Assembly (NCBI RefSeq): GCF_040219335.1
Contig: NZ_JAVJSQ010000005.1
Span: 186,001-250,000, forward strand
Source: Gimesia sp.
GTDB lineage: Bacteria > Planctomycetota > Planctomycetia > Planctomycetales > Planctomycetaceae
Direction: 5' to 3'
Length of the DNA stretch: 64,000 nucleotides
The notes under the pieces are model-generated. The model saw only the letters and a list, made by a program, of their open reading frames with translations, had not been told where the DNA came from and made no database searches. Positions 1 to 64,000 of the stretch are shown piece by piece. A program made the translations under genes and the position numbers. Position 1 is the stretch's first letter; each line of letters starts with the position of its first letter.

Positions 1-42
1 GGCTCGGTTGGAGAAGATGTGTTTCCAAGGGAATCGGAATAC

Positions 43-188
43 AGTTGGTTGCTCTGTTGTGAATTGATCTGGTGAGCTGGGACCTCCTGCTCGCTGCGCT
101 CGGCACGGATTGCATTCGCGCCCACCCGGTGGGAACCCGAAATGGATTCGAATTTTACTACCACGAAATTCACGAAAGGCACGAAAAT
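43..188 (+). repeat. Intergenic repeat, copy A
   Basis: This is the first copy of a ~146-bp imperfect direct repeat; the second begins 280 bp downstream. Shared blocks include ctctgttgtgaattga, gctcgctgcgctcggcac and cgcgcccacccggt. The copy ends in three 9-bp units of the form CACGAAAnn. There is no open frame or terminal inverted repeat, so it is not an insertion sequence. It is probably a dispersed intergenic repeat family. Confidence 0.75.
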
Positions 189-322
189 CTGCTGACGCAG
201 GTTGGTTGTGTTGTGGGAGCGGATGGGGGTGGTACCGGATGCAATCCGGTATTGCCGGAGGCAACAAGAGGTCGCAGGGCAAACGATGTGAAGAGTATGC
301 GTTCCTCAAGGTAAATTAATTT

Positions 323-469
323 AGTTGGTGGCTCTGTTGTGAATTGACCTCATGATCTGGGACCTCTTGCTCGCTGCGCTCGGCACGGATTTCATCCGCG
401 CCCACCCGGTTGGATCGTGGAATACGTGAAATTTATTTACTACCACGAAAGACACGAAAGGCACGAAAT
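323..469 (+). repeat. Intergenic repeat, copy B
   Basis: This is the second copy of the repeat at 43-188. It has the same block order and the same run of three CACGAAAnn units at its right end. The copies differ mainly between the cgcgcccacccggt block and the CACGAAA units, which suggests that the two conserved blocks matter more than the spacer. Confidence 0.75.
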
Positions 470-1491
470 ACTTTCTGATGCCGATTGGCATTGGTGGTTG
501 TTTCTCTACCTTACTGCTGCTGAGCCGATGGGTATGATTGTTGGATTCGGATCCAGTGGTCCGTTGGAAATGGGTTTGTGAGTTGCGAGGCGGGCGGGCA
601 CGTGGGCACCGCCCCTGCGTTTGTGGTGTAGTGCGGTTTTTCTAAGTTGGGTGTTTGCTCTTTCCGTTTCCTGCTCGCTGTGCTCGGCCCGCAGGTATTC
701 GGGTTTATCCTTGATTTGGGGACTCTGGTTTTGGTTGTGGTTTATTGTGTTGATGATTTTGTTCAATGGCGTGTGGGGGTCAAGAGGAAATCGTGGATTG
801 AGTGTGGGGTGAGATGTGTTGAGTTTGCAGTGAGTCTGTGTCGAACTGCGTTGAGTGTGCTGTGAGATGATTTGAAAATGGACGAGACATTGCGAACCTG
901 TGATTTTTGTTCTGGTGAAAAACTGGAAAATTCGACGCCGATTCAGGTGCATCTGGGTCAGTTGTGGTCCGTGTTCCAGTGCACGCATCACCCGCCTCGC
1001 GCGCGAAGCACAATTGCACAAGAATATGATTCGGAGAGTGACGATCAAGTCCAGTTTATACAGCAAGTACATCTGGTCTTCAGTGGTGGGCAGGCTGAAC
1101 TGAGAGCATGGTCAGCAGGAGACAATGCAGACCTTTGAATCGTTGAAAATGGAATTCGCTTCTTGTCTGTTTTTTGAAGTCTTGTTTATTTATTTCGTTA
1201 ATAAAAAGCGGGGACTGTGGAATTGCAGGGAATGGGAAGTTGTGTGGGTGAAATTCCAGTCTGGAAGGGGAAAGAAAGGGAATTTTCGGGAGGAATACGA
1301 GTAAAAGTATCAAAATGCGTTGTTATTTAGTTCATCGAGTGCCTGTGGGGGTTTATAATCGACGATGATTGAAATTCAGGCCATTTTAACGTCTCTCCAT
1401 CCCTCCAGGTCTGAATCAATCCATCAGAGTCTGCTTTCCCAAAGCGTATTGAGTGCGTTCATCATTAAAAGCTTCGAGAAGGAGAACTCCC

Positions 1492-4476
1492 TTGCGTTCT
1501 TTCCTGATTTCCTCCTGCCTGACACTCCTCGTTACTTCTGCTGTGCTGGTGACGGATTCCCGTGCCGCTGACAAGGTGTCTGTAACGAAGGTCTCACCAC
1601 TGGCGGGCATTGAATTTTTTGAAAACAAGATCCGCCCGGTACTGGTGGAGCACTGTTACGATTGCCATTCGGGGGAACCTGATCCGGAGAGTGCATCGTT
1701 TGTGCTGGACAGTCGCGCGGGGATGTTGCAGGGGGGCGATTCCGGGAAAGCGGTGGTGCCTGGCAATGTCAAACAGAGTCTGATTCTACAGGCGCTGGAA
1801 CACGATCCCGATTTTTACGCGATGCCGCCGGATGAGAAGTTGCCTGCAGCAGTGATTGCCGACTTCCGGAAATGGATTCAGATGGGGGCACCCGATCCGC
1901 GGAAGGGGGGGGATGTGCCCGCCCGTGCAAAGGTCGCCGCTGATGAGGGATTTGATTTTGACAAGGAGCGCGAGTTCTGGTCGTTTCGTCCGTTGACCCG
2001 TCCCGAGGTTCCGAAAGTCAAACAACAGGAGTGGCCACGGAATGACATCGACTGCTTCATTCTGAATCGGCTGGAAGCGAAGTCGATGCAGCCGGCAGCA
2101 GCAGCGGACAGACAGACGCTGGTGCGGCGGGTTTATTTTGATCTGACGGGACTGCCTCCGACGCCGCAACAGATTCAGGAGTTTGTGAACGATCCATCGC
2201 CGCAGGCGTATGAGCATCTGGTCGATCGGCTGCTGGATTCACCCCGTTTCGGGGAGACATGGGGGCGTCACTGGCTGGACCTGGCCCGCTATGCGGATTC
2301 GAACGGGCTGGATATTAACCTCACGTTTTACAATGCGTGGCGGTACCGGGATTACGTCATCCAGGCGTTCAACGAAGATAAGCCGTACGATGAGTTCATT
2401 CGCGAGCAGATTGCCGGCGATCTGTTGCCTTACGAGAACGATGCAGAGCGGACGCGGAACATTGTGGCGACTGGTTTCCTGGTGATGGGCGCAAAAATGC
2501 TCAGCGAGCGGGATAAAGAGAAGCTGCGGATGGATGTGGTCGATGAGCAGATCGATGTGACGGGCCGGGCGTTTATGGGAATGACGCTGGGATGTGCCCG
2601 CTGTCACGATCATAAGTTCGATCCGATTCCGATGACCGATTATTACGCACTGGCGGGGATCTTCCGCAGTACGGAGACGGTGCACGGCAATCGTCTGAAT
2701 AACCAGTTCGTCTCGGGCTGGATGACGCGGCCGCTGCCGATCAAGCCGGAACATGCGGCTGCGATCAAGAAACATGAAGCCGACCTGGCGAAACTGGAAA
2801 CCGAGTTGAAGGACGATGCGGAAGCCTTAAAGAAACTGCAGGGCGGAACCCCACAGCAGACCAAGCTGGAAGCACTGGCGGGGATTGTTGTCGATGATGC
2901 TCAGGCGCAGAAGACCGGGGCCTGGAAGGAATCGACCTATTCGAAGAACTACCTGGGTGTCGGTTATGTGCATGATCTGAATGAAGGGCAGGGGAAGAAG
3001 TCGATTCGATTCACTCCTGATCTGCCGGCTGCCGGGAAGTATGAAGTTCGCTTTGCCTTTCCGGGAAGCAGAGGTCGCTCGAAACGGGTGCCGGTGACGA
3101 TTCATTCGTTACAGGGTTTAAAGACCATCTACATCGATCAGACGAAGTCGGGTCCGATTGATGGGATCTTCACTTCGCTGGGAACATTCGAATTTGCCGC
3201 CGGTGATGCGGGCTTTGTGGAGATCTCGAACAAAGAGTCTTTGGGGTACGTTGTCGTCGATGCCATGCAGTTCCTGCCCCAATTCAAGTTGCCGAAACAG
3301 CGGGAGGTGCTGGTGGCGCAGAAGCCGACAGACGGGGCTGCCGCAGCGGCACATGAGAAAAAAGTTGAAGCCCTGCAGGTCCGTGTGCAGAAGTTGAAAG
3401 CGGACCTTAAGAAGTTGAAAGAGAACGCACCGCCGCCCGCACCGATGGCGCTGGCGGTGGGTGAGCAGCCAGACCCTGCGGATTATCGGATTGCCCGGCG
3501 GGGGAATATTCACCAGTTGGGTGATAAGGTTGATCGAGGCTTCCTGACGATTGCGACTTTGAAAGAGCAGCCTGCGGTGAGTCCGAAACAGAGTGGACGC
3601 CTGGAACTGGCGGAGTGGCTGAGCCGTTCGCAGAATCCGCTGACGAGCCGGGTGATGGTGAACCGGATCTGGAAGCATCTGTTTGGCAACGGTCTGGTGC
3701 GGAGCGTCGATAACTTCGGTCACCTGGGTGAGCAGCCAACGCATCCGGAACTTCTGGACTACCTCGCGCAGCGGTTCGTCTCGGAAGGCTGGTCGATGAA
3801 GACGCTGATTCGCGAGATCATGGTGAGCAGTGCTTACCGGATGAGTTCGGACTTCAGTGCAGAACAGTATCAGAAAGATCCGGGTAACCACCTGGTGTGG
3901 CGGATGAACCGCAGACGGTTGTCGGCCGAGAGCATTCGTGATGCGGTGCTGACGGTTTCCGGGAAACTGGATCTGACAATGGGTGGTTCGGTGGTCTCGC
4001 ATTATCCGGAGCAGGCGATCAACCCGAACAGCAATAAGAAGGTGGGAGCGAATCCGAGCGAGTTTCGTCGGAGCGTTTATCTGCCAATCGTGCGGGGGAG
4101 TGTGCCTTCCGCGCTGACCGTGTTTGATTTTCCCGCCCCGGAAATGCTGGTGGGGAATCGATCGGTCACCACGGTGCCGGCCCAGGCGCTGTTTATGATG
4201 AACAGCCCATTTGTGATCTCGCAGGCGGAAGCGACTGCCGAGCGGATTTTGAAAGACGAGCAGCAGAGTGATCGCGAGCGGGTCTCACAATTGTACCTGA
4301 CCTGCCTGGGACGCGAGGCGAATGCGAAAGAGCAGGCCGAGGCGCTGCAGTACATCGATTCGCTGTTCGGACTGAATCTGAAAGAGAATGACGACAAGAG
4401 TCAGGCCCGTCAGAAAGCGTGGGCTTCGTACTGTCAGATTCTGTTTGCTTCGACCGAGTTTCGCTTTTTGAATTAG
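1492..4476 (+). CDS. DUF1549/DUF1553 planctomycete cytochrome-type protein with Golvesin-like insert
   Basis: A large exported protein of the planctomycete PSCyt1-PSCyt2-PSD1 family. I place the start at TTG 1492 because AAGGAG (1479-1484) lies 7 bp upstream and the frame then opens with a good signal peptide ending near DSRAA. A GTG at 1453 is in frame but lacks this site. Residues ~45-105 form the PSCyt1 heme domain with CYDCH at residues 55-59. DUF1549 covers ~165-375 and holds CARCHDH from residue 368. A beta-sandwich resembling the Golvesin/Xly carbohydrate-binding-like domain covers ~455-605, followed by a Lys-rich coiled stretch and DUF1553 (~700-960). The exact reaction is unknown; members are thought to act in periplasmic electron transfer linked to polymer breakdown. 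The DUF1501 gene 61 bp downstream is the usual partner. Confidence 0.9.
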
Positions 4477-4537
4477 ACTGACAACGGAAACCGGAGTTTC
4501 GAGTTGGTTTACTGTTATAGAGAGAGTTGGATTGGCT

Positions 4538-5947
4538 ATGGATTCACTGAATTTCTCCCGACGTCAGATGTTGAAGTCTTCGGCTTGCGGTTTCGGATAT
4601 ATGGCCCTGGCGGGGTTGAGTGCGGAAGCAGCGCTCAAGAGTCAGTCGCCGCTGGCATCGAAGGAGCCGCATTTTGCACCGCGGGCGAAGCGGGTGATCT
4701 TTCTGTTTATGCACGGCGGTCCGAGCCACGTGGATACGTTCGACTATAAGCCCCGGTTGAACAAAGAGGATGGCCAGCGGCTGCCTTTCAAGGCGGCGAA
4801 GAACATCGAGAAGTCATCGCAGGAAAATCTGCGGCTGATGAAGTCTCCCTGGAAGTTCAAGCAGCGGGGAGAGAGCGGCCTGTGGATTTCGGAACTGTTT
4901 GATAACGTGGCGGAGCACGCCGACGATTTGTGCGTGATCAACTCGATGCACACCAACGGCCAGTCGCACGGGCAGGCGGTGATGAAGCTGCATACCGGTT
5001 CGGACAGCCTGGTGCGTCCGTCGGTCGGTTCATGGATGGTGTATGGACTGGGGACCGAGAACAACAATCTGCCGGGGTTCATTTCGATCTGTCCTTCGCG
5101 GGGACATGGGGGCGTGCGGAATTACGGGAGCGCGTTTCTGCCTGCGGTTTTCCAGGGAACGGCGATTGGCGATGCGGATACCAAAGCCAAAGAGGCACAG
5201 ATCAAGTTTCTGGCTAACAACAGCACCTCGCCTCTCGAGCAGCGGAAACAGCTGTCACTGCTGCAGACGATGAACGAACGACATCTGAAAGAGGTCAAAG
5301 TCGATAATGAAATCGAAGGGGTGATTAACTCTTACGAGCTTGCTTTCCGGATGCAGTCGGAAGTGCCCACGCTGATGGATTTGAGTGCCGAGACGAAAGA
5401 GACGCACGCGTTATATGGGATCGATGACAAGACGACGGAGAACTTCGGGCGTCAGTGTCTGATGGCACGACGGTTCGCCGAGGCGGGCGTGCGTTACATC
5501 GAAGTCGCGCTGGGGAACAATCGCTGGGATCAGCACAGCGGACTCAAGAGTGGACACGAACGGAACTCGCAACAGGTCGACAAGCCGATCGCCGGTCTGC
5601 TGGCGGATCTGAAGCAGCGAGGGTTACTGGAAGATACGCTGGTCGTCTGGGGCGGTGAATTCGGCCGGACCCCGATTGCCCAGGGTAAGAACGGCCGCGA
5701 TCATAATCCGCAGGGTTACACGATGTGGCTGGCGGGAGCCGGGGTGAAGAAGGGGCATGTGCACGGGGCGACTGACGAGTATGGATACTACGCGACCCGG
5801 GACAAGGTGCATATCCACGATCTGCATGCGACGCTGCTGCACCTGATGGGCATGGATCATAAGCGGCTGACCTACCGTTATGCGGGCCGCGACTTCCGCC
5901 TGACGGATGTGTACGGCGAAGTTGTACATGAGATTATGACCAGCTAA
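4538..5947 (+). CDS. DUF1501 domain-containing exported protein
   Basis: A DUF1501 protein of about 469 residues, related to the alkaline phosphatase/sulfatase fold. It opens with a twin-arginine-type signal ([21 protein letters not shown]), so export in folded form is likely. Family motifs include [60 protein letters not shown] and [12 protein letters not shown]. These carry the acidic and histidine residues expected to bind metal. ATG 4538 is preferred; a TTG two codons earlier (4532) is also possible. It follows the DUF1549/DUF1553 gene closely and is surely co-transcribed with it. A close paralog with nearly the same C-terminus lies at 13529-14956. The substrate is unknown. Confidence 0.9.
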
Positions 5948-6037
5948 ACAGGACAGATCGCAGGAGGGAACCTGATTGTTCTGAAGACTATCCACAGGGA
6001 AAGGATTCCTGCGATGTTTCTCGATTCTGTTCAAAAG

Positions 6038-6062
6038 CCCTTAAACCGAAAGCGTTTAAGGG
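6038..6062 (+). terminator. Hairpin between DUF1501 gene and pheS
   Basis: A perfect 9-bp stem (cccttaaac / gtttaaggg) with a 7-base loop cgaaagc lies 91 bp after the DUF1501 stop and about 180 bp before pheS. There is no T-run behind it. It could be a weak terminator or an RNA processing/stability element at the boundary of the two transcription units. Confidence 0.35.
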
Positions 6063-6244
6063 GTTCTGAAGACGCTTGTGCCCCCGCTGTGGGTGGTTGC
6101 AGAATTTTGCTGGAATCGGTACAATCCTTTGCTTTGGTGGGCTTTGCGCGCAACTCGTTGTCAATTCTTGAGATATGTGCCTGTTGCGGATCTGTAAAGT
6201 GCTGAATTCCAGTCTAAAGAACTTTGAAAACCTGAAGAATTATA

Positions 6245-7228
6245 ATGGCTGACAACAACGACGCGCTGGTCGAAACCGCGGTAGAGAGTATGGCAGCTGC
6301 CACAACCCTTGCCGAACTGGATGAGGTGCGTGTCCAGTACCTGGGAAAAAAGGGAAAACTGAGAGCCCTGCAGGCCGAACTGAAATCGCTGTCTCCCGAG
6401 GAGAAGCGTGAGTTCGGGAAGATGCTCAACAGCGTCAAAGAACGAATTCAGGGGGCCTTGAACGATCGCAAAGAGGCTCTGGAAGCCAGCGAGAAATCGG
6501 GGCCGGACCTCGAGATGGTCGATGTGACACTGCCCGGCGTTCGAACGCTGCCGGGGCACCGCCATCCGCTGATTGCGACGATGGAAGAGGTGAAATCGAT
6601 TCTGCTCGGACTGGGTTTTCGCTACGACGATTACCCGGAAGTCGAATCGGAGTTCTTCAACTTTGATGCCTTGAACACACCCGACTGGCATCCCGCGCGG
6701 GACATGCACGACTCGTTTTACACCACCAAGGGGAACGTGCTGCGAACCCATACTTCGGCGTTCCAGACACGGGCGATGAAACAGTTCGGTCCGCCACCCT
6801 TGCGGGCGATGACCTCGGGACGCTGTTACCGGCGGGACGAGATCGATGCGTCGCACTTCCCGATTTTCCATCAGCTGGATGTAATCGCCATTGATGAGAA
6901 TATCAGTTTTGCGGACCTGAAATGGGTATTGTACCAAGTGGCCAGCAGTCTATTTGGTGACGACGTACAGCTCCGGTTCCGCCCGAGTTATTTCCCGTTC
7001 ACCACGCCGAGCGCGGAAGTGGATGTGATGTTCAACGGGAATTGGCTGGAGATTCTGGGGGCGGGGATGATTCGTCCCGAAGTCCTGGAAGCCGGCGGTG
7101 TCGACCCCGAGAAATGGCAGGGCTTTGCCTTTGGCCTGGGGCTGGACCGGATGGCGATGATCCGGCACGGCATTACTGACATCCGCTACATGTATGAAAA
7201 CGAAGAAGCGTTTTTACGTCAGTTCTAA
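6245..7228 (+). CDS. pheS: Phenylalanine--tRNA ligase alpha subunit
   Basis: This is the catalytic alpha subunit of the heterotetrameric phenylalanyl-tRNA synthetase, which charges tRNA-Phe using ATP in the cytoplasm. The N-terminal ~90 residues form the coiled-coil tRNA-contacting arm. The class II core follows, with DMHDSFYTT, the motif 2 region GRCYRRDEIDASHFPIFHQL and motif 3 GLGLDRMAMIRHGITDIRY near the C-terminus. The length of 327 residues is normal for the family. The start ATG has only a modest GAAG upstream. pheT begins 53 bp downstream, giving the classic pheST order. No PheM leader peptide or T-box was recognised upstream. Confidence 0.98.
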   Translation: MADNNDALVETAVESMAAATTLAELDEVRVQYLGKKGKLRALQAELKSLSPEEKREFGKMLNSVKERIQGALNDRKEALEASEKSGPDLEMVDVTLPGVRTLPGHRHPLIATMEEVKSILLGLGFRYDDYPEVESEFFNFDALNTPDWHPARDMHDSFYTTKGNVLRTHTSAFQTRAMKQFGPPPLRAMTSGRCYRRDEIDASHFPIFHQLDVIAIDENISFADLKWVLYQVASSLFGDDVQLRFRPSYFPFTTPSAEVDVMFNGNWLEILGAGMIRPEVLEAGGVDPEKWQGFAFGLGLDRMAMIRHGITDIRYMYENEEAFLRQF

Positions 7229-7281
7229 TCATTCTTTCGGAACATTCACTGACGTGATTTTTCTGGCATAGAGAGAAAACG

Positions 7282-9732
7282 ATGCACATTAATACTGGTT
7301 GGTTGCGCGATTACCTGTCGGCGGATTGCAAAGAGAGCGAACTGCTGGATGCCCTGATGACGGTCGGGCTGGAAATCGAAGAAGAACATCACCTGGGCCA
7401 GGCACTGGCGCCCATCCGGATCGGTTTTATCCGGGAGAAGAAGCCGCTGGCCGGTGCAGATCATCTGTTCGAATGCCAGGTGGAAATCGAAAAAGGGAAA
7501 CTGATTACCATTGTCTGTGCGACCGCGCATCCGGTGGAAGTGGGCTGGGGCGTGCCCGTGGCGGTGGCTGGTACGAAGCTGCCAAGTGGAGCCCTGATTT
7601 CCGAAGGCAAGATCAAAGGAACATTGTCCCAGGGGATGATCTGCCTGGACGGTGAGATGGGACTGATTGCCCGTTCGACGGGGCTGCAGGTCTTCGAAGA
7701 CGAAGCGACGCTGGGAGCCAGTCTGCCGTCAGTCGCTCCGATTGAAGAATCGCTGGTGGAAGTCTCGGTACTGCCGAATCGTCCCGACTGCCTGGGAATG
7801 ATTGGTGTGGCCCGCGAAGTGGCTGCCGTCCTGGACATGGAATTGAAATATCCGAGTGCCCGTGAATTGAGTTCTACGGGTGCGGGTGATGCGGTGGCTG
7901 TTGAGATTGCCGACGATTCACTCTGCTCACGTTATACATGCCAGGTATTTGACGGCGTCCATGTGCGGAAGTCGCCTCACTGGCTGCAGAGCCGGTTGCA
8001 GACGGCCGGTCTGCGTGCGATCAACAACGTGGTCGACATCACCAACTTCGTGATGCTGGAATGGGGACAGCCGCTGCATGCTTTCGATTTTGACAGCCTG
8101 AAAGGGAACAAGATCGAAGTCCGCCGGATTAAAGAGGGCGAAACCCTGAAACTGCTGGATGAGACAGAGATCGATGCCAAAGAGCAGCCGCTGGTGATTG
8201 CCGATGGTGAGAAGCCGATCGCGCTGGCTGGCATCATGGGAGGCTCAGACTCGCAGACGACCGCTGAGTCGAAACGGATTCTGCTGGAGTCGGCCTGTTT
8301 CGATCCGGTCTGCATCCGGACTTCGTCCCGCAAGCTGAAGATCAGCACGGATTCTTCCTATCGTTTCGAGCGGGGAACCGATCCGAACGGGATGCTGAGC
8401 GGCGCGTTCAACCGGGCTGCAGAGCTGCTGCAGGATCCGGAACTCTCTGGAGCTAAGCCGGCTTCGCCCGTGACGGACAGTTACCCGAATGTCAAACAGC
8501 CTACACAGTTTCCCCTGGATGCACCACGCATTTCAAAAATCCTAGGTGCCGAGATTACAAATCAGCAGATTACGGACTGTCTGTCCAAGCTGGAAATGAC
8601 GCACGACGATAAGACCATTTCGGTGCCGACCTGGCGGGTGGATGTGAATAACCCGGTGGTGCTGGCCGAGGATGTGGCCCGGCTGTTGCGTTATGACAGT
8701 ATCGTGATGAAGCCGATGGTGGCGACTACGACCAAGGGGCGATATTCCGAAGCGGATACGCTGCGAAGCAAAATTGCGAGCTTCCTGGCCGGAAACGGAT
8801 TCCTGGAAAGCCGGACACCGCCGCTGACGACCGAGCAGACCGCGCTGGCGTTCAGCCAGTGGCCGGGCGAATCGATTCAGGTGCAGAACCCGATTTCCAA
8901 AGAGATGACGACGCTGCGTCAGAGTCTGGTGGGCAGCCTGGTGGAAGTCGCGGAGCGAAATGCCCGCCGCGGAGCCAGCAGCTTCCGCTTCTTCGAAATC
9001 GACCGGACCTTCCGCGAGAACAATTCTGAAAACGATGAGCGGTGGATGGTCGGCGGTGTACTGGGCGGGCCGATCAATGACGCTGCCTGGATTGCCCGGG
9101 AGAGCGAGATCGACTTCCTGCGTGCCAAGGGGCTGCTGGAAAACCTGCTGGCACATCTGGAAGTCGAGCAGGTCACCTACACCAATGAAGAGCCGGCCCT
9201 GGGGTACCGGGTGGAAGAGTTCGCCGTGATTTCACATGACGGCGAGCGGATTGGAGCCCTGGGGCGCATCGATCTGGGGGCCCTGGGAATCAAAGACCGG
9301 GCACGCGTGCCCCTGTATGGTTTCGAGCTGGATATCTCGACGCTGCTGAAGGGTAGAGGGCCGGCCCGGATGTTCGCCGGTCTGGCACGAACCCAGGTGA
9401 TTGCCCGTGATATTTCGATTCTGGTACCCGTCGATCTGCCTTACCTGGAGATCGAGCGGTCGCTGGAGAATGCCTTCGCTGCGGCTGTGGAGAATCTGGA
9501 GACAGAACCCCGCAAGGAGAGCGACGGGCATATCAGCCTGCAGCCAAAGCTGGAGAGCGTGATCTGCATCGATACCTTCGTCGGTGAGAGCGTGGGAGAG
9601 GGGGCGAAGAGCCTGACGATCCGGATGCTGTTCCGCGATGCGAACCATACGCTGACCTCGGGTGAAGCGCAGCAGCTGATGGACTTTGTCGTGAAGCAGC
9701 TGCAGTCCGAACATGGAGCAGTCCAGCGGTAA
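7282..9732 (+). CDS. pheT: Phenylalanine--tRNA ligase beta subunit
   Basis: The beta subunit of phenylalanyl-tRNA synthetase, which provides tRNA binding and editing. At 816 residues it has the full bacterial length. Domains in order are an N-terminal part, the tRNA_bind OB-fold (~40-150, GTKLPSGALISEGKIKGTLS), B3/B4 editing (~205-380, with INNVVDITNFVMLEWGQPLHA), B5 (~405-475), the catalytic-like core (~490-690) and the C-terminal anticodon-binding FDX-ACB domain (~720-812). It is co-transcribed with pheS, and a strong terminator follows 36 bp after its stop. Confidence 0.98.
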   Translation: MHINTGWLRDYLSADCKESELLDALMTVGLEIEEEHHLGQALAPIRIGFIREKKPLAGADHLFECQVEIEKGKLITIVCATAHPVEVGWGVPVAVAGTKLPSGALISEGKIKGTLSQGMICLDGEMGLIARSTGLQVFEDEATLGASLPSVAPIEESLVEVSVLPNRPDCLGMIGVAREVAAVLDMELKYPSARELSSTGAGDAVAVEIADDSLCSRYTCQVFDGVHVRKSPHWLQSRLQTAGLRAINNVVDITNFVMLEWGQPLHAFDFDSLKGNKIEVRRIKEGETLKLLDETEIDAKEQPLVIADGEKPIALAGIMGGSDSQTTAESKRILLESACFDPVCIRTSSRKLKISTDSSYRFERGTDPNGMLSGAFNRAAELLQDPELSGAKPASPVTDSYPNVKQPTQFPLDAPRISKILGAEITNQQITDCLSKLEMTHDDKTISVPTWRVDVNNPVVLAEDVARLLRYDSIVMKPMVATTTKGRYSEADTLRSKIASFLAGNGFLESRTPPLTTEQTALAFSQWPGESIQVQNPISKEMTTLRQSLVGSLVEVAERNARRGASSFRFFEIDRTFRENNSENDERWMVGGVLGGPINDAAWIARESEIDFLRAKGLLENLLAHLEVEQVTYTNEEPALGYRVEEFAVISHDGERIGALGRIDLGALGIKDRARVPLYGFELDISTLLKGRGPARMFAGLARTQVIARDISILVPVDLPYLEIERSLENAFAAAVENLETEPRKESDGHISLQPKLESVICIDTFVGESVGEGAKSLTIRMLFRDANHTLTSGEAQQLMDFVVKQLQSEHGAVQR

Positions 9733-9768
9733 CGTTCGCTGCTGCCGCAGATGCAATCGATCGAATTC

Positions 9769-9802
9769 AAAGCACACCTCAACGGTTTGGGGTGTGCTTT
9801 TT
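9769..9802 (+). terminator. Rho-independent terminator of pheST
   Basis: A perfect 10-bp stem (aaagcacacc 9769-9778, ggtgtgcttt 9791-9800) with a 12-base loop runs into a T-tract at 9798-9802. It lies just after pheT. Confidence 0.9.
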
Positions 9803-10023
9803 CGTTGGGGGAGAGCGAATCTTTCACTGAACAGGATGCCCTTTACTGGTTCGCGGCAACGGGTATAACTGGTTGTCATCCTGAGCGGTGGAGCTCATTA
9901 ATTTCCCGTCATTTCTGCTGAATGGCGACCGGCTGTCTCATCAGAGCGGACTGAGGTAGATTCCGGCAATTTCAGAAAGTGCCGAAGATCTTTCAGACTG
10001 TGGTTGAAAGTGCATCTGGAATA

Positions 10024-10044
10024 GATTATATATTATATATAATC
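10024..10044. promoter_or_regulatory. 21-bp AT-only-core palindrome
   Basis: gattatatat and atatataatc form perfect arms around a single central T. The element lies 107 bp before the second DUF1549/DUF1553 gene. It could be an operator, part of a promoter or an easily melted site. No protein can be assigned from sequence. Confidence 0.5.
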
Positions 10045-10150
10045 AGTTTGCTGTCAGGCTGATCCTTCCGACCCAAGCCTCATTCCCGTGTAATCAATCA
10101 AGCGCCTAAGTATTGTCAGTTACATTACAAGCGTGCCAGGATGCTGAGCC

Positions 10151-13100
10151 ATGAGACGACTGTTGCTGTTGGCATTTGGATTCTTCTGCCTCGTTTCTGC
10201 GGTCGAGAAACGCACGCTGATCGCGGCGGAAGCGGACCTGAAGCAGGCTGAATTCTTCGAGAAACGGATTCGTCCGTTGCTGATTGCCGAGTGTTATGAC
10301 TGCCACAGTGAGGATTCGGTTGAGAGCGGGTTGCGGGTCGATTCGCTTTCAGGATTGATACGAGGGGGCGAGCGGGGACCTGCCCTGGTGCCGGGCAAGC
10401 CGAAAGAGAGCCTGCTGATCAGCGCGGTTCAGCACAGCGGTCAGCTGCATATGCCTCTGAAAGATAAGCTGAGCCAGAAGGCGATTGCCGATCTGATTCA
10501 ATGGGTTGAGGCAGGCGCTTACTGGCCAAACGCGAAACCGATCTCGGAAATCCGCAAAGAAGCCGCGGGGGAGACGGGGCCGCTGTTTACGGAAGCAGAG
10601 CAGGATTTCTGGGCCTTTCAACCGCCGCGGGAACCAGCGGTGCCACAAACTCGGAACCTGGAGTGGGCACAGCAGTCGCTGGATCAGTTTGTACTGGCGC
10701 GCCTGGAACAGGCGGACGCGGAACCGGCCTCACGCGCGGATAAGCGGACGCTGATCAGGCGGGCGACGTTCGATCTGATCGGCCTGCCTCCGACGAATAA
10801 GGAAGTCGAAGCATTTCTGGCCGACGATTCACCGGATGCGTTTGCGAAAGTGATTGACCGTCTGCTGGCATCACCGCGCTATGGTGAGCGCTGGGGGCGG
10901 CACTGGCTGGACGTGGCACGCTATGCCGATTCGAACGGTCTCGATGAAAACCTGTCGTACGCGAACGCGTTTCGCTATCGGGATTACGTGATCGCCGCCT
11001 TCAATCAGGATAAGCCTTTCGATCAGTTTGTACAGGAACAGCTGGCGGGGGACATTCTTGCGAATCAACCGGGGGCGGAAAACCGTCCCGAGAAAATCAC
11101 TGCGACCGGATTCCTGTCGATCGGGGCCAAGATGCTGGCCGAAGATGACCAGGTCAAAATGCAGATGGATATCATTGACGAACAGCTGGATACGGTGGGG
11201 CGGACTTTCATGGGGCTGACCCTGGGGTGTGCCCGCTGTCATTCGCATAAGTTCGATCCAATTCCGATAGAAGATTACTACTCGCTGGCGGGGATCTTCA
11301 AAAGCACGAAGACGATGGAGAACTTCAAGGTGGTCGCCCGCTGGCAGGAACAGATGCTGGCCAGTCCGGAAGAGATCCAGACACTGGAGCAGCAGCAACA
11401 GCAGATCGCGAAGCTGGATGCTGAGATCAAGCAGATCGTGAAACAGGCCGATGAACGGTTTCTGAATGCGGCGCGAAAGCGGTCCCGCGATTATCTGCTG
11501 GCGTCTGCGATTAAAAACTATCACGATCGACTGTTGAAATCGACTGGGCCGATTGGTGCCGACCCCGGTGCTTATAAGTCTCAAGCGGCAATCGTGGTCG
11601 AAGCAGAAAACTTTCAGACCGGTAACGTGAAGAAAGCGACAACCGGGTACGGCGAGGGAATTGGGGTCATCTACAACAAGGGGACGCTGCCCAACATTGC
11701 CGAGTATGAAATTGAGGTCCCGAAAGCCGGCCGCTATCAGTTGGAAATTCGCTATGCGGCGGCTCAGTCCCGGCCGGTGGAACTTTCGATCAACGGTGAG
11801 CTGGTCAAGAAAGATGCGGCCAGCGCGGTGACCGGCAGCTGGTATCCCAAGTCGCAAGAGTGGAAGGTGGAAGGTTTCTATGCATTGAAGCAGGGGAAGA
11901 ACCGGGTGCGGCTGGAGAGCAAGATCCCCTTTCCGCACATTGATAAGCTATTGATTGCGGAGCCCCGCACCGCGACAGAGCAGCCCGGAGGAGTGCTGGC
12001 TGAGATCCCGGTTCCGGAGAATCTGGTTTCAAGTCTGACGTTGCAGTGGGCCTCATTGATCAAGAAGTCTACCGAAGATCCGGATTCGCCGTTTGCTATC
12101 TGGAATCATCTGATTCAAAAAGGATCGGTGCCCGAAACGTTGAGTCCCAAATGGGAACGCTTCAGTGGATTGAATGAACTTCCGGAGAAAGAGCGGATTT
12201 TGAAAGCCGCTGCGCTTTACGGGGATCTGTTCGAGGAAGTGCTGGCAGAGTGGGAGGCTTATCAGAAAACGGATGCCGGGAAACAGGCGCAGGGACTGCC
12301 TGACCCACAGCGGGAAAAGCTGTGGCAGATGCTGACCAATGCGAATTCCCTGTTTGCCTTGCCTTCAGATCGGGAGACCTGGTATGCAGAGTCGGCTCAA
12401 AAGAAACTGACAGCCCGGCGTGAGCAGAAGAAAAAACAGGAAGCGGCTTTACCCGTCTACCCGACAGCGATGTCGGTCTCCGAGCAGAAGCCGGAAAACC
12501 TGAAAGTGCATTTGCGGGGCAGCCATTTCACGCTGGGGAAAGAGGTTCCCCGACAGTTCCTGCAGATCATTGAGGGCGAAGAGCAGACCCCCATCGATGA
12601 CCAGCACAGCGGTCGCCTGCAGCTGGCAGAGTGGCTGACCAGCGGTTCGCATCCGCTGACGGCCCGCGTGATGGTGAACCGGATCTGGCGATGGCACTTT
12701 GGTGACGGCCTGGTCAGAACGCCGGACAACTTCGGAAAACTGGGAGAACGTCCCACTCATCCGGAACTGCTGGACTGGCTGGCGGTGCAGTTTGTGAAAC
12801 AGGGCTGGTCGATCAAAGAGATGCATCGACTGATCATGCTTTCGTCGACGTATCAGATGAGCTCCGAATACAACCCGGAGCTGGCAGCACGTGATCCCCA
12901 GAACCGCCTGCTGTGGCGGGTGAACCGCAAGCGTCTGGAAGCAGAGGCGATCCGGGATTCGATTCTGAAGGTATGCGGCAATCTCGACCTGGAGATGGGC
13001 GGTTCGATGCTGGGGGTTGAGAACCGGAAGTATGTCACGAGTACGCGTAACGTCAATCCGGTGATGTATCAGACCAACCGGCGCTCGGTTTATCTGCCGA

Positions 13101-13489
13101 TTGTGAGAAGTGCTTTGTATGAAGTTTTGCAGGCCTTTGATTTTGCCGATCCGAGTGTGCTGTCCGGGAACCGGGTGCACACGACGGTCGCACCGCAGGC
13201 GTTATTCATGATGAACAGTGATTTTATCATGCAGCAGACCAGCGACTTCGCGGAGCAGGTGCTGCACGAGACGCACCTGGATCGGGCGGGGAAGGTCAAG
13301 CTGCTATACGAGCGGGTTTTCAGTCGACCAGCGAGCGAGTTAGAAGTGATGCGGGCTCTGGCGTACCTGGATCAGTACCGGCAGGAACTGGAGCCGCTGG
13401 AAATGACACCGGAAGAGCAGGAGCACCGGAGCTGGCAGAGTCTGTGCCGGGTGCTGATTTCTTCGAACGAGTTTCTGTTTGTGGATTGA
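10151..13489 (+). CDS. DUF1549/DUF1553 planctomycete cytochrome-type protein with CBM6/35-like insert
   Basis: An exported protein of 1,112 residues with the same architecture as the product of 1492-4476. A signal peptide ends near AEADL, followed by a PSCyt1 heme domain with CYDCH at residues 48-52. DUF1549 follows, with [12 protein letters not shown] and CARCHSHKFDP from residue 360. After a Gln-rich coiled coil (~410-440) comes a beta-sandwich (~475-625) resembling CBM6/CBM35-type carbohydrate-binding modules. DUF1553 (~835-1105) includes LMVNRIW-type and LFMMNSDF motifs. The inserted module differs from that of the first paralog while the flanking domains match, which suggests module exchange at a fixed position. 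The DUF1501 partner starts 39 bp downstream. The electron-transfer or lytic reaction is not established. Confidence 0.9.
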   Translation: MRRLLLLAFGFFCLVSAVEKRTLIAAEADLKQAEFFEKRIRPLLIAECYDCHSEDSVESGLRVDSLSGLIRGGERGPALVPGKPKESLLISAVQHSGQLHMPLKDKLSQKAIADLIQWVEAGAYWPNAKPISEIRKEAAGETGPLFTEAEQDFWAFQPPREPAVPQTRNLEWAQQSLDQFVLARLEQADAEPASRADKRTLIRRATFDLIGLPPTNKEVEAFLADDSPDAFAKVIDRLLASPRYGERWGRHWLDVARYADSNGLDENLSYANAFRYRDYVIAAFNQDKPFDQFVQEQLAGDILANQPGAENRPEKITATGFLSIGAKMLAEDDQVKMQMDIIDEQLDTVGRTFMGLTLGCARCHSHKFDPIPIEDYYSLAGIFKSTKTMENFKVVARWQEQMLASPEEIQTLEQQQQQIAKLDAEIKQIVKQADERFLNAARKRSRDYLLASAIKNYHDRLLKSTGPIGADPGAYKSQAAIVVEAENFQTGNVKKATTGYGEGIGVIYNKGTLPNIAEYEIEVPKAGRYQLEIRYAAAQSRPVELSINGELVKKDAASAVTGSWYPKSQEWKVEGFYALKQGKNRVRLESKIPFPHIDKLLIAEPRTATEQPGGVLAEIPVPENLVSSLTLQWASLIKKSTEDPDSPFAIWNHLIQKGSVPETLSPKWERFSGLNELPEKERILKAAALYGDLFEEVLAEWEAYQKTDAGKQAQGLPDPQREKLWQMLTNANSLFALPSDRETWYAESAQKKLTARREQKKKQEAALPVYPTAMSVSEQKPENLKVHLRGSHFTLGKEVPRQFLQIIEGEEQTPIDDQHSGRLQLAEWLTSGSHPLTARVMVNRIWRWHFGDGLVRTPDNFGKLGERPTHPELLDWLAVQFVKQGWSIKEMHRLIMLSSTYQMSSEYNPELAARDPQNRLLWRVNRKRLEAEAIRDSILKVCGNLDLEMGGSMLGVENRKYVTSTRNVNPVMYQTNRRSVYLPIVRSALYEVLQAFDFADPSVLSGNRVHTTVAPQALFMMNSDFIMQQTSDFAEQVLHETHLDRAGKVKLLYERVFSRPASELEVMRALAYLDQYRQELEPLEMTPEEQEHRSWQSLCRVLISSNEFLFVD

Positions 13490-13528
13490 GGGAAAATATC
13501 GCGGGAATGAAGATTCCCTCCGTATGAA

Positions 13529-14956
13529 ATGGAACGAGATATGAATCACGGAAACCATCATCAGGGACCGGCCAGGATCTCGCGGCGGGAAATGCTGCGG
13601 CGGAGTTCAGCCGGGTTTGGCAGTCTGGCACTGGCGGGGCTGCTGGGGAGCGAAAGTCAGGCGGCCGGAACGTCGCTGGCTCAGCAGCCGCACTTCGCGC
13701 CCAAAGCCAAACGCGTGATCTTTCTGTTCATGCACGGCGGTCCTTCGCACATGGATACGTTCGATTATAAACCCCAACTGCAGAAAGACAGCGGGAAGCC
13801 GCTCCCCTTTGATAAGCCCAGGATTTTTTCAGCCCAGACGGGCAACCTGCTCGGCTCTCCCTGGAAGTTTAAGCAGCATGGCGAGAGCGGCGCCTGGGTG
13901 AGCGAACTGTTTCCGCATGTGGCGGGCTGCGTGGACGACCTGTGTATTATCAACTCGATGTATGGTTCGAATTCGCGGCACGGCGGGGCGTTGCTCGAGC
14001 TGCACACCGGGAGCGACACGTTTGTGCGTCCGAGTATGGGGTCGTGGATTACTTACGGACTGGGATCGGAGAACCAGGATCTGCCCGGCTTCATCACGGT
14101 CTGTCCGACGCTGACGCATGGGGGGGTGAATGCCTACAGCTCGTCGTTTCTGCCGGCCGATTACCAGGGGACGCCGATCGGTAATGCGAGTATTCCTGCG
14201 GACAAGGCACTGATTCCGTTTATCAAAAACAAGAGCGGTGTGCCGCTGGCGACGCAACGGATGGAACTCAATTTTCTGCAGCAGATGAACCGGGAGCACC
14301 TGAGCGAAGCGGGTCCTGATGCGGCGTTGGAGGGGCGGATCAACTCGTTCGAACTGGCGTACCGGATGCAGACGACGGCCCCGGAACTGCAGGACATCAG
14401 TGATGAGTCAGAAGCGACCCAGAAGATGTATGGACTGGGTAACGACGTGACGAAAAACTTCGGACGGCAGTGTCTGATGGCGCGGCGGTTCGCGGAGCGG
14501 GGCGTACGGTTCGTGCAGATTACGCATAGTTACAAGTGGGATCAGCATTCCGGATTGAAGACCGCGTTGCCACGAAACTGTCAGGAAGTGGATCAGCCGA
14601 TTGCGGCCCTGATTAAAGATCTGAAATCACGGGGTCTGCTGGAAGACACGCTGGTGCTCTGGGGAGGCGAGTTTGGTCGGACCCCTGTGAGCCAGGGGGC
14701 AGACGGCCGGGACCATAACCCGCAGGGCTACACCATGTGGCTGGCCGGGGGCGGAATCAAAGGGGGCCTGCAGTACGGTGCCACGGACGACTATGGTTAT
14801 TACGCCGTGAAGGACAAGATTCACGTGCATGATCTGCACGCCACGATGCTGCATCTGCTGGGCCTGGATCATAAACGGCTGACGTACAAATTTGCCGGAC
14901 GGGACTTCCGGCTGACAGACATTCATGGCGAGGTGATGTACGACCTGTTTGCCTGA
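13529..14956 (+). CDS. DUF1501 domain-containing exported protein (second copy)
   Basis: A DUF1501 protein of 475 residues, paralogous to the product of 4538-5947. It opens with a twin-arginine signal (ISRREMLRRSSAGFGSLALA). The same motifs appear in order: [47 protein letters not shown] and [15 protein letters not shown], ending in [21 protein letters not shown] 13529 and ATG 13541 (MNHGN) are both possible starts, and neither has a strong ribosome site. It follows its DUF1549/DUF1553 partner at 39 bp and precedes an Ldh2-type dehydrogenase by 54 bp, so all three may share one transcript. Confidence 0.9.
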   Translation: MERDMNHGNHHQGPARISRREMLRRSSAGFGSLALAGLLGSESQAAGTSLAQQPHFAPKAKRVIFLFMHGGPSHMDTFDYKPQLQKDSGKPLPFDKPRIFSAQTGNLLGSPWKFKQHGESGAWVSELFPHVAGCVDDLCIINSMYGSNSRHGGALLELHTGSDTFVRPSMGSWITYGLGSENQDLPGFITVCPTLTHGGVNAYSSSFLPADYQGTPIGNASIPADKALIPFIKNKSGVPLATQRMELNFLQQMNREHLSEAGPDAALEGRINSFELAYRMQTTAPELQDISDESEATQKMYGLGNDVTKNFGRQCLMARRFAERGVRFVQITHSYKWDQHSGLKTALPRNCQEVDQPIAALIKDLKSRGLLEDTLVLWGGEFGRTPVSQGADGRDHNPQGYTMWLAGGGIKGGLQYGATDDYGYYAVKDKIHVHDLHATMLHLLGLDHKRLTYKFAGRDFRLTDIHGEVMYDLFA

Positions 14957-15010
14957 GAACGTTTCGCGTCCCGGTTGATGCGGGGCACAAAGTGATAGAC
15001 GAGGTGTGTT

Positions 15011-16135
15011 TTGCCACAGATTGAAGTTGAAAGTGCGTTGGTCGATGCGACACAGTTGAAGCGGTTCTGTCTGCAACTGCTGACCGAGGCGGATCTGCAT
15101 CCGGAAGAAGCGGAGCTGGTGGCAGACTCGCTGGTGGAATCGAATCTGCGCGGCATCGATTCGCATGGTGTAGCGCGGCTGCCGCACTACCTGGAGCGGA
15201 TCAGGCAGCAAAGCATTAAGGCTCGCCCGACGATGCAGTGGGAGCCACTGGGCGAGGCCGTAGGCCGGGTTGACGGCGATCATGGACTGGGCCAACTGGC
15301 GATGGTGAAAGCTGCTGACCATGCGGTTGAGCTGGCGCGGGGCTCTGGTGCCGGCTGGGTTTCGATCTGTAATTCTTCGCATTGCGGTGCGCTGGCTTAT
15401 TATGGTTTGCGGATTGCCCGGGAGGGAATGATCGGCTTTGTGTTTACGCACGTCGATCCGATGGTCACGCCCCATGGTTCAGCGGAGCCCTTCTGTGGGA
15501 CGAACCCGGTCTGCATTACGGCACCCGGAAAATATGAGCAGTCGTTGTGCCTGGATATGGCGACGAGTATCACGCCCTGGAATACGGTGGCCAATGCTGC
15601 GACGGAAGGGGTTTCGATTCCGAGCGGCTGGGCCCTGGATGCCAACGGAGAGGGGACGACCGATCCGAATCAAGTCGCTGCTCTGTTTCCCTTTGGCGGG
15701 TTTAAAGGTTCCGGTCTGGGGCTGTTGATTGACGTGCTCTGTGCGCTGCTGGGCGGTGCACCGATTGGGCCGGATATCCCGAAAATGTATGGCGATCTTT
15801 CCCAGCGACGGTTACTGGGCGGCCTGGTGGGAGCGATTGACATCAGCCGGTTTACGGATGTGTCCGGATTCCAGGATCGCATTGCCGAGATCATTCAGCG
15901 CTGGGGGGCTTTGAAACCCCTGACAACCGGGGAGAAGGTCTTGTATCCCGGTGAGCCAGAAGCTTTGAAGCGGGAAGAGCGTCTGCAGACGGGGATTCCC
16001 GTGGGGCTCAAATTAATCACACAGTTCAACGCACTGGCAGAACAACGTGGATTGCAGCCATTAGAAGTGGAGACTTCTGTCGCTGAGGAATGCACTTCCG
16101 CAGTGACATCCTCAACGACGGAATCGGTGAGCTGA
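15011..16135 (+). CDS. Ldh2-family malate/L-lactate/ureidoglycolate-type dehydrogenase
   Basis: An NAD(P)-dependent 2-hydroxyacid oxidoreductase of the Ldh2 (malate/L-sulfolactate/ureidoglycolate dehydrogenase) fold, cytoplasmic, 374 residues. Family motifs are ESNLRGIDSHGVARLPHYL, WVSICNSSHCGALAYYGL (catalytic-histidine region), PMVTPHGSAEPFCGTNPV and FPFGGFKGSGLGLLIDVL. The start is a TTG with GAGGTG 4 bp upstream; no ATG fits. The last ~45 residues beyond the fold are low-complexity and Thr/Ser-rich. The substrate cannot be decided from sequence: malate, L-lactate, sulfolactate or a sugar acid are all possible. Its place after a DUF1549/DUF1553-DUF1501 pair suggests a role in catabolism of the product. 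Confidence 0.85.
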   Translation: MPQIEVESALVDATQLKRFCLQLLTEADLHPEEAELVADSLVESNLRGIDSHGVARLPHYLERIRQQSIKARPTMQWEPLGEAVGRVDGDHGLGQLAMVKAADHAVELARGSGAGWVSICNSSHCGALAYYGLRIAREGMIGFVFTHVDPMVTPHGSAEPFCGTNPVCITAPGKYEQSLCLDMATSITPWNTVANAATEGVSIPSGWALDANGEGTTDPNQVAALFPFGGFKGSGLGLLIDVLCALLGGAPIGPDIPKMYGDLSQRRLLGGLVGAIDISRFTDVSGFQDRIAEIIQRWGALKPLTTGEKVLYPGEPEALKREERLQTGIPVGLKLITQFNALAEQRGLQPLEVETSVAEECTSAVTSSTTESVS

Positions 16136-16145
16136 GAGTGCCCGT

Positions 16146-16802
16146 TTACTCTTTAGACTCTGCGGGCTGTTTGAGCATTTCATCAATGTAAGGGATGATG
16201 TGTTTATCGTAAGTGAAACCCTCTTTCCCGTATTCCTGTTTTTCATTATCGAAGCGTTTGGCCAGCTTCCCATCGGGGCCATAAACGTAGGCTGCGGGGA
16301 TTGAGGCGAGATCAATTTTCTCATACAGATCCATGTCAGGAGTGCTGGAGATGATGTTGATGATCTCCGCATTGTGTTTGGTGTAGAACTCCATCAGCTC
16401 CTCCTTGTTAGATTCGGGGGGGGAGTCCTTACTGCCATCGTAATTCATGTTGTAGGAAACACAGACGACCTTTTCCGGGTATTTTTTCTGCAGTTCGACG
16501 AGGTGAGGGAACTCGGCGATGCAGGGCTCGCACCAGGTGGACCAGAGGTCAACGACCACGACTTTTCCTTTTTGTTTCTGAACGAATTCCTGTACCTGAT
16601 CCCAGTTGGCGATTTCCGCGGTTACTCCGTTCTCTGCGAACGTCTGGGCTCCAGGGATGGCAGGGGCCGGTGATTCTGTTTTTGCAACAGCGGTTTCAGC
16701 AGCAGGTGTCTCCTCCGGTGTGGAATCTGCGGTCGGCGTTTCCTGGCTGCAGGCGGAGAGAAGGGCGAGTGAGATCGCGAATACAAGCGGTTTGAATGAC
16801 AT
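16146..16802 (-). CDS. TlpA-like thioredoxin-fold lipoprotein
   Basis: An exported lipoprotein of 218 residues, with a signal peptide and lipobox LLSAC (Cys18). A Pro/Thr/Glu-rich linker (~20-50) follows, then a TlpA/ResA-like thioredoxin fold with WCEPC (Cys91, Cys94). A cis-Pro-type segment ASIPAAYVYGPDG lies near residue 170. Such proteins keep cysteines of cytochrome c or other exported proteins reduced. The gene lies 44 bp downstream of the di-heme cytochrome gene on the same strand, so maturation of CxxCH proteins is a reasonable role (inference). It converges on the Ldh2-type gene with only 10 bp between stops. Confidence 0.88.
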   Translation of the reverse strand: MSFKPLVFAISLALLSACSQETPTADSTPEETPAAETAVAKTESPAPAIPGAQTFAENGVTAEIANWDQVQEFVQKQKGKVVVVDLWSTWCEPCIAEFPHLVELQKKYPEKVVCVSYNMNYDGSKDSPPESNKEELMEFYTKHNAEIINIISSTPDMDLYEKIDLASIPAAYVYGPDGKLAKRFDNEKQEYGKEGFTYDKHIIPYIDEMLKQPAESKE

Positions 16803-16846
16803 GCGTCAGATCTTTCGTGGTGTGTGAATTAAGTGTCGTGGGGCGT

Positions 16847-18703
16847 CTATTTGTTAACTTTCACCAGTCCGGCGGCTTCTGCCTGCGGGACCGGATCTTC
16901 ATAGGGGAGGGCTTTCAGAAACTCGATGAGGTCAGCCCGTTCCTGTTTGGAGAGCTGGCTGGTAACGCCGTGCTGGTCGTCATGGTTATAGACGGTCAGG
17001 ACTTCCTCGAGGGTCTGTGCTTTTCCGTGGGACAGATAGGGAGCGGTGCGATAGACGCCCAGCAGAGTAGGGGTGTCATATTCGGGCCCCATCAGTTCGC
17101 CGGGGTTATCGATGGCGGTGCCCACGTTGTGCCGAATGATTTTATCGGTGGGATTCGAATCGGAATAGAAGGGGCCGGAATGACAGGTGGCGCACTTCGT
17201 CTGTTTCGAAAAGAAGAGCTCACGTCCCCGTTGGGCAGCCGGGCTGAGCCCCTGTTTGGCGTAAGGGCTGAGAGTGAATTCGTGTGTGTTGGAATAGGCG
17301 GCCATCGCATCCAATGCCTGGGAAAGTCCTTTGTTGGGAGCTTTGAGGGAATCATTGATTCTGCCAGTGACCAGTCCCCGTCCCTGCATCAGAGGGCCGC
17401 GGATGGTGTGCTCGAAATCCTGGACTTCATCCCGGTCGGCAGACCAGTGAATTGGATGAGTCCAGGCCATGCCAGCCAGAGATTGAGTGTTCCGCAAGCC
17501 TTCGGGGTTGTGCCAGGTTTTGCCGTCAGGTTGTCCATCGGGATGACAGCTGGCGCAGGAGATCCAGAGGCGGCTCGACATGGGCTGTAGGGCGGTATAG
17601 AACAGACGTTTGCCGAGGAGTACTTCTTCGCTGTGTGGATTCTCGGTGACAGCGATCGTGGCTCGTCTTTGCAGTGTATTTGTATCGTAGGCGACGATGT
17701 TAAAGTCGAGTGCGTTGTAAATGTAAAATGTTTTTCCATCGGGCGCGACGCGGACCCCGCGGGGATTATGTCCCAGATTCAGCCGGGCCCGGAATGTCAG
17801 TTCGCGGTAGTCGTCGTCGATGACATTGCAGACGAACATGTCGTCGGTGCCGGCGAAGACAACGAAGAAGGTTTTGCCGTCGGGGGTAATCGCGGTGTCC
17901 CAGGGGTTGGAAGTTACCCGGGCTCCCTGGAAGGAGTCCATGGGAATCTTCTTGCGGCGTGAGCCATCGGCGGGTTTGGTATCTACGATGGTGACGATGG
18001 GAAAGATCGAGCCGGCACCGTGGGCAACGGTAATTCGCGAGCGAATGTGTGGCAGATACGCTTTGGCCCGTCGGGGGTGCAGGGTGATCTGACGAGCGAG
18101 ATTGTCTGTGCTGCCGCCTTCCCATTCATCGATGGTCTTGCCGGTTTTTGCGTCAGTCTGACGGACCAGTGCGGTGTAGTACTCGGTAGAAAACAGGCTC
18201 TGGTCATCGTTGGAAATCGCCAGGCCTTTAACATGCTGGCCTACTGAAAACTCGTTGCTGACGCTTTGGGTTTTCGTATTGATCTCTACGATGCGGCCCG
18301 GATAATCCAGGGTCACGTAGACCTTGTCGCCTGTTGAAGTGGAGACGATGCCGTAGGGTTCATCAAAGACTTCTGTCTGTCCGAGTTGTTTGCCGGTATC
18401 TGCATCAAGGAAGACCACGACGTCATCATCGTAGACGGCGGTCGCTATCTTGTGTGTGTCACCCAGAAAGGTGACGCCTTCAGGGTGTCGGCCGACTTTG
18501 ATTTCATGTACTTTTTTGTTTTTGTCCAGGTCGATGATCGATACCGTTTCGCTGTCTCGGTTCGAGCAGGCAAGCAGTTTGCCGTCAGTCGAAATGTCGA
18601 GCAGGCTGCTGGAACTGCCGGCGAGTGTTGGCCGGGGGGCGAAACTCAACAGTGTAAGTATAAGAGGCAGGGTAAAGCGAACGTACCTGGCACAGAGAAA
18701 CAT
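16847..18703 (-). CDS. YVTN beta-propeller / di-heme cytochrome c protein
   Basis: An exported protein of 618 residues with a signal peptide ending around PTLAG. Residues ~30-370 form a seven-bladed YVTN/LVIVD-type beta-propeller, with repeats such as SIIDLDKNKKVHEIKVGRHP. The C-terminal half is related to di-heme cytochrome c peroxidase/MauG, with CASCH near residue 382 and CATCH near 505. It probably transfers electrons or oxidises a substrate in the periplasm; peroxidase activity is not shown. The TlpA-like lipoprotein follows at 44 bp in the same direction. A terminator at 18763-18792 separates it from the upstream gene. Confidence 0.85.
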   Translation of the reverse strand: MFLCARYVRFTLPLILTLLSFAPRPTLAGSSSSLLDISTDGKLLACSNRDSETVSIIDLDKNKKVHEIKVGRHPEGVTFLGDTHKIATAVYDDDVVVFLDADTGKQLGQTEVFDEPYGIVSTSTGDKVYVTLDYPGRIVEINTKTQSVSNEFSVGQHVKGLAISNDDQSLFSTEYYTALVRQTDAKTGKTIDEWEGGSTDNLARQITLHPRRAKAYLPHIRSRITVAHGAGSIFPIVTIVDTKPADGSRRKKIPMDSFQGARVTSNPWDTAITPDGKTFFVVFAGTDDMFVCNVIDDDYRELTFRARLNLGHNPRGVRVAPDGKTFYIYNALDFNIVAYDTNTLQRRATIAVTENPHSEEVLLGKRLFYTALQPMSSRLWISCASCHPDGQPDGKTWHNPEGLRNTQSLAGMAWTHPIHWSADRDEVQDFEHTIRGPLMQGRGLVTGRINDSLKAPNKGLSQALDAMAAYSNTHEFTLSPYAKQGLSPAAQRGRELFFSKQTKCATCHSGPFYSDSNPTDKIIRHNVGTAIDNPGELMGPEYDTPTLLGVYRTAPYLSHGKAQTLEEVLTVYNHDDQHGVTSQLSKQERADLIEFLKALPYEDPVPQAEAAGLVKVNK

Positions 18704-18762
18704 GGAGACCCCTTTAACAAATGTGAGGATTCGTTCCGGGCGGGAGAAGGCAGGAATTATAA

Positions 18763-18792
18763 ACCCCGCTCACCCGGAAGGGTAAGCGGGGT
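18763..18792 (-). terminator. Rho-independent terminator of the thioredoxin-like gene
   Basis: 13-bp arms (accccgctcaccc / gggtaagcggggt, one mismatch) enclose a ggaa loop. Read on the minus strand the hairpin is followed by TTTATAATT. It lies 32 bp after the stop of the minus-strand gene that ends at 18825. Confidence 0.88.
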
Positions 18793-18824
18793 CAGCTCAT
18801 TCAATAATCGGTTCTTCCGGAGCC

Positions 18825-19379
18825 TTATTTCAGGATCTTGGAAGTTTCGTTGACGAGAGTATCGATTTTGTCTTTGGACAGATCACCCTTCTTGAAAGCG
18901 TGATTGACTTTGACTTTGCTGTTAACCCACATCAGTACGGTGATGTCGGCGTCTTTGGAAATCTTGTAAGAAGACGGACCGGCCTGACCTTCGAAGTTGG
19001 TCAGCGGTGTGTTTTTGATCTTCTTGCTGTCAGCAATTTTCTTCAGCTCAGAGCTGGACTTGTCGGCATCGTCGGTCAGATGCACAACGAAGGCAGCCAT
19101 TTTCTTGTCGCGGTTTTGGCCAACTTTTTCGTCGATTTTTGCGATCAGTTCCTGAACGTTGCCGTCCATTTCCCGAGCGAAGATGTTGACGACAGGACGT
19201 CCGCCGTACTGGCAGCGATAGCACAGAGACTTTCCAGCATTGGGGCCGGTGCAGTCGTTAACTGTGTAGGCGCCGACACGGCTGCCAACTTCGATTCCGG
19301 ATTTAACTTCTGCTGCAGTGCTGACAGAACCAGCTGCAACGAGCATCAATGCGACTGTAAGTGAAAGCAGTCTCTTCAT
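18825..19379 (-). CDS. Secreted thioredoxin-like protein with CYRC motif
   Basis: A small exported protein of 184 residues. The start is ATG 19379, with GGAG closely upstream and a clean signal peptide (MKRLLSLTVALMLVAAGSVS). The mature part resembles a thioredoxin/peroxiredoxin-like fold. Cys53 and Cys56 sit in GKSLCYRCQYGGRPVVNIF, where a redox CxxC would be expected, but the spacing and context are not those of classical thioredoxin. It ends in a helical KDKIDTLVNETSKILK tail. It is monocistronic, with its own terminator downstream. A role in periplasmic redox homeostasis is inference; the family is otherwise uncharacterised to me. Confidence 0.8.
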   Translation of the reverse strand: MKRLLSLTVALMLVAAGSVSTAAEVKSGIEVGSRVGAYTVNDCTGPNAGKSLCYRCQYGGRPVVNIFAREMDGNVQELIAKIDEKVGQNRDKKMAAFVVHLTDDADKSSSELKKIADSKKIKNTPLTNFEGQAGPSSYKISKDADITVLMWVNSKVKVNHAFKKGDLSKDKIDTLVNETSKILK

Positions 19380-19574
19380 GTATTTCTCCTCGTTTTCCAA
19401 TGCTTGAAAAAAAAAATGTGTCCCTGCCAATGCAGGCGATACGTCACGACTGACGTATGCGGTAATTTTAAATTTTGCTCAATCGGAGTGCAAATGAACG
19501 GCCAATTTTTCTATTTGTCTCAAAAACACTCCTTCATCAATTCTTCACTTCAACCCCCGTCTGACGCTGTCATT

Positions 19575-22262
19575 TCAGGGGCGTTCCCAGATCGCTGGCA
19601 GTTTGTGGGATGCTTCTCCGTAGGTCTGGGACACGATAAATCCACTGGCCTGCGACGTGTAAAATATCCGTCCGTTGGAGACAACGGCTCCCAGACATTC
19701 CCGCGAATCGATGGCGGGGCCCGTCGAGACCAGCTTGCCTCCATCAGACAAATCGATCATGTCCATATTGGCGCCGAGCACATAGGGTTCGGAGAGGGTA
19801 AACCGACAGCACGCATAGTTGTGGCCGATGCTGCTGACGACTTTGCCTGTTTTATGGTCGAAGACATTTCCTTTGCCGCGGAGGGCGTTGGAGAAAATGT
19901 AATCTTTGCCAACGGTCACCACGTTGAGTGCAGAGGTAACGGCATCAGACTGCCAGACCAGAGAGCCATCTTTGGCATCCAGGCACCAGACGAAACGGTC
20001 CTGGGTACTTTCATTGGCGCGATTATAGCCGCCGATATAAACCCGGCCGTCGCGGGCACTCAGCGTACATTTCGAAGTGACATAATACTTATTGGTCAGC
20101 CAGATCACTTCACCTGTTTTGGGATCCAGGCAGGCGGTGATGCCATTATTTTCAACGGGCAAGCCACGACGTCTGCGTTGACTGCTGGCATAACCGAAGA
20201 AGGTCGAGTAATACAGCTTGCCGTCCAGAATGGCGATTCCACAGTCGTTGCCGCCGCGTCCGTAGTCGGAGAAATCTTTTTCCCAGACGACTTTGCCGGT
20301 ATCCAGATCCCAGGCCCAGATGCGGGGACGGTGATCTTTGGGGTAGTAGGGGTTGTCGTTGGAATAGATCCAGCTCATTACTTCGCGACCGTCGGTAGTT
20401 TCAACCGGTTTGCCGCCGAAGGTGAAGGCTTTCTCGGTTCCCTGGGGGGCATACTCTCCAGAGCCGGAAGCATAGATGGCGATGTTACCGTGTACCACGG
20501 GCGGGAACTGGCGGCTCCAACTGGGAGATCCGGTAAAGGGGGCTTCCCAGAGCATCTCTCCGGTAGCGGCATCAAGACAACGCATGCGGGATTTTTTGAT
20601 CCCTGCCTGTGGAATCAGCAGCTTCTCATTGATATAGAGCGGGGAAGTAAAGGAGAGATAAACGTCGGGCCAATAACGTCTCCAGAGCAGACGTCCGGTG
20701 TCCTGTTCGTAAGCAATGATCTGGCCTTCGGCGGTGTGGGTATAAAGACGCCCCCCGCCACAGACGGGCAGATGTTTGACTGTTCCTTCCAGACGTCGAG
20801 CCCAGCGCATTCTCAAGGGGGGCTTCAAACCCTGTTCGTTGGCGTTAGTGCCCCCGAAGTCGCCGTAATTGGTGTACCAGTTAAACTGGGGATCTGCCAG
20901 CGGGCCAGTGAGGGGGCTGCGGATTTTCCAGACCAGCAGGTCCCGGTCGGGCAGGGGAGTCTGTTCGGTTGGGGTTTTACCATCGGCCTGCAGGACGTAG
21001 AGATATCCATCTTCGCAGGGGACGTAGATTTTCTGATCGGCGACCGCAACCGAAGCGGTGATCGGGGCGTCGAATGCGGTGCTGAACGTGACAGCGTCTC
21101 CACCGGCAAGAGGGACAACATAGAGTTTTCCGTCCAGGCCCCCGTAGATTGCATATTTCTCAGTCAGGACCGGAGAGGCAACCGAGGGGGCTTCGCAGAG
21201 AACTTCTGTAGATTCGTCATCGAGTTTGTGGCGGCACAGACCGAGTCCCGCTTCGGGGCGGACACGGTAGACATCATTTCCCCGAATACTAACGGAGGCA
21301 AAACTCAGCAGACCGGGATCCCGAATCGAGGTCTGAGTTCCTTTGACGTAGTCGGCTTCGATTTTTCCGTCTTTCAGTCGCATGACTTCAACACGGCCCG
21401 CATTATCACGGCGATGCCATTGCACGAAGACGTTGCCAGCTTCATCGGCACTCTGCCCAAAAGTCGCCGGGTACTCCGAGCCAGCGTACTTGGGGATTTC
21501 GCCTACCACCTGCAAACGGGGTGCCGTTCCTGTGTCTTCCAGGAAAATGGTGCGACCACCGGCGGGAACGACGATGCTGTTTCCGGTAAGACAGATATCA
21601 CGCGAGCAGACAAAGTGATCGCGCCAGGTGACGCGGTCTTTACGGTGTTTGAGCCAATCTGCGCCACTCCAACGGTTGCCGTCGAAGTCCACGACTTCTT
21701 TAACGAAGTCCCAGGTCCAGACGACGTCACCTGCCGGTTTGACGGCATAGACCTGCGCACCAAGCGTCGCGAAGTAAACGCGATCACCTTTAACAGCGGG
21801 GGCGGAAAAAATTGGTTCCTGGCAATCGATCTCTTTAACGACCGATCCGTCATTGACATTCAAGATGTAATAGTAGCCTGCGGTGGTACCGACGTGGAGA
21901 TAGTCATCAATGACTGCAGGCGAAGCGACATTATTACAGTTGCCTGCGCCGCCGCGGGTGGCGAATTTCCAAATGACTTCGTTGGACTTCGTATCGATGG
22001 CGAAGATAACCCCAGAGCCATCGATCACGAAGACTTTGTTGTGGCTGACGACCGGGGAGGTAAACAGGGCATCGGTCAGAGGGATCGCGGCTGTGAGTGA
22101 GAGTGGCGTTTCAATTTTGCGGTCAGCGACATTGCCAGAATGAGTGGGAGTCCCTTTCAGCTGCAGCCAGTCTTCTGCCTTAAGCGTAGTTGTCGTGCAG
22201 ACGATCAGCACCAGGCAGATACGAAGCGGAAGTAGACAACAGCTGGCGGCGGCTCTTATCAT
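19575..22262 (-). CDS. PQQ-type (BamB-like) beta-propeller exported protein
   Basis: An exported protein of 895 residues made almost entirely of PQQ-like beta-propeller repeats. The signal peptide ends around TTTTLKAED. Repeats carry the Ala/Trp-docking pattern, for example AIDTKSNEVIWKFATRGG, CLDAATGEMLWEAPF, AWDLDTGKVVWEKDF and CLDAKDGSLVWQSD. There are probably two consecutive propellers, ~35-420 and ~470-890. No catalytic quinoprotein-dehydrogenase signature was recognised, so it is more likely a scaffold or binding protein than an alcohol dehydrogenase. An open frame on the opposite strand runs for almost the whole length and is rejected. The gene is alone in its transcription unit as far as can be seen. 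Confidence 0.88.
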   Translation of the reverse strand: MIRAAASCCLLPLRICLVLIVCTTTTLKAEDWLQLKGTPTHSGNVADRKIETPLSLTAAIPLTDALFTSPVVSHNKVFVIDGSGVIFAIDTKSNEVIWKFATRGGAGNCNNVASPAVIDDYLHVGTTAGYYYILNVNDGSVVKEIDCQEPIFSAPAVKGDRVYFATLGAQVYAVKPAGDVVWTWDFVKEVVDFDGNRWSGADWLKHRKDRVTWRDHFVCSRDICLTGNSIVVPAGGRTIFLEDTGTAPRLQVVGEIPKYAGSEYPATFGQSADEAGNVFVQWHRRDNAGRVEVMRLKDGKIEADYVKGTQTSIRDPGLLSFASVSIRGNDVYRVRPEAGLGLCRHKLDDESTEVLCEAPSVASPVLTEKYAIYGGLDGKLYVVPLAGGDAVTFSTAFDAPITASVAVADQKIYVPCEDGYLYVLQADGKTPTEQTPLPDRDLLVWKIRSPLTGPLADPQFNWYTNYGDFGGTNANEQGLKPPLRMRWARRLEGTVKHLPVCGGGRLYTHTAEGQIIAYEQDTGRLLWRRYWPDVYLSFTSPLYINEKLLIPQAGIKKSRMRCLDAATGEMLWEAPFTGSPSWSRQFPPVVHGNIAIYASGSGEYAPQGTEKAFTFGGKPVETTDGREVMSWIYSNDNPYYPKDHRPRIWAWDLDTGKVVWEKDFSDYGRGGNDCGIAILDGKLYYSTFFGYASSQRRRRGLPVENNGITACLDPKTGEVIWLTNKYYVTSKCTLSARDGRVYIGGYNRANESTQDRFVWCLDAKDGSLVWQSDAVTSALNVVTVGKDYIFSNALRGKGNVFDHKTGKVVSSIGHNYACCRFTLSEPYVLGANMDMIDLSDGGKLVSTGPAIDSRECLGAVVSNGRIFYTSQASGFIVSQTYGEASHKLPAIWERP

Positions 22263-22481
22263 TTTCAGTCTTTCTCAGGCTGCAACAATGAGGATCAAGA
22301 GGGGGACTCACGAGGCAAACTGTCGGCAAGTTAACAGATAACACTGGTCTGGCTGGTCATTCAGGTAGGATTTGATAACGGGTTTTGCCAGATGGTCTGT
22401 ATTCGATCATAGGCAGGAAAAATCAGGGAGTCTACAATTTTTCTTCAAATTCAGCAGATTTCTGAATGTTCTTTACAAGGC

Positions 22482-22513
22482 AAAAAAAACGGCTTCCCGA
22501 GAGGAAGCCGTTT
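22482..22513 (-). terminator. Rho-independent terminator after the third DUF1501 gene
   Basis: A perfect 11-bp stem (aaacggcttcc / ggaagccgttt) with loop cgaga. On the minus strand it is followed by an eight-T run. It lies 27 bp after the stop of the minus-strand DUF1501 gene. Confidence 0.92.
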
Positions 22514-22539
22514 GCTGGTTTCAGTTGGAAGGCCCTGAT

Positions 22540-23850
22540 TTAGAGCAGTTTCAGTACCGGATCCCCATCGTGGGCCACCTTGAAGGGGCGACCGTTGGGG
22601 GAGAAGATTTCCTTGTCGATGGGAAGTCCCAAGGCAGTGGCGATGGTGGCATTGAAGTCAGCCGGAAGTACGCCGTCCGTTTCGACACTTTGTCCACCTT
22701 TATCCGATTTACCGTAGAACTGACCACCCTTGATACCGCCACCCATCAGGGCTGCTGAGAAGACGCCCGGGTGATGGTCACGGCCGGCATTCTGGTTGAT
22801 CACCGGGGTTCGACCGAATTCGGTGGTGAGCACAACGAGGGTCTCGTCGAGCAGGCCGCGGTCGGAGAGATCCTGAAGCAGATTCCCGAGTGCTTTGTCA
22901 AGGATACCTGTTTTGTTGGGCAGGATGTTATCATCATAGATGTCACGGTGCATGTCCCATCCACCGAAGGTGACTTCAACGCAGCGGACATTGTTTTCCA
23001 CGAGACGACGGGCCAGCATACAACCCTGTCCGAAGGAATTGCGACCATAGCGGTCCCGGTCTTCGGCTTTTTCTTCATTCAGGTCGAATGCTTTCAACTC
23101 ATCGCTGGACAGCAGGTTTGTTGCCTGCGAATAGAAGTCGGTGTAAGCGACCACGCTTTCGTTCTTGAACTTCTTCTGAAACTTCTGATCGAACTTGTTG
23201 ATCAAATTCATACGTTTTTCGAAGGAGTTATCTGAGAGATACGAAGGAGCGTCAGTATTTTCCAGTCCCCGGTTGGGATCGCCAATCGGTAGCGGGCTGA
23301 AAGAAGGATCGAAGAAACCGGCGCTGGGGTGCCGAGCCGGCGAACTGATGAGCACGGTATCCGGCAGGTTCTTGTTTTGACGTCCATTGAATTTCTGAAT
23401 CCAGGGACCCATGCTGGGGTGTCGGGTCGACGCGATTTCCTTGTAGCTGGTCCGCATCAGGTATTCCCCGGGGCCATGGGCTCCGGTCTCTGTGTACATG
23501 GAGTTGATGACGGCCATCTTGTCGAAATTTTCTGCCAGGGTCGGCAGGTGTTCGGAAATCTGGGCACCGGCTACGTTGGTTTTGATACCCTTGGTTTCTC
23601 CCTGGTTCTTGTGACCCGGTTTCAGGTCGAAAGTATCCAGGTGAGTCATGGCGCCAGCCATGTAGAGATAGATCAGGCGTTTGGCTTTGCCACCTTTACC
23701 CTGAGTCTTGTCACCTTTTTTCTTGGCGGGAGCTGCGTTTACGATGTTATTAAACATCGGAAGCACGCTGACTCCCAGCGCGGATTTGGCCGCGTATTCA
23801 AGAAACTGCCGACGTCCCTGTCCATCCAGTTTTGAGAGTAAGTCTCGCAT
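22540..23850 (-). CDS. DUF1501 domain-containing exported protein (third copy)
   Basis: A DUF1501 protein of 436 residues from a different subfamily than the two copies further left. Its N-terminus ([22 protein letters not shown]) carries RR and a hydrophobic stretch, a weak twin-arginine-like signal. A short Lys/Gly-rich linker follows. Family motifs are [66 protein letters not shown] and [17 protein letters not shown]. The motif that reads HGGPSH in the other copies is AGAMTH here. It is the downstream partner of the DUF1549/DUF1553 gene 83 bp upstream on the same strand, and a strong terminator follows. Confidence 0.9.
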
Positions 23851-23933
23851 AAGTATGCCTTCGATTTATTTAAAAGTTGATTTTGTATTGAGTCAAAACC
23901 GCGCCAGGCTGTGCTGGCGCGGTGGAAGTTTTT

Positions 23934-25916
23934 TTACTGAATGAACAGGAACTCGCGGGTATTCACGAGTGCCCAGATCACGTTTCCGTAACCGGCGGCA
24001 CCGTTGGTCTCGATTTCCTCCATCGCGAGTTTGAGTTCATCGCTGTCGGGGTAACGATTCAGAATCGTCATGAAGACCACTTCGATCCCTTCCTTGAGCG
24101 ATTTCGACTCAATCACGTTGTTGTAAATCGTAGAGCCTTTTTCGAGCATCATGTGGGTCACCGGACCGTTGAACATGAACAGGACCTGTGGTACAGAACC
24201 GCTATCGGAGGAGGCTGAAATCAGTTCGCGATCCGACTGGCCGAACGTACGCAGGAAGTGGCTGGGAGAAACGGGAGACGGCAGTTCCGAGGCCCGTGCC
24301 AGCAACTGACCTTTGTACTTGTACTTCTTTTCCCGTTTGTAACGGGTGCGGTCAATCTCTTCCCGTTTCTGTTCATCTGCGTCGAGGACTTCCCGGGCAG
24401 AAGCCTTGTTCAGATCGACAGAAATGATTTCCGTTTCCATTTCCGCAGGCAGTTCGCGGTATTCTTCCGGTTTAACGACAGCCAGGGTCAGGAAGGAATC
24501 CCAAGCCTGCTCTGCAGTCATCCGACGCAGTACCGGGCCGGGGAAGTGGTAGTACTCGCTGAGCGGTACGTCTTCCGTGGAAGCCTGCCGCTGATAGGTT
24601 TTCGTATTGTACAGAATTCGCAGGTACTCTTTCATGTCGAAGTTGAGTCGTTTCATCTCAGCTTCGAGATGCTTCATCAGTTCGGGGTTCTCTGCGACGG
24701 TATCGTCCATCATGTCATCGACGGGTTCGATCTGTCCGCGTCCAAAGGACTGTTTCCAGAGCCGGTTGGCAATGGTCTTGGCAAAACGTGGATTGTTCTT
24801 GGAAACCATCCAGCGGGCGAAGGCTTCGCGGGGAGTTTCTCCCGGTTTCACTACAACGGCTTCACCGAAGATCGTTTTCGGCTCAACAACCGATTTTGGT
24901 TTGGCATCGCTGTAGGCGTAGTCGTGTGGCAGACGAATCTTGCGATTGGCCTGGTCGTTCACGACCATCATATTGACCCGGATCATGCGGTTGAATCGCC
25001 CCTGTTTGCGGCGGCGTTCTTTTTCATCCTGATCAAGGTCCTGGTATTCTTTACGGAGACGACGATTGGGATCGCCATCCATGTAGTAGCGTTTATCACC
25101 GCCGCTGGCACGTGTGGACGTTCCAAAGGTGAAAGCGGCCATTTCGTAAAATTCTTTCTGCTTCCAGCGATCGAAGGGGTGATCGTGGCACTGAGCACAA
25201 CCAATGCGGGTTCCCAGGAAAATCCGAACGGTGTTATTCATGTTATCCAGGGGCATACCGGAATCACGCTGCATGTAGCCGGTGGCGGGGTTTTCCCAGA
25301 TCAAACCTTCGGCGGTGATCATTTCGGAAACCATTTTGTCCCAGGGCTTGTTTTCGGCCAGAGACTGTTTGATCCACTGCCGGTAGGGAGCACCGTCAAC
25401 GTTATTGTTCAAACGGTCGGTATACCGCAGAACGTCAGCCCAGTAATTGTAGTAGTGACTGGCGTAGCCATCGCTGTCCAGTAGACGGTCGATGAGCCGC
25501 TGGCGTTTCTCGGGATGGCGCGATGCGAGGAAGTACTTGGTTTCCCGGTAGGTGGGAATGGTGCCCGTAATATCCAGATAGATGCGACGCAGAAACTGAG
25601 CGTCGTCAGTCATGGAGTTGGGTTTGACGTTGTATTTCTTATAGTTGGCTTCAACCAGGCGATCGATTTCCTCAGCAGACCGCAGGGCTGTCGCCTGTTT
25701 TGTGGGATCGACGGGTTTCGACTTGACCATGAAACGCGGCGGCAGCGGTTCTTCTTTTTTCTCTGCCGGTTTCTTTCTGACGGGCTTTCTACGCGGGGCA
25801 GCTTCCGAATCGGGCAGGCTGGTAACGACCAGTACTGCCAATACCACAAGACAACTTGCACTCAGCTTACCATACCACGCAAAACCTGCGCGGTTACGGA
25901 CTTGTTCTCCTGACAT
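23934..25916 (-). CDS. DUF1549/DUF1553 protein without the N-terminal cytochrome domain
   Basis: An exported or membrane-anchored protein of 660 residues. ATG 25916 is preferred because GGGAG lies 6 bp upstream; a further in-frame start at 25940 is less likely. A hydrophobic segment (~18-35) is followed by a Lys/Arg/Pro-rich linker. DUF1549 (~70-300) holds IGCAQCHDHPFDRW, and DUF1553 (~370-650) ends with NTREFLFIQ. Unlike the two paralogs at 1492 and 10151 it has no PSCyt1 domain and no carbohydrate-binding-like insert, so it carries only one CxxCH. It precedes and is probably co-transcribed with the DUF1501 gene. The function is unknown. Confidence 0.88.
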   Translation of the reverse strand: MSGEQVRNRAGFAWYGKLSASCLVVLAVLVVTSLPDSEAAPRRKPVRKKPAEKKEEPLPPRFMVKSKPVDPTKQATALRSAEEIDRLVEANYKKYNVKPNSMTDDAQFLRRIYLDITGTIPTYRETKYFLASRHPEKRQRLIDRLLDSDGYASHYYNYWADVLRYTDRLNNNVDGAPYRQWIKQSLAENKPWDKMVSEMITAEGLIWENPATGYMQRDSGMPLDNMNNTVRIFLGTRIGCAQCHDHPFDRWKQKEFYEMAAFTFGTSTRASGGDKRYYMDGDPNRRLRKEYQDLDQDEKERRRKQGRFNRMIRVNMMVVNDQANRKIRLPHDYAYSDAKPKSVVEPKTIFGEAVVVKPGETPREAFARWMVSKNNPRFAKTIANRLWKQSFGRGQIEPVDDMMDDTVAENPELMKHLEAEMKRLNFDMKEYLRILYNTKTYQRQASTEDVPLSEYYHFPGPVLRRMTAEQAWDSFLTLAVVKPEEYRELPAEMETEIISVDLNKASAREVLDADEQKREEIDRTRYKREKKYKYKGQLLARASELPSPVSPSHFLRTFGQSDRELISASSDSGSVPQVLFMFNGPVTHMMLEKGSTIYNNVIESKSLKEGIEVVFMTILNRYPDSDELKLAMEEIETNGAAGYGNVIWALVNTREFLFIQ

Positions 25917-26463
25917 ACAAAACTCCCAGAGTCGTTCCATGATTTGTTTCAGAGATGACAGAAAACCAGAGATATGGCGATGTGATTCATCTGGTTTGAT
26001 ACCTCATATTTTATACAACTCGCATTAGCCAAGACTAATGCTAACCGGCTTTTTTTGGCTCAACTCCCGAAGAATTCATATTCGGGAACGGTACAAAAGG
26101 TAACTGTACTTCCCGGTACTATTTCAGCTGAGTTCCGTCAGTTTGATCTGTACCGCTTGTAGGGTCTCAACAAGACCAGCGACAGGTTGCGGACGGGGTC
26201 GCAGAGAGCTAACACTCCGGCATAGATATTTAACCGCTTGAGGTCAGTGAATCTCATTCGATATTTTGAAAATTTCAGCATGTAAGCACTACCGCGCGTC
26301 AGCCATTTGAGGACCAGGGAACAGGAAGAGTAAGTCTTGCCTTTCCAGGTAGTCCCCGTGTTTGCTTGATTCAAACGCGCAGTCTGGTACATTGGAACCT
26401 CATCCAGACTGGTCAGCGTGCTCAGACCCGAAACCCTCAGATCATCAGCCAGGAGCAGTATTC
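25917..26463. other. Divergent intergenic region with dyads
   Basis: No gene is seen in the ~550 bp between the minus-strand DUF1549/DUF1553 gene and the plus-strand sulfatase. It contains a likely minus-strand promoter with an overlapping dyad (26010-26041) and a short hairpin (cccgaa / ttcggg, 26066-26086). The longer open frame that would start the sulfatase at 26362 has no ribosome site. Confidence 0.6.
26010..26041 (-). promoter_or_regulatory. Possible promoter with overlapping dyad
   Basis: Read on the minus strand, TTAGTC and TATAAA are separated by 17 bp, about 95 bp before the start of the DUF1549/DUF1553 gene. A perfect 7-bp dyad (gcattag 26022-26028 / ctaatgc 26035-26041) overlaps the -35 and spacer, as an operator would. 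The assignment rests on pattern only. Confidence 0.3.
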
Positions 26464-27894
26464 GTGAGATGTTTTCCCAGGAGCGTGGTGTTACAGACCC
26501 TGGTCTGTCTGTGCCTTTTTCTATCAGTTTCCCAGCGTACGCTCTGTGCGGCCGATGTCCCTCAACACCCGAATATTGTTGTCGTACTGGTGGACGATCT
26601 GCGGTGGGACGAACTGGGATGTATGGGGCATCCGTTTGTCAGAACACCTCACATTGACCGAATCGCCCGGGAAGGGGCCCGCTTTCGCAACGCATTCTGT
26701 TCGACGCCCCTTTGTTCGCCGGTCCGAGCCTGCCTGTTAACGGGGCGGTATACTCACAATCATGGCATTCTGGATAATATCAATCGGAGCGAACACAGCC
26801 ATACGCTCAAAACGTTTCCCCAGACACTGCAGAAGGCGGGTTACCAGACAGCCTATGTGGGCAAGTGGCACATGGGGAATGACGACACGGCCCGCCCCGG
26901 CTTTGATTACTGGGTAAGCATGAAAGGGCAGGGGACATCATTCGACCCGATTTTGAATATCAATGGAGAGCGGAAACAGTTTGACGGACACACAACGGAT
27001 GTACTGAATCAGAAGGCGAATGAATTTCTGGAGCAGAATCAGGACAAGCCATTCTGTCTGTACATCGCCCAGAAAGCACTTCATCCCGAGCTGACACAGC
27101 GGGACGATGGAAGTATTACCGATCCCTCCGCGGCGAAGTTCATGCCGGCGAAGCGACACGAAAACCTTTACAGCGATGCCGCGATTCCCCGTCGTTTAAA
27201 TGTGCTGGACGACCTGGAAGGAAAGACGGCGTTACAGAGAAAGATTTCCGGTTTGCCCCCTCTCAGTCAGAAGACGGGGACCAGTGATGATGTCATCCGG
27301 GATCGTCTGCGGATGCTGGCCGGCATCGATGAGGGGGTGGGCATGTTGCTGGATCTGCTGGAGAAACAGGGACGCCTGGATCAGACCGTGTTTGTCTTCA
27401 CCAGTGATCATGGTTACTGGTATGGAGAGCATGGTTTGAGTGTGGAGCGGCGGCTGCCTTACGAAGAAGGAATCCGCGTGCCACTGCTGGTCCGGTTTCC
27501 TCCCCTGATCAAAGCCGGAACACTGGTAGATGAGTTTGCTGTGAGTGTTGACCTGGCTCCCACGATGGTAGATCTGGCTCACGTAAAGTCAGATCAAAAA
27601 TATGATGGACGCAGTCTGGTACCTCTGCTCAAGGGAGAGCACCCAACTGACTGGCGCAAATCCATTCTGGTCGAGTACAACAGCGATACGGTCTTTCCCC
27701 GACTGGACCGCATGGGGTACAAGGCAGTACGCACCCCTCACTGGAAGTTGATTCAGTTCAATGAGCTGGAAGGGATGGACGAACTGTATGATGTGCAGAA
27801 CGATCCCTACGAGTTCAAAAATGTGATCGATCAGCCGGAAAACGAAAATGTGGTCAAGCAACTGCAGGCAGAGCTGAAACGTCTGATGCAGTAG
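26464..27894 (+). CDS. Exported sulfatase (formylglycine-dependent arylsulfatase family)
   Basis: A sulfatase of 476 residues that hydrolyses sulfate esters, probably from a sulfated polysaccharide or glycoside. GTG 26464 is chosen: AGGAG (26451-26455) lies 8 bp upstream and a signal peptide then begins at once, ending near TLCAAD. The upstream in-frame extension lacks these. Key features are the metal-binding VLVDDLRWDELGCMG, the active-site signature CSPVRACLLTGR, in which the Cys is the residue converted to formylglycine, YVGKWHMG and FTSDHGYWYGEHGL. Conversion needs an anaerobic-type or FGE enzyme encoded elsewhere. The closest fit is the iduronate-2-/choline-sulfatase-like exported group, but the substrate cannot be named. 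Confidence 0.93.
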   Translation: MRCFPRSVVLQTLVCLCLFLSVSQRTLCAADVPQHPNIVVVLVDDLRWDELGCMGHPFVRTPHIDRIAREGARFRNAFCSTPLCSPVRACLLTGRYTHNHGILDNINRSEHSHTLKTFPQTLQKAGYQTAYVGKWHMGNDDTARPGFDYWVSMKGQGTSFDPILNINGERKQFDGHTTDVLNQKANEFLEQNQDKPFCLYIAQKALHPELTQRDDGSITDPSAAKFMPAKRHENLYSDAAIPRRLNVLDDLEGKTALQRKISGLPPLSQKTGTSDDVIRDRLRMLAGIDEGVGMLLDLLEKQGRLDQTVFVFTSDHGYWYGEHGLSVERRLPYEEGIRVPLLVRFPPLIKAGTLVDEFAVSVDLAPTMVDLAHVKSDQKYDGRSLVPLLKGEHPTDWRKSILVEYNSDTVFPRLDRMGYKAVRTPHWKLIQFNELEGMDELYDVQNDPYEFKNVIDQPENENVVKQLQAELKRLMQ

Positions 27895-27966
27895 CAGAGA
27901 ATTCTCCCCCACAAGCGGAACTGCGCTCTGATTTCCAGTTTTTCGCGGAGTTCCGCAAATCCTTCC

Positions 27967-28003
27967 TTCAATCTTCCCTGCAGGTCGCTCTATAATGAGC
28001 GAC
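27967..28003 (+). promoter_or_regulatory. Promoter with -10 hexamer inside a perfect palindrome
   Basis: TTCAAT (27967-27972) and TATAAT (27991-27996) are spaced by 18 bp. The -10 hexamer is flanked exactly by perfect 7-bp arms, gtcgctc (27984-27990) and gagcgac (27997-28003). A regulator binding this dyad would cover the -10. The heme-binding dehydrogenase gene starts 62 bp downstream. A weaker stem-loop (27915-27956), possibly the end of the sulfatase transcript, lies just upstream. Confidence 0.6.
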
Positions 28004-28065
28004 AGCGAATAAATTAAATAAGTTAATATATTGTCCCGCCTCAGTGATTTAAACAGGATTTGATT

Positions 28066-31000
28066 ATGCCCTCCCTCCGCGTCTCTCCCCATCTTTCTCG
28101 GAACTTCTCGCTGATTTTGTTCCTGTGTGTGCTTGTTGGGTTTGTCAGCAGTCTGACTCTAACTGCAAATTCGGCAGATAAAAGTGCTTCCCCCAAGAAG
28201 GTCGACTACGCGGCAGAGATGAAACGGATTCCTCCGCGGGCTCCAAAGGATGCGTTGAAGTCATTTAAGATTCATCCTGATTTCAAAATCGAACTGGTGG
28301 CCGCTGAGCCATTGCTGCGTGATCCGGTTGCCATGTGTTTTGATGCCCGGGGAAGGGCATACGTGGTGGAAATGCCCGAATACAACGACGCTCACAAGGA
28401 AGGTTACAGCTCTGTCAAACTGCTGGAAGATACGGACGGTGATGGCGTCTTCGATAAAAGTTCTCCGTTTCTGACAGATGTCACTTTGCCGACCGCAGTC
28501 TTCTGTTACCAGGGGGGCGTATTTGTCGGCGCACCACCTTATGTCTATTACTGCAAAGATACGAATGGCGACGGGAAGGCTGACGTGCGGGAAGTCGTCA
28601 TGGAAGGCTTTGGGCGGGACAAAGGGGATGAGGGGATGATCAACTCCTTCCGCTGGGGAATGGATAACCGTATTTACTTCTCAACGGGCATCGATGGCGG
28701 AATGGTTACCGTGGCTGCGGAAGGACCAGAGAAACAATTTAATACCAAGGGACGGGGCGTGATCCTCGATCCTGCAACGCGTAAGATTGAACTCACAACA
28801 GGCGGCGGACAGCATGGGATGAGCCTGGGAATCTGGAACCGGGCCTTTGTCTGTGCCAACAGTGTGCCGATGCAGGTGCTGATGTACGATGACCGCTATA
28901 TCGCCCGCAACCCCTACCTGGCACCACCGCCGGCTCCGGTGAATATTGCTCCCGGCGGAAAGTTCACCAAGCTGATGCGCATCAGTCAGATCGAGCCCTG
29001 GCGAATTTTGCGGACCCGTCTCCGGGCAGCCAGCGAGCGCGGGGATTCTGAAGGCGGAAAGCCCTCGGGCTTTTTCACTGCAGCGACCGGGATTACCGCC
29101 TATCGGGGCGATGCCTGGCCCTTAGAGTATCAGGGAAATTTGTTTGTCGGTGAACCCGCTAATAATCTTGTCTATCGAGCTGCGCCCAAACCCGATGGTT
29201 TGTCGCTGGTGGCTCCGCGTGCCGACCAGGATGCTGAATTTCTGGCCTCTACCGATGTCTGGTTTCGACCGGTGCAGTTTGAAAATGGCCCGGATGGTGC
29301 CTTGTACGTATTGGACATGTATCGTGAGCTGATCGAAGGGGCTCCCTTCATTCCGGAAGAGATACTTAAGCACATCGATCCCATCGGCGGGCAGGACAAG
29401 GGACGCATCTATCGGATCGTGCCTAAGAACTTTCAGCGCCCCGCTCTATCTGATTTGACGAAACTGTCATCAAAGGAACTCGTGGCACTGCTCGACAGCG
29501 ATAACGGCTGGACGCGCGATACCGCACAGCGGCTGATCTACGAGCGTCAGGACACGTCGGTTGTTCCTGATCTGAAACAACTGGCGGCAGCTTCCAGGAA
29601 GCCGGTAACCCGCGCGACTGCACTCTGGTCATTACAGGGCTTAAAGTCTCTCGATGCGAAAACTTTATTGCAGAGGATGCATGATAATGATCCCCAGGTG
29701 AGCATTCAGTGCCTGCGGATCGCGGAACAGCTTGCTGAGGATCACTTGATTCAACAGGCTATGGTTTCCCTGGCTGGTCATGTCTCACTGGATGTGCGCT
29801 ACCAGGCTGCATTCTCGCTTGGAGCCATCCACACCAGAGCCCGCAATCAGGCGTTGGCGGGTCTGCTTGCTCGTGAAATTGATAACAAGTGGATGCGGAT
29901 GGCTGTGCATAGTTCGCTGAACCGAGGGGCTGGAGAAGTATTTTCAATACTGGCGAAGAGCTCTGTCACGCTCAATAATAAAAACGGTCAGGCATTTCTT
30001 AATGATCTGGCTACCCAGATCGGTGCCCAGTCTGACGTGGAGAACGTTAAGCTGTTGATGGGGGCTCTGGAAAGCTTGCCCCAGTCCCAGCAGAAGTTGG
30101 CACAGCAGTCATTTCGTAATCTGCTTTCCCGGGCATCCGCATCAACAAAACAGGTGCTGGCAAACTCGAAAAGCGAATATACGGCTCAACTGTTATCGGG
30201 GATGATGAAGTCGACCATTGAGCAGGCGACCAACTCGAAACTGCCTGTAAAGACCCGCGTTGAGGCCATTCCCACTTTGAGTATTGGAAGCCCTGATGAA
30301 ACCTTACCGGTTTTCGAGGAGCTGCTGTCAGTCCAGCAGCCGCTCCCGATTCGCCAGAAAGCAATCACCACGTTAGGGCTGGTGAATGATGAGCGGGTGC
30401 CGGAACTGCTGGTAGAAGCCTGGCCTGGTCTGAGCCCGCAATTACGCATGAGTGCAGTCGAAACACTGTTCTCCCGCCAGCCGTGGCAGGTCGCCTTACT
30501 GGATGCGGTCAAAGCAGGTGATATCAACTCCGGTGATATCAGTCCCGAACGCGTTCAACTCCTGAAAAGCAGTCAGGACAAAGCGATCAAAAAACGGGCG
30601 ACCGACCTCTTTCAGAATCAGCGACTGACGGGTCGCTCGGATGTGATCAAGCAGTATCAGTCTTCGCTGAAACTTAAAGGTGATCCCGCCAACGGTAAGC
30701 TGGTCTTCAAGAAAAACTGTGCTGCCTGTCATCGTCTGGAGAATGTAGGCGTGCAACTGGGGGCAGACCTCAAGGCGATCAAGGACCGCGGGACCGAAGC
30801 CGTACTGCTGAATATTCTAGATCCCAACCGTGAAGTAAAGCCACAATATGTGACTTACCTGCTGGTTACCACTCAGGGGCGGACCATTACTGGTCTGATC
30901 AAGGCAGAGAATGCAAACAGCATTACGATCGCCCGGGCAGATGGTACCAGCGATACTGTTCTGCGGATCGACATCGATGAACTGATCAGCTCGAAGCTCT

Positions 31001-31083
31001 CGTTCATGCCTGAAGGCCTGGAAAAGCAGATCGATCAACAGCAGATGGCAGACCTGCTGGCGTACCTGAATTCGATCAGGTAA
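28066..31083 (+). CDS. PVC-type heme-binding CxxCH protein (dehydrogenase propeller, HEAT repeats, cytochrome c)
   Basis: An exported protein of 1,005 residues. ATG 28066 has AGGA 7 bp upstream, and a TTG two codons earlier is less likely. A signal peptide is followed by a soluble/membrane-bound dehydrogenase-type beta-propeller (~60-470), typical of the PVC family, with FKIELVAAEPLLRDPVAM and calcium-site-like DTDGDGVFD and DTNGDGKAD. HEAT-like helical repeats cover ~480-840. A C-terminal heme domain carries CAACH at residues 885-889 and a following GADLKAIKDRG segment. Such proteins are thought to oxidise sugars or similar compounds and pass electrons to the attached heme. A paralog of this whole unit makes up the C-terminal two-thirds of the product of 33550-38745. 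Confidence 0.9.
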   Translation: MPSLRVSPHLSRNFSLILFLCVLVGFVSSLTLTANSADKSASPKKVDYAAEMKRIPPRAPKDALKSFKIHPDFKIELVAAEPLLRDPVAMCFDARGRAYVVEMPEYNDAHKEGYSSVKLLEDTDGDGVFDKSSPFLTDVTLPTAVFCYQGGVFVGAPPYVYYCKDTNGDGKADVREVVMEGFGRDKGDEGMINSFRWGMDNRIYFSTGIDGGMVTVAAEGPEKQFNTKGRGVILDPATRKIELTTGGGQHGMSLGIWNRAFVCANSVPMQVLMYDDRYIARNPYLAPPPAPVNIAPGGKFTKLMRISQIEPWRILRTRLRAASERGDSEGGKPSGFFTAATGITAYRGDAWPLEYQGNLFVGEPANNLVYRAAPKPDGLSLVAPRADQDAEFLASTDVWFRPVQFENGPDGALYVLDMYRELIEGAPFIPEEILKHIDPIGGQDKGRIYRIVPKNFQRPALSDLTKLSSKELVALLDSDNGWTRDTAQRLIYERQDTSVVPDLKQLAAASRKPVTRATALWSLQGLKSLDAKTLLQRMHDNDPQVSIQCLRIAEQLAEDHLIQQAMVSLAGHVSLDVRYQAAFSLGAIHTRARNQALAGLLAREIDNKWMRMAVHSSLNRGAGEVFSILAKSSVTLNNKNGQAFLNDLATQIGAQSDVENVKLLMGALESLPQSQQKLAQQSFRNLLSRASASTKQVLANSKSEYTAQLLSGMMKSTIEQATNSKLPVKTRVEAIPTLSIGSPDETLPVFEELLSVQQPLPIRQKAITTLGLVNDERVPELLVEAWPGLSPQLRMSAVETLFSRQPWQVALLDAVKAGDINSGDISPERVQLLKSSQDKAIKKRATDLFQNQRLTGRSDVIKQYQSSLKLKGDPANGKLVFKKNCAACHRLENVGVQLGADLKAIKDRGTEAVLLNILDPNREVKPQYVTYLLVTTQGRTITGLIKAENANSITIARADGTSDTVLRIDIDELISSKLSFMPEGLEKQIDQQQMADLLAYLNSIR

Positions 31084-31351
31084 GTCAAAATGTCGGCTGG
31101 TCAAAAACGCCTTACCCGACTTAATGGTCTTGTTTATCAACTTGCTGTTGAGGAACAGTTTCTGGATTAAGCTGAGGGATCAGTCTGCGCCTCTGTCAGG
31201 TAATTTCCCAAAATTTGCCTGCGTCGCCGCTTGTCAAAGAGTTCGCTCAATCTAAGGTACCGGTAGTTCGGGAATTGCAGTGGCCACTCATTCTCTCCGG
31301 ATGCTCAGGTAACAGAGTTGACAATCTCCAGACAATTAAGGAGTCGTTCTG

Positions 31352-32533
31352 ATGAATCTCTTCGTTAAGCAGTGCGCGGCGCTGGCCACCGCCTTCACTG
31401 TCATGATTTCGGCCAATTTCACGCACGCCGCTGAAAACAAAAACATCGTTGAAACCGCTGTCGAAGCCGGTTCATTCAAGACGCTGGCGACGGCCCTTAC
31501 TGAAGCAGATCTCGTAAAAGCACTTGAAGGTAAGGGGCCATTTACCGTCTTCGCTCCGACTGATGAAGCTTTCAGCAAGCTGCCACCGGGAACGGTAGAA
31601 ACTCTCCTCAAGCCGGAAAATAAATCCAAGCTTGTTGACATTCTGACCTACCATGTTGTCTCGGGTGAAGTGCCTGCAGCCAAGGTTGTGAAGTTAACCG
31701 GAGCTGAAACTTTAAATGGTCAGCGAGTCGACATCATGACTAAAGATGGTTCAGTCATGGTCGACGGGGCAACTGTCATCAAGGCTGATATCAAATGTTC
31801 CAATGGGATCATCCATGTGATCGATCAGGTAATCTTGCCCGCAGACAAGAATCTCGTGGAGACTGCTTCGGCCGCTGGTAAGTTTAACACACTGCTGACA
31901 GCTGCTACCAAAGCTGGTTTGGCAGGGGTTTTGGCAGAGAAAGGGCCTTTCACAGTGTTTGCTCCAACAGATGAGGCATTCGCTAAACTTCCGGAAGGCA
32001 CGATTGAATCATTATTGAAGCCGGAAAATAAGAAGAAACTGGCTGATATTCTCAAATACCACGTCATTGCTGGTCGTGTGTATTCAGACAAAGCCCTGAC
32101 CGCAGGCGAAGCGAAAACGCTGCAGGGGCAGAAGGTGAAGATTAGTGCCAGTAGTGGTGTCGCGAAAGTGAATCAGGCTAAAATCCTCAAGACAGATATC
32201 GATGCCTCTAACGGTGTGATTCATGTGATTGACGCTGTGATTCTGCCGCCAGAAGGTAAGAAAGTGACAGCTCGTGAAGCTTGTCACCAGATTCGCGAGA
32301 CCGTTGCTCAGGGGGCTCACTTATACAACTGCGGTCACTACCAGCAGTCAGCGAAACTGTATCGGAAGACAATGCAGTCGATGTTGCAGGATGTGGATGG
32401 AATGCCGTCTGATGTCAGTCATCAGATGCACCAGGCGTTAACCTCCTCCAAAAGCATGCATTGTGCTTCGCAGCAGGCCTGGACTCTGCGAAATGCTTTA
32501 GACCATGCCTACGCACGGATGTCTGCACTGTAA
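31352..32533 (+). CDS. Exported protein with two fasciclin (FAS1) domains
   Basis: An exported protein of 393 residues; AAGGAG lies 7 bp before the ATG. The signal peptide ends around ANFTHAAEN. Two FAS1 domains follow (~28-157 and ~163-293), each with the H1 motif [11 protein letters not shown] and the H2-type YHV region. They are close enough to be a recent tandem duplication. FAS1 domains mediate adhesion or matrix binding. The last ~95 residues are a separate helical, Cys/His-containing segment ([29 protein letters not shown]) whose fold I do not recognise. It is monocistronic with its own terminator at 32561-32604. Confidence 0.9.
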
Positions 32534-32560
32534 GTGGTTCCTGGTCAACTTCAGTGAGGT

Positions 32561-32604
32561 GCTCCCGTGGTCTGTGAAACGTTCCGGACCGCGGGAGAGT
32601 TTTT
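32561..32604 (+). terminator. Rho-independent terminator of the fasciclin gene
   Basis: Arms ctcccgtggtc (32561-32571) and gaccgcgggag (32586-32596) pair fully except for one T-G wobble, followed by a six-T run at 32599-32604. Confidence 0.88.
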
Positions 32605-32626
32605 TATTAATCGCCACTTTGAGAAC

Positions 32627-33247
32627 TCAGTCGATATTTGAAATCAGCGCCTGAATGGATGGTTCCAGTTTGCCGGAACGAAACATGGAGACAATCGCCA
32701 GGTGTTCATAATAGACCTTCATGGGGTCATTCGGCTTCTGAAAGCCTTCCAGAAAATGCCGCCGCAAGCGGGAGACGAGCGTCAGCCAGATGGTCATCAG
32801 ACCCTGTTCCGGGGAGCGGGCGACAATCGACTGATGGAATTTGATGTCCAGTTCGGTCAGTTGCAGGAAGTCCTGGTTTTCACAAGCGGCTTTCATCTCA
32901 GTGAGCAGGGCTTCCCACTCCGCAAAATCTTCGTTTTTCAGATCATCAAAGATGGATCGGAGAGCGAAGGTTTCCACGGTCTGTCTGAGTGGAATCACAA
33001 GTTCCTGCATGGATTTGGATGAGGAAGGTGCCACCCGCATTCCACAGTTGGGTTTGGACTCCACCATGCCTTCATGAGCCAACTGCTTCAGGGCCTCGCG
33101 AATCGGAGCCCGACTCACCTCGAAACGCTCTGCCAGACTCACTTCACGTAAGGCGGCGCCCTCTTCGATGCGTCCGGTAATGATTTCCATTCGCAGTTGA
33201 TCAGCGATGCTGGCTGACGGGTTCGATGTCAGTTCTACCTGGCTCAT
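32627..33247 (-). CDS. GntR-family transcriptional regulator, FadR (FCD) subfamily
   Basis: A DNA-binding repressor-type protein of 206 residues. The N-terminal winged helix (~1-75) carries the GntR signature LREVSLAERFEVSRAPIREAL and LAHEGMVESKPNCGMRV. The C-terminal all-helical FCD ligand domain (~85-200) holds the expected Asp/His metal or ligand residues around LDIKFHQSIVARS. The ligand is unknown; FCD regulators commonly sense organic or sugar acids. It is divergent from the large fusion gene at 33550. Two palindromic sites with core TTGTATACAA in the shared upstream region make auto-regulation and control of that gene likely. Confidence 0.93.
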   Translation of the reverse strand: MSQVELTSNPSASIADQLRMEIITGRIEEGAALREVSLAERFEVSRAPIREALKQLAHEGMVESKPNCGMRVAPSSSKSMQELVIPLRQTVETFALRSIFDDLKNEDFAEWEALLTEMKAACENQDFLQLTELDIKFHQSIVARSPEQGLMTIWLTLVSRLRRHFLEGFQKPNDPMKVYYEHLAIVSMFRSGKLEPSIQALISNID

Positions 33248-33299
33248 GGATCAGTTCCATTTCGGTCTGGTGGTCGAAGTAGGTGCTCAATGGGGTGTA

Positions 33300-33309
33300 T
33301 TGTATACAA
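33300..33309. promoter_or_regulatory. Candidate GntR operator O1
   Basis: A perfect 10-bp palindrome, TTGTATACAA, inside the 12-mer ATTGTATACAAA that recurs at O2. It lies 53 bp before the GntR start codon. It matches the GT-N(2)-AC core typical of FadR-type operators. Confidence 0.7.
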
Positions 33310-33410
33310 AAACAGTGGGAGAAACTAGAAAGTTCACCTGCGGAATAACGAGAATGTCTCACACAATTCAGGTCATGGGCCTGATTGCGATGTTTTGTCT
33401 CTTTGTTGGA

Positions 33411-33420
33411 TTGTATACAA
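33411..33420. promoter_or_regulatory. Candidate GntR operator O2
   Basis: The second copy of TTGTATACAA, 130 bp before the large fusion gene and 111 bp from O1. Its TATACA may also serve as a -10 element, so binding would block transcription. Confidence 0.7.
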
Positions 33421-33549
33421 AGTGTGCTCCTCAGGCTTGACTCGACAGTACAGAGCCAACAGACTGGAAATGAAGGACTTTCTGCCTGTGGGAGACGAAT
33501 CAGGCAGACGGTTCTACGCTCGACCCCTGCTGAAAATGGAGATTTCAAG

Positions 33550-36500
33550 ATGCCCTCTGCTGTTCGTCCCCAAGCTGCTTCTCGCATTCGTGGTTCCCTG
33601 GTATGGTCACTGCTCCTGGTTTTGCCTGGTCTGCTGATGGATTATGGCATTTCCCAATCAGCTGAAAAACAGGCGACGCAAACCGGCAATCGACTGGTCT
33701 ATCTGGATCAGGACGATCCCTACTATGTGTCACTCAATTTTCCCAAACTGACGACCCCTCAGTGGTACGGCGATAAAGAAGTCAAGGCGGTTTGCGTGCT
33801 GGCGATCGACGACATGCGCGATGTCCAGAAGTACGAAACCTACCTGCGACCGATCCTGGAGCGACTGAAAGAGATCAACGGTCGGGCCGGAGTCAGCATC
33901 ATGACCTGCCGCGTCGATCCAAAAGATCCCCACCTGCAGAAGTGGATTCAGGAAGGGGTGAGTATTGATGTGCATACTTACGATCATCCCTGTCCGTTGT
34001 TGAAAGATCGAGATTTTGAGAAGGCCAAAGGGACCGTTGAACGGTGCATCGATCTCTTGAACCAGATTCCCAACAGTCAACCAGTGGCGTACCGTATGCC
34101 GTGCTGTGATTCACTCAACACAGTCAGCCCCCGCTTCTTTAGTGAAATCTTCAATCAGACTACCCCCGAGGGGAACTTTCTGCAGATCGATACTTCGGTC
34201 TTTCAGGTATTTACGGATCAGGATCCGGACCTGCCTAAGGAACTCGTTACCGATCCAAACGGGCAGGGGAGAATCGAAAAATACGTTCCCACAGATCGAG
34301 GGTTCGTGAATACGATTTTCAATTACCCCTATCCTTATCCCATCTCGAGGCTCTGCTGGGAGTTTTCCTGTGTGACTCCCAGTGACTGGTCAGCCCAGCA
34401 TCGTCAAAAGCCCTTTAATCCACTGACGGTTCGCGACTGGACTGCCGTGCTTGATGCAACCGTGGTCAAAGAAGGGACGTTTAATCTTGTATTCCATCCG
34501 CACGGCTGGATCAGCAATGAGCAGATCATCAAACTGATTGATCATGCCGTTCAGAAGCATGGATCCGCGGTGCAGTTTCTTTCTTTCCAGGAAGTATTGG
34601 AGCGAATGAATCGGCATCTGCTGGCGGGACAACCGCTGCGTAATCAGCAGGGAGCCGACAATGGCGTGCGTCTGCTGGATCTGAATGCAGATGGATTCAT
34701 GGATGTGATCATCGGCAATGAGCAGGTTCAGAAAACCCGTATCTGGAATCCCCGGCAGCAGGCCTGGAGCGAAACCGGATTTCCCACTCGACTCGTGGCT
34801 GCTCCGGATGCCAGGGGAAATCAGGCGATTCGGGGACGGTTCGGAGTTCTAAACGAACAGGTAATCCTGTTGACCCTGACGCCGGAAGTCTCCGCGGCCT
34901 GGAAATTTGATGGCAAAACCTGGCAGCCTGCTACCGAGTTACTGGCTGGTTTACCCGAGGGGCAGGACGCATTGTTCACACTAAAAGCAGGCCAGGATCA
35001 GGGGCTCCGACTGCGGGATCTGAATCATGATGGTCAGTGTGAACTGCTCGTTTCCAATCCCGGACAGAATGCAATCTACACATGGTCTCCAAAAGATACC
35101 TCTTGGAAGAAATTACCCTGGTCTCTTCCTGATTCTGCGTCGATCGTCGACGAACAGGGCCGCGATGCGGGACTCCGTTTTGTCGATATCAATGAAGACG
35201 GCTTTGAAGACATGCTGTTTTCGAACGAGAATCACGCTGCACTCTACCTGTTCGCTTCGCTTAAGTCAGGCTGGAAGAAAGTCTTTGATGAGGATCGGGC
35301 TGACGACGGGGGACCAGTGCCGATGATTTCGCGCAAGGGAACCAATAACGGAGCCTGGTTCCATTCGAAGCATCTTTGGGTGCAGAACGAAGATACCGCC
35401 AAAATGAAACACCTGGTGGCGGGCAAGTCGTTTGAGGAATTACTGGAGGAGCAGGGACCTCAGCCTAAAGATCCGGATGCGGCTCTGAAGACAATTCAGG
35501 TCAAACCCGGATTTCATGTGGAACTGGTGGCGTCTGAACCACTGGTGAAGGACCCGGTCGCATTTGACTGGGGGCCCGATGGAAAACTCTGGGTGGCAGA
35601 AATGGCTGACTACCCGCTGGGGGTGAATGAATCAGGTACGTTCGATGGACGAATTCGTTTTCTGGAAGATACGGACGGAGATGGTAAGTACGACCGATCG
35701 ACTGTCTTTCTGGAAGGCGTGGGTTATCCCACGGGAGTGATGGCCTGGCGAAAAGGAGCGATTATCACAACCGCTCCTGAAGTTTTCTATGCGGAAGATA
35801 CTGATGGCGATGGCAAAGCTGATCACCGCGAATCCCTGGTGACCGGGTTTGCAGAGGGGAACCAGCAGCACCGGGTAAATGGTCTGCGCTGGGGCCTGGA
35901 TAACTGGGTGTATCTGGCCAATGGTGATTCCGGTGGGGATCTGTTGTCTGTCAAGACAGGAGAAAAACTGAAATTCGGCCGTCGGGATTTACGAATCAAA
36001 CCTGATACCGGTCAGATGGATCCGCAGTCGGGGCAGACCCAATTCGGTCGTGAACGGGATGACTGGGGGAACTGGTTTGGCAGCAATAACAGTAACCCCG
36101 CTTTTCATTATGCATTGGCAGATCATTATCTCCGTCGTAATAAAAACCTGATTGCTCCTGATGCGAAGGTGCAGGTCTCAATTCGTCCCGGGGCGGCAAC
36201 GATTTTTCCAGTCAGTCGCACACAGGTTCGTTTTAATGACTTCAATAAGGTCAATCGGATCACCTCTGCCTGCGGTCTTTGTTTTTATCGCGATGATCTA
36301 CTGGGGGAGGAGTTCACGGGGAACTCCTTTATCTGTGAGCCGGTACATAACCTGGTACATCGCGAAATAGTGAAATCGAAAGGGACGACCTTTACCAGCC
36401 AGCGGGCACAGAGCGAACAGGATTCCGAATTTCTGGCATCAACAGACAACTGGTTTCGCCCTGTAATGGCCCGCACAGGACCAGACGGTGCGCTCTGGGT

Positions 36501-38745
36501 GGCCGACATGTATCGGCATGTCATTGAACATCCGCAATGGATTCCCAAAGAGATGCAGGAAAAACTGGACCTGCGCGCCGGAAAGGAACAGGGGCGGATT
36601 TACCGGATCGTTCCAGATAAGGCATCCGTACGAACGTTACCCCGTCTCGATCAGCTTTCCCCCTCTGATCTGGTTCACCAACTGGAAAGCCCGAATGGGA
36701 CACTGCGTGATATGGTTCAGCAGTTGATTGTGACACGCAGCGACAAGTCTGTTGTCCCTGATCTGAAGCAGATGGTTAAGCAGGGAAAATCGCCGGCCGC
36801 GCGTCTGCATGCACTTTGTACGCTCGATGGACTGGACGCGATCACCGAAGATGTTCTCCTGGCGGCACTGGCTGACAAACACCCTGGAGTCCGCCGCCAT
36901 GCGATTCGCCTGAGCGAGCCATTTCTGAATGAGTCACCTGAACTGGGGGATCGTGTGCTGACATTGGTCGGGGATGTTGATCTGCAGGCGCAGATGCAGT
37001 TGGCTTACTCACTCGGAGAATGGAATTCAGCCAAGGCGGGATCAGCCCTGGCTCGTCTGGCTATGGCACACGATCAGGATGTTTTTCTGCGGACAGCGAT
37101 CTTGAGTTCCGTAGTACCACATCTGGATTCCTTTACCGCCACTCTGTTTGAAGAATTACAGGGGAAGCAGCCACCGTTACAGATTCTGAATTCTCTGGTA
37201 ATCATGGCGATGTCCGCTGATCAGCAGGATGTGCTCGCAGATATTTATGAGCGAGTTGCACAGTCAGGGAAAAAACAACGTTGGCAGACCTGGCAGTTCG
37301 AGGTGATGGCAACGTTATTGCAGTCCCTGGCTCGCAAAAATCAGAGCCTGCCCCAATATGCAGGGAAAGCCAGCCCCCGACTGCAGAAGATACTGGAACA
37401 ACTCAAGCCACTGTTTCAAGCGGCACGAACGATCGCCGCTAATGAAACAGCAACAGTCAGTTTACGCAGGCAGGTCCTGCCACTGCTTGGACATGGTTTT
37501 GCGCAGCAGGCTGAAGATCTGGTACTGTTGTCTGAGATGTTATCGCCTCGAAATCCGCGGATCATACAGAGTGCCGCTGTGGCAGCGCTCTCACAACGAG
37601 GCAATTCGCAGACAACAGAACTTATGCTGGCACGTTGGAAAAACTATGGCCCGGGTTTACGCTCTGAAGTGTTGAGCTCCCTGCTAAGTCACAAGGCAGG
37701 AGTGCAGTCTGTTCTGGAAGGATTGAAAGACAAAACAATCTCTGCAGCGGACATCGATGCTTCGAGTCGACAGCTGTTGTTGAATAACAAGGATCAGCAA
37801 GTCCGACAACAGGCTGAGAAGCTGCTGGCTGCTTCACTTGATTCTAATCGTGCCAGGGTCGTCAAAGAGCACGCTGAGGTGGTCTCACTGTCTGGAAACA
37901 CTGAAGCGGGGCATCAGGTGTTTGTGAAACGCTGTGCTGTCTGTCACCAGCTCAACAATGAGGGCAAGCCAATCGGTCCAGATCTGACAGCCCTGACAGA
38001 CAAATCGCCTCAGGCCATGCTGACGGCGATTCTGGATCCGAATCGTGCCGTGGAGAATAAATACATCAGCTATCTGGCTGTAACCGAAGACGGACTGACA
38101 TTTAACGGATTGCTGGCGTCCGAGAGTGGCGAGAGCATTACGCTGGTGCAAAGTGATGGCAAGACGAAGACGCTGCTCCGCACTGATCTGGAAGAGCTGA
38201 TCAGTACCGGAAAGTCACTGATGCCCGAGGGGTTGGAAAAGGATATGACGCCTCAGAATCTCGCGGATGTGATCGCGTATTTGAGTTCAACAAAATTACC
38301 CAGAAAAACATTTCCGGGCAACGAACCGGCTGTCGTTGTCGCGGAAGCTTTGCGCGGCGACTACTTTTTGACCCCTCAGCTGGCAGAAATCTATGGTTCT
38401 ACTCTCAAGTTTGAGAGCAAGTATAAGAATCTCGGATACTGGCAAAGTGAGAATGACCGGGCAGTCTGGATGCTCGATGTCCCTCAATCAGGCGCGTATG
38501 ACGTCTATCTGGAATTTGCCTGCCCTCCCGGGCCAGCCGGTAATCGTCTTTTACTGGAAACAGGGGGAGAACAGCTATTCTGGACTGTGCCCTCCACGGG
38601 AACCTGGGATGTCTATCAGAATCGCAGAATTGGCACCATTACTCTGCCTGCCGGAAAGACCCGCCTGACGGTTCAGAGCCAAGGCAAAATTAACAATGCC
38701 TTACTCGACCTGAAAACCGTCCGTCTGCGCGTCTCCAGCAGGTAA
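33550..38745 (+). CDS. Giant fusion: deacetylase-like, FG-GAP, PVC heme-binding dehydrogenase, HEAT, cytochrome c, beta-sandwich
   Basis: An exported protein of about 1,731 residues. ATG 33550 has GGAG 8 bp upstream and precedes a signal peptide; the frame is open further upstream but lacks both. Order: a polysaccharide-deacetylase-like domain (~70-350; VLAIDDMRDVQKYETYLRP, HTYDHPCPLL, VFHPHGWISNEQIIKLIDHA); three FG-GAP/VCBS units (~365-620; LLDLNADGFMDVIIGN, LRDLNHDGQCELLVSN, FVDINEDGFEDMLFSN); a dehydrogenase-type propeller (~650-1010; DTDGDGKYD, DTDGDGKAD); HEAT repeats (~1030-1440); a heme domain with CAVCH at residues 1462-1466; and a C-terminal beta-sandwich (~1590-1731). It appears to combine polysaccharide deacetylation with sugar oxidation. 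GntR operators lie upstream. Confidence 0.88.
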   Translation: MPSAVRPQAASRIRGSLVWSLLLVLPGLLMDYGISQSAEKQATQTGNRLVYLDQDDPYYVSLNFPKLTTPQWYGDKEVKAVCVLAIDDMRDVQKYETYLRPILERLKEINGRAGVSIMTCRVDPKDPHLQKWIQEGVSIDVHTYDHPCPLLKDRDFEKAKGTVERCIDLLNQIPNSQPVAYRMPCCDSLNTVSPRFFSEIFNQTTPEGNFLQIDTSVFQVFTDQDPDLPKELVTDPNGQGRIEKYVPTDRGFVNTIFNYPYPYPISRLCWEFSCVTPSDWSAQHRQKPFNPLTVRDWTAVLDATVVKEGTFNLVFHPHGWISNEQIIKLIDHAVQKHGSAVQFLSFQEVLERMNRHLLAGQPLRNQQGADNGVRLLDLNADGFMDVIIGNEQVQKTRIWNPRQQAWSETGFPTRLVAAPDARGNQAIRGRFGVLNEQVILLTLTPEVSAAWKFDGKTWQPATELLAGLPEGQDALFTLKAGQDQGLRLRDLNHDGQCELLVSNPGQNAIYTWSPKDTSWKKLPWSLPDSASIVDEQGRDAGLRFVDINEDGFEDMLFSNENHAALYLFASLKSGWKKVFDEDRADDGGPVPMISRKGTNNGAWFHSKHLWVQNEDTAKMKHLVAGKSFEELLEEQGPQPKDPDAALKTIQVKPGFHVELVASEPLVKDPVAFDWGPDGKLWVAEMADYPLGVNESGTFDGRIRFLEDTDGDGKYDRSTVFLEGVGYPTGVMAWRKGAIITTAPEVFYAEDTDGDGKADHRESLVTGFAEGNQQHRVNGLRWGLDNWVYLANGDSGGDLLSVKTGEKLKFGRRDLRIKPDTGQMDPQSGQTQFGRERDDWGNWFGSNNSNPAFHYALADHYLRRNKNLIAPDAKVQVSIRPGAATIFPVSRTQVRFNDFNKVNRITSACGLCFYRDDLLGEEFTGNSFICEPVHNLVHREIVKSKGTTFTSQRAQSEQDSEFLASTDNWFRPVMARTGPDGALWVADMYRHVIEHPQWIPKEMQEKLDLRAGKEQGRIYRIVPDKASVRTLPRLDQLSPSDLVHQLESPNGTLRDMVQQLIVTRSDKSVVPDLKQMVKQGKSPAARLHALCTLDGLDAITEDVLLAALADKHPGVRRHAIRLSEPFLNESPELGDRVLTLVGDVDLQAQMQLAYSLGEWNSAKAGSALARLAMAHDQDVFLRTAILSSVVPHLDSFTATLFEELQGKQPPLQILNSLVIMAMSADQQDVLADIYERVAQSGKKQRWQTWQFEVMATLLQSLARKNQSLPQYAGKASPRLQKILEQLKPLFQAARTIAANETATVSLRRQVLPLLGHGFAQQAEDLVLLSEMLSPRNPRIIQSAAVAALSQRGNSQTTELMLARWKNYGPGLRSEVLSSLLSHKAGVQSVLEGLKDKTISAADIDASSRQLLLNNKDQQVRQQAEKLLAASLDSNRARVVKEHAEVVSLSGNTEAGHQVFVKRCAVCHQLNNEGKPIGPDLTALTDKSPQAMLTAILDPNRAVENKYISYLAVTEDGLTFNGLLASESGESITLVQSDGKTKTLLRTDLEELISTGKSLMPEGLEKDMTPQNLADVIAYLSSTKLPRKTFPGNEPAVVVAEALRGDYFLTPQLAEIYGSTLKFESKYKNLGYWQSENDRAVWMLDVPQSGAYDVYLEFACPPGPAGNRLLLETGGEQLFWTVPSTGTWDVYQNRRIGTITLPAGKTRLTVQSQGKINNALLDLKTVRLRVSSR

Positions 38746-39178
38746 TCACGTGTGGTCTGATTCCCGAATAAGCATCACTCTGATTCGCAGAGTGTTGCGA
38801 TCGCAGGGGTTATACGGAATGTGCCAGCTCCTAATTTACGCGCTGACAGTGCCTGGAAATACAAGCTAATTCACAAAAACTCAGTGAAAAACAGATGGCA
38901 TCTCCAACATTCTGCCGTTATTGGGGGTAGAAAAGAGGTGCTGAGACTGCACATTCCTTCGGGTCACTGAGTTTTCGTGAATAATCATCTGAGAATAAAA
39001 AAAATCGATTGCGTAAATTTTTTTTATGAACGATGATTCTGTATATCTATCAAGATCTCCTTGATATTCGCTGATCCTGATCTGATCAAAAGAATATGTC
39101 GGGTGGCGGGCACCCCCGTGGGGTTACTTTTAGTCGTAACCAAATGATTGAGGCTTATGGTCTCAGGAAATTAGAACC
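38746..39178. other. Gene-free region with inverted repeats
   Basis: There is no gene in these 433 bp. A hairpin (cactctg 38776-38782 / cagagtg 38788-38794) just after the fusion gene may end its transcript. A 19-bp inverted repeat pair follows (listed separately). Close to the kinase gene lies the dyad ggttac / gtaacc (39122-39141), preceded by a short accccCGTggggt hairpin. The latter two could form structure in the 5' leader of the kinase mRNA. Confidence 0.55.
38869..38982. repeat. 19-bp inverted repeat pair with 76-bp spacer
   Basis: Left arm 38869-38887 and right arm 38964-38982 are reverse complements with one mismatch (attcacaaaaactcagtga versus attcacgaaaactcagtga). The spacer has no open frame of note. 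It could fold as a long stem in RNA, or be a small non-autonomous element. No target-site duplication was apparent. Confidence 0.7.
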
Positions 39179-41557
39179 GTGTCGGACGAAGGTTTTAAAG
39201 ATCCCCTGGATGGTGAAGAAACTGTGGACGAATTTCCTCCGGTCAATGTAGATGAAGAAGAGACTGTCGATCAGTTTCCCCCCATTGATATCAAGGAAAT
39301 CGACAAAACTGTCATCGGTGTCGACAGTGCCGCCAGTAAATCTGCTCAGCAGATGGGAGGCCCCTCCGCAGAGAAAGCAGCTGCCTGGATTGGCAGGAAA
39401 CTGGGAAAATATGAAATTACCGGTTTCCTGGGTCAGGGCGGTATGGGGGTCGTCTATCGTGCTTACGATGATACCATCGGCCGCGAAGTCGCCATCAAGC
39501 TTCTGCCGGCTGAATTAGCCTCCGATAAAAATATGCTGGAACGGTTTCTGGCTGAAGCCCGGGCTGCCGGTCGCTTGACGCATCCTCATATTGTCTCGAT
39601 TCACGATATCGGGCAGGAAGGGGATGTCCATTATATCGTCATGGAACTGATGACCGGTGGCAGCACCGACGATCATCTGGAGACTATCGGCCCCTATTCA
39701 CCCCTTCAGGCAACACGCATTATTGCTGATGCCTGTGAAGGTCTGATGGTGGCTCATACTTCGGGGCTGGTACACCGGGACATCAAACCCGGGAATCTTT
39801 TGCAGTCCCGGCATGGCACGATCAAGGTCGCTGACTTTGGTCTGGCGAAACGGGTTGTTCAACAGTCACACCAACTGACTCAGGACGGGCAACTCATCGG
39901 GACGCCTTACTTCATGAGCCCCGAACAATGTGAGTCTAAACCAGTCGATTTACGCAGTGATATCTATTCCCTGGGCGCAACTTACTACACTCTACTGACG
40001 GGCGATCATCCCTACGAAGACGCGGGCAGCATCGTACAGATTATGTATGCTCACTGTCATGCCGATCTGCTGGATCCTCGGAATGTCAACGCACAGATCC
40101 CGGAAAAATGTGCCGCCATCGTGCAGAAATCCATGGCGAAGAAACCGGAAGATCGCTATCAGTCCGCCCAGGAAATGCTGGTTGATCTGAAAGCGATCAC
40201 GGCCAATTCCGAGAAGTACGGCGATACCACTGTCCTCAGCCAGGCAGAACTGGACCGGTCACATGCAAAGCCCCAGGAGTCTGGTGGCTGGCGGAAAAAC
40301 GTATTCAATGGTGTCGTGTTCCTGGTAACCTTTTTACTTTTGACACTGGTTCCGTGGTATTTCTGGAACGGAAATCAAAATCAGGAAGCGGGAAAATCGG
40401 TCGCACCCCAGGCAAATGTCGGACCTTCCGGAGAGGGAGTAACAGCAGATAAAATTCTGCTGGGAACCTCGACAGCTATGACCGGAGCCAACAAGGAACT
40501 GGGCAATAACATGGTCATGGGGATGCAGGCCTGTTTCAAGCGAGTCAACGATGAAGGAGGCATTGGGGGGCGCCAGATTGAACTCGTGGTCAAAGACGAC
40601 GGGTATGAACCCGATCAGGCCCTCGCAAACATGCAGCACTTGTTTGAAGAAGATCAGGTTTTCGCGGTAATTGGAAATGTGGGAACTCCTACAGCGAGAG
40701 CATCGGTCCCGTATGCGAATGAGCATCAGCATCTGTTCTTCGCTCCTTTTACCGGTGCACAGGCCCTCCGCCGTGATCCACCTGATCGTTATGTATTCAA
40801 CCTGCGAGCCAGTTATGCCGATGAAACTGCATCCATGGTGCATTACTTTGTTGAGAAGCAGCGCATTGCTCCTGATAAGATCGCAGTCTTTGCACAGAAC
40901 GATTCATTTGGCGATGATGGCTTCGCCGGCGTAGCCAAGGCACTGGAGAAGTATAAGATCCAGCCGGAAAATATTCTTCGCGTAGGCTATGACCGGAATA
41001 CAACTCAGATCACCGATGCGGTCGAGCAGATTGTCCAGAATCAGAACCGGGTAGAGGCACTGATTATGGTAGCGACATTCAAGCCAGCCGCACTGATGGT
41101 TCAGCAGCTCAAAGATCGCAAGCTGAAGATCCAGACCGCAGCTGTCTCGTTTGTCGGTAGTGAACTGCTGGCCCAACAGTTCAAAGAAATGGGGGCCAAA
41201 TATGCAGAGGGCGTAATCGTCACTCAGGTTGTCCCCTACTATCTTTCTAGTGCAACAGGGGTCTTACGCTATCGCGATTCTCTGAAAAAGTATTACCCGC
41301 TTTCCAAACCAGGATTCGTATCGCTGGAGGGATATCTGGCAGCTGAATGTCTGGTTGAAGGTTTGAAAAAACTACAGGCGTCAGGAAAGGCGGTCTCGAC
41401 GGAGAATCTGATTGACGCCCTGGAGCAGATCAAGAATCTGGATCTGGGGATTGGGCCGATCATCAATTTCGGTCCCTCACGTCATCAGGCTTCAGATCGG
41501 GTCTGGGGGACAGTCTTGGGAAAAGACGCTCGCTATCAGGAGCTGGAACTGGAATAG
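39179..41557 (+). CDS. Transmembrane Ser/Thr protein kinase fused to a periplasmic-binding-protein sensor
   Basis: A protein of 792 residues; the start is GTG 39179, preceded by an AGGAAA. An acidic N-terminus with repeated EETVDxFPP units (~10-45) leads into a complete Hanks-type kinase (~77-345): glycine loop GQGGMGVVYRAYD, VAIK lysine, HRDIKPGNLL near residue 200, VADFGLAKR near 218 and MSPEQ. One transmembrane helix follows (~372-395). The outside part (~415-790) is a full Leu/Ile/Val-type ABC substrate-binding protein (Peripla_BP_6): ILLGTSTAMTGANKELGNNM, GGIGGRQIELVVKDDGYEP, FFAPFTGAQALRR and FAQNDSFGDDGFAG. The natural reading is a receptor kinase that detects an amino acid-like or other small ligand outside the membrane. 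No transporter genes are nearby. Confidence 0.92.
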   Translation: MSDEGFKDPLDGEETVDEFPPVNVDEEETVDQFPPIDIKEIDKTVIGVDSAASKSAQQMGGPSAEKAAAWIGRKLGKYEITGFLGQGGMGVVYRAYDDTIGREVAIKLLPAELASDKNMLERFLAEARAAGRLTHPHIVSIHDIGQEGDVHYIVMELMTGGSTDDHLETIGPYSPLQATRIIADACEGLMVAHTSGLVHRDIKPGNLLQSRHGTIKVADFGLAKRVVQQSHQLTQDGQLIGTPYFMSPEQCESKPVDLRSDIYSLGATYYTLLTGDHPYEDAGSIVQIMYAHCHADLLDPRNVNAQIPEKCAAIVQKSMAKKPEDRYQSAQEMLVDLKAITANSEKYGDTTVLSQAELDRSHAKPQESGGWRKNVFNGVVFLVTFLLLTLVPWYFWNGNQNQEAGKSVAPQANVGPSGEGVTADKILLGTSTAMTGANKELGNNMVMGMQACFKRVNDEGGIGGRQIELVVKDDGYEPDQALANMQHLFEEDQVFAVIGNVGTPTARASVPYANEHQHLFFAPFTGAQALRRDPPDRYVFNLRASYADETASMVHYFVEKQRIAPDKIAVFAQNDSFGDDGFAGVAKALEKYKIQPENILRVGYDRNTTQITDAVEQIVQNQNRVEALIMVATFKPAALMVQQLKDRKLKIQTAAVSFVGSELLAQQFKEMGAKYAEGVIVTQVVPYYLSSATGVLRYRDSLKKYYPLSKPGFVSLEGYLAAECLVEGLKKLQASGKAVSTENLIDALEQIKNLDLGIGPIINFGPSRHQASDRVWGTVLGKDARYQELELE

Positions 41558-41843
41558 GCTACCCGCCGCTGGTGCGAGGGAACTACGAGGCTTTGCGAAA
41601 TCGTCTGTTTTTTCAGTAGTCCTGCTCACTGTCAGAGCGTTATCAGCTCTACGGGCCCGCTTATGATCTTGTTTTCTCCCCACTTGTGTGTCATAAGTGA
41701 CCTGCCAGAAAGCAGATAAGCCATTTCAATGTCTTAGTTTTGGCTGAATCTGTGCCCCACAGTCTCATTCTTTGAATCCCCGTATCATGGGCCGATTTGA
41801 ATCGAGGCTAAAAAGCAACTCCGGACGCTCGTGAAGGTTCATC

Positions 41844-43067
41844 ATGAATACTGAGCTATTAACGCAAAGAATCGGCACTGCTGGGACTCACTCGGGATAC
41901 TGTACGCTTGAGGAACTGGCAACTCAATTTGTGGATGAATATCGTCGCTGGCTGAATCCCTCGATCGATGACTATGCCGATAGCTATCCAGAATATGCTA
42001 CAGAAATCCGGGAGAGTTTTCCTGTTCTGATTGCGATGGAAGAATGGAAGGGGAATCAGGAAATCGACTGTCTTAAACAGCAGTCAGCTGATTGTCTGAA
42101 GCTGAGGCAACTTGGAAACTGCAAGTTGATTCGCGAGATGAGTCGCAGTCGCACCGCCCTGTTTTTCGAGGCAGTGCAGGGAGCACAAAGACGACCGGTG
42201 GCTGTAAAGTTGATGCCCTGGAAATCGGAATTGACGCCGCGCTGGCGGGACCGGTTCAAACGGGAAGCCCATCTGACATTTCGCTTGCAGCATAAAAATA
42301 TTATATCCATCTACAGTACCGGAGAAGACCAGGGTTATTCTTACGCTGTGCTGCAGCAGGTACAGGGAATTGGTCTCAATCAGGTAATCGCCTGTTTCTC
42401 TGGTTCTGCTTCGTCTTTAACGGGGGACCGGGATGAATCACAGCAAAATATGCGACAGATACAGGCTGTAACACATGCATTAGACATTGATCGCTGGCGG
42501 GTATCGGCGTCGATCGCACTTCAGTTATCTAATGCGTTACGCTACGCTCACAATCATGGGGTATTGCACAATGATTTTCGCCCGGAGAATGTTCTGGTGA
42601 ATGCAGACTGGGACTGTTGGTTGACCGGGTTCGCCCTCCCTCAGTTTGCAGAAGGGGCATTGAAACAACAGCAGACTCTGACCTTACGCAATCAGTCTCC
42701 TGATCGCTTAAATGGCGTAGTCAACGAACAGAGTGATTTGTACTCTCTGGGAATGACTCTTTACGAATTAGTGACAGGTATCCCGGCTTTTAGTGCCCGA
42801 AGCAGCAGTGAGTTGATTGAACTGATCATGCATTCGGAACCCGCAAGACCCTGTGAACTGGTTAAAGATATTCCAACAGATTTTGAAAACATCATCTTGA
42901 ACTGCATCTCCCCTGTCGCCCAGCGGTATCAGTCAGCAGACGAGTTAAGCATTGATCTGGTACGTTTTCTCAATGGGAAAAGCGTGCGGCGTCGCTTGAG
43001 TCGACGGTCCACTATGTGGGGGAAATGGTCCCGCTTCTGGGGTAAGTCAAAAGATTCGTCAGGTTAG
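41844..43067 (+). CDS. Ser/Thr kinase-like protein, predicted pseudokinase
   Basis: A protein of 407 residues, with GAAGG upstream of the ATG. The N-terminal ~70 residues resemble the planctomycete kinase leader domain also seen in the kinase at 43075-46017 (ELATQFVDEYRRWLNPSIDDYADSYPEYATEI versus a matching segment there, shown only in part: LAEEFIARI, HQYPELSAEIEEFFP). In the kinase fold the VAVK lysine (Lys122) remains. The glycine loop is lost (REMSRSRTALFFEA), the HRD motif reads HND (242-244), and the DFG position reads GFA (262-264), so the metal-binding Asp is missing. Catalysis is unlikely, and a regulatory or scaffold role is more plausible. It has no transmembrane helix. It ends 7 bp from the stop of the active kinase on the other strand. 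Confidence 0.82.
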   Translation: MNTELLTQRIGTAGTHSGYCTLEELATQFVDEYRRWLNPSIDDYADSYPEYATEIRESFPVLIAMEEWKGNQEIDCLKQQSADCLKLRQLGNCKLIREMSRSRTALFFEAVQGAQRRPVAVKLMPWKSELTPRWRDRFKREAHLTFRLQHKNIISIYSTGEDQGYSYAVLQQVQGIGLNQVIACFSGSASSLTGDRDESQQNMRQIQAVTHALDIDRWRVSASIALQLSNALRYAHNHGVLHNDFRPENVLVNADWDCWLTGFALPQFAEGALKQQQTLTLRNQSPDRLNGVVNEQSDLYSLGMTLYELVTGIPAFSARSSSELIELIMHSEPARPCELVKDIPTDFENIILNCISPVAQRYQSADELSIDLVRFLNGKSVRRRLSRRSTMWGKWSRFWGKSKDSSG

Positions 43068-43074
43068 GAAAGTT

Positions 43075-46017
43075 CTAACGAGGCGGACGTCGGCCATTGT
43101 TTTGACCGGGGCCGCCCGCCCGAGGAGGGCGACGTTCATGAGGTGGACCGTGACCGGGTCTGCCTGGGCCTGGTCCAGGGCCGCCACGATTCGGCTCAGG
43201 ATGATTCTCTCGAAAATTATCCAGATTCAATTCGGGAAACTGCTGCTCGAATTCTTTCTCATATTCATCGAACTTATTCCACATCAGCCAGCTGTCGACA
43301 TCAGAGCCGGTCTGATGGTAGAGCAGTGCCAGTTCCTCAGAGGCGTCGATGATCCCAGCCAGCTGTTTGGGAGGACCAGGCTGTTTTTTCCAGGCGGGTT
43401 CCAGAATCTGGAGTGCATGCTTATAAAGCGTGATCGCTTCCTCGGTGTTTCCTTTCTTGCCGACGATCATCGCCAGTTCGAGTTCAAATTTAGCCAGCCA
43501 CTGATTGTGCTCTGCTGATTCAGGAAACTGTTCTGCCAGTTCTTTTTGTAATCGCAGTGCCGTTCGCAGAGACAGTTCTGCCGTATCATGAGACTGACGA
43601 GTATCAATTTCCGGTGAATGATTTCTCGTGAGAATATCCATCGCATGTGCCAGTTTATTGTGCGAATGAATCAGCGAGATTTTGTACTCGGGAATGGTTG
43701 GAGAATCAGTGACCAGTTGAGTCGCATGTTGAATGGCGTTCTTTAAACGTGAAATCACTGTCTCGGTGATATCGCTTGCATGGGCATTGCGAAGTTCGAC
43801 ACGTTCATAGGATTTCACCAGGGCATGCCGATAGTCGGAGATGTTAGGGTGCTCTTTAACCAGATTTTCCAGAATGCTGTATATGCGTGCCTGCTTGAGA
43901 CGGTCCGATTCTGATTGAGGAATCTGGTCCGGAATCTGTTCCTGGAGACAGAGTGCCAGCAGATAGCGATATTCGGGTCGGGTCTGGTCTGAGGCAATCA
44001 ACTGTTCCAGAATGTCGATGGCCTGCTGTAATTGAGCCGCGTTGGGGTTCTGATCAGGCTTGAGACGTCGTTTGGGACTCCGATAGTTACCGCTTTGGAT
44101 TGCCTCGGGGCGGGATTGGCGGGCATTTAAAAAGTACGTACGTGCCAGTTCAAAACGCAGGTCAGACTGATCCTGGTTTTGTGCGATCGCTGTCTCCAGT
44201 AATTTGCGAGCAGTTTCGTGAGACGTTTTGGATTCGGAAAGCTGGTCCAGATGACTGTGAATTCGACCAATTTCATTATATAGAGTCGCGATCGTCAACG
44301 TTTTAGCTTCACTAAAATCCTGCTGGTATAGTTCCAGCGATCTCTGATAGGCAGCCAGAGCAGCCTGGAAATCACCCAGCCGTCGATGGATATCGCCGAC
44401 TTTATGCTGCGCGTTGGCCGCTTTGAGTCGAAATTCCTGTTGCGATCCAGTCGACTTTGCCAGCTCCTCGTAGAATGGAATCATGCCCGCAAGAAGATCT
44501 GCGGATTCGCGGGAGAGCACTGGCTCAGAGTAATCCGCGGGAGCGCTGGTCGTTTCAGAAGAATGAATCCGACTCGGTACAAAGCGGTCGAAGACACGGT
44601 CGAGGGTGGCCGTGGCCAGTTGCGCTGAAGCTTCTGCCTTTTTCCTCTCGCGACGTTCTCGTTCAAATCCGACAGCCAGTGTCACACCCAGCAGAAGCAG
44701 TAAACTGAATGCGATCCCGGAGAGACTGGCAATTGCTGGATTCCGACAGCTCCAGCGCCAGAGGTGTTCCAGTAGATGGACTCGTCTGGCGCGAATGGGA
44801 CGGTTCTCCAGGAAGAGATTAAGATCCTCTGCCAGCTCACTCGCTTTCTGATAACGGTGTTTTGTATCGGGAGCGATGGCTTTGAGAATAATCGTTTCCA
44901 GATCACGGGGGATGGTTGGATCGATACGGCGCAGGGAGGTGATCGCGCCCTGCGTGATCTTCTCGATCATCTCATGGCGGCTGGTGCGTTCAATCGCAAA
45001 TTGCCGGGTCAACAGTTCGTAGAGAGTGATTCCCAGTCCATAAATGTCACTCTGGCGGCAGGTGTCTCCGCGAAACATTTCGGGGGCCATATAGCCCAGT
45101 GTGCCGGCGATGTCTGTGGATTTACTCAGATCATTCTGTTCTGCGACCCGCGCCAGACCGAAGTCTGTGATACAGAGCAGGCCGTCATAATCCAGAAGCA
45201 GATTGCCGGGCTTAATATCCCGGTGCAGTATTCCACGGTCATGTGCATATTGCAGTGCGCTTGCAACTTGAATTCCCAGAGCAGCGATTTTGTAGGGAGA
45301 ATCAACATATTTTTCGAATTCCAGGTCAGCGACTTTGTTTTCCGTTTTAAGTGTTAAGTCATTCGAACCGCTGTCACTGGAAGAACAGATGACTGTTTCC
45401 TCACCGCTAAGTGAGATCGTCGCACCAGGAGACTTGTTCGTTTTGAGACCTCTACCGGCAACTGTAGCGACAATTTTCTGAGTCAGTTCATCCAGGCCGA
45501 TACCTTCGATCAGTTGCATAACGTAATAATGAAAGCCGCCATTCTCACCGACACCATAGACGGGAACAATGTTGGTATGGTGCAGAGAAGCTGTCAGTTC
45601 GGCTTCACGTTGAAAGCGTTTAAGCTGTTTTTCATCCAGCAGCAGATGTCGCGGGAGTAATTTTAAGGCAACCCGTCGATTCAATGATTGCTGGATGGCC
45701 TCATAGACAACGCCCATACCTCCACGACCGATTTCCCGGACAATTTGAAAATCCCCTAATTGCTCGGGAACCGAAGCACCTAACGAGACTTTGCTGGGAG
45801 CGGGCTCTGCATACTTACCCCCTTCCAGTGCTGCGATCGCGGGAAAGAACTCTTCAATTTCAGCGGAGAGCTCGGGATATTGATGACGATATTCCGCTAC
45901 CGTGGGATGCTCACCCAGTCGGATCCGCGCAATAAACTCTTCCGCCAGCTGTTCCAGGTCTGCTGGTCCGGGAGGCCTCAGGTTCTTAATCGAGCGATCT
46001 GATTCGGGGGATAGCAT
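43075..46017 (-). CDS. Transmembrane Ser/Thr protein kinase with TPR region
   Basis: A protein of 980 residues. A planctomycete leader domain (~15-65) precedes an intact Hanks-type kinase (~88-415): GRGGMGVVYEAIQ, VALK, LHRDIKPGNLL, ITDFGLARV and APEMFRG. The catalytic fold contains an unusual ~50-residue insert rich in Ser/Thr before the HRD region. One transmembrane helix follows (~430-452, LSGIAFSLLLLLGVTLAVGF). The remaining ~500 residues are helical TPR-like repeats (YQRSLELYQQDF, YKHALQILEPAW). The last ~45 residues are a Gly/Pro/Arg-rich low-complexity tail. It lies 54 bp downstream of an ECF sigma factor gene on the same strand, a pairing common in planctomycetes, so phosphorylation-controlled sigma activity is likely (inference). 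Confidence 0.92.
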   Translation of the reverse strand: MLSPESDRSIKNLRPPGPADLEQLAEEFIARIRLGEHPTVAEYRHQYPELSAEIEEFFPAIAALEGGKYAEPAPSKVSLGASVPEQLGDFQIVREIGRGGMGVVYEAIQQSLNRRVALKLLPRHLLLDEKQLKRFQREAELTASLHHTNIVPVYGVGENGGFHYYVMQLIEGIGLDELTQKIVATVAGRGLKTNKSPGATISLSGEETVICSSSDSGSNDLTLKTENKVADLEFEKYVDSPYKIAALGIQVASALQYAHDRGILHRDIKPGNLLLDYDGLLCITDFGLARVAEQNDLSKSTDIAGTLGYMAPEMFRGDTCRQSDIYGLGITLYELLTRQFAIERTSRHEMIEKITQGAITSLRRIDPTIPRDLETIILKAIAPDTKHRYQKASELAEDLNLFLENRPIRARRVHLLEHLWRWSCRNPAIASLSGIAFSLLLLLGVTLAVGFERERRERKKAEASAQLATATLDRVFDRFVPSRIHSSETTSAPADYSEPVLSRESADLLAGMIPFYEELAKSTGSQQEFRLKAANAQHKVGDIHRRLGDFQAALAAYQRSLELYQQDFSEAKTLTIATLYNEIGRIHSHLDQLSESKTSHETARKLLETAIAQNQDQSDLRFELARTYFLNARQSRPEAIQSGNYRSPKRRLKPDQNPNAAQLQQAIDILEQLIASDQTRPEYRYLLALCLQEQIPDQIPQSESDRLKQARIYSILENLVKEHPNISDYRHALVKSYERVELRNAHASDITETVISRLKNAIQHATQLVTDSPTIPEYKISLIHSHNKLAHAMDILTRNHSPEIDTRQSHDTAELSLRTALRLQKELAEQFPESAEHNQWLAKFELELAMIVGKKGNTEEAITLYKHALQILEPAWKKQPGPPKQLAGIIDASEELALLYHQTGSDVDSWLMWNKFDEYEKEFEQQFPELNLDNFRENHPEPNRGGPGPGPGRPGHGPPHERRPPRAGGPGQNNGRRPPR

Positions 46018-46071
46018 TGCCCAATGTCCTGTCGATTACCATCTACGATGAGACAGATAAAGATAGTCTGA

Positions 46072-46704
46072 TCATTCAATAATACCGGGTATTTGTACCA
46101 GAATGGAGCGCAATCTGGTTAATGCTCTGAAATATCTCATGCTGGCTGTCTTAGGTTCGATTTCGAGTACTTCGGAAGCCTCCAGATTGGACAGTTCTTC
46201 AAAATGTCTCAGGACCAGAATCTCCCGGTCGATTTCGTTCATACTTTCCAGGGCTTCATGTAACTGTTGGGCCAGCTCTTCTTTGAGGGCTGCCTGACTG
46301 GGGGAAGTTAAATCTCCCAGGAGAACATCTGCGATCTGAAACGAGGTCGAAGCAGAAAAGACTCGTCGTTTCTGCTTCGCTTCGCGGCGGACATCACGCT
46401 TTTGTGCACCAAGATGCCGACGATGTACGTCGATCAATGTCTGACCGACGATGGTCCGCAGCCAGATAAAAAACGTTGTGGCCGGATCGTTAAGATAATG
46501 TTCAATCCGGGTGGCAGCATCCAGGTAGGCTTCCTGCAGAATATCATCTGCATCAACACGTCCGAGCAGACGATGATCGAGACGAAAATTGACAATTCGC
46601 CATAACCGATCGCGGTAGCGGTCATATTCGTTCGCTAAAACACCCTCCGGATTTTCTTTCAGCCGTTCCAGAAATTCCTGGAGGTCTTCCTGCTCTTCCA
46701 ACAA
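46072..46704 (-). CDS. ECF-type RNA polymerase sigma factor (kinase-associated)
   Basis: A sigma-70 family factor of the ECF type, 210 residues. Region 2 (~25-95) shows YDRYRDRLWRIVNFRLDHRL and DADDILQEAYLDAATRI; region 4 (~140-205) shows EIDREILVLRHFEELSNLEAS with a helix-turn-helix. It begins at a TTG (two TTG codons in a row) placed 8 bp after GGGAGG; no ATG fits. The linker between regions 2 and 4 is long and basic (QKRDVRREAKQKRR). No anti-sigma factor gene is adjacent. The kinase gene follows in the same operon, which fits the ECF groups that are controlled by Ser/Thr kinases. Confidence 0.92.
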   Translation of the reverse strand: MLEEQEDLQEFLERLKENPEGVLANEYDRYRDRLWRIVNFRLDHRLLGRVDADDILQEAYLDAATRIEHYLNDPATTFFIWLRTIVGQTLIDVHRRHLGAQKRDVRREAKQKRRVFSASTSFQIADVLLGDLTSPSQAALKEELAQQLHEALESMNEIDREILVLRHFEELSNLEASEVLEIEPKTASMRYFRALTRLRSILVQIPGIIE

Positions 46705-46896
46705 AAATCTGTCCTCCCGAATAGTAACTGTTTAATCTGAGGCCTGATTCTAGTCGAATGCTTCCCGAAACAACAAGTCGCGTCTCAGATTCGAAGAGAG
46801 GGATTACAACAATCCCACAGGCCTCGGGGGGCAATGAGCAGACGAGAGGCGATCCGTAACTCTTACGAATGATTCAAGCTGTTTGACGGATAACAT

Positions 46897-47547
46897 TTAG
46901 AACTTTGCCAGAAATTCAACTCGGGCTCCGGAACCGACGCCCCGGGATTCCTGTTTGGAAACAAAGCTGTCCAGCAGCATGATCCAGTGCTGTCCGATCG
47001 CTTTCTGATAACGGATCCCACCAGCAATCGCACCATTGTTGGGCCCTTCCGTATTCTTACGGCCCCCGATTTCAAATATCAGCTGCTGTCTGGTTTTATC
47101 GTAAAACAACTGATATCCCAGGCTTCCACCCGCGGCATTCGTTGCCTGGTTACTCAACGCAGCTCCGTATTGACCGAGGCCTGATGCGGCATACAAAATT
47201 CCCACTTGTCCCAACGGCCCCCCAGCCAGTGTCCCTCGCGCGGGAGATGTAAACTGGTCTATTGCCAGAAAGGCATTGAAGTAAACCAGATCATTGGAGT
47301 GATGTGGTGTCAGTGAGATCTGGCTGAACAGCAACTCCCCCTGTCCAGAAGCGGTGGTTGCACCTTCGTGGGGAAACGATGCCTGTACATGAAAGGAAGT
47401 GTTATAGGTATTGTGATACCCGTGCAGCCGCTGGATGGAACTGATCCCAAAAGCGGTGTTGCTTCCGAATTGCTGATTGCTGGAATGAACAGTGGCGACG
47501 TCCGCGTTGATGGTCTGGGCGGACGTCAGCGATGTGAAAGCTGTCAT
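46897..47547 (-). CDS. Putative beta-barrel-type protein, possibly 5'-truncated
   Basis: A frame of 216 residues with amphipathic beta-strand patterns and a C-terminal Phe (RVEFLAKF), as in outer-membrane barrel proteins. Gly/Asn/Gln-rich turns are frequent (GPNNGAIAGGIRYQKAIGQHW). The ATG at 47547 is directly preceded by an in-frame TGA, has no ribosome site and no signal peptide. That is odd for an exported barrel. A short peptide-like stretch continues upstream in a neighbouring frame (~47548-47600). The most likely explanation is a decayed or frameshifted gene of which only the C-terminal part remains open. It could instead be a real small protein of unknown function. Confidence 0.45.
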   Translation of the reverse strand: MTAFTSLTSAQTINADVATVHSSNQQFGSNTAFGISSIQRLHGYHNTYNTSFHVQASFPHEGATTASGQGELLFSQISLTPHHSNDLVYFNAFLAIDQFTSPARGTLAGGPLGQVGILYAASGLGQYGAALSNQATNAAGGSLGYQLFYDKTRQQLIFEIGGRKNTEGPNNGAIAGGIRYQKAIGQHWIMLLDSFVSKQESRGVGSGARVEFLAKF

Positions 47548-47798
47548 TCACTGGATTCGACGGGAACCGATTTCACATCCGTTTTGAGATCTCAATTCTT
47601 CACGAGAGACAAAGCAGGTATCTCCTGGGAAATTGTCGACGATCCACAACAGGTCTGTACCAGTGGATTTCGGTCAGTCGCAAGTCCTGTGCCACCTGTC
47701 ATAATCAAACGACTAAAATCCAGAGCTGTCTCCAATGTCATCATTATCACGTTCACGGTAACGGAAAGAGACAGCCCTAATGATAGCAGACTTATTGA

Positions 47799-48797
47799 TC
47801 ATGGTTGTTGTGGCCCTGGCTCACTAACTGCAGGCGTCTCTAAAATTCCCTGATTCTGCTGTTGCTGTTGCTGTTGCTGTTGCTGGTGCTGGTGCTGGTG
47901 CTTAGCCTTGCTGTCGATATCCGTTTTCATCTTGAGTTCTCCACTCATTGCAACCTCCTGGTCACCCATATCGAGAAATCGAGCAACGATGACCGTCATG
48001 TTGTCTGTCCCATCGCAGTCCTGAGCCTGATTGATCAATTGAATACAGGTTTCATCGGCCATTAAGCCCCCGCTTAGAATTTCTGTTAGTGAACTTTCAG
48101 GAACCTGTCTGGTGAGGCCATCAGTGCAGAGAAGCAGCGTGTCTCCCGTTTTCATCTCTGTTTGGGTTATTTGCGGATTGATTTCTCCATTGGGATCTCC
48201 TCCGATTACATTGTAAGGCATTTCCTGCCAGACCTCGGGGATTTCTCCCACCCCCAAAGCTCCCCGGTTAACTAACCGTTCGGTGAGGTTGTGATCCTGC
48301 GTGATCCGTGTTAGATGAGAGTCTCGGTAGAGATAGCAGCGATTGTGACCCACGTGCACAATGTTAAGTACAGGCCAGATGAGGTATCCCAGAGTCAGTG
48401 TCACTTCCATTCCCAGCCGCTCAGGAAGTTCCTTGATATCAGACTCAATTCGTTCCTGACACAGTCGAACTGCGTTAAGGCATTCTTGTTGGATCTGAAG
48501 AGCTGCCTCTGAATCACACTCTAGAAACCAGGGCATTTCGTTTAAAAAATAGCGAATCAGATCATCGGAAACGAGTCGACTTGCGAACTCGCCAGTTCCT
48601 GAATCTCCCATACCATCTGAGACCAGTAATAATTTGGCTAACGAGTTTCCATATAAACGGGAGTAATTATCCAGGCTCAGGCTGTTTGCGTGTAACCGCA
48701 TTGATTTCTCCAGATCTGCTATCAGAAACTGATCCTGATTAACGGTCTGACGAGAACCGATCTTGGATAAACCAAAGCAGTCCATCTTACCACTCAT
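47799..48797 (-). CDS. PP2C-family Ser/Thr protein phosphatase
   Basis: A metal-dependent phosphatase of 332 residues (PPM/Stp1 type), cytoplasmic. Motifs in order are GLSKIGSRQTVNQDQFLI, LLVSDGMGDSGTGEFAS, GHNRCYLYRDSHLTRITQDH, LLLCTDGLTRQVPES and DGTDNMTVIVARF. All metal-binding Asp positions appear intact. After ~285 residues the fold ends and a low-complexity tail follows, including an alternating His-Gln and poly-Gln run encoded by a short tandem repeat. It is the natural counterpart of the three kinase-like proteins at 39-46 kb and probably reverses their phosphorylation (inference from location). Confidence 0.93.
   Translation of the reverse strand: MSGKMDCFGLSKIGSRQTVNQDQFLIADLEKSMRLHANSLSLDNYSRLYGNSLAKLLLVSDGMGDSGTGEFASRLVSDDLIRYFLNEMPWFLECDSEAALQIQQECLNAVRLCQERIESDIKELPERLGMEVTLTLGYLIWPVLNIVHVGHNRCYLYRDSHLTRITQDHNLTERLVNRGALGVGEIPEVWQEMPYNVIGGDPNGEINPQITQTEMKTGDTLLLCTDGLTRQVPESSLTEILSGGLMADETCIQLINQAQDCDGTDNMTVIVARFLDMGDQEVAMSGELKMKTDIDSKAKHQHQHQQQQQQQQQQNQGILETPAVSEPGPQQP
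47856..47902 (-). repeat. Trinucleotide/hexanucleotide tandem repeat encoding Gln/His tract
   Basis: A run of alternating CTG/TTG triplets on the plus strand turns into GCTGGT units. It encodes ten consecutive Gln after three His-Gln pairs in the phosphatase tail. Such tracts change length easily by slippage, in steps of whole codons here. Confidence 0.85.
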
Positions 48798-49118
48798 TCT
48801 GTTTCTCCTGTTATAAGGCAGATAACTTTGTCGCTCCGGAGCCTGGAGTACATTCTGAGGGGATAATCAGGGAATATGCCGAATCGACGTCAGTATCGAA
48901 TTCAGCAGACCATCCGATTGCAGACCTTTTTATTGTTAGAAGCACATCGCATTCCTAATCGCTCGCCTTCAACAGATCTACTGTAAATGGATTGCGGAGT
49001 AGAGCTAAGTGCTGCCCAGCTTTAAAGCTAAGTACCTTAAGGAATGGATGTTTCCTGATAAACAGGATACATGTACGGACGAAAAGCCTGGTTTCTGGCT
49101 GATTGAGGGAGTTTCAAC

Positions 49119-49208
49119 ATGAAGATTGATCGATCTAGAGACAATCTGGCTTACAGGCGACCAATTCTCCATGAATTCGGTGAAGACTTGTTTTGCATTC
49201 TCATGTAA
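49119..49208 (+). CDS. Possible 29-residue peptide ORF
   Basis: ATG 49119 is preceded by GAGGGAG at good spacing (9 bp), and the frame runs 29 codons to TAA. The peptide (MKIDRSRDNLAYRRPILHEF, then nine more residues) is basic at first and hydrophobic at the end. It is isolated upstream of the sigma-54 promoter. Only the ribosome site supports it. Confidence 0.2.
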   Translation: MKIDRSRDNLAYRRPILHEFGEDLFCILM

Positions 49209-49307
49209 GAGGGAGACACGCTATCTGGCAGAAGACCACTGCAAATTCAGTCCGTATCTGTAAATAGAGATGATACTCAATGGACGTATTCATTACTTTT
49301 CGGACTA

Positions 49308-49322
49308 TGGCACACCACTTGC
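49308..49322 (+). promoter_or_regulatory. Sigma-54 (-24/-12) promoter of the YqjD/YqjE-like operon
   Basis: TGGCACACCACTTGC matches TGGCAC-N5-TTGC exactly at both elements, with the required 10 bp between GG and GC. The predicted transcription start is near 49334, leaving a ~60-base leader before ATG 49397. Its position excludes the longer frame beginning at 49280. Confidence 0.82.
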
Positions 49323-49396
49323 GACACTTTGAATTCAGGATATTGTTTCAAGAAAACAGTTCAGCAGAATTTGATTACAATTCTAAGGAGCGAGAT

Positions 49397-49846
49397 ATGG
49401 TTACTCGAGAAGAAATACGCGGTCATTGGAATGAATTGAGAGGTCAGATTGAAAAACACTGGAATCAACTGAGCCCTCACGATCTGGATGGAGTCGAAGG
49501 AGAGACTGATCAGTTGGTGGGAAAAATCCAACAAAAAACCGGACAGGCTTCTACTGAAATTCGACAGGAGCTGGATTGTATCGTCGACGATATGTCCAAG
49601 TCAGCTGCCCGTGCTACCGAAAAGCTGGGGGAAAACTTTGAGAACACGGTCGATAAAACTAAAGAACAGTTTCAGCATGCCTCCGAAGCGGCTCGCGCAC
49701 AATATGAGCACTTAAATGAATCCATGCACAAAGGGTACCAGCAGGCGGAACAGACTCTGAGAAAAAATCCAGTAGAATCGGTTGCGGTTGCTTTTGGGAC
49801 TGGTCTGATCGCAGGAGTTATTGTGAGTCTGGTCTGGCGTCGTTAA
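49397..49846 (+). CDS. CsbD-like / YqjD (DUF883)-like membrane-anchored stress protein
   Basis: A protein of 149 residues; AAGGAG lies 7 bp before the ATG and the sigma-54 promoter is upstream. Residues 1-60 resemble the CsbD fold (REEIRGHWNELRGQIEKHW, VEGETDQLVGKIQQKTG). The middle (~60-120) is a long amphipathic helix of the ElaB/YqjD/DUF883 type. The C-terminus is a Gly-rich transmembrane anchor (AVAFGTGLIAGVIVSLVWRR) preceded by the typical NPVESVA. The combination of a CsbD part and a YqjD part in one chain is uncommon. It is the first gene of a six-gene operon. YqjD-type proteins bind ribosomes at the membrane in E. coli; whether this one does is unknown. Confidence 0.85.
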   Translation: MVTREEIRGHWNELRGQIEKHWNQLSPHDLDGVEGETDQLVGKIQQKTGQASTEIRQELDCIVDDMSKSAARATEKLGENFENTVDKTKEQFQHASEAARAQYEHLNESMHKGYQQAEQTLRKNPVESVAVAFGTGLIAGVIVSLVWRR

Positions 49847-49900
49847 GAACCACGGTCCTATGCAGTAGTCAAACCATCCAATTGACATCAGGAGGTAAGG

Positions 49901-50203
49901 ATGATTCATCAATACGATGATCTTGAGATACGCTCACAGCAGAGAGCGAAGTCCGTAACCGACAAAGTTGAGCAGGAGTCTGCTTCCGGTATGTGCCAGT
50001 ATGTTGAAGAACAGCCCGTAAAATCAGTTTTTATTGGTTTAGGCGCAGGTCTTGGAGCAGGTCTGTTACTGGGCGCCCTCTTCAGGGAATCAACCAGATA
50101 TCTCTATCATGAACCTGGTATCGCTGAACGGGTTGGTAATCAAGTTAAAGATTCCTTGTCTGAGATCTTTCCCAGTTCGTTAAAAAGTCATTTCAGATCC
50201 TGA
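49901..50203 (+). CDS. Small YqjD/ElaB-like membrane-anchored protein
   Basis: A protein of 100 residues with a strong AGGAGG 5 bp before the ATG. A short charged N-terminus is followed by EEQPVKSVFIGLGAGLGAGLLLGALF, of which the Gly-zipper helix (~40-62) should enter the membrane; the preceding QPVKS matches the NPxxS/A motif of the YqjD family. The C-terminal ~35 residues are polar. Second gene of the sigma-54 operon, 54 bp after the first. The function is unknown beyond the family link to stress and stationary phase. Confidence 0.75.
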   Translation: MIHQYDDLEIRSQQRAKSVTDKVEQESASGMCQYVEEQPVKSVFIGLGAGLGAGLLLGALFRESTRYLYHEPGIAERVGNQVKDSLSEIFPSSLKSHFRS

Positions 50204-50250
50204 GGCACGAAACTAGTCGCAGACTGTAAGCTTTAACTGAGGGGGGAGTG

Positions 50251-50733
50251 ATGAATCACGGGGGGCCAGGTCGCAGTGCGGAAGAGATCAGCCACTCCAT
50301 GAAGCGGTTGCGGAATGAGCTTGATGGCGATGTGCATCAAATCAAGCAAAGTGCTGCGACCCTTTCTGACTGGCAGTATTATATCAGGAACTATCCTTGG
50401 ATGAGTCTGGGAGGTGCAGCGTTAATTGGTTATCTGCTTGTGCCTAAAAGGCTAGAGATCCAGAGCCCCGATGCTGAAACGATCGAAAAACTGGCCCGTA
50501 AGAACCGGCTGGTTGTCGAGAATCAGCCTCGGAAACATGCTTCCAGAGGGGGGCTACAGACAGTTGCCTCGTTTGTAACCCGATTGCTTGTAAAAGCAGC
50601 TACCGCACAGTTAATGCACCATTTTGCCAATGGTATTGCATCACAAGAGCCAGCAAGTTCCTTTGCCGACTCGGAAAGCAGTTCTAACGGGGCAGGTGAG
50701 CATTTCAGCAGAATTATGGGCGATAGAGATTAA
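50251..50733 (+). CDS. Single-pass membrane protein of the stress operon
   Basis: A protein of 160 residues. ATG 50251 is preferred over GTG 50248 (GAGGGGGG lies 8 bp upstream of the former). The N-terminus (SAEEISHSMKRLRNELDGDV) recalls the DUF3618/ElaB-type soluble helix. One transmembrane helix follows NYPWMSLGGAALIGYLLVP (~48-66). A soluble C-terminal part includes a second hydrophobic helix (~100-125). It is 47 bp behind the previous gene and 16 bp before the next. No precise family was recognised. Confidence 0.7.
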   Translation: MNHGGPGRSAEEISHSMKRLRNELDGDVHQIKQSAATLSDWQYYIRNYPWMSLGGAALIGYLLVPKRLEIQSPDAETIEKLARKNRLVVENQPRKHASRGGLQTVASFVTRLLVKAATAQLMHHFANGIASQEPASSFADSESSSNGAGEHFSRIMGDRD

Positions 50734-50749
50734 ATTGAGGGCGTTACAA

Positions 50750-50965
50750 ATGTTAAAATATCAGTTGTATGATTCCAGATTATCAAAACATCCATTGAGA
50801 GATGTTACATCAACTACGTGGAGATCCGGTAATCCAGTTGATAATGATTCTGCCTTAAATGGTGCAGATTCAGCTATTCGTCGACAGATTTCCAAACATC
50901 CAGCAATTGCACTCAATGTAGGTATTGCTACAGGATTCCTCCTGGGATGGCTGGTGAAGCGATGA
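50750..50965 (+). CDS. 71-residue membrane-anchored protein of the stress operon
   Basis: ATG 50750 has GAGGG ~8 bp upstream; a longer frame would run back into the previous gene and is rejected. The C-terminal anchor SKHPAIALNVGIATGFLLGWLVKR has the same design as the anchors of its neighbours (polar, xHPAIA, Gly-rich helix, Lys/Arg end). Its TGA overlaps the ATG of the next gene (ATGA), a sign of translational coupling. Confidence 0.7.
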   Translation: MLKYQLYDSRLSKHPLRDVTSTTWRSGNPVDNDSALNGADSAIRRQISKHPAIALNVGIATGFLLGWLVKR

Positions 50966-51402
50966 TACGTAACAGCATGAATAATCAGTCGCCAGATATA
51001 AGAGGTGGATTCGGCGATCTGATAGCAGATTTGATTTCACTTAGTGAACTCCAGATTGAACTTTTAACCATTGATTCCCGCGATGCCCTGCGCAAATCTA
51101 TCTACCCTTTAATCCTGCTCTGCCTGGGTTTAGGCTTGATCGTTGGCGCCTTTCCCGTGATGTTGTTTGGCATGTCCTGGTGGCTTAGTGAGGTCACCAG
51201 TCTCAGTCTGGCGGGGAGTTGTCTGATTATGGCTCTGTTGTCGTTGGCTGGGGCTGGATTACTTTTCTATCTGGCCCGAAATGGGCTGGTCCACAGTCTG
51301 GGATATTTCAAACGAACTCGAGACGAGCTACGCAGTAATACGCAGTGGATAAAGAAAATTCTTTCTGAGAAGCAGTGTTATCATCAGACGTCAACCAGGT
51401 GA
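50962..51402 (+). CDS. YqjE-like (phage holin superfamily 3_6 / DUF1469) membrane protein
   Basis: A protein of 146 residues starting at the ATG that overlaps the previous stop; an ATG five codons earlier (50947) is also in frame. An N-terminal amphipathic helix (GFGDLIADLISLSELQIELL) is followed by two transmembrane helices (~45-67 and ~78-102) and a charged tail. This is the layout of the YqjE family, which in E. coli lies next to yqjD, as here. The holin name refers only to the fold; no lysis function is implied. Confidence 0.82.
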   Translation: MIRNSMNNQSPDIRGGFGDLIADLISLSELQIELLTIDSRDALRKSIYPLILLCLGLGLIVGAFPVMLFGMSWWLSEVTSLSLAGSCLIMALLSLAGAGLLFYLARNGLVHSLGYFKRTRDELRSNTQWIKKILSEKQCYHQTSTR

Positions 51403-51442
51403 TGCAGAAGTCTGTATTACGCTTTAGTTAAGGATAGACATT

Positions 51443-51658
51443 ATGAATATGAACGCCACCAAAACTCAAAATGCTTCAGACTATAATCAGAATCGTTCTC
51501 CGGTCACCGGCGAGTTACCCAGGCAAGGTGAGCCATTAAATCCCTCTGACGATTTCATTGAATACGTTTCGGCTTACGCCCGCCAGAAACCCGGCACTGC
51601 AGCTCTATGGTGCTTCGGAGTAGGGTTTATTCTGGGCTGGAAGCTTAAGCCCTGGTAA
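51443..51658 (+). CDS. 71-residue membrane-anchored protein, last gene of the stress operon
   Basis: AAGGA lies 8 bp before the ATG. A polar, Asn/Pro-rich N-terminus is followed by a single Trp/Gly-containing anchor (KPGTAALWCFGVGFILGWKLKPW). The KPGTAA before the helix again resembles the NPxxA motif of YqjD-type anchors. It closes the operon; the next gene (51711-53270) is convergent. No clear terminator was found. Confidence 0.7.
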   Translation: MNMNATKTQNASDYNQNRSPVTGELPRQGEPLNPSDDFIEYVSAYARQKPGTAALWCFGVGFILGWKLKPW

Positions 51659-51710
51659 GAATGACTCTTCGCTTTGAGGGCTATCCCAAACAGGGGCTCG
51701 TTCAAAAAAT

Positions 51711-53270
51711 TTAATCTTGCCGGGGGTATGGTTCTAAGATCGCACTTGCCCCCGGCTTTCTAAATGACTCGACTCCCAGTATTTGTAGACAGATGGGAGT
51801 AACATCAGTTAACCGAAGGTGCTCTGGTAATTCAAAGTCAGAAGGCAAACCGGCGGCTATCAAGGGAGCCGTCGAGTCCAGGCAGTGCAAGGATCCGTGT
51901 GAACCAGAGGGGTTACATTTCAGATCTGGCAGACAAAACTCCTTCCCGAGTCGGGCAGTAATCCATATATTTCCAGTCTGCTGTGAGAAGCATGTTGCAA
52001 TTCGCTCAAAGGCATTGGGGTACGTTTCAAATGTGATCAAACCGTCGGAATCGACTTTAGCATCAACGGCTTCCAGATTGCCTTCCCAGAGCCAGGGGGT
52101 CCCATAGCAGTCCACTCCATCTCGTTTCTTCTTTACAGCTGGCTTGAATACCAGTTGCCCCCGGTCACTGGTAACGACGTGGAAGCCTGGCTGTTTACTT
52201 CCGTTTAGTCCATGGTCATCATCACACCAGATGACTTGATCGATATCCAGGCACTTCAGCAGACATTGAATCACATCACGTCGATGCTCCCAGATTCCGG
52301 ACTGCAAATAGATCTGGGCAGATCGCATGTTAGGACAGACCATTAATTCTTCAGAGTTACTCCAGGGTTTACCCGCTGTCACAAGTTGAAACTCCTGAAG
52401 AACTTCATTCAGGTCAACTCCAGAGTCAGCATCCAGATCGCTTTGCGAATGATCACCTGTGATCAGGATGGCAAATTCTTCCAGAAAACGCGTGATTCCG
52501 CCCTCAGATTCGATCAGGGAGCCCAGAGTTTCATCAATAGCCTGGAGAATGTCGACTGCGTAAGTCGGACCTTTCTCATGACTGACAAAATCATTATTGG
52601 GGAAATAGGCCAGAGTGAAATCCGAGAAACACTTCTGCTCGCTCAGAGCGAGCAGGTAGTCAGCCGTGGTATCGTCGTGAAATCCAAATCGATAGGAGAC
52701 TCCACCGCGAGCAGAGGGCAGGGATCCATAGAGGGCAGTAGAGACAAAATCACCCAAAAACATTGTATGGGGACCCTGCATACTTTCGGCCAGTTCCACG
52801 CCCGGTGCCAGTTTTAGCAATAGTGGTGTTGTGGTTTCGTGTGTAACAGTACCTCGATACCACATATAATTGATGACTGCATCGGACAACGAGCCATGCT
52901 GTTCTATCAGCTCAAAGATCGTGGGGACCAGAAGGCGTTCCATATTCAGTTTGATCTGAAAATCGTTGAGATACTCTCCCATCCCCTCGTTCATGATGGC
53001 TGTCAGGTCGGATCCAAAAAAGGCAACTTCATCCTTGGTCCGGTCATACCAGTAGGCGCCGGAAATTCCGTGTTCAAACGGGTATGCTCCTGTGGCTATC
53101 GTGCAGGTTGCAGCGGGCGTGATCGAGGGGAAAATGGAAGTACATTCCGAGCGAAATACTCCCTGATCTGTCAACTTGGACAGATTCGGAAGCCAGCCCT
53201 GTTCCAGTGCGGGTTGGACAACACGTGTTGCCAGGGCATCGATGACGATAAGTAGAACTTTTTTTTTCAT
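51711..53270 (-). CDS. Alkaline phosphatase-family / type I phosphodiesterase (nucleotide pyrophosphatase-like) protein
   Basis: A protein of 519 residues in the type I phosphodiesterase/nucleotide pyrophosphatase superfamily. The metal site begins with VLLIVIDALATRVVQPALEQ, and the nucleophile region reads IFPSITPAATCTIATGAYPFEHG, with the expected Thr/Ser. Later motifs are YFPNNDFVSHEKGPTYAVD and ITGDHSQSD. There is no signal peptide, so it is probably cytoplasmic. Its substrate is unknown; phosphodiester or phosphonate compounds are typical. It lies on the opposite strand to the stress operon. Confidence 0.88.
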   Translation of the reverse strand: MKKKVLLIVIDALATRVVQPALEQGWLPNLSKLTDQGVFRSECTSIFPSITPAATCTIATGAYPFEHGISGAYWYDRTKDEVAFFGSDLTAIMNEGMGEYLNDFQIKLNMERLLVPTIFELIEQHGSLSDAVINYMWYRGTVTHETTTPLLLKLAPGVELAESMQGPHTMFLGDFVSTALYGSLPSARGGVSYRFGFHDDTTADYLLALSEQKCFSDFTLAYFPNNDFVSHEKGPTYAVDILQAIDETLGSLIESEGGITRFLEEFAILITGDHSQSDLDADSGVDLNEVLQEFQLVTAGKPWSNSEELMVCPNMRSAQIYLQSGIWEHRRDVIQCLLKCLDIDQVIWCDDDHGLNGSKQPGFHVVTSDRGQLVFKPAVKKKRDGVDCYGTPWLWEGNLEAVDAKVDSDGLITFETYPNAFERIATCFSQQTGNIWITARLGKEFCLPDLKCNPSGSHGSLHCLDSTAPLIAAGLPSDFELPEHLRLTDVTPICLQILGVESFRKPGASAILEPYPRQD

Positions 53271-53595
53271 TTCTGGACTGTCTTTCCATCCATTTCAGCT
53301 GGAGCCTCTGTCTGCAGTATATCATTCTCTTCTACAGGTTGAGACTAGTTTTTCGTTCCGTCAAGAGTAATCGAAGTCAGAATAAATTAAGTGCAACTGA
53401 AATGCCGTTTCATTAAAAATGAACAGTATTGTGAGTAATATCAGGTTAGATTTCAGGCTGTCTCAGCGGCAAATTTTAAATTTAATTCGTCGGGTATGGC
53501 TTCTAATTAGATGTTCTGCTCTAATATGCTCTAGTTCCAATCATAGTCTGAATGAACTTACTGTTTAGCGGGCCATAAAAGCAGGATTCACAGTA
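53271..53595. other. Divergent intergenic region
   Basis: No gene or strong structure is seen in these 325 bp between the minus-strand phosphodiesterase and the plus-strand ANTAR regulator. I searched both strands for a GG-N10-GC sigma-54 signature and found none. The sequence is AT-rich from about 53390 on, as expected for ordinary promoters. Confidence 0.5.
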
Positions 53596-54189
53596 ATGAT
53601 CATGGAATCTCTTCAGATTCTCATTGCACATAGTAATCAAAAAACTCTGTCAATTATCAATAACGCGGTTTTAACGCTCGGTCATAAAGTGGTCGATACT
53701 GTTGAAACAGGCGAGGCGCTGGTAAAATTTAGTGAGTCCCACCGACCCGATCTGGTGATAAGTGGTGTCAGGATGCCGGACCTTGATGGGATCCGGGCAC
53801 TGACACTCATCGGCTCAGAAACTCCGGTACCCGGAATCATCGTCACTCCCAAAAGTGATCTGGAACTGGTAGAGACTGCGGCACTGGATCATATCATGGC
53901 CTGGCTGGTGGAACCAATTCGGACTGTTGATCTGGCACCAGCTATTCTGCTGGTTCATCGCCGCGCTCAGGAATTTGCGGAACTTCGTAAAGAAAATCAT
54001 GATTTACGTACGGCCCTGGTAGATCGGAAAACTATCGAACAAGCTAAGGGAATTCTGATGAAATCTGCAGGTCTGGATGAAGGGGAAGCCTTCAAAAGGT
54101 TGCAGAAAATGGCATCGCGCAAACGAATTCGCTTGATTGAAATGGCGCAGGCTGTCATCCACGCAGAAGATGCCATCGATCTTAAGTAA
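53596..54189 (+). CDS. ANTAR-domain regulator with a degenerate receiver domain
   Basis: A protein of 197 residues of the AmiR/NasT type. The N-terminal ~120 residues keep the response-regulator fold but have lost its chemistry. The acidic pair near the N-terminus is AHS (11-13), the phospho-acceptor Asp is Gly57 (DLVISGVRMPDLDG), and the conserved Lys-Pro reads VEP. A coiled linker leads to the RNA-binding ANTAR domain (~130-190; RKTIEQAKGILMKSAGLDEGEAF, with two further helices). ANTAR proteins act by anti-termination on two-hairpin RNA targets. Here signal input cannot be ordinary phosphorylation; a partner protein or small ligand is more likely. A second ATG at 53602 is possible. Confidence 0.88.
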   Translation: MIMESLQILIAHSNQKTLSIINNAVLTLGHKVVDTVETGEALVKFSESHRPDLVISGVRMPDLDGIRALTLIGSETPVPGIIVTPKSDLELVETAALDHIMAWLVEPIRTVDLAPAILLVHRRAQEFAELRKENHDLRTALVDRKTIEQAKGILMKSAGLDEGEAFKRLQKMASRKRIRLIEMAQAVIHAEDAIDLK

Positions 54190-54205
54190 GTTGTTTTCCT
54201 GATCC

Positions 54206-54481
54206 TCATTTACCTCGAAATGAGATCAGGCTGAGCACAGCTACAAAAAGCGAGGCCCCGATAATTGACCATAGAATCGGAAACGGTTGATCGCCAAATT
54301 GAACCGTCAGTAATTCCGGTAATCCCAGCCCCTTCGACATCCAACTTCCCAGTAAGGCACCAATGAAACCGAGTGCGATCGATGTCAGGCAACCCCCGCG
54401 AGAGTAACCTGCCAGAGATTGTCCTATGCCTCCACAAATGGCAGCGACAATCAGCAATATGAGCAGTTCAAAGATTCCCAT
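54206..54481 (-). CDS. GlsB/YeaQ/YmgE-family stress membrane protein
   Basis: A protein of 91 residues with the transglycosylase-associated (GlsB/YeaQ/YmgE) fold: a hydrophobic start (ELLILLIVAAICGGIGQSL), the Gly-rich GCLTSIALGFIGALLGSWMS and a last helix (ILWSIIGASLFVAVLSLI). GGAAA lies before the ATG. It follows the DUF2254 gene by 53 bp on the same strand, so the two are probably co-transcribed. It converges with the ANTAR gene, 16 bp apart. Confidence 0.9.
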   Translation of the reverse strand: MGIFELLILLIVAAICGGIGQSLAGYSRGGCLTSIALGFIGALLGSWMSKGLGLPELLTVQFGDQPFPILWSIIGASLFVAVLSLISFRGK

Positions 54482-54534
54482 AGTTTTGTTTCCTTTTAAG
54501 TGCTTCAGTCAAAGTGTGCTGGCATCTTCAAGTT

Positions 54535-55896
54535 TCATGACTGCTTGTCCTGATCCAGGATTTCCGATAACTGCCGATACTTTGAACGGAAAGTTTCAAG
54601 ATCTTGTTTTACAATATGCTGGTCGACGTACGCAGTCTGGAGTGCTTCAGCTTCACCACGGATGGCATGAATATCGTCAGGGCGACTGGCATGATTGGTG
54701 ATTTCAGTCAGTGCTTTCAGTATAGTCAGAGAGACGGCAGTGCTGCTGGCACCATATTCACGAATCTGTCCAAATGACTGAATCAATACTTCGGGAAAAT
54801 CATCTGCCTCTGTGATCAGAACCCTCGCGACTGAATCATCGTCGCGACGAATCCGCACCGGTACTGACCGTTCAACCAGACGTCCCAATGCCCCTCCGAG
54901 TCTGTCGATACAGCTCATCGCTGTAAAAGGATCGTTAATGCCTGGTGACAGGGCTCGCAGTGCAATCTCAACCAGTTCGCGAGCGGCATATCCCACATCC
55001 TGACGCGGAGTTCGTCGAGGGCCGACAATAATGACGCGATTCACCGAATTGATATAAGATGTAGTCATGTCCTCCGTCTTTTCTGTATCCCGTGGCAACC
55101 AGATCCGGGCCAGCAGCTTTTCCCGAGTCACGAAGTCCCCCGGTTTGCATAGAAGCTCAACGACGCCTTCAACTTCACATGCCAGGGAAACCAGGCTTTC
55201 ACCATCAATTCCCTCGATATAACCTTCCGCTTGAGATGCGACTGTAATGTTGTTATCGCTTAACTCTGCACGAAGGTCCTCAATGCTGAGTCTGGATTCT
55301 TCTTCATCGGGACGTTCACCGATCCGTTCCGGAAATAGTCGATCTACGGCGAGATCCAGGTCGCGTGCTACCGCAGTGACGATTGTGGGAGCCTGAATGG
55401 CTGTCGCAACATGGTGGATAAACAGGATTAACATCCCCATACAGATTAATCCCAGAATTAATCCAACGGCCGTACCCAACTGTGGAGTGAAGACATCCGT
55501 ACCATTTTTACCTTCGCGAACGGTCTGAAGCACGAGCATGCAATACAGGCTCGTTCCCACATACTGACCGATGACAAGGTCTGCGATACTGTCGCTCATG
55601 ACGTTACGCACGAGTCTTGAGCCGAACTGTGAGGAAGCAATCGACAGAGTTAAAACCGTGATTGAAAAGACGACGCCGGCCAGTGCAATCGTGGCACCTG
55701 CCACTGAGGAAAGAGTAGACCGAGCTGCTTCTGCTGTGGTTGAAAACCAACTCAGTTCTCTGTTAGAGCTGGCAATCATCTCATCCAGCTGACATGTCCC
55801 CATTGCAAGTGCAATTGCGAATAATGACATAATTGAAGGGACAAACCAGAAACTGCTGCGAAAGGAATCCCATAAATTTGCCAGACGTGCTCTCAT
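54535..55896 (-). CDS. DUF2254 predicted membrane protein
   Basis: A protein of 453 residues with four predicted transmembrane helices in the N-terminal third (around 18-38, 62-90, 108-125 and 138-165) and a soluble C-terminal part of ~270 residues. The segment GVVFSITVLTLSIASSQFGSRLVRN is typical of DUF2254, as is INDPFTAMSCIDRLG in the C-terminal part. The function is unknown. No sigma-54 signature was found upstream, unlike the neighbouring stress units. Confidence 0.88.
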   Translation of the reverse strand: MRARLANLWDSFRSSFWFVPSIMSLFAIALAMGTCQLDEMIASSNRELSWFSTTAEAARSTLSSVAGATIALAGVVFSITVLTLSIASSQFGSRLVRNVMSDSIADLVIGQYVGTSLYCMLVLQTVREGKNGTDVFTPQLGTAVGLILGLICMGMLILFIHHVATAIQAPTIVTAVARDLDLAVDRLFPERIGERPDEEESRLSIEDLRAELSDNNITVASQAEGYIEGIDGESLVSLACEVEGVVELLCKPGDFVTREKLLARIWLPRDTEKTEDMTTSYINSVNRVIIVGPRRTPRQDVGYAARELVEIALRALSPGINDPFTAMSCIDRLGGALGRLVERSVPVRIRRDDDSVARVLITEADDFPEVLIQSFGQIREYGASSTAVSLTILKALTEITNHASRPDDIHAIRGEAEALQTAYVDQHIVKQDLETFRSKYRQLSEILDQDKQS

Positions 55897-56017
55897 AAGT
55901 TGGAAGAACTCCTCAGAAGGATTAGCCTGCCGTGTCTATTTTCATTTATTGGCAGATCGGTTTAGCGTCAATTTCTATAAATAATATTCTAAGGTGCTGG
56001 TTTGGAGTTGTGACAGT

Positions 56018-56057
56018 AAAAAAAACGCTGCAGTCGACAAATCGACGGCTGCAGCGT
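56018..56057 (-). terminator. Rho-independent terminator of the PRC-barrel operon
   Basis: A long stem (acgctgcag 56025-56033 / ctgcagcgt 56049-56057, with tcga/tcga inside) followed on the minus strand by an eight-T run. It lies 43 bp after the last gene of the operon. Confidence 0.92.
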
Positions 56058-56099
56058 CAGTTTCTAAACCAGATTGTCTGGTTCAGTTGTGGACTTGAT

Positions 56100-57011
56100 T
56101 CAGCTATCAATGCCCACTTTCATACCCTGGTCTTTTTGTTTTTTAACAAACAGGAACTGTTCGATGAGAGATTTCCGGTAGACAGGATCTGTAAAATCCG
56201 GCCAGTGATCCCGGTCAAATCCCTGAATCTTCGTGAGCTGGTGATTAGACATCTTCAGTACCAGATTCTGCTGATTATCATTTTTCAAGTTGGACTTCAC
56301 CTGTAACGCCTGGAAAGGAACTGCAAAAAGCTTGTTTCCATTGGTGGTATGATCATTCAGAGAGGCAATAATATAACGTGCTTTGCGATGAGCCGTATCT
56401 AGAATGATCTCTTCCACTTTGCCAATTTGATGATCTTCTGCATTTAGAACTTTTAAGTTTAAAAGCTGATTGGCCCGGATGACCGCATTTGATGGTGGTA
56501 CTTCCTGATCACGATGGACCTTGTAGCGAAGATCAAGTTTTTTGAGGAATTCCTGGTCTGCAAAATCTGGCCAGTGATCCTGCTTAAATCCTGCTGCTCC
56601 ATCAAGCTGTTCCTGACTCACTTCCAGCAGAAATCGATGATCTTGTTTGCAATTATTATTCGGCAAAACTGTTAATGCCTCGAAGGGGACGGCAAACATT
56701 TTATTTCCGAACCCCAGAAAACCGCCATAGGTTACCGCAGCGTATCGGATTTTGCCGTTCTTTGAATCGAGAACAAAATCATTGATCTCTCCAATATCCT
56801 GTTGTTTCAGATTCGTAATACCTTTATTTAAAACTGATCCGGCCCTGAGGAATGTGCAGTCTTTCGTAAGTGGTTTACTGATCTTTCCTTGACTGTCCGA
56901 ATGGTCCACTTTCGGGAAATTGGATTTATTCTGAGCGTGGCCACTTCCGGTCAATAAAACTGATCCGATAATGATGGCGATCGCTCCAGTGATCACTGTG
57001 ACGGGCTTCAT
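56100..57011 (-). CDS. Exported protein with two PRC-barrel domains
   Basis: A protein of 303 residues. ATG 57011 is chosen because GGAGA lies just upstream and a signal peptide follows, ending near GSGHAQN; the longer frame from 57110 lacks this. Two PRC-barrel domains follow (~58-150 and ~165-265), each with the pattern DIGEINDFVLDSKNGKIRYAAV and IGKVEEIILDTAHRKARYII. Both continue into a similar DHWPDF motif (QDHWPDFADQEF, RDHWPDFTDPVY), so this is an internal duplication. PRC barrels bind other macromolecules; in exported proteins the partner is unknown. Last gene of the probable sigma-54 operon, 189 bp behind the CsbD gene. Confidence 0.87.
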   Translation of the reverse strand: MKPVTVITGAIAIIIGSVLLTGSGHAQNKSNFPKVDHSDSQGKISKPLTKDCTFLRAGSVLNKGITNLKQQDIGEINDFVLDSKNGKIRYAAVTYGGFLGFGNKMFAVPFEALTVLPNNNCKQDHRFLLEVSQEQLDGAAGFKQDHWPDFADQEFLKKLDLRYKVHRDQEVPPSNAVIRANQLLNLKVLNAEDHQIGKVEEIILDTAHRKARYIIASLNDHTTNGNKLFAVPFQALQVKSNLKNDNQQNLVLKMSNHQLTKIQGFDRDHWPDFTDPVYRKSLIEQFLFVKKQKDQGMKVGIDS

Positions 57012-57200
57012 GATATTTCTCCCTGGACTAACCTGGTACTGAGCTGATCTCGGAGTACTCGAAATCTCTGAAACCAATTCAGTTAAAATGGCCCTACTGT
57101 CGGAGAACAACTTTCCAGGCTTAGTTCGTATTAAATATCAGCCAGGTGGAAAGTGTACCCCGACAGGATCACTGCTGTTTTTGATATGGCCCGCCATGCA

Positions 57201-57404
57201 TCAGCAGTGACATGACGATTCAAATTGGTTTACCTGCTCCTCGGCTTCATCTTTTGCGATGCCGTAGTGCTCTTGGATTTTGCCGACCAGTTCATCTCGT
57301 TTTCCATCAATCTGGTCGAGTTCATCATCAGTCAGTTCTCCCCATTTCCGTTTGGCCTGACCTTTGATCTGTTTCCATTTTCCTTGTAGAGTGTCACTAT
57401 TCAT
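57201..57404 (-). CDS. CsbD-family stress protein
   Basis: A small protein of 67 residues of the CsbD family: DTLQGKWKQIKGQAKRKWGE followed by LTDDELDQIDGKRDELVGKIQ. ATG 57404 has GGAGG 8 bp upstream; a TTG five codons earlier overlaps that site and is excluded. It ends with an unusual SSCHC after the normal fold. CsbD proteins are abundant general-stress proteins of unknown mechanism. It follows the small lipoprotein by 77 bp in the same direction. Confidence 0.92.
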   Translation of the reverse strand: MNSDTLQGKWKQIKGQAKRKWGELTDDELDQIDGKRDELVGKIQEHYGIAKDEAEEQVNQFESSCHC

Positions 57405-57481
57405 CTCAAATTCCTCCAATTTCTAATTTTTGAAACATCTGGCGAAATACATACTTCGCCGATTAAGAACGAGTCACCTTC

Positions 57482-57673
57482 CTATTCTTTTTTATTGAGC
57501 TCGACTCCAACCGAGCCATCACTTTTGTCTCGCTCGATTTCGAGCTCGCCGGATGGGGTTTCCACATCCAGAACTTTTTCTTTTTGTTCACACCCGGCCA
57601 GGGTGAATGATGAGTAAACCATCAGCATCAGAGCCAATGTGTTTAAACTAATTTTAAAAATTGAAATTTTCAT
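57482..57673 (-). CDS. Small lipoprotein
   Basis: A protein of 63 residues. ATG 57673 has AAGGA 8 bp upstream; an ATG three codons earlier overlaps it. A lipoprotein signal peptide ends in the lipobox LAGC (Cys near residue 30). The mature part is ~33 charged residues (KVLDVETPSGELEIERDKSD) with a beta-strand-like pattern. Similar tiny lipoproteins occur in other bacteria, but I know no function. It lies 113 bp behind the PRC-barrel gene with no promoter seen between them. Confidence 0.75.
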   Translation of the reverse strand: MKISIFKISLNTLALMLMVYSSFTLAGCEQKEKVLDVETPSGELEIERDKSDGSVGVELNKKE

Positions 57674-57786
57674 GAGATTCATCCTTCTAAATGTAGATGC
57701 CTCAGTTTCGATGCGCGCAGTGGTAGCCACTCGAGCACACAGGGGTTAAGCAAAAGTTGCTTACAAGCATTCAGACGCAGTTAGAA

Positions 57787-58500
57787 TCACCAGTAAGTGG
57801 GTCTTCCATAAAAGTCATAAAGCTGAACTTCATAAGCGCGGTTGACAGGTAGTCGCGGATCATAAACTGGCGCATCACTAACCTGTTCTTCTGTCAGATC
57901 GACGTGAGCTTTTTTATCCTCCCACGTAAAATGCGTGATCCAGTCGAATGCGATAATTACTTTTTTGCCAGGCAACCAGTTTTGAGTATCGATCACCAGA
58001 TACCGCATGGTCCAGCTTTCGGTATCTACAATCAGATCATCTATATGGCCTAACGTTCCTTCCATACACTGAATGTGATAACCAATAACCTCTTTTACGC
58101 TACGTAGGTGAGGGTTTCCGTCCAACTCCACAACCTGTGTTTGAGATGAGTGATGATCCAGACCGGAGTCGGAATGCCCCCAATACATAGGCCAGTTGAA
58201 GTGAGACGAGAGTGCGACTTCCTTCTGCCGGGACACAGGAAGGTCGTCCTCCAACGCCGGAGAAGTTTCGATATTCTCCTTGGATAAGACTGTTGGCAAT
58301 TCACGTGTATCAAGATTTGGCTGATCAATGGCTACTGGGGAAACCAGTACTTTTCGCCCCGGCAGCCAGTTTCCCGTGTCGATTACAAGATAACGGACGA
58401 TATTAGACTCATCATCAAAAAGAAAGTCTTTAACGGTACCGCACTCGCCGTCTGTGGCCAGCACGTGATATCCATTAAGTTCATTGGTACTGCGAAACAT
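57787..58500 (-). CDS. Protein with two PRC-barrel domains, first gene of a sigma-54 operon
   Basis: A protein of 237 residues. ATG 58500 is the true start: AAGGAG lies 6 bp before it and the sigma-54 promoter at 58538-58553 is inside the longer frame that begins at 58599. Two PRC-barrel domains (~1-85 and ~130-215) repeat the pattern NGYHVLATDGECGTVKDFLF and IGYHIQCMEGTLGHIDDLIV, each followed by RYLVIDTxNWLPG. There is no signal peptide, so it acts in the cytoplasm. The C-terminus is Tyr-rich (YEVQLYDFYGRPTYW). It leads a probable operon with the lipoprotein, CsbD and exported PRC-barrel genes. Confidence 0.88.
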   Translation of the reverse strand: MFRSTNELNGYHVLATDGECGTVKDFLFDDESNIVRYLVIDTGNWLPGRKVLVSPVAIDQPNLDTRELPTVLSKENIETSPALEDDLPVSRQKEVALSSHFNWPMYWGHSDSGLDHHSSQTQVVELDGNPHLRSVKEVIGYHIQCMEGTLGHIDDLIVDTESWTMRYLVIDTQNWLPGKKVIIAFDWITHFTWEDKKAHVDLTEEQVSDAPVYDPRLPVNRAYEVQLYDFYGRPTYW

Positions 58501-58537
58501 TTGTGTCTCCTTTCCTGACTCTACCTGTAGTCGGAAA

Positions 58538-58553
58538 GCAGATGGCGTGCCAA
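58538..58553 (-). promoter_or_regulatory. Sigma-54 (-24/-12) promoter of the PRC-barrel/CsbD operon
   Basis: On the minus strand the site reads TTGGCACGCCATCTGC. TGGCACG is exact and GG-N10-GC spacing is kept; only one T of the -12 TTGC differs. The predicted start is near 58526, a 26-base leader before ATG 58500. Confidence 0.82.
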
Positions 58554-58759
58554 ATCTGGTCAAATCATTGGGTGGCACATGAGTATGTTTGGATTCCATA
58601 GAGGATTCTCGCTGTTTTTTAGAGATATCAGGATTTAAAAATAATTCCTGATGTGTTCCGTTTGCCTGCGCAAAACTAATTTAAATTTTGTTCTATCGAC
58701 TGCTGGCAAACCGGACTGCTTGAAGAACAGCCAGATTTGAGATGGACCGGTCGAGCGAT

Positions 58760-58802
58760 AAAAAAAGCCCTGCAGCGCAGTAATGTAATGCGCTGCAGGG
58801 CT
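58760..58802 (-). terminator. Strong minus-strand terminator without an assigned gene
   Basis: A 14-bp perfect stem (agccctgcagcgca 58766-58779 / tgcgctgcagggct 58789-58802) followed on the minus strand by a T-run. No minus-strand gene lies to its right before the plus-strand regulator at 59230. It would end transcription arriving from 58803-59229, which could be a small RNA or read-through from the opposite strand. Confidence 0.8.
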
Positions 58803-59229
58803 GTCATAGGCCTGCTTATGATGTGTCTTTTGGACAAATCTTCTCTATTCCCAGTCTAACAAGACTGAGTCGTGAGTCAATCCACTAAAGTTTAGTATTA
58901 GACAGATCTCAATTTGATTGTCTTGTCTAGGCTCACCTCACGCTTCAGTACAGGACTGAAAAGTAATTCATACTACACAAGGATGAGCCCAACTATTTGA
59001 TTCGGACAAAAGAGTGCTATAATGGTTTTAAATTTCAGCTGAAATGGATCCTCTGTGAGGCTTTCTGGTCTCGAGAGATGGGAATTCATTCCCTGAAATA
59101 TGGGCCAGACAACACTTTAGTCATTAGAAAAGCAGGGCTAGGGCTGACTGGATTTAATAAATACTGAGTCCATCCGTATTTTGTTCAAATCGATCCCCAT
59201 CATTCTTGCTGACAATGGAATAATAAAAG
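58803..59229. other. Gene-free region before the sigma-54 activator gene
   Basis: No protein gene is seen. It contains a plus-strand promoter (58997-59023) for the regulator and, by implication of the terminator to its left, possibly a minus-strand transcript. A poor sigma-54-like site (taggctcacctcacgct, near 58930) keeps only the GG/GC spacing and is not accepted. Confidence 0.5.
58997..59023 (+). promoter_or_regulatory. Sigma-70-type promoter of the sigma-54 activator gene
   Basis: TTGATT (58997-59002) and a perfect TATAAT (59018-59023), 15 bp apart (16 if the -35 is read as TTTGAT). The leader to ATG 59230 would be about 200 bases. Confidence 0.45.
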
Positions 59230-60705
59230 ATGCCAGAAGCACTAGTGGTTGATGATGATCGTACTATCCGCGAGATGGTACGCAGTTCTCTGAGTAAAAT
59301 TAACGTTGATATCATCCAGGCAGGTACTGCTCAGGAAGCGCTTGAGGCAATCAAAACTGGTTCTCCGGAAGTGGTACTGCTTGATATCATGCTGCCGGTC
59401 GTGTCCGGACTGGATGTGTTTCGAGAAATTCGTGAGTTGGATCGCAGGCTGCCAGTGCTCTTCATTACCTCTTCCAGTGAAAGCAATGTTGCGATTGAAG
59501 CAATGCAGCTGGGAGCGTTTGACTATCTGCCTAAACCATTGGATCTTCCCAAGCTGAACGATCTGGTTTTGAAAGCGATCGAAAACAGGCGATTGATGAA
59601 TATTCCTGTGGCCCTGCCTGTGGGAGGAAAGAAACGGAGTAGCGGAGATCAGTTTGTCGGTCGCAGTCCACAGATGCTGGAAGTCTTCAAGTCCATCGGA
59701 CGTGTCGCCTCGGAAAATGTTAATGTACTGATTCGTGGTGAAAGTGGTACCGGGAAAGAGCTCGTCGCCAGAGCCATTTACCAGCATAGCCCTCGCTCTG
59801 AGGAATGCTTTATGGCGGTAAACTGCGCAGCTCTGACAGAAACTCTGCTGGAAAGCGAACTTTTTGGCTATGAAAAAGGAGCTTTTACAGGCGCTGATCG
59901 ACAGCGAATTGGTAAATTTGAGCAATGTAATGGCGGTACAATCTTTCTGGATGAAGTGGGGGACATGTCACAGCTCACCCAGGGGAAAGTACTGCGGCTG
60001 TTGCAGGAACAGAAGTTCGAACGCGTAGGTGGCAATAAGACGATTGAAACAGACGTACGTATTATTGCTGCAACTAATCGAAACCTGGAACAGATGGTGA
60101 AAGACGGCACGTTTCGAGAAGACCTCTTTTATCGTCTGAATGGAATGACTATCTCGCTACCTCCTCTCCGGCTACGAGGAAACGACATCGCTTTGCTGGT
60201 TGAACACTATCTCAACGAAGCGTGTTACGAAATGGGGCGGACCGAGATTGAGGGGATTTCCTCTGAAGCCCTGGACCAGTTGTTACAATATCGCTGGCCA
60301 GGGAATGTGCGTGAATTGCAGAGCGTAGTGCGTCAATCTCTCTTGAACAGCACCAGTCCGGTAATCGTTCCCTCTTTTCTTCCTGATGAAGTATCCAGTC
60401 AATTTAGATCAACTCCCGAAGTTTTCCAATCAGAAGATCCCCTGGACGAAGACCCGGCATTGCCGCTCTCAGATCTTCAACTGTTTGTCGATCAGAGGCT
60501 TGCAGCGCAAACCAAAGACCTGTACAGCGAGACTCTGGAAACGATGGAGCGTTATCTCTTAACCCGTGTTCTAAATGAAACAGGGGGAAATCAGACCCGC
60601 GCTGCAGAGATCTTGGGGATCACGCGAGGCAAAATTCGTGATCGTATCGCGCAATTTGGAATTTCCCTCGAGAAGACAGTCAGCATTGATGAGAATGGCA
60701 GTTAA
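59230..60705 (+). CDS. Sigma-54-dependent response regulator (NtrC family)
   Basis: A protein of 491 residues with all three NtrC-type domains. The receiver (~1-120) has the acidic pocket VVDDD, the phospho-acceptor Asp in VVLLDIMLP and LPKP. The AAA+ sigma-54 interaction domain (~145-370) has Walker A GESGTGKELVARA, the sigma-54-contact loop GAFTGA, Walker B GGTIFLDEVGDM and the RWPGNVREL motif. A Fis-type helix-turn-helix (~450-485, ETGGNQTRAAEILGITRGK) follows. The GAFTGA loop is intact, so it should activate sigma-54 promoters. Three such promoters lie within 10 kb. The histidine kinase at 61978 is the nearest candidate partner. Confidence 0.95.
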   Translation: MPEALVVDDDRTIREMVRSSLSKINVDIIQAGTAQEALEAIKTGSPEVVLLDIMLPVVSGLDVFREIRELDRRLPVLFITSSSESNVAIEAMQLGAFDYLPKPLDLPKLNDLVLKAIENRRLMNIPVALPVGGKKRSSGDQFVGRSPQMLEVFKSIGRVASENVNVLIRGESGTGKELVARAIYQHSPRSEECFMAVNCAALTETLLESELFGYEKGAFTGADRQRIGKFEQCNGGTIFLDEVGDMSQLTQGKVLRLLQEQKFERVGGNKTIETDVRIIAATNRNLEQMVKDGTFREDLFYRLNGMTISLPPLRLRGNDIALLVEHYLNEACYEMGRTEIEGISSEALDQLLQYRWPGNVRELQSVVRQSLLNSTSPVIVPSFLPDEVSSQFRSTPEVFQSEDPLDEDPALPLSDLQLFVDQRLAAQTKDLYSETLETMERYLLTRVLNETGGNQTRAAEILGITRGKIRDRIAQFGISLEKTVSIDENGS

Positions 60706-61144
60706 CTCCTGCCATAAGCAGATTGACTTCAATGAGACCTGGCGCAGGTTCTGATAAGGCTGTTAAATTCTCAAGCAGCCTGATTACTCCCCTTTCAAAA
60801 GCGGTGGTCGCTGACCAATCACGATATCCATTGAACAGATCGATTATCGACCGCTTTCTCGCTCTCCACATACTCTATTCAACAGACAGTCTAAAATTGC
60901 ATGAGGTTAACCGACTGCAAATTAGGGACTTAAGTGGAAAATTGTTTTGTGGACTAACTCTGGCATAGCACTTGCTTATTCAACATTTATCGCAACAACG
61001 CGATTGAAAATGTGAAAAGTAAATTATCTGAGCCAGGAATTTTACCTGGTCGGTTGGCACCGGCAGATTAAGCGGAGAGCCTAACCGGATCAGAAGCAAA
61101 ATTCTGGTTTCGAAAATTGGCCTGGATTCTGAAAGGGTATCACC
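60706..61144. other. Regulatory region upstream of the DUF1328 gene
   Basis: There is no convincing gene in these 439 bp; an 81-codon frame at 60723 has no ribosome site. It contains TTGCAT (60897-60902), the shared 10-mer actgcaaatt (60914-60923), the sigma-54 promoter (60960-60975) and then ~165 bp of leader with the sequence ggtcggttggcaccggcag, whose GG/GC spacing does not fit a second promoter. Confidence 0.55.
60960..60975 (+). promoter_or_regulatory. Sigma-54 (-24/-12) promoter upstream of the DUF1328 gene
   Basis: CTGGCATAGCACTTGC matches the consensus at CTGGCA and TTGC with the exact 10 bp between GG and GC. The predicted start is near 60987, giving a ~155-base leader. Confidence 0.78.
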
Positions 61145-61312
61145 ATGTTAAGTTGGGCATTGATGTTTCTGATTATTGCACTGATTGCGGGACTGTTTGG
61201 GTTTGGACTGGTTGGTGGCATGGCCTATGGTGCAGCTAAAATCTGCTTCTTCATCTTCCTCGTGCTGGCGATTTTCAGTTTGTTGACCGGTCGACGGGTT
61301 CCGACTGACTAG
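61145..61312 (+). CDS. DUF1328 small membrane protein (YtjA family)
   Basis: A protein of 55 residues with two transmembrane helices: MLSWALMFLIIALIAGLFGF and KICFFIFLVLAIFSLLTG, joined by the Gly/Ala-rich turn GLVGGMAYGAA and ending in RRVPTD. This is the DUF1328/YtjA pattern at full normal length. Members appear often among general-stress genes, but their biochemical role is unknown. The sigma-54 promoter at 60960-60975 lies upstream. An imperfect hairpin after the gene (aaccgacg 61363-61370 / cgtcggtt 61389-61396) may mark the end of its transcript. Confidence 0.9.
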   Translation: MLSWALMFLIIALIAGLFGFGLVGGMAYGAAKICFFIFLVLAIFSLLTGRRVPTD

Positions 61313-61407
61313 TTCCTGAACAGGTATTTAAAACAGTCGATTAATAATCTGCTGGAGCACTCAACCGACGGCATGTTTACGAATGTGTCGTCGGTTCGTG
61401 CGCTATG

Positions 61408-61437
61408 GTAGTTCCCGGTAGTGTAGTTCCCGGTAGT
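61408..61437 (+). repeat. Perfect tandem duplication of a 15-mer
   Basis: gtagttcccggtagt is present twice in direct succession (61408-61422, 61423-61437), ending 25 bp before the start of the next gene. It may be a paired binding site or a slippage product. Confidence 0.85.
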
Positions 61438-61462
61438 AGTGAGAGGCCAGGAGAAAAGAGCT

Positions 61463-61741
61463 GTGCGAAATTCAACTGTAATTATCTTGATCATCGTAGC
61501 TGTAGTTGCGATGGCCTTTGGGGGCTGGATTTCATTTAATGATAGCGGGGAGAAAGCCAGCTTCACAATTCACAAGGAGAAAATTAAGCAGGATACTGAA
61601 TCTGCAGTAGAGCAGGGAGAAAAGCTTGTGAATAAGGCGACAAGTAAAAGTCAGGAGTTGATTCATCAGGGGGCTCAGGGCCAGTCAGCAAGTGAAAATG
61701 TATCTGACACAGAGGAAACTGAGCCTGCTGCCTCCCCTTAA
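61463..61741 (+). CDS. Small single-pass membrane protein
   Basis: A protein of 92 residues. GTG 61463 has AGGAG 9 bp upstream; an in-frame GTG at 61439 does not. One N-terminal transmembrane helix (STVIILIIVAVVAMAFGGWI) is followed by a helical, charged segment (EKIKQDTESAVEQGEKLVNK) and a Ser/Glu/Pro-rich tail. The helical part resembles the amphipathic stretches of YqjD-type and apolipoprotein-like proteins of this island. No family was recognised. It stands between the DUF1328 gene and the histidine kinase gene. Confidence 0.7.
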   Translation: MRNSTVIILIIVAVVAMAFGGWISFNDSGEKASFTIHKEKIKQDTESAVEQGEKLVNKATSKSQELIHQGAQGQSASENVSDTEETEPAASP

Positions 61742-61977
61742 AATTTCAGTGTAAAAATTCAAAGTCTTCAATTCGCACTTTCATAGTCAACACAACTCAT
61801 CTTTTAGAATCTAAGCAGGCTTCTCGACTGATAAATGTCTGAAGATGATCCATTTCAACTTCACCTCACCAATTTAGTAGAATATGCGTCTGGAATTTGA
61901 TAACTTCATTTGAAGTCCACTTCCCTGGTTTATCGTTTTGAATCAATCGAAAAATGCTATGAAAGTATAAGCTACGC

Positions 61978-64000
61978 ATGGTTCCTTCCTCGTCGAATGA
62001 GAATGTCCCCAATTCAGCACTCTGGGCTTCTGATGAACAATTGCAGAAGATTATCGATTCTGCTCTGGATGCTGTCATTACGATGGATATGGAAGGGCTG
62101 GTAGTTGACTGGAATCGACGTGCGGAAGAGATCTTTGGCTGGTCTTACGATGAAGCAGTGGGGAATCCTCTGGTTGATCTGATCATTCCGGAGCAGTATC
62201 GTCTGCAACACCTCGACGGTCTGAGACTTTTTAAATCGACAGGCAAGGGGCGAGTCATCAACCAGAAGCTGGAGCTAACCGCTCTCAGGCGGAATGGTCA
62301 CGAGTTTCCTGTGGAACTGATGGTTACCAAAGTCGACTGGAAAGAGCAGACGATATTTAATGCTTTTGTTCGTGATGTCTCGGATCGCAAAGAAGCGGAA
62401 CAGTTAATTGCACGGGAAAAGCTTGAGGCTGCGCTTCTGCAACAGGCCAGTTTTGCTTCATCGACCATTGATGCACTGGAAGATGCCTTAAGAATCTGTG
62501 TCGCTAATCTCGGCGAAATTTCCGGCTGGCCTGTCGGGCATGCATTCCTCATGAATCAAAATGGAACCCAACTCGTTTCTTCGCGGATCTGGCATTTTTC
62601 CAATCGAGATAATTTTCGATCGCTGGATGAGGCCTCCCAGCAGCTCAGTATTTCACGTGGCGAGGATTTGCCCGGACAAGTCTGGCAACGCGGTGAACCG
62701 GTCTGGATTACAGATATTGAGCATGATCAATCGCTTCACTCCCCTCGCGACTTCTCGTCACTGGGGGTCCGCTCTGCATTTGGATTTCCCGTGAAACTCG
62801 ATGGCGAGGTTATTGCAGTCGTAGAATTCTTTAATACGCGGCTGACAACCCCTGATCTGAATCTATTGGCACTGGCACGTGGCGTAGGAAACCTGATCCG
62901 CCATGTTATTGAACGTGTGCAATGGCAGGAAGAACGGACTCGACTGGCCGCGATCGTAGAGTCTTCAGGAGACGCCATCATCGGCAAGGCGCCCGATGGC
63001 ACAATCACTTCCTGGAATAAAGGTGCTGAAGAAATTTATGGCTGGCTGGCGGATGAAGTTATCGGCGAGACAGTGTCAGTTTTATTGCCCCCCGGGATGG
63101 CTCGTGAGGAATCAGAGATTCTGGAAGCAATGAAGACGGGACGTCGCCTCGATCAATTTCAGACACGACGGGTGAGAAAAGATGGTTCGATCATCGATGT
63201 TTCCATATCCGTTTCACCAATCCGTGGAATGGATAACCAGATTGTAGGAACTTCGGCCATTGAGCGAGATATCACTGCACGCCGACGACGAGAAGAGGAG
63301 CTCAGCAAGGCACGCGATGAAGCAGAGCAGGCAACCCGCACACAAAGTGAGTTTCTGGCAAACGTCAGTCACGAGCTGAGGACACCCATGAACGCGATTC
63401 TGGGAATGCTTGAACTGACTCTTCAGGAAGACTTAACTCCGTTAAAACGGGACTACCTGCAGACAGCAAAAGACTCCGCCGACTCACTGTTGCTTCTGGT
63501 AAATGACATTCTGGATTTCTCACGACTTGAGGCGGGTCGCTTTGAGCTGGAGCCCGTTGCCTTCAATTTGAGAGAACTTATTGATGAGGCAATCAAAACG
63601 CTCTCTCTCCGCGCCTGTGAAAAAGGGCTGGAGGTAATCTGTCGCATTGATCGGCGTGTGCCGGCGCGCGTCATAGGAGATCCGGTCAGGTTGAGACAGA
63701 TTTTAACTAACCTGGCAGGTAACGCGATAAAATTTACCGAACAGGGTGAAGTCGTTGTTGATGTCAAGTTTATCGAAGAATCAGTCTATTCTCCTGCAGA
63801 TGGTCGATCTGCGATTGAACCGATCATCGGCAAACATACTGAAAAACAAGTACTTCTGGAATTCAGTGTGTCGGATACCGGCATCGGTATTGCACCGGAA
63901 GATCAAGAGCGGATCTTTGCTCCATTTGCTCAAGCGGATGCTTCTACAACCAGACATTATTCAGGAACTGGCTTGGGACTGGCAATTTGTCACGAACTAA
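61978..64000 (+). CDS. PAS-GAF-PAS sensor histidine kinase (3' end outside window)
   Basis: The frame is open from ATG 61978 to the end of the window (674 complete codons); an in-frame TGA lies just upstream of the ATG, which is therefore the first possible start, although the ribosome site is weak. Domains: PAS (~20-145, [25 protein letters not shown]), GAF (~150-315), PAS with PAC (~320-445, [20 protein letters not shown]), HisKA (~455-520) with phospho-acceptor His465 in [11 protein letters not shown], and HATPase (~565 on) with [15 protein letters not shown] and GTGLGL. It has no transmembrane helix, so it senses a cytoplasmic signal. The missing part may include receiver domains, as in many PAS hybrid kinases. 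It is a candidate partner of the sigma-54 activator at 59230. Confidence 0.93.

Follow-up and report, generated by a model that had tools for sequence, protein, structure and literature searches.

The fusion gene and its domain order

The stretch of DNA analysed here, from the planctomycete Gimesia sp. and 64,000 nucleotides in length and referred to as the window, carries an uninterrupted open frame at 33385-38745 on the + strand, in which the ATG at 33550 starts a protein of 1731 aa. We found that this single chain consists, in order, of a signal peptide, a CE4-type deacetylase, an FG-GAP propeller, an sGDH-fold propeller (DUF7133), a HEAT region, a CxxCH cytochrome and a CBM35/6-like sandwich, all coordinates below being on the + strand unless stated otherwise. 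Profiles and folds thus bear out the six parts named in the preliminary description of this DNA, namely deacetylase, three FG-GAP units, propeller, HEAT repeats, heme domain and terminal sandwich. The N-terminus is hydrophobic and, judged by eye, forms a signal peptide at about residues 1-38 (33550-33663) with no lipobox seen, suggesting that the fusion protein is probably exported.

The CE4-type polysaccharide deacetylase occupies about residues 51-359 (33700-34626) and was assigned from the Pfam profile Polysacc_deac_1 (residues 79-188, 26.5 bits against a cut-off of 23.1), from its fold and from conservation. It is followed at about residues 364-620 (34639-35409) by an FG-GAP/VCBS-type beta-propeller, which exceeded the curated Pfam cut-offs for FG-GAP (30.9 bits vs 22.1) and FG-GAP_3 (36.8 vs 26.9), was also matched by Foldseek, and whose sequence carries three DxNxDG calcium loops at residues 377-385, 490-498 and 546-554. 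The six-bladed sGDH-fold propeller at residues 642-1023 (35473-36618) was recognized by DUF7133 over the same residues (565.9 bits, over the curated Pfam cut-off), by the NCBIfam model TIGR02604 at residues 654-1024 (300.9 bits vs 122.2) and by structural comparison with VIA-align. HEAT-type repeats, helical in the model, extend over about residues 1038-1446 (36661-37887; HEAT_2, 31.7 bits vs a Pfam cut-off of 27.7), and the cytochrome c domain at residues 1449-1580 (37894-38289) was matched over its whole length by TIGR02603 (NCBIfam, 119.4 bits vs 68.15) and also by Cytochrom_C (Pfam, 36.9 bits vs 21.3). A beta-sandwich at about residues 1595-1731 (38332-38742) ends the chain. AlphaFold2 models of the two halves reached a mean pLDDT of 93.9 (N-half) and 86.5 (C-half).

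Recurrence of the fusion in related genomes

Near-full-length copies of the fusion were obtained in 14 of the 16 other genomes of the genus, several of which are one-contig genomes. As for the remaining two, G006 carries a partial copy on a short contig, and for G015, which is 74% complete, a match to the N-half was absent among the matches listed. At the level of the class, the deacetylase/FG-GAP half was matched at E <= 1e-10 in 121 of 347 genomes. Among named genomes, 148 relatives were confirmed, and the best 80 of these 148 were kept: 15 are named as Verrucomicrobia and most of the rest as planctomycetes; 47 join deacetylase, DUF7133 and cytochrome in a single frame, 14 have the deacetylase and FG-GAP part only, 16 end at a sequence edge and three look broken. 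All six parts are also present in Singulisphaera acidiphila DSM 18658, at locus L160 with a frame of 1800 aa. After removal of near-duplicates, 106 loci were left, and in 66 of them the deacetylase shares its frame with DUF7133 and the cytochrome. Among the others, the deacetylase part stands without DUF7133 in frame in 22, which indicates that it can work alone, 15 end at a sequence edge and three are broken; one of the 22, L208, has the remaining parts in neighbouring frames and represents a split copy of the fusion. The window protein was compared with 20 fusions from the class (L051-L070), with which it shares 57-69% identity in CE4, 55-65% in DUF7133 and 51-62% in the cytochrome, and less in the FG-GAP (37-51%) and HEAT (29-40%) parts.

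These results bear on whether two genes had been fused by an artefact of assembly or frame. The only facts in favour of an artefact come from relatives, in a few of which the frame is broken or split (L169, L178, L205, L208), and nothing in the window itself points to one. Against it, a single open frame with no internal stop is present in the 14 same-genus genomes, some of them one-contig, and in 66 of the 106 loci. We regard an artefact as having practically no chance of being correct, and this recurrence rules out an assembly error.

The deacetylase and FG-GAP half

By VIA-align, the CE4 part matched 3rxz best (Z 20.3, rmsd 3.5, 248 aligned), with 1z7a (Z 19.6), HP0310 (19.2) and the insect chitin deacetylase 5z34 (18.7) as further matches; PuuE allantoinase, which is not a sugar deacetylase, was also among the best (Z 18.8). 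Conservation was counted over the 106 non-redundant loci plus L239-L254, using only domains longer than 230 (CE4), 340 (DUF7133) or 115 (cytochrome) residues. D87, D88, H142, H146, R182, P184, D187, D279 and H316 were invariant in all 116 deacetylase domains, stand-alone and fused. In a sequence alignment with Bc1960 (5o6y), D87-D88 (motif 1, 33808-33813) falls on the DD of that enzyme, H142-x3-H146 (motif 2, 33973-33987) on its HTxxH, and R182-M-P184 (motif 3, 34093-34101) on the corresponding CE4 motif. We take D87 to be the catalytic base, D88, H142 and H146 to be the metal ligands and R182 to be the motif 3 arginine, and H316 (34495-34497) is presumably the general acid of a probable motif 5. 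A loss of metal ligands was looked for and is ruled out by the alignment, in which D88, H142 and H146 are kept in 116/116. As judged from these aligned positions, the CE4 active site is intact in the fusion.

The window protein thus has in common with the CE4/NodB-homology deacetylases (HP0310, the PuuE-like group, insect chitin deacetylases, PdaC and Bc1960) a fold, at Z 12-20, and the D-D, HxxxH, R-x-P and H residues. Unlike them, its family has RMPCCDS and FHPHGW stretches of its own, an FG-GAP-type region behind the CE4 domain and, mostly, a fused redox module. For the FG-GAP propeller, Foldseek placed LGI1 first (E 7.7e-6) and also found GlcNAc-binding mushroom lectins, the Agrocybe lectin at E 3.8e-5 and PVL at E 6.5e-4. 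This lectin-like match of the modelled propeller hints at a GlcNAc polymer as a possible target.

A propeller with a sugar-dehydrogenase fold and a replaced PQQ-binding pair

The best fold match of the second propeller was the PQQ sugar dehydrogenase 3a9g (VIA-align, Z 24.3, rmsd 3.4, 287 aligned), and sugar dehydrogenases together with AA12 enzymes occupied ranks 1-13 (6i1q 23.9, 6jt5 23.8, down to Z 21.5). Close behind came DFPase/SMP-30-type hydrolases at Z 21.4 and lower, those at Z 21 being tied with the lower-scoring dehydrogenases, and the non-enzyme HHIP at 20.7-21.1. The kinship of DUF7133 and GSDH is indicated by this fold match and by paralogues, such as L229, which are matched by both profiles.

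H774 (35869-35871) aligns in sequence with the catalytic histidine of GSDH (His144 of sGDH, His363 of CcPDH), although many other DUF7133 proteins have a histidine one residue earlier, so that the match rests on spacing. It was found in 82 of 82 CE4-fused propellers, as were N771, Q773, N777, D813, Q831, N847, D966 and D986; in all, 11 of the 18 positions tested, which had been preselected as conserved alignment columns, were invariant, H774 included. In the set used for the tree, H774 was present in 47/47 deacetylase-fused rows, in 0/5 ceramidase-fused rows and in 9 of the 35 other rows, one of the nine being the split copy L208; among the 35 are two identical pairs and ten rows orthologous to the 28060-31083 protein. 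It is missing in L251.

The PQQ-binding pair of CcPDH is Arg430/Asn431 according to the available text of PMC6881789. At the Arg-Asn anchor of GSDH, the sequence alignment places Thr830-Gln831 in the window protein, with Gln831 invariant. Moreover, a search for pqqC gave no match in 30/30 relatives, the genome of the window among them; PqqC passed the cut-off in 1/294 genomes of the phylum, serving as the positive control. PqqE was over its cut-off in 0/30 genomes, a cut-off that no control genome passed either. The organism may take up foreign PQQ. In view of the replaced Arg-Asn anchor and the negative pqqC search, we do not file the propeller as a PQQ enzyme. The "sugar-oxidising" label of the preliminary description is half supported, by the fold and the aligned catalytic histidine, both of which match PQQ sugar dehydrogenases, but not by the PQQ-binding Arg-Asn or the pqqC search.

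The soluble PQQ sugar dehydrogenases/AA12 enzymes, chiefly CcPDH of Coprinopsis, share with the window protein the six-bladed fold, matched in 6jt5 at Z 23.8, the position of the catalytic histidine and a fused cytochrome. CcPDH itself comprises a cytochrome b domain, an AA12 domain and a third domain (available parts of PMC6881789 and PMC4332668). In contrast to CcPDH, the window protein has Thr-Gln for the PQQ-binding Arg-Asn, heme c for heme b, a HEAT linker, and a deacetylase in front.

The heme domain and the C-terminal sandwich

The CxxCH heme motif lies at 37933-37947, and both this motif and M1558 (38221-38223) are kept in 77/77 cytochrome domains, confirming the CxxCH heme domain with its ligands intact. 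Its closest solved relative by sequence is the C-terminal domain of Kustd1711 (7zs0, E 3.9e-16), in which M292 aligns with M1558. Mutants and structures identify M292 as a distal heme ligand of Kustd1711 (PMC11791136, in its accessible part). The position of the distal methionine is common to this Kuenenia protein and the window heme domain; Kustd1711 is diheme, whereas the window protein has one heme. A link to the hydrazine synthase of anammox was a false lead (PMC12758564, the part at hand).

For the C-terminal sandwich, CBM_35 scored 15.6 bits against 28 and so stayed below the Pfam cut-off. Foldseek matched it to 2w1w, a CBM35 structure, with a TM score of 0.74 by target, and CBM6 folds were also matched, for which reason we describe it as CBM35/CBM6-like.

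The stand-alone paralogue and other partners of the redox module

The window also carries a stand-alone DUF7133-HEAT-cytochrome paralogue at 28060-31083 (+), assigned by Pfam and NCBIfam. It shows 35% identity to the C-half of the fusion and ends with its cytochrome domain. Four parts had been described as common to the two proteins; propeller, HEAT and cytochrome are indeed shared, but the sandwich is absent from the paralogue, which leaves three. Compared with the fusion, the paralogue also lacks the deacetylase, the FG-GAP part and the histidine at the position of H774. These three shared parts belong to the PVC-type heme-binding CxxCH proteins (TIGR02604 + HEAT + TIGR02603), which include Lac161_ORF7. 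In planctomycetes, proteins of the DUF7133-HEAT-cytochrome type form a large family, and the genome of the window has 30 DUF7133 matches in 27 frames. For purified Lac161_ORF7, lactose hydrolysis with a Km of 1.8 mM is given in the available part of PMC5342196, the sole tested function of the family in the literature searched.

In the same genome, L211, a member of the same DUF7133 clade, begins with a ceramidase-like amidase. In 13 other genomes, a deacetylase, a ceramidase-like module and the DUF7133-HEAT-cytochrome-sandwich parts are joined in one chain of 2061-2467 aa; in 8 of these 13 chains FG-GAP was matched over only 36-62 residues, so this part may be shortened or diverged there. PF04734 was over the cut-off in L211, L090 and L239, covering about 230 of the 509 profile positions. 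In the HTHSAP motif of the ceramidase-like module, presumably a zinc motif, H138, H140 and P143 were found in 19/19; a nucleophile serine of this module was not found by eye. Ceramidase-like genes are common, with 23 matches in the genome of the window.

In the DUF7133 tree, for which 68 CE4-fused rows were thinned to 34, one clade of 53 rows (support 100/99) holds the 47 deacetylase-fused rows, four of the five ceramidase-fused rows, L251 and L208. The remaining ceramidase-fused row, L252, does not belong to this clade. Double fusions occur at two places in the tree, which implies repeated gain or loss of the amidase. L251, with a fused 3-keto-disaccharide hydrolase and a weak ceramidase match, adjoins the deacetylase-fused group, with support of 97/87 for the join and 94/80 for the group without L251. 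Two further proteins of the window's genome carry a 3-keto-disaccharide hydrolase, L220 together with DUF7133 and L236 together with a canonical GSDH propeller. Characterized members of the 3-keto-disaccharide hydrolase family are a 3-ketotrehalose hydrolase and an endo-xanthanase/lichenase, and mutant fitness has led to the proposal of a 3'-ketolactose hydrolase acting after a periplasm-facing dehydrogenase (both from the accessible part of PMC9007349). ThuA and GDSL partners are seen as well. The pattern is that of a redox chassis joined repeatedly to sugar-preparing or sugar-cleaving modules.

Gene neighbourhood

Upstream, a GntR/FCD regulator gene (32627-33247, - strand) is divergent from the fusion gene and adjoins it in 10/10 same-genus stretches examined. 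No obvious conserved glycan locus was found among the neighbours in the genus, to which synteny around the fusion is limited. Across the 106 loci, the commonest neighbours were planctomycete cytochrome/DUF1549, DUF1501 and ABC ATPase genes, and a search for a sulfatase or other degradative conserved neighbour gave no family in more than about 13 of the loci. A ceramidase-like gene is directly adjacent in 4/106 (L058, L059, L069 and L206, that of L206 being below the Pfam cut-off) and also in the near-duplicate L061, which lies outside the 106. This adjacency to the fusion is only suggestive.

Proposed mechanism and alternative readings

The single chain, its folds, the residues that do not vary and the repeated occurrence of the fusion are computed results, from which we infer activities, a substrate, an order of steps and a coupling between them. 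We propose, at roughly even chances, an exported two-enzyme machine that would deacetylate and then oxidise an N-acetylated or N-acylated glycan, passing electrons out via the fused heme. Acetyl groups would be stripped by the CE4 domain by means of a divalent metal on D88, H142 and H146, and the chain would be anchored on the polymer by the FG-GAP propeller and the CBM35/6-like sandwich. With H774 as the base, the sGDH-fold propeller would then oxidise a hydroxyl group on the sugar that has lost its acetyl, most likely at C3, which would open the chain to cleavage by a 3-keto-glycoside hydrolase. The fused c-type heme, with His/Met ligation, would take up the electrons and pass them to a periplasmic acceptor, and the HEAT superhelix may space or dock the modules. 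That deacetylation and oxidation hit the same polymer, as had been suggested beforehand, is what the fusion leads us to expect.

This deacetylation-oxidation reading is supported by the CE4 residue set (116/116) and the CE4 fold (Z 20.3); oxidation in particular is supported by the sugar dehydrogenases and AA12 enzymes at ranks 1-13 of the fold comparison, by H774 (kept in 82/82) and by the heme ligands (kept in 77/77). The partners found in the DUF7133 clade, amide hydrolases and a 3-keto-disaccharide hydrolase, support glycan processing, an argument that for the ceramidase-like partner is countered by the 23 ceramidase-like matches in the genome. Sugar deacetylation is countered by the PuuE allantoinase match, and a two-enzyme machine by the 22/106 deacetylases without DUF7133 and by the lack of an obvious glycan locus. 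Against oxidation stand the replaced PQQ anchor, the lack of a pqqC match and a fold that also serves non-enzymes (HHIP) and hydrolases; the strongest counter-evidence is the missing anchor together with the lactose-hydrolysis report on a relative (PMC5342196, as far as available).

That report, with its Km of 1.8 mM for Lac161_ORF7, is also a reason to consider that the propeller may be a glycoside hydrolase, the chain combining a deacetylase with a glycosidase and the heme being structural or regulatory. DFPase/SMP-30-type hydrolases have the same fold at Z 21, and the PQQ-binding pair is replaced with no pqqC found in 30/30. We nevertheless consider this reading unlikely, given that CxxCH and the distal methionine are strict in 77/77, which points to electron transfer, and that the CE4-fused rows retain the histidine at the sGDH position, which is absent in the ceramidase-fused relatives and L251. 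Lactose would also be split by an oxidation-elimination route, and the reported assay cannot discriminate between the two.

If instead the deacetylase were the sole enzyme, propeller and cytochrome would serve as a surface-binding or redox-sensing platform; HHIP provides the precedent of the same fold as a pure binding module, the canonical PQQ anchor is absent and the deacetylase stands without DUF7133 in 22/106 loci. The 11 of 18 tested propeller residues that are invariant in 82/82, H774 among them, seemingly go beyond the needs of a scaffold, and the cytochrome ligands are intact, which makes such a platform quite improbable. The same chemistry could also serve to modify the envelope of the producing cell, acting on a polymer of its wall or surface (peptidoglycan, holdfast) and not on food. 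The peptidoglycan deacetylases HP0310, PdaC and Bc1960 are among the good structural matches of the CE4 part, but the carbohydrate-binding-like sandwich and the lectin-like propeller fit an accessory nutritional role better, the patchy presence in 121/347 class genomes is unlike a housekeeping role, and a divergent GntR/FCD regulator adjoins the gene. We think an own-wall target improbable.

The deacetylation-oxidation reading, carried further, would describe a route for N-acetylated glycans in Planctomycetes and Verrucomicrobia in which a single exported chain deacylates the polymer (CE4, sometimes with a ceramidase-like amidase) and oxidises it in place through an sGDH-fold enzyme without the usual use of PQQ, the fused heme carrying off the electrons and the cut being made by a 3-keto-glycoside hydrolase, with no classical glycosidase needed. 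Such a route, as yet undescribed, is a speculative extension that we think doubtful. The fusions to a deacetylase, a ceramidase-like module and a 3-keto-disaccharide hydrolase provide the DUF7133 family with an order of reactions and with a class of substrates that can be tested, glycans of N-acylated amino sugars. They also raise the question of which cofactor serves an sGDH-fold enzyme that lacks the PQQ anchor in a genome apparently without PQQ synthesis. The conserved fusion with its unchanged key residues points to an unstudied breakdown of acetylated sugars. AA12 in planctomycetes is mentioned in the available part of PMC11131199, and CE4 is not mentioned in that part. The literature searched, which left most subscription papers outside its reach, held no precedent for the architecture, the two-phylum spread or the ceramidase-added chains; the component families are already known.

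Combination of the redox part with other enzymatic domains

We found that the redox part of the fusion, consisting of a DUF7133 propeller, HEAT repeats and a CxxCH cytochrome, can be preceded by two enzymatic domains in one chain: in the proteins of loci L088, L089, L090, L129 and L239-L247, the deacetylase is placed before it together with a ceramidase-like amidase, and these chains of 2061-2467 aa are longer than the fusion in the window. A 1725-aa protein (L251:4663-9837, minus strand) carries a weak ceramidase match and a 3-keto-disaccharide hydrolase domain together with DUF7133, HEAT and cytochrome, and its propeller adjoins the deacetylase-fused group in the DUF7133 tree. Moreover, the 3-keto-disaccharide hydrolase domain was identified in one protein with a canonical GSDH propeller (L236:1554-3548, plus strand; L099 is the same gene), in which the HNGG and GLRN motifs are both retained; no pqqC was found in the genome carrying it.

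The Gimesia sp. genome itself (7.9 Mb) contains 30 DUF7133 matches in 27 frames and 23 ceramidase-like matches, and both families are markedly expanded in it. We also observed another architecture there (L223:1024-6186, plus strand), with ThuA, F5/8 type C, GDSL lipase, DUF7133, plastocyanin-like copper and cytochrome c domains in a single chain.

Genomic neighbourhood and atypical copies

The fusion is accompanied by a protein kinase that carries a periplasmic binding domain in the same chain (Pfam Pkinase and Peripla_BP_6; window 39179-41557, plus strand); this kinase stays next to the fusion in nine of the ten same-genus stretches and may be a sensor of an external ligand. In other genomes, the most frequent neighbour families were planctomycete cytochrome/DUF1549 and DUF1501, each at about 12 of the 106 non-redundant deacetylase-carrying loci as raw counts (examples at L195:1-1107 and L055:12540-14198, both on the minus strand).

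At four loci (L169, L178, L205 and L208), the frame of the copy is broken or divided among adjacent frames. Planctomycete-like copies also appeared in records labelled Emcibacter and Euryarchaeota (L132 and L181), which are probably misbinned contigs.
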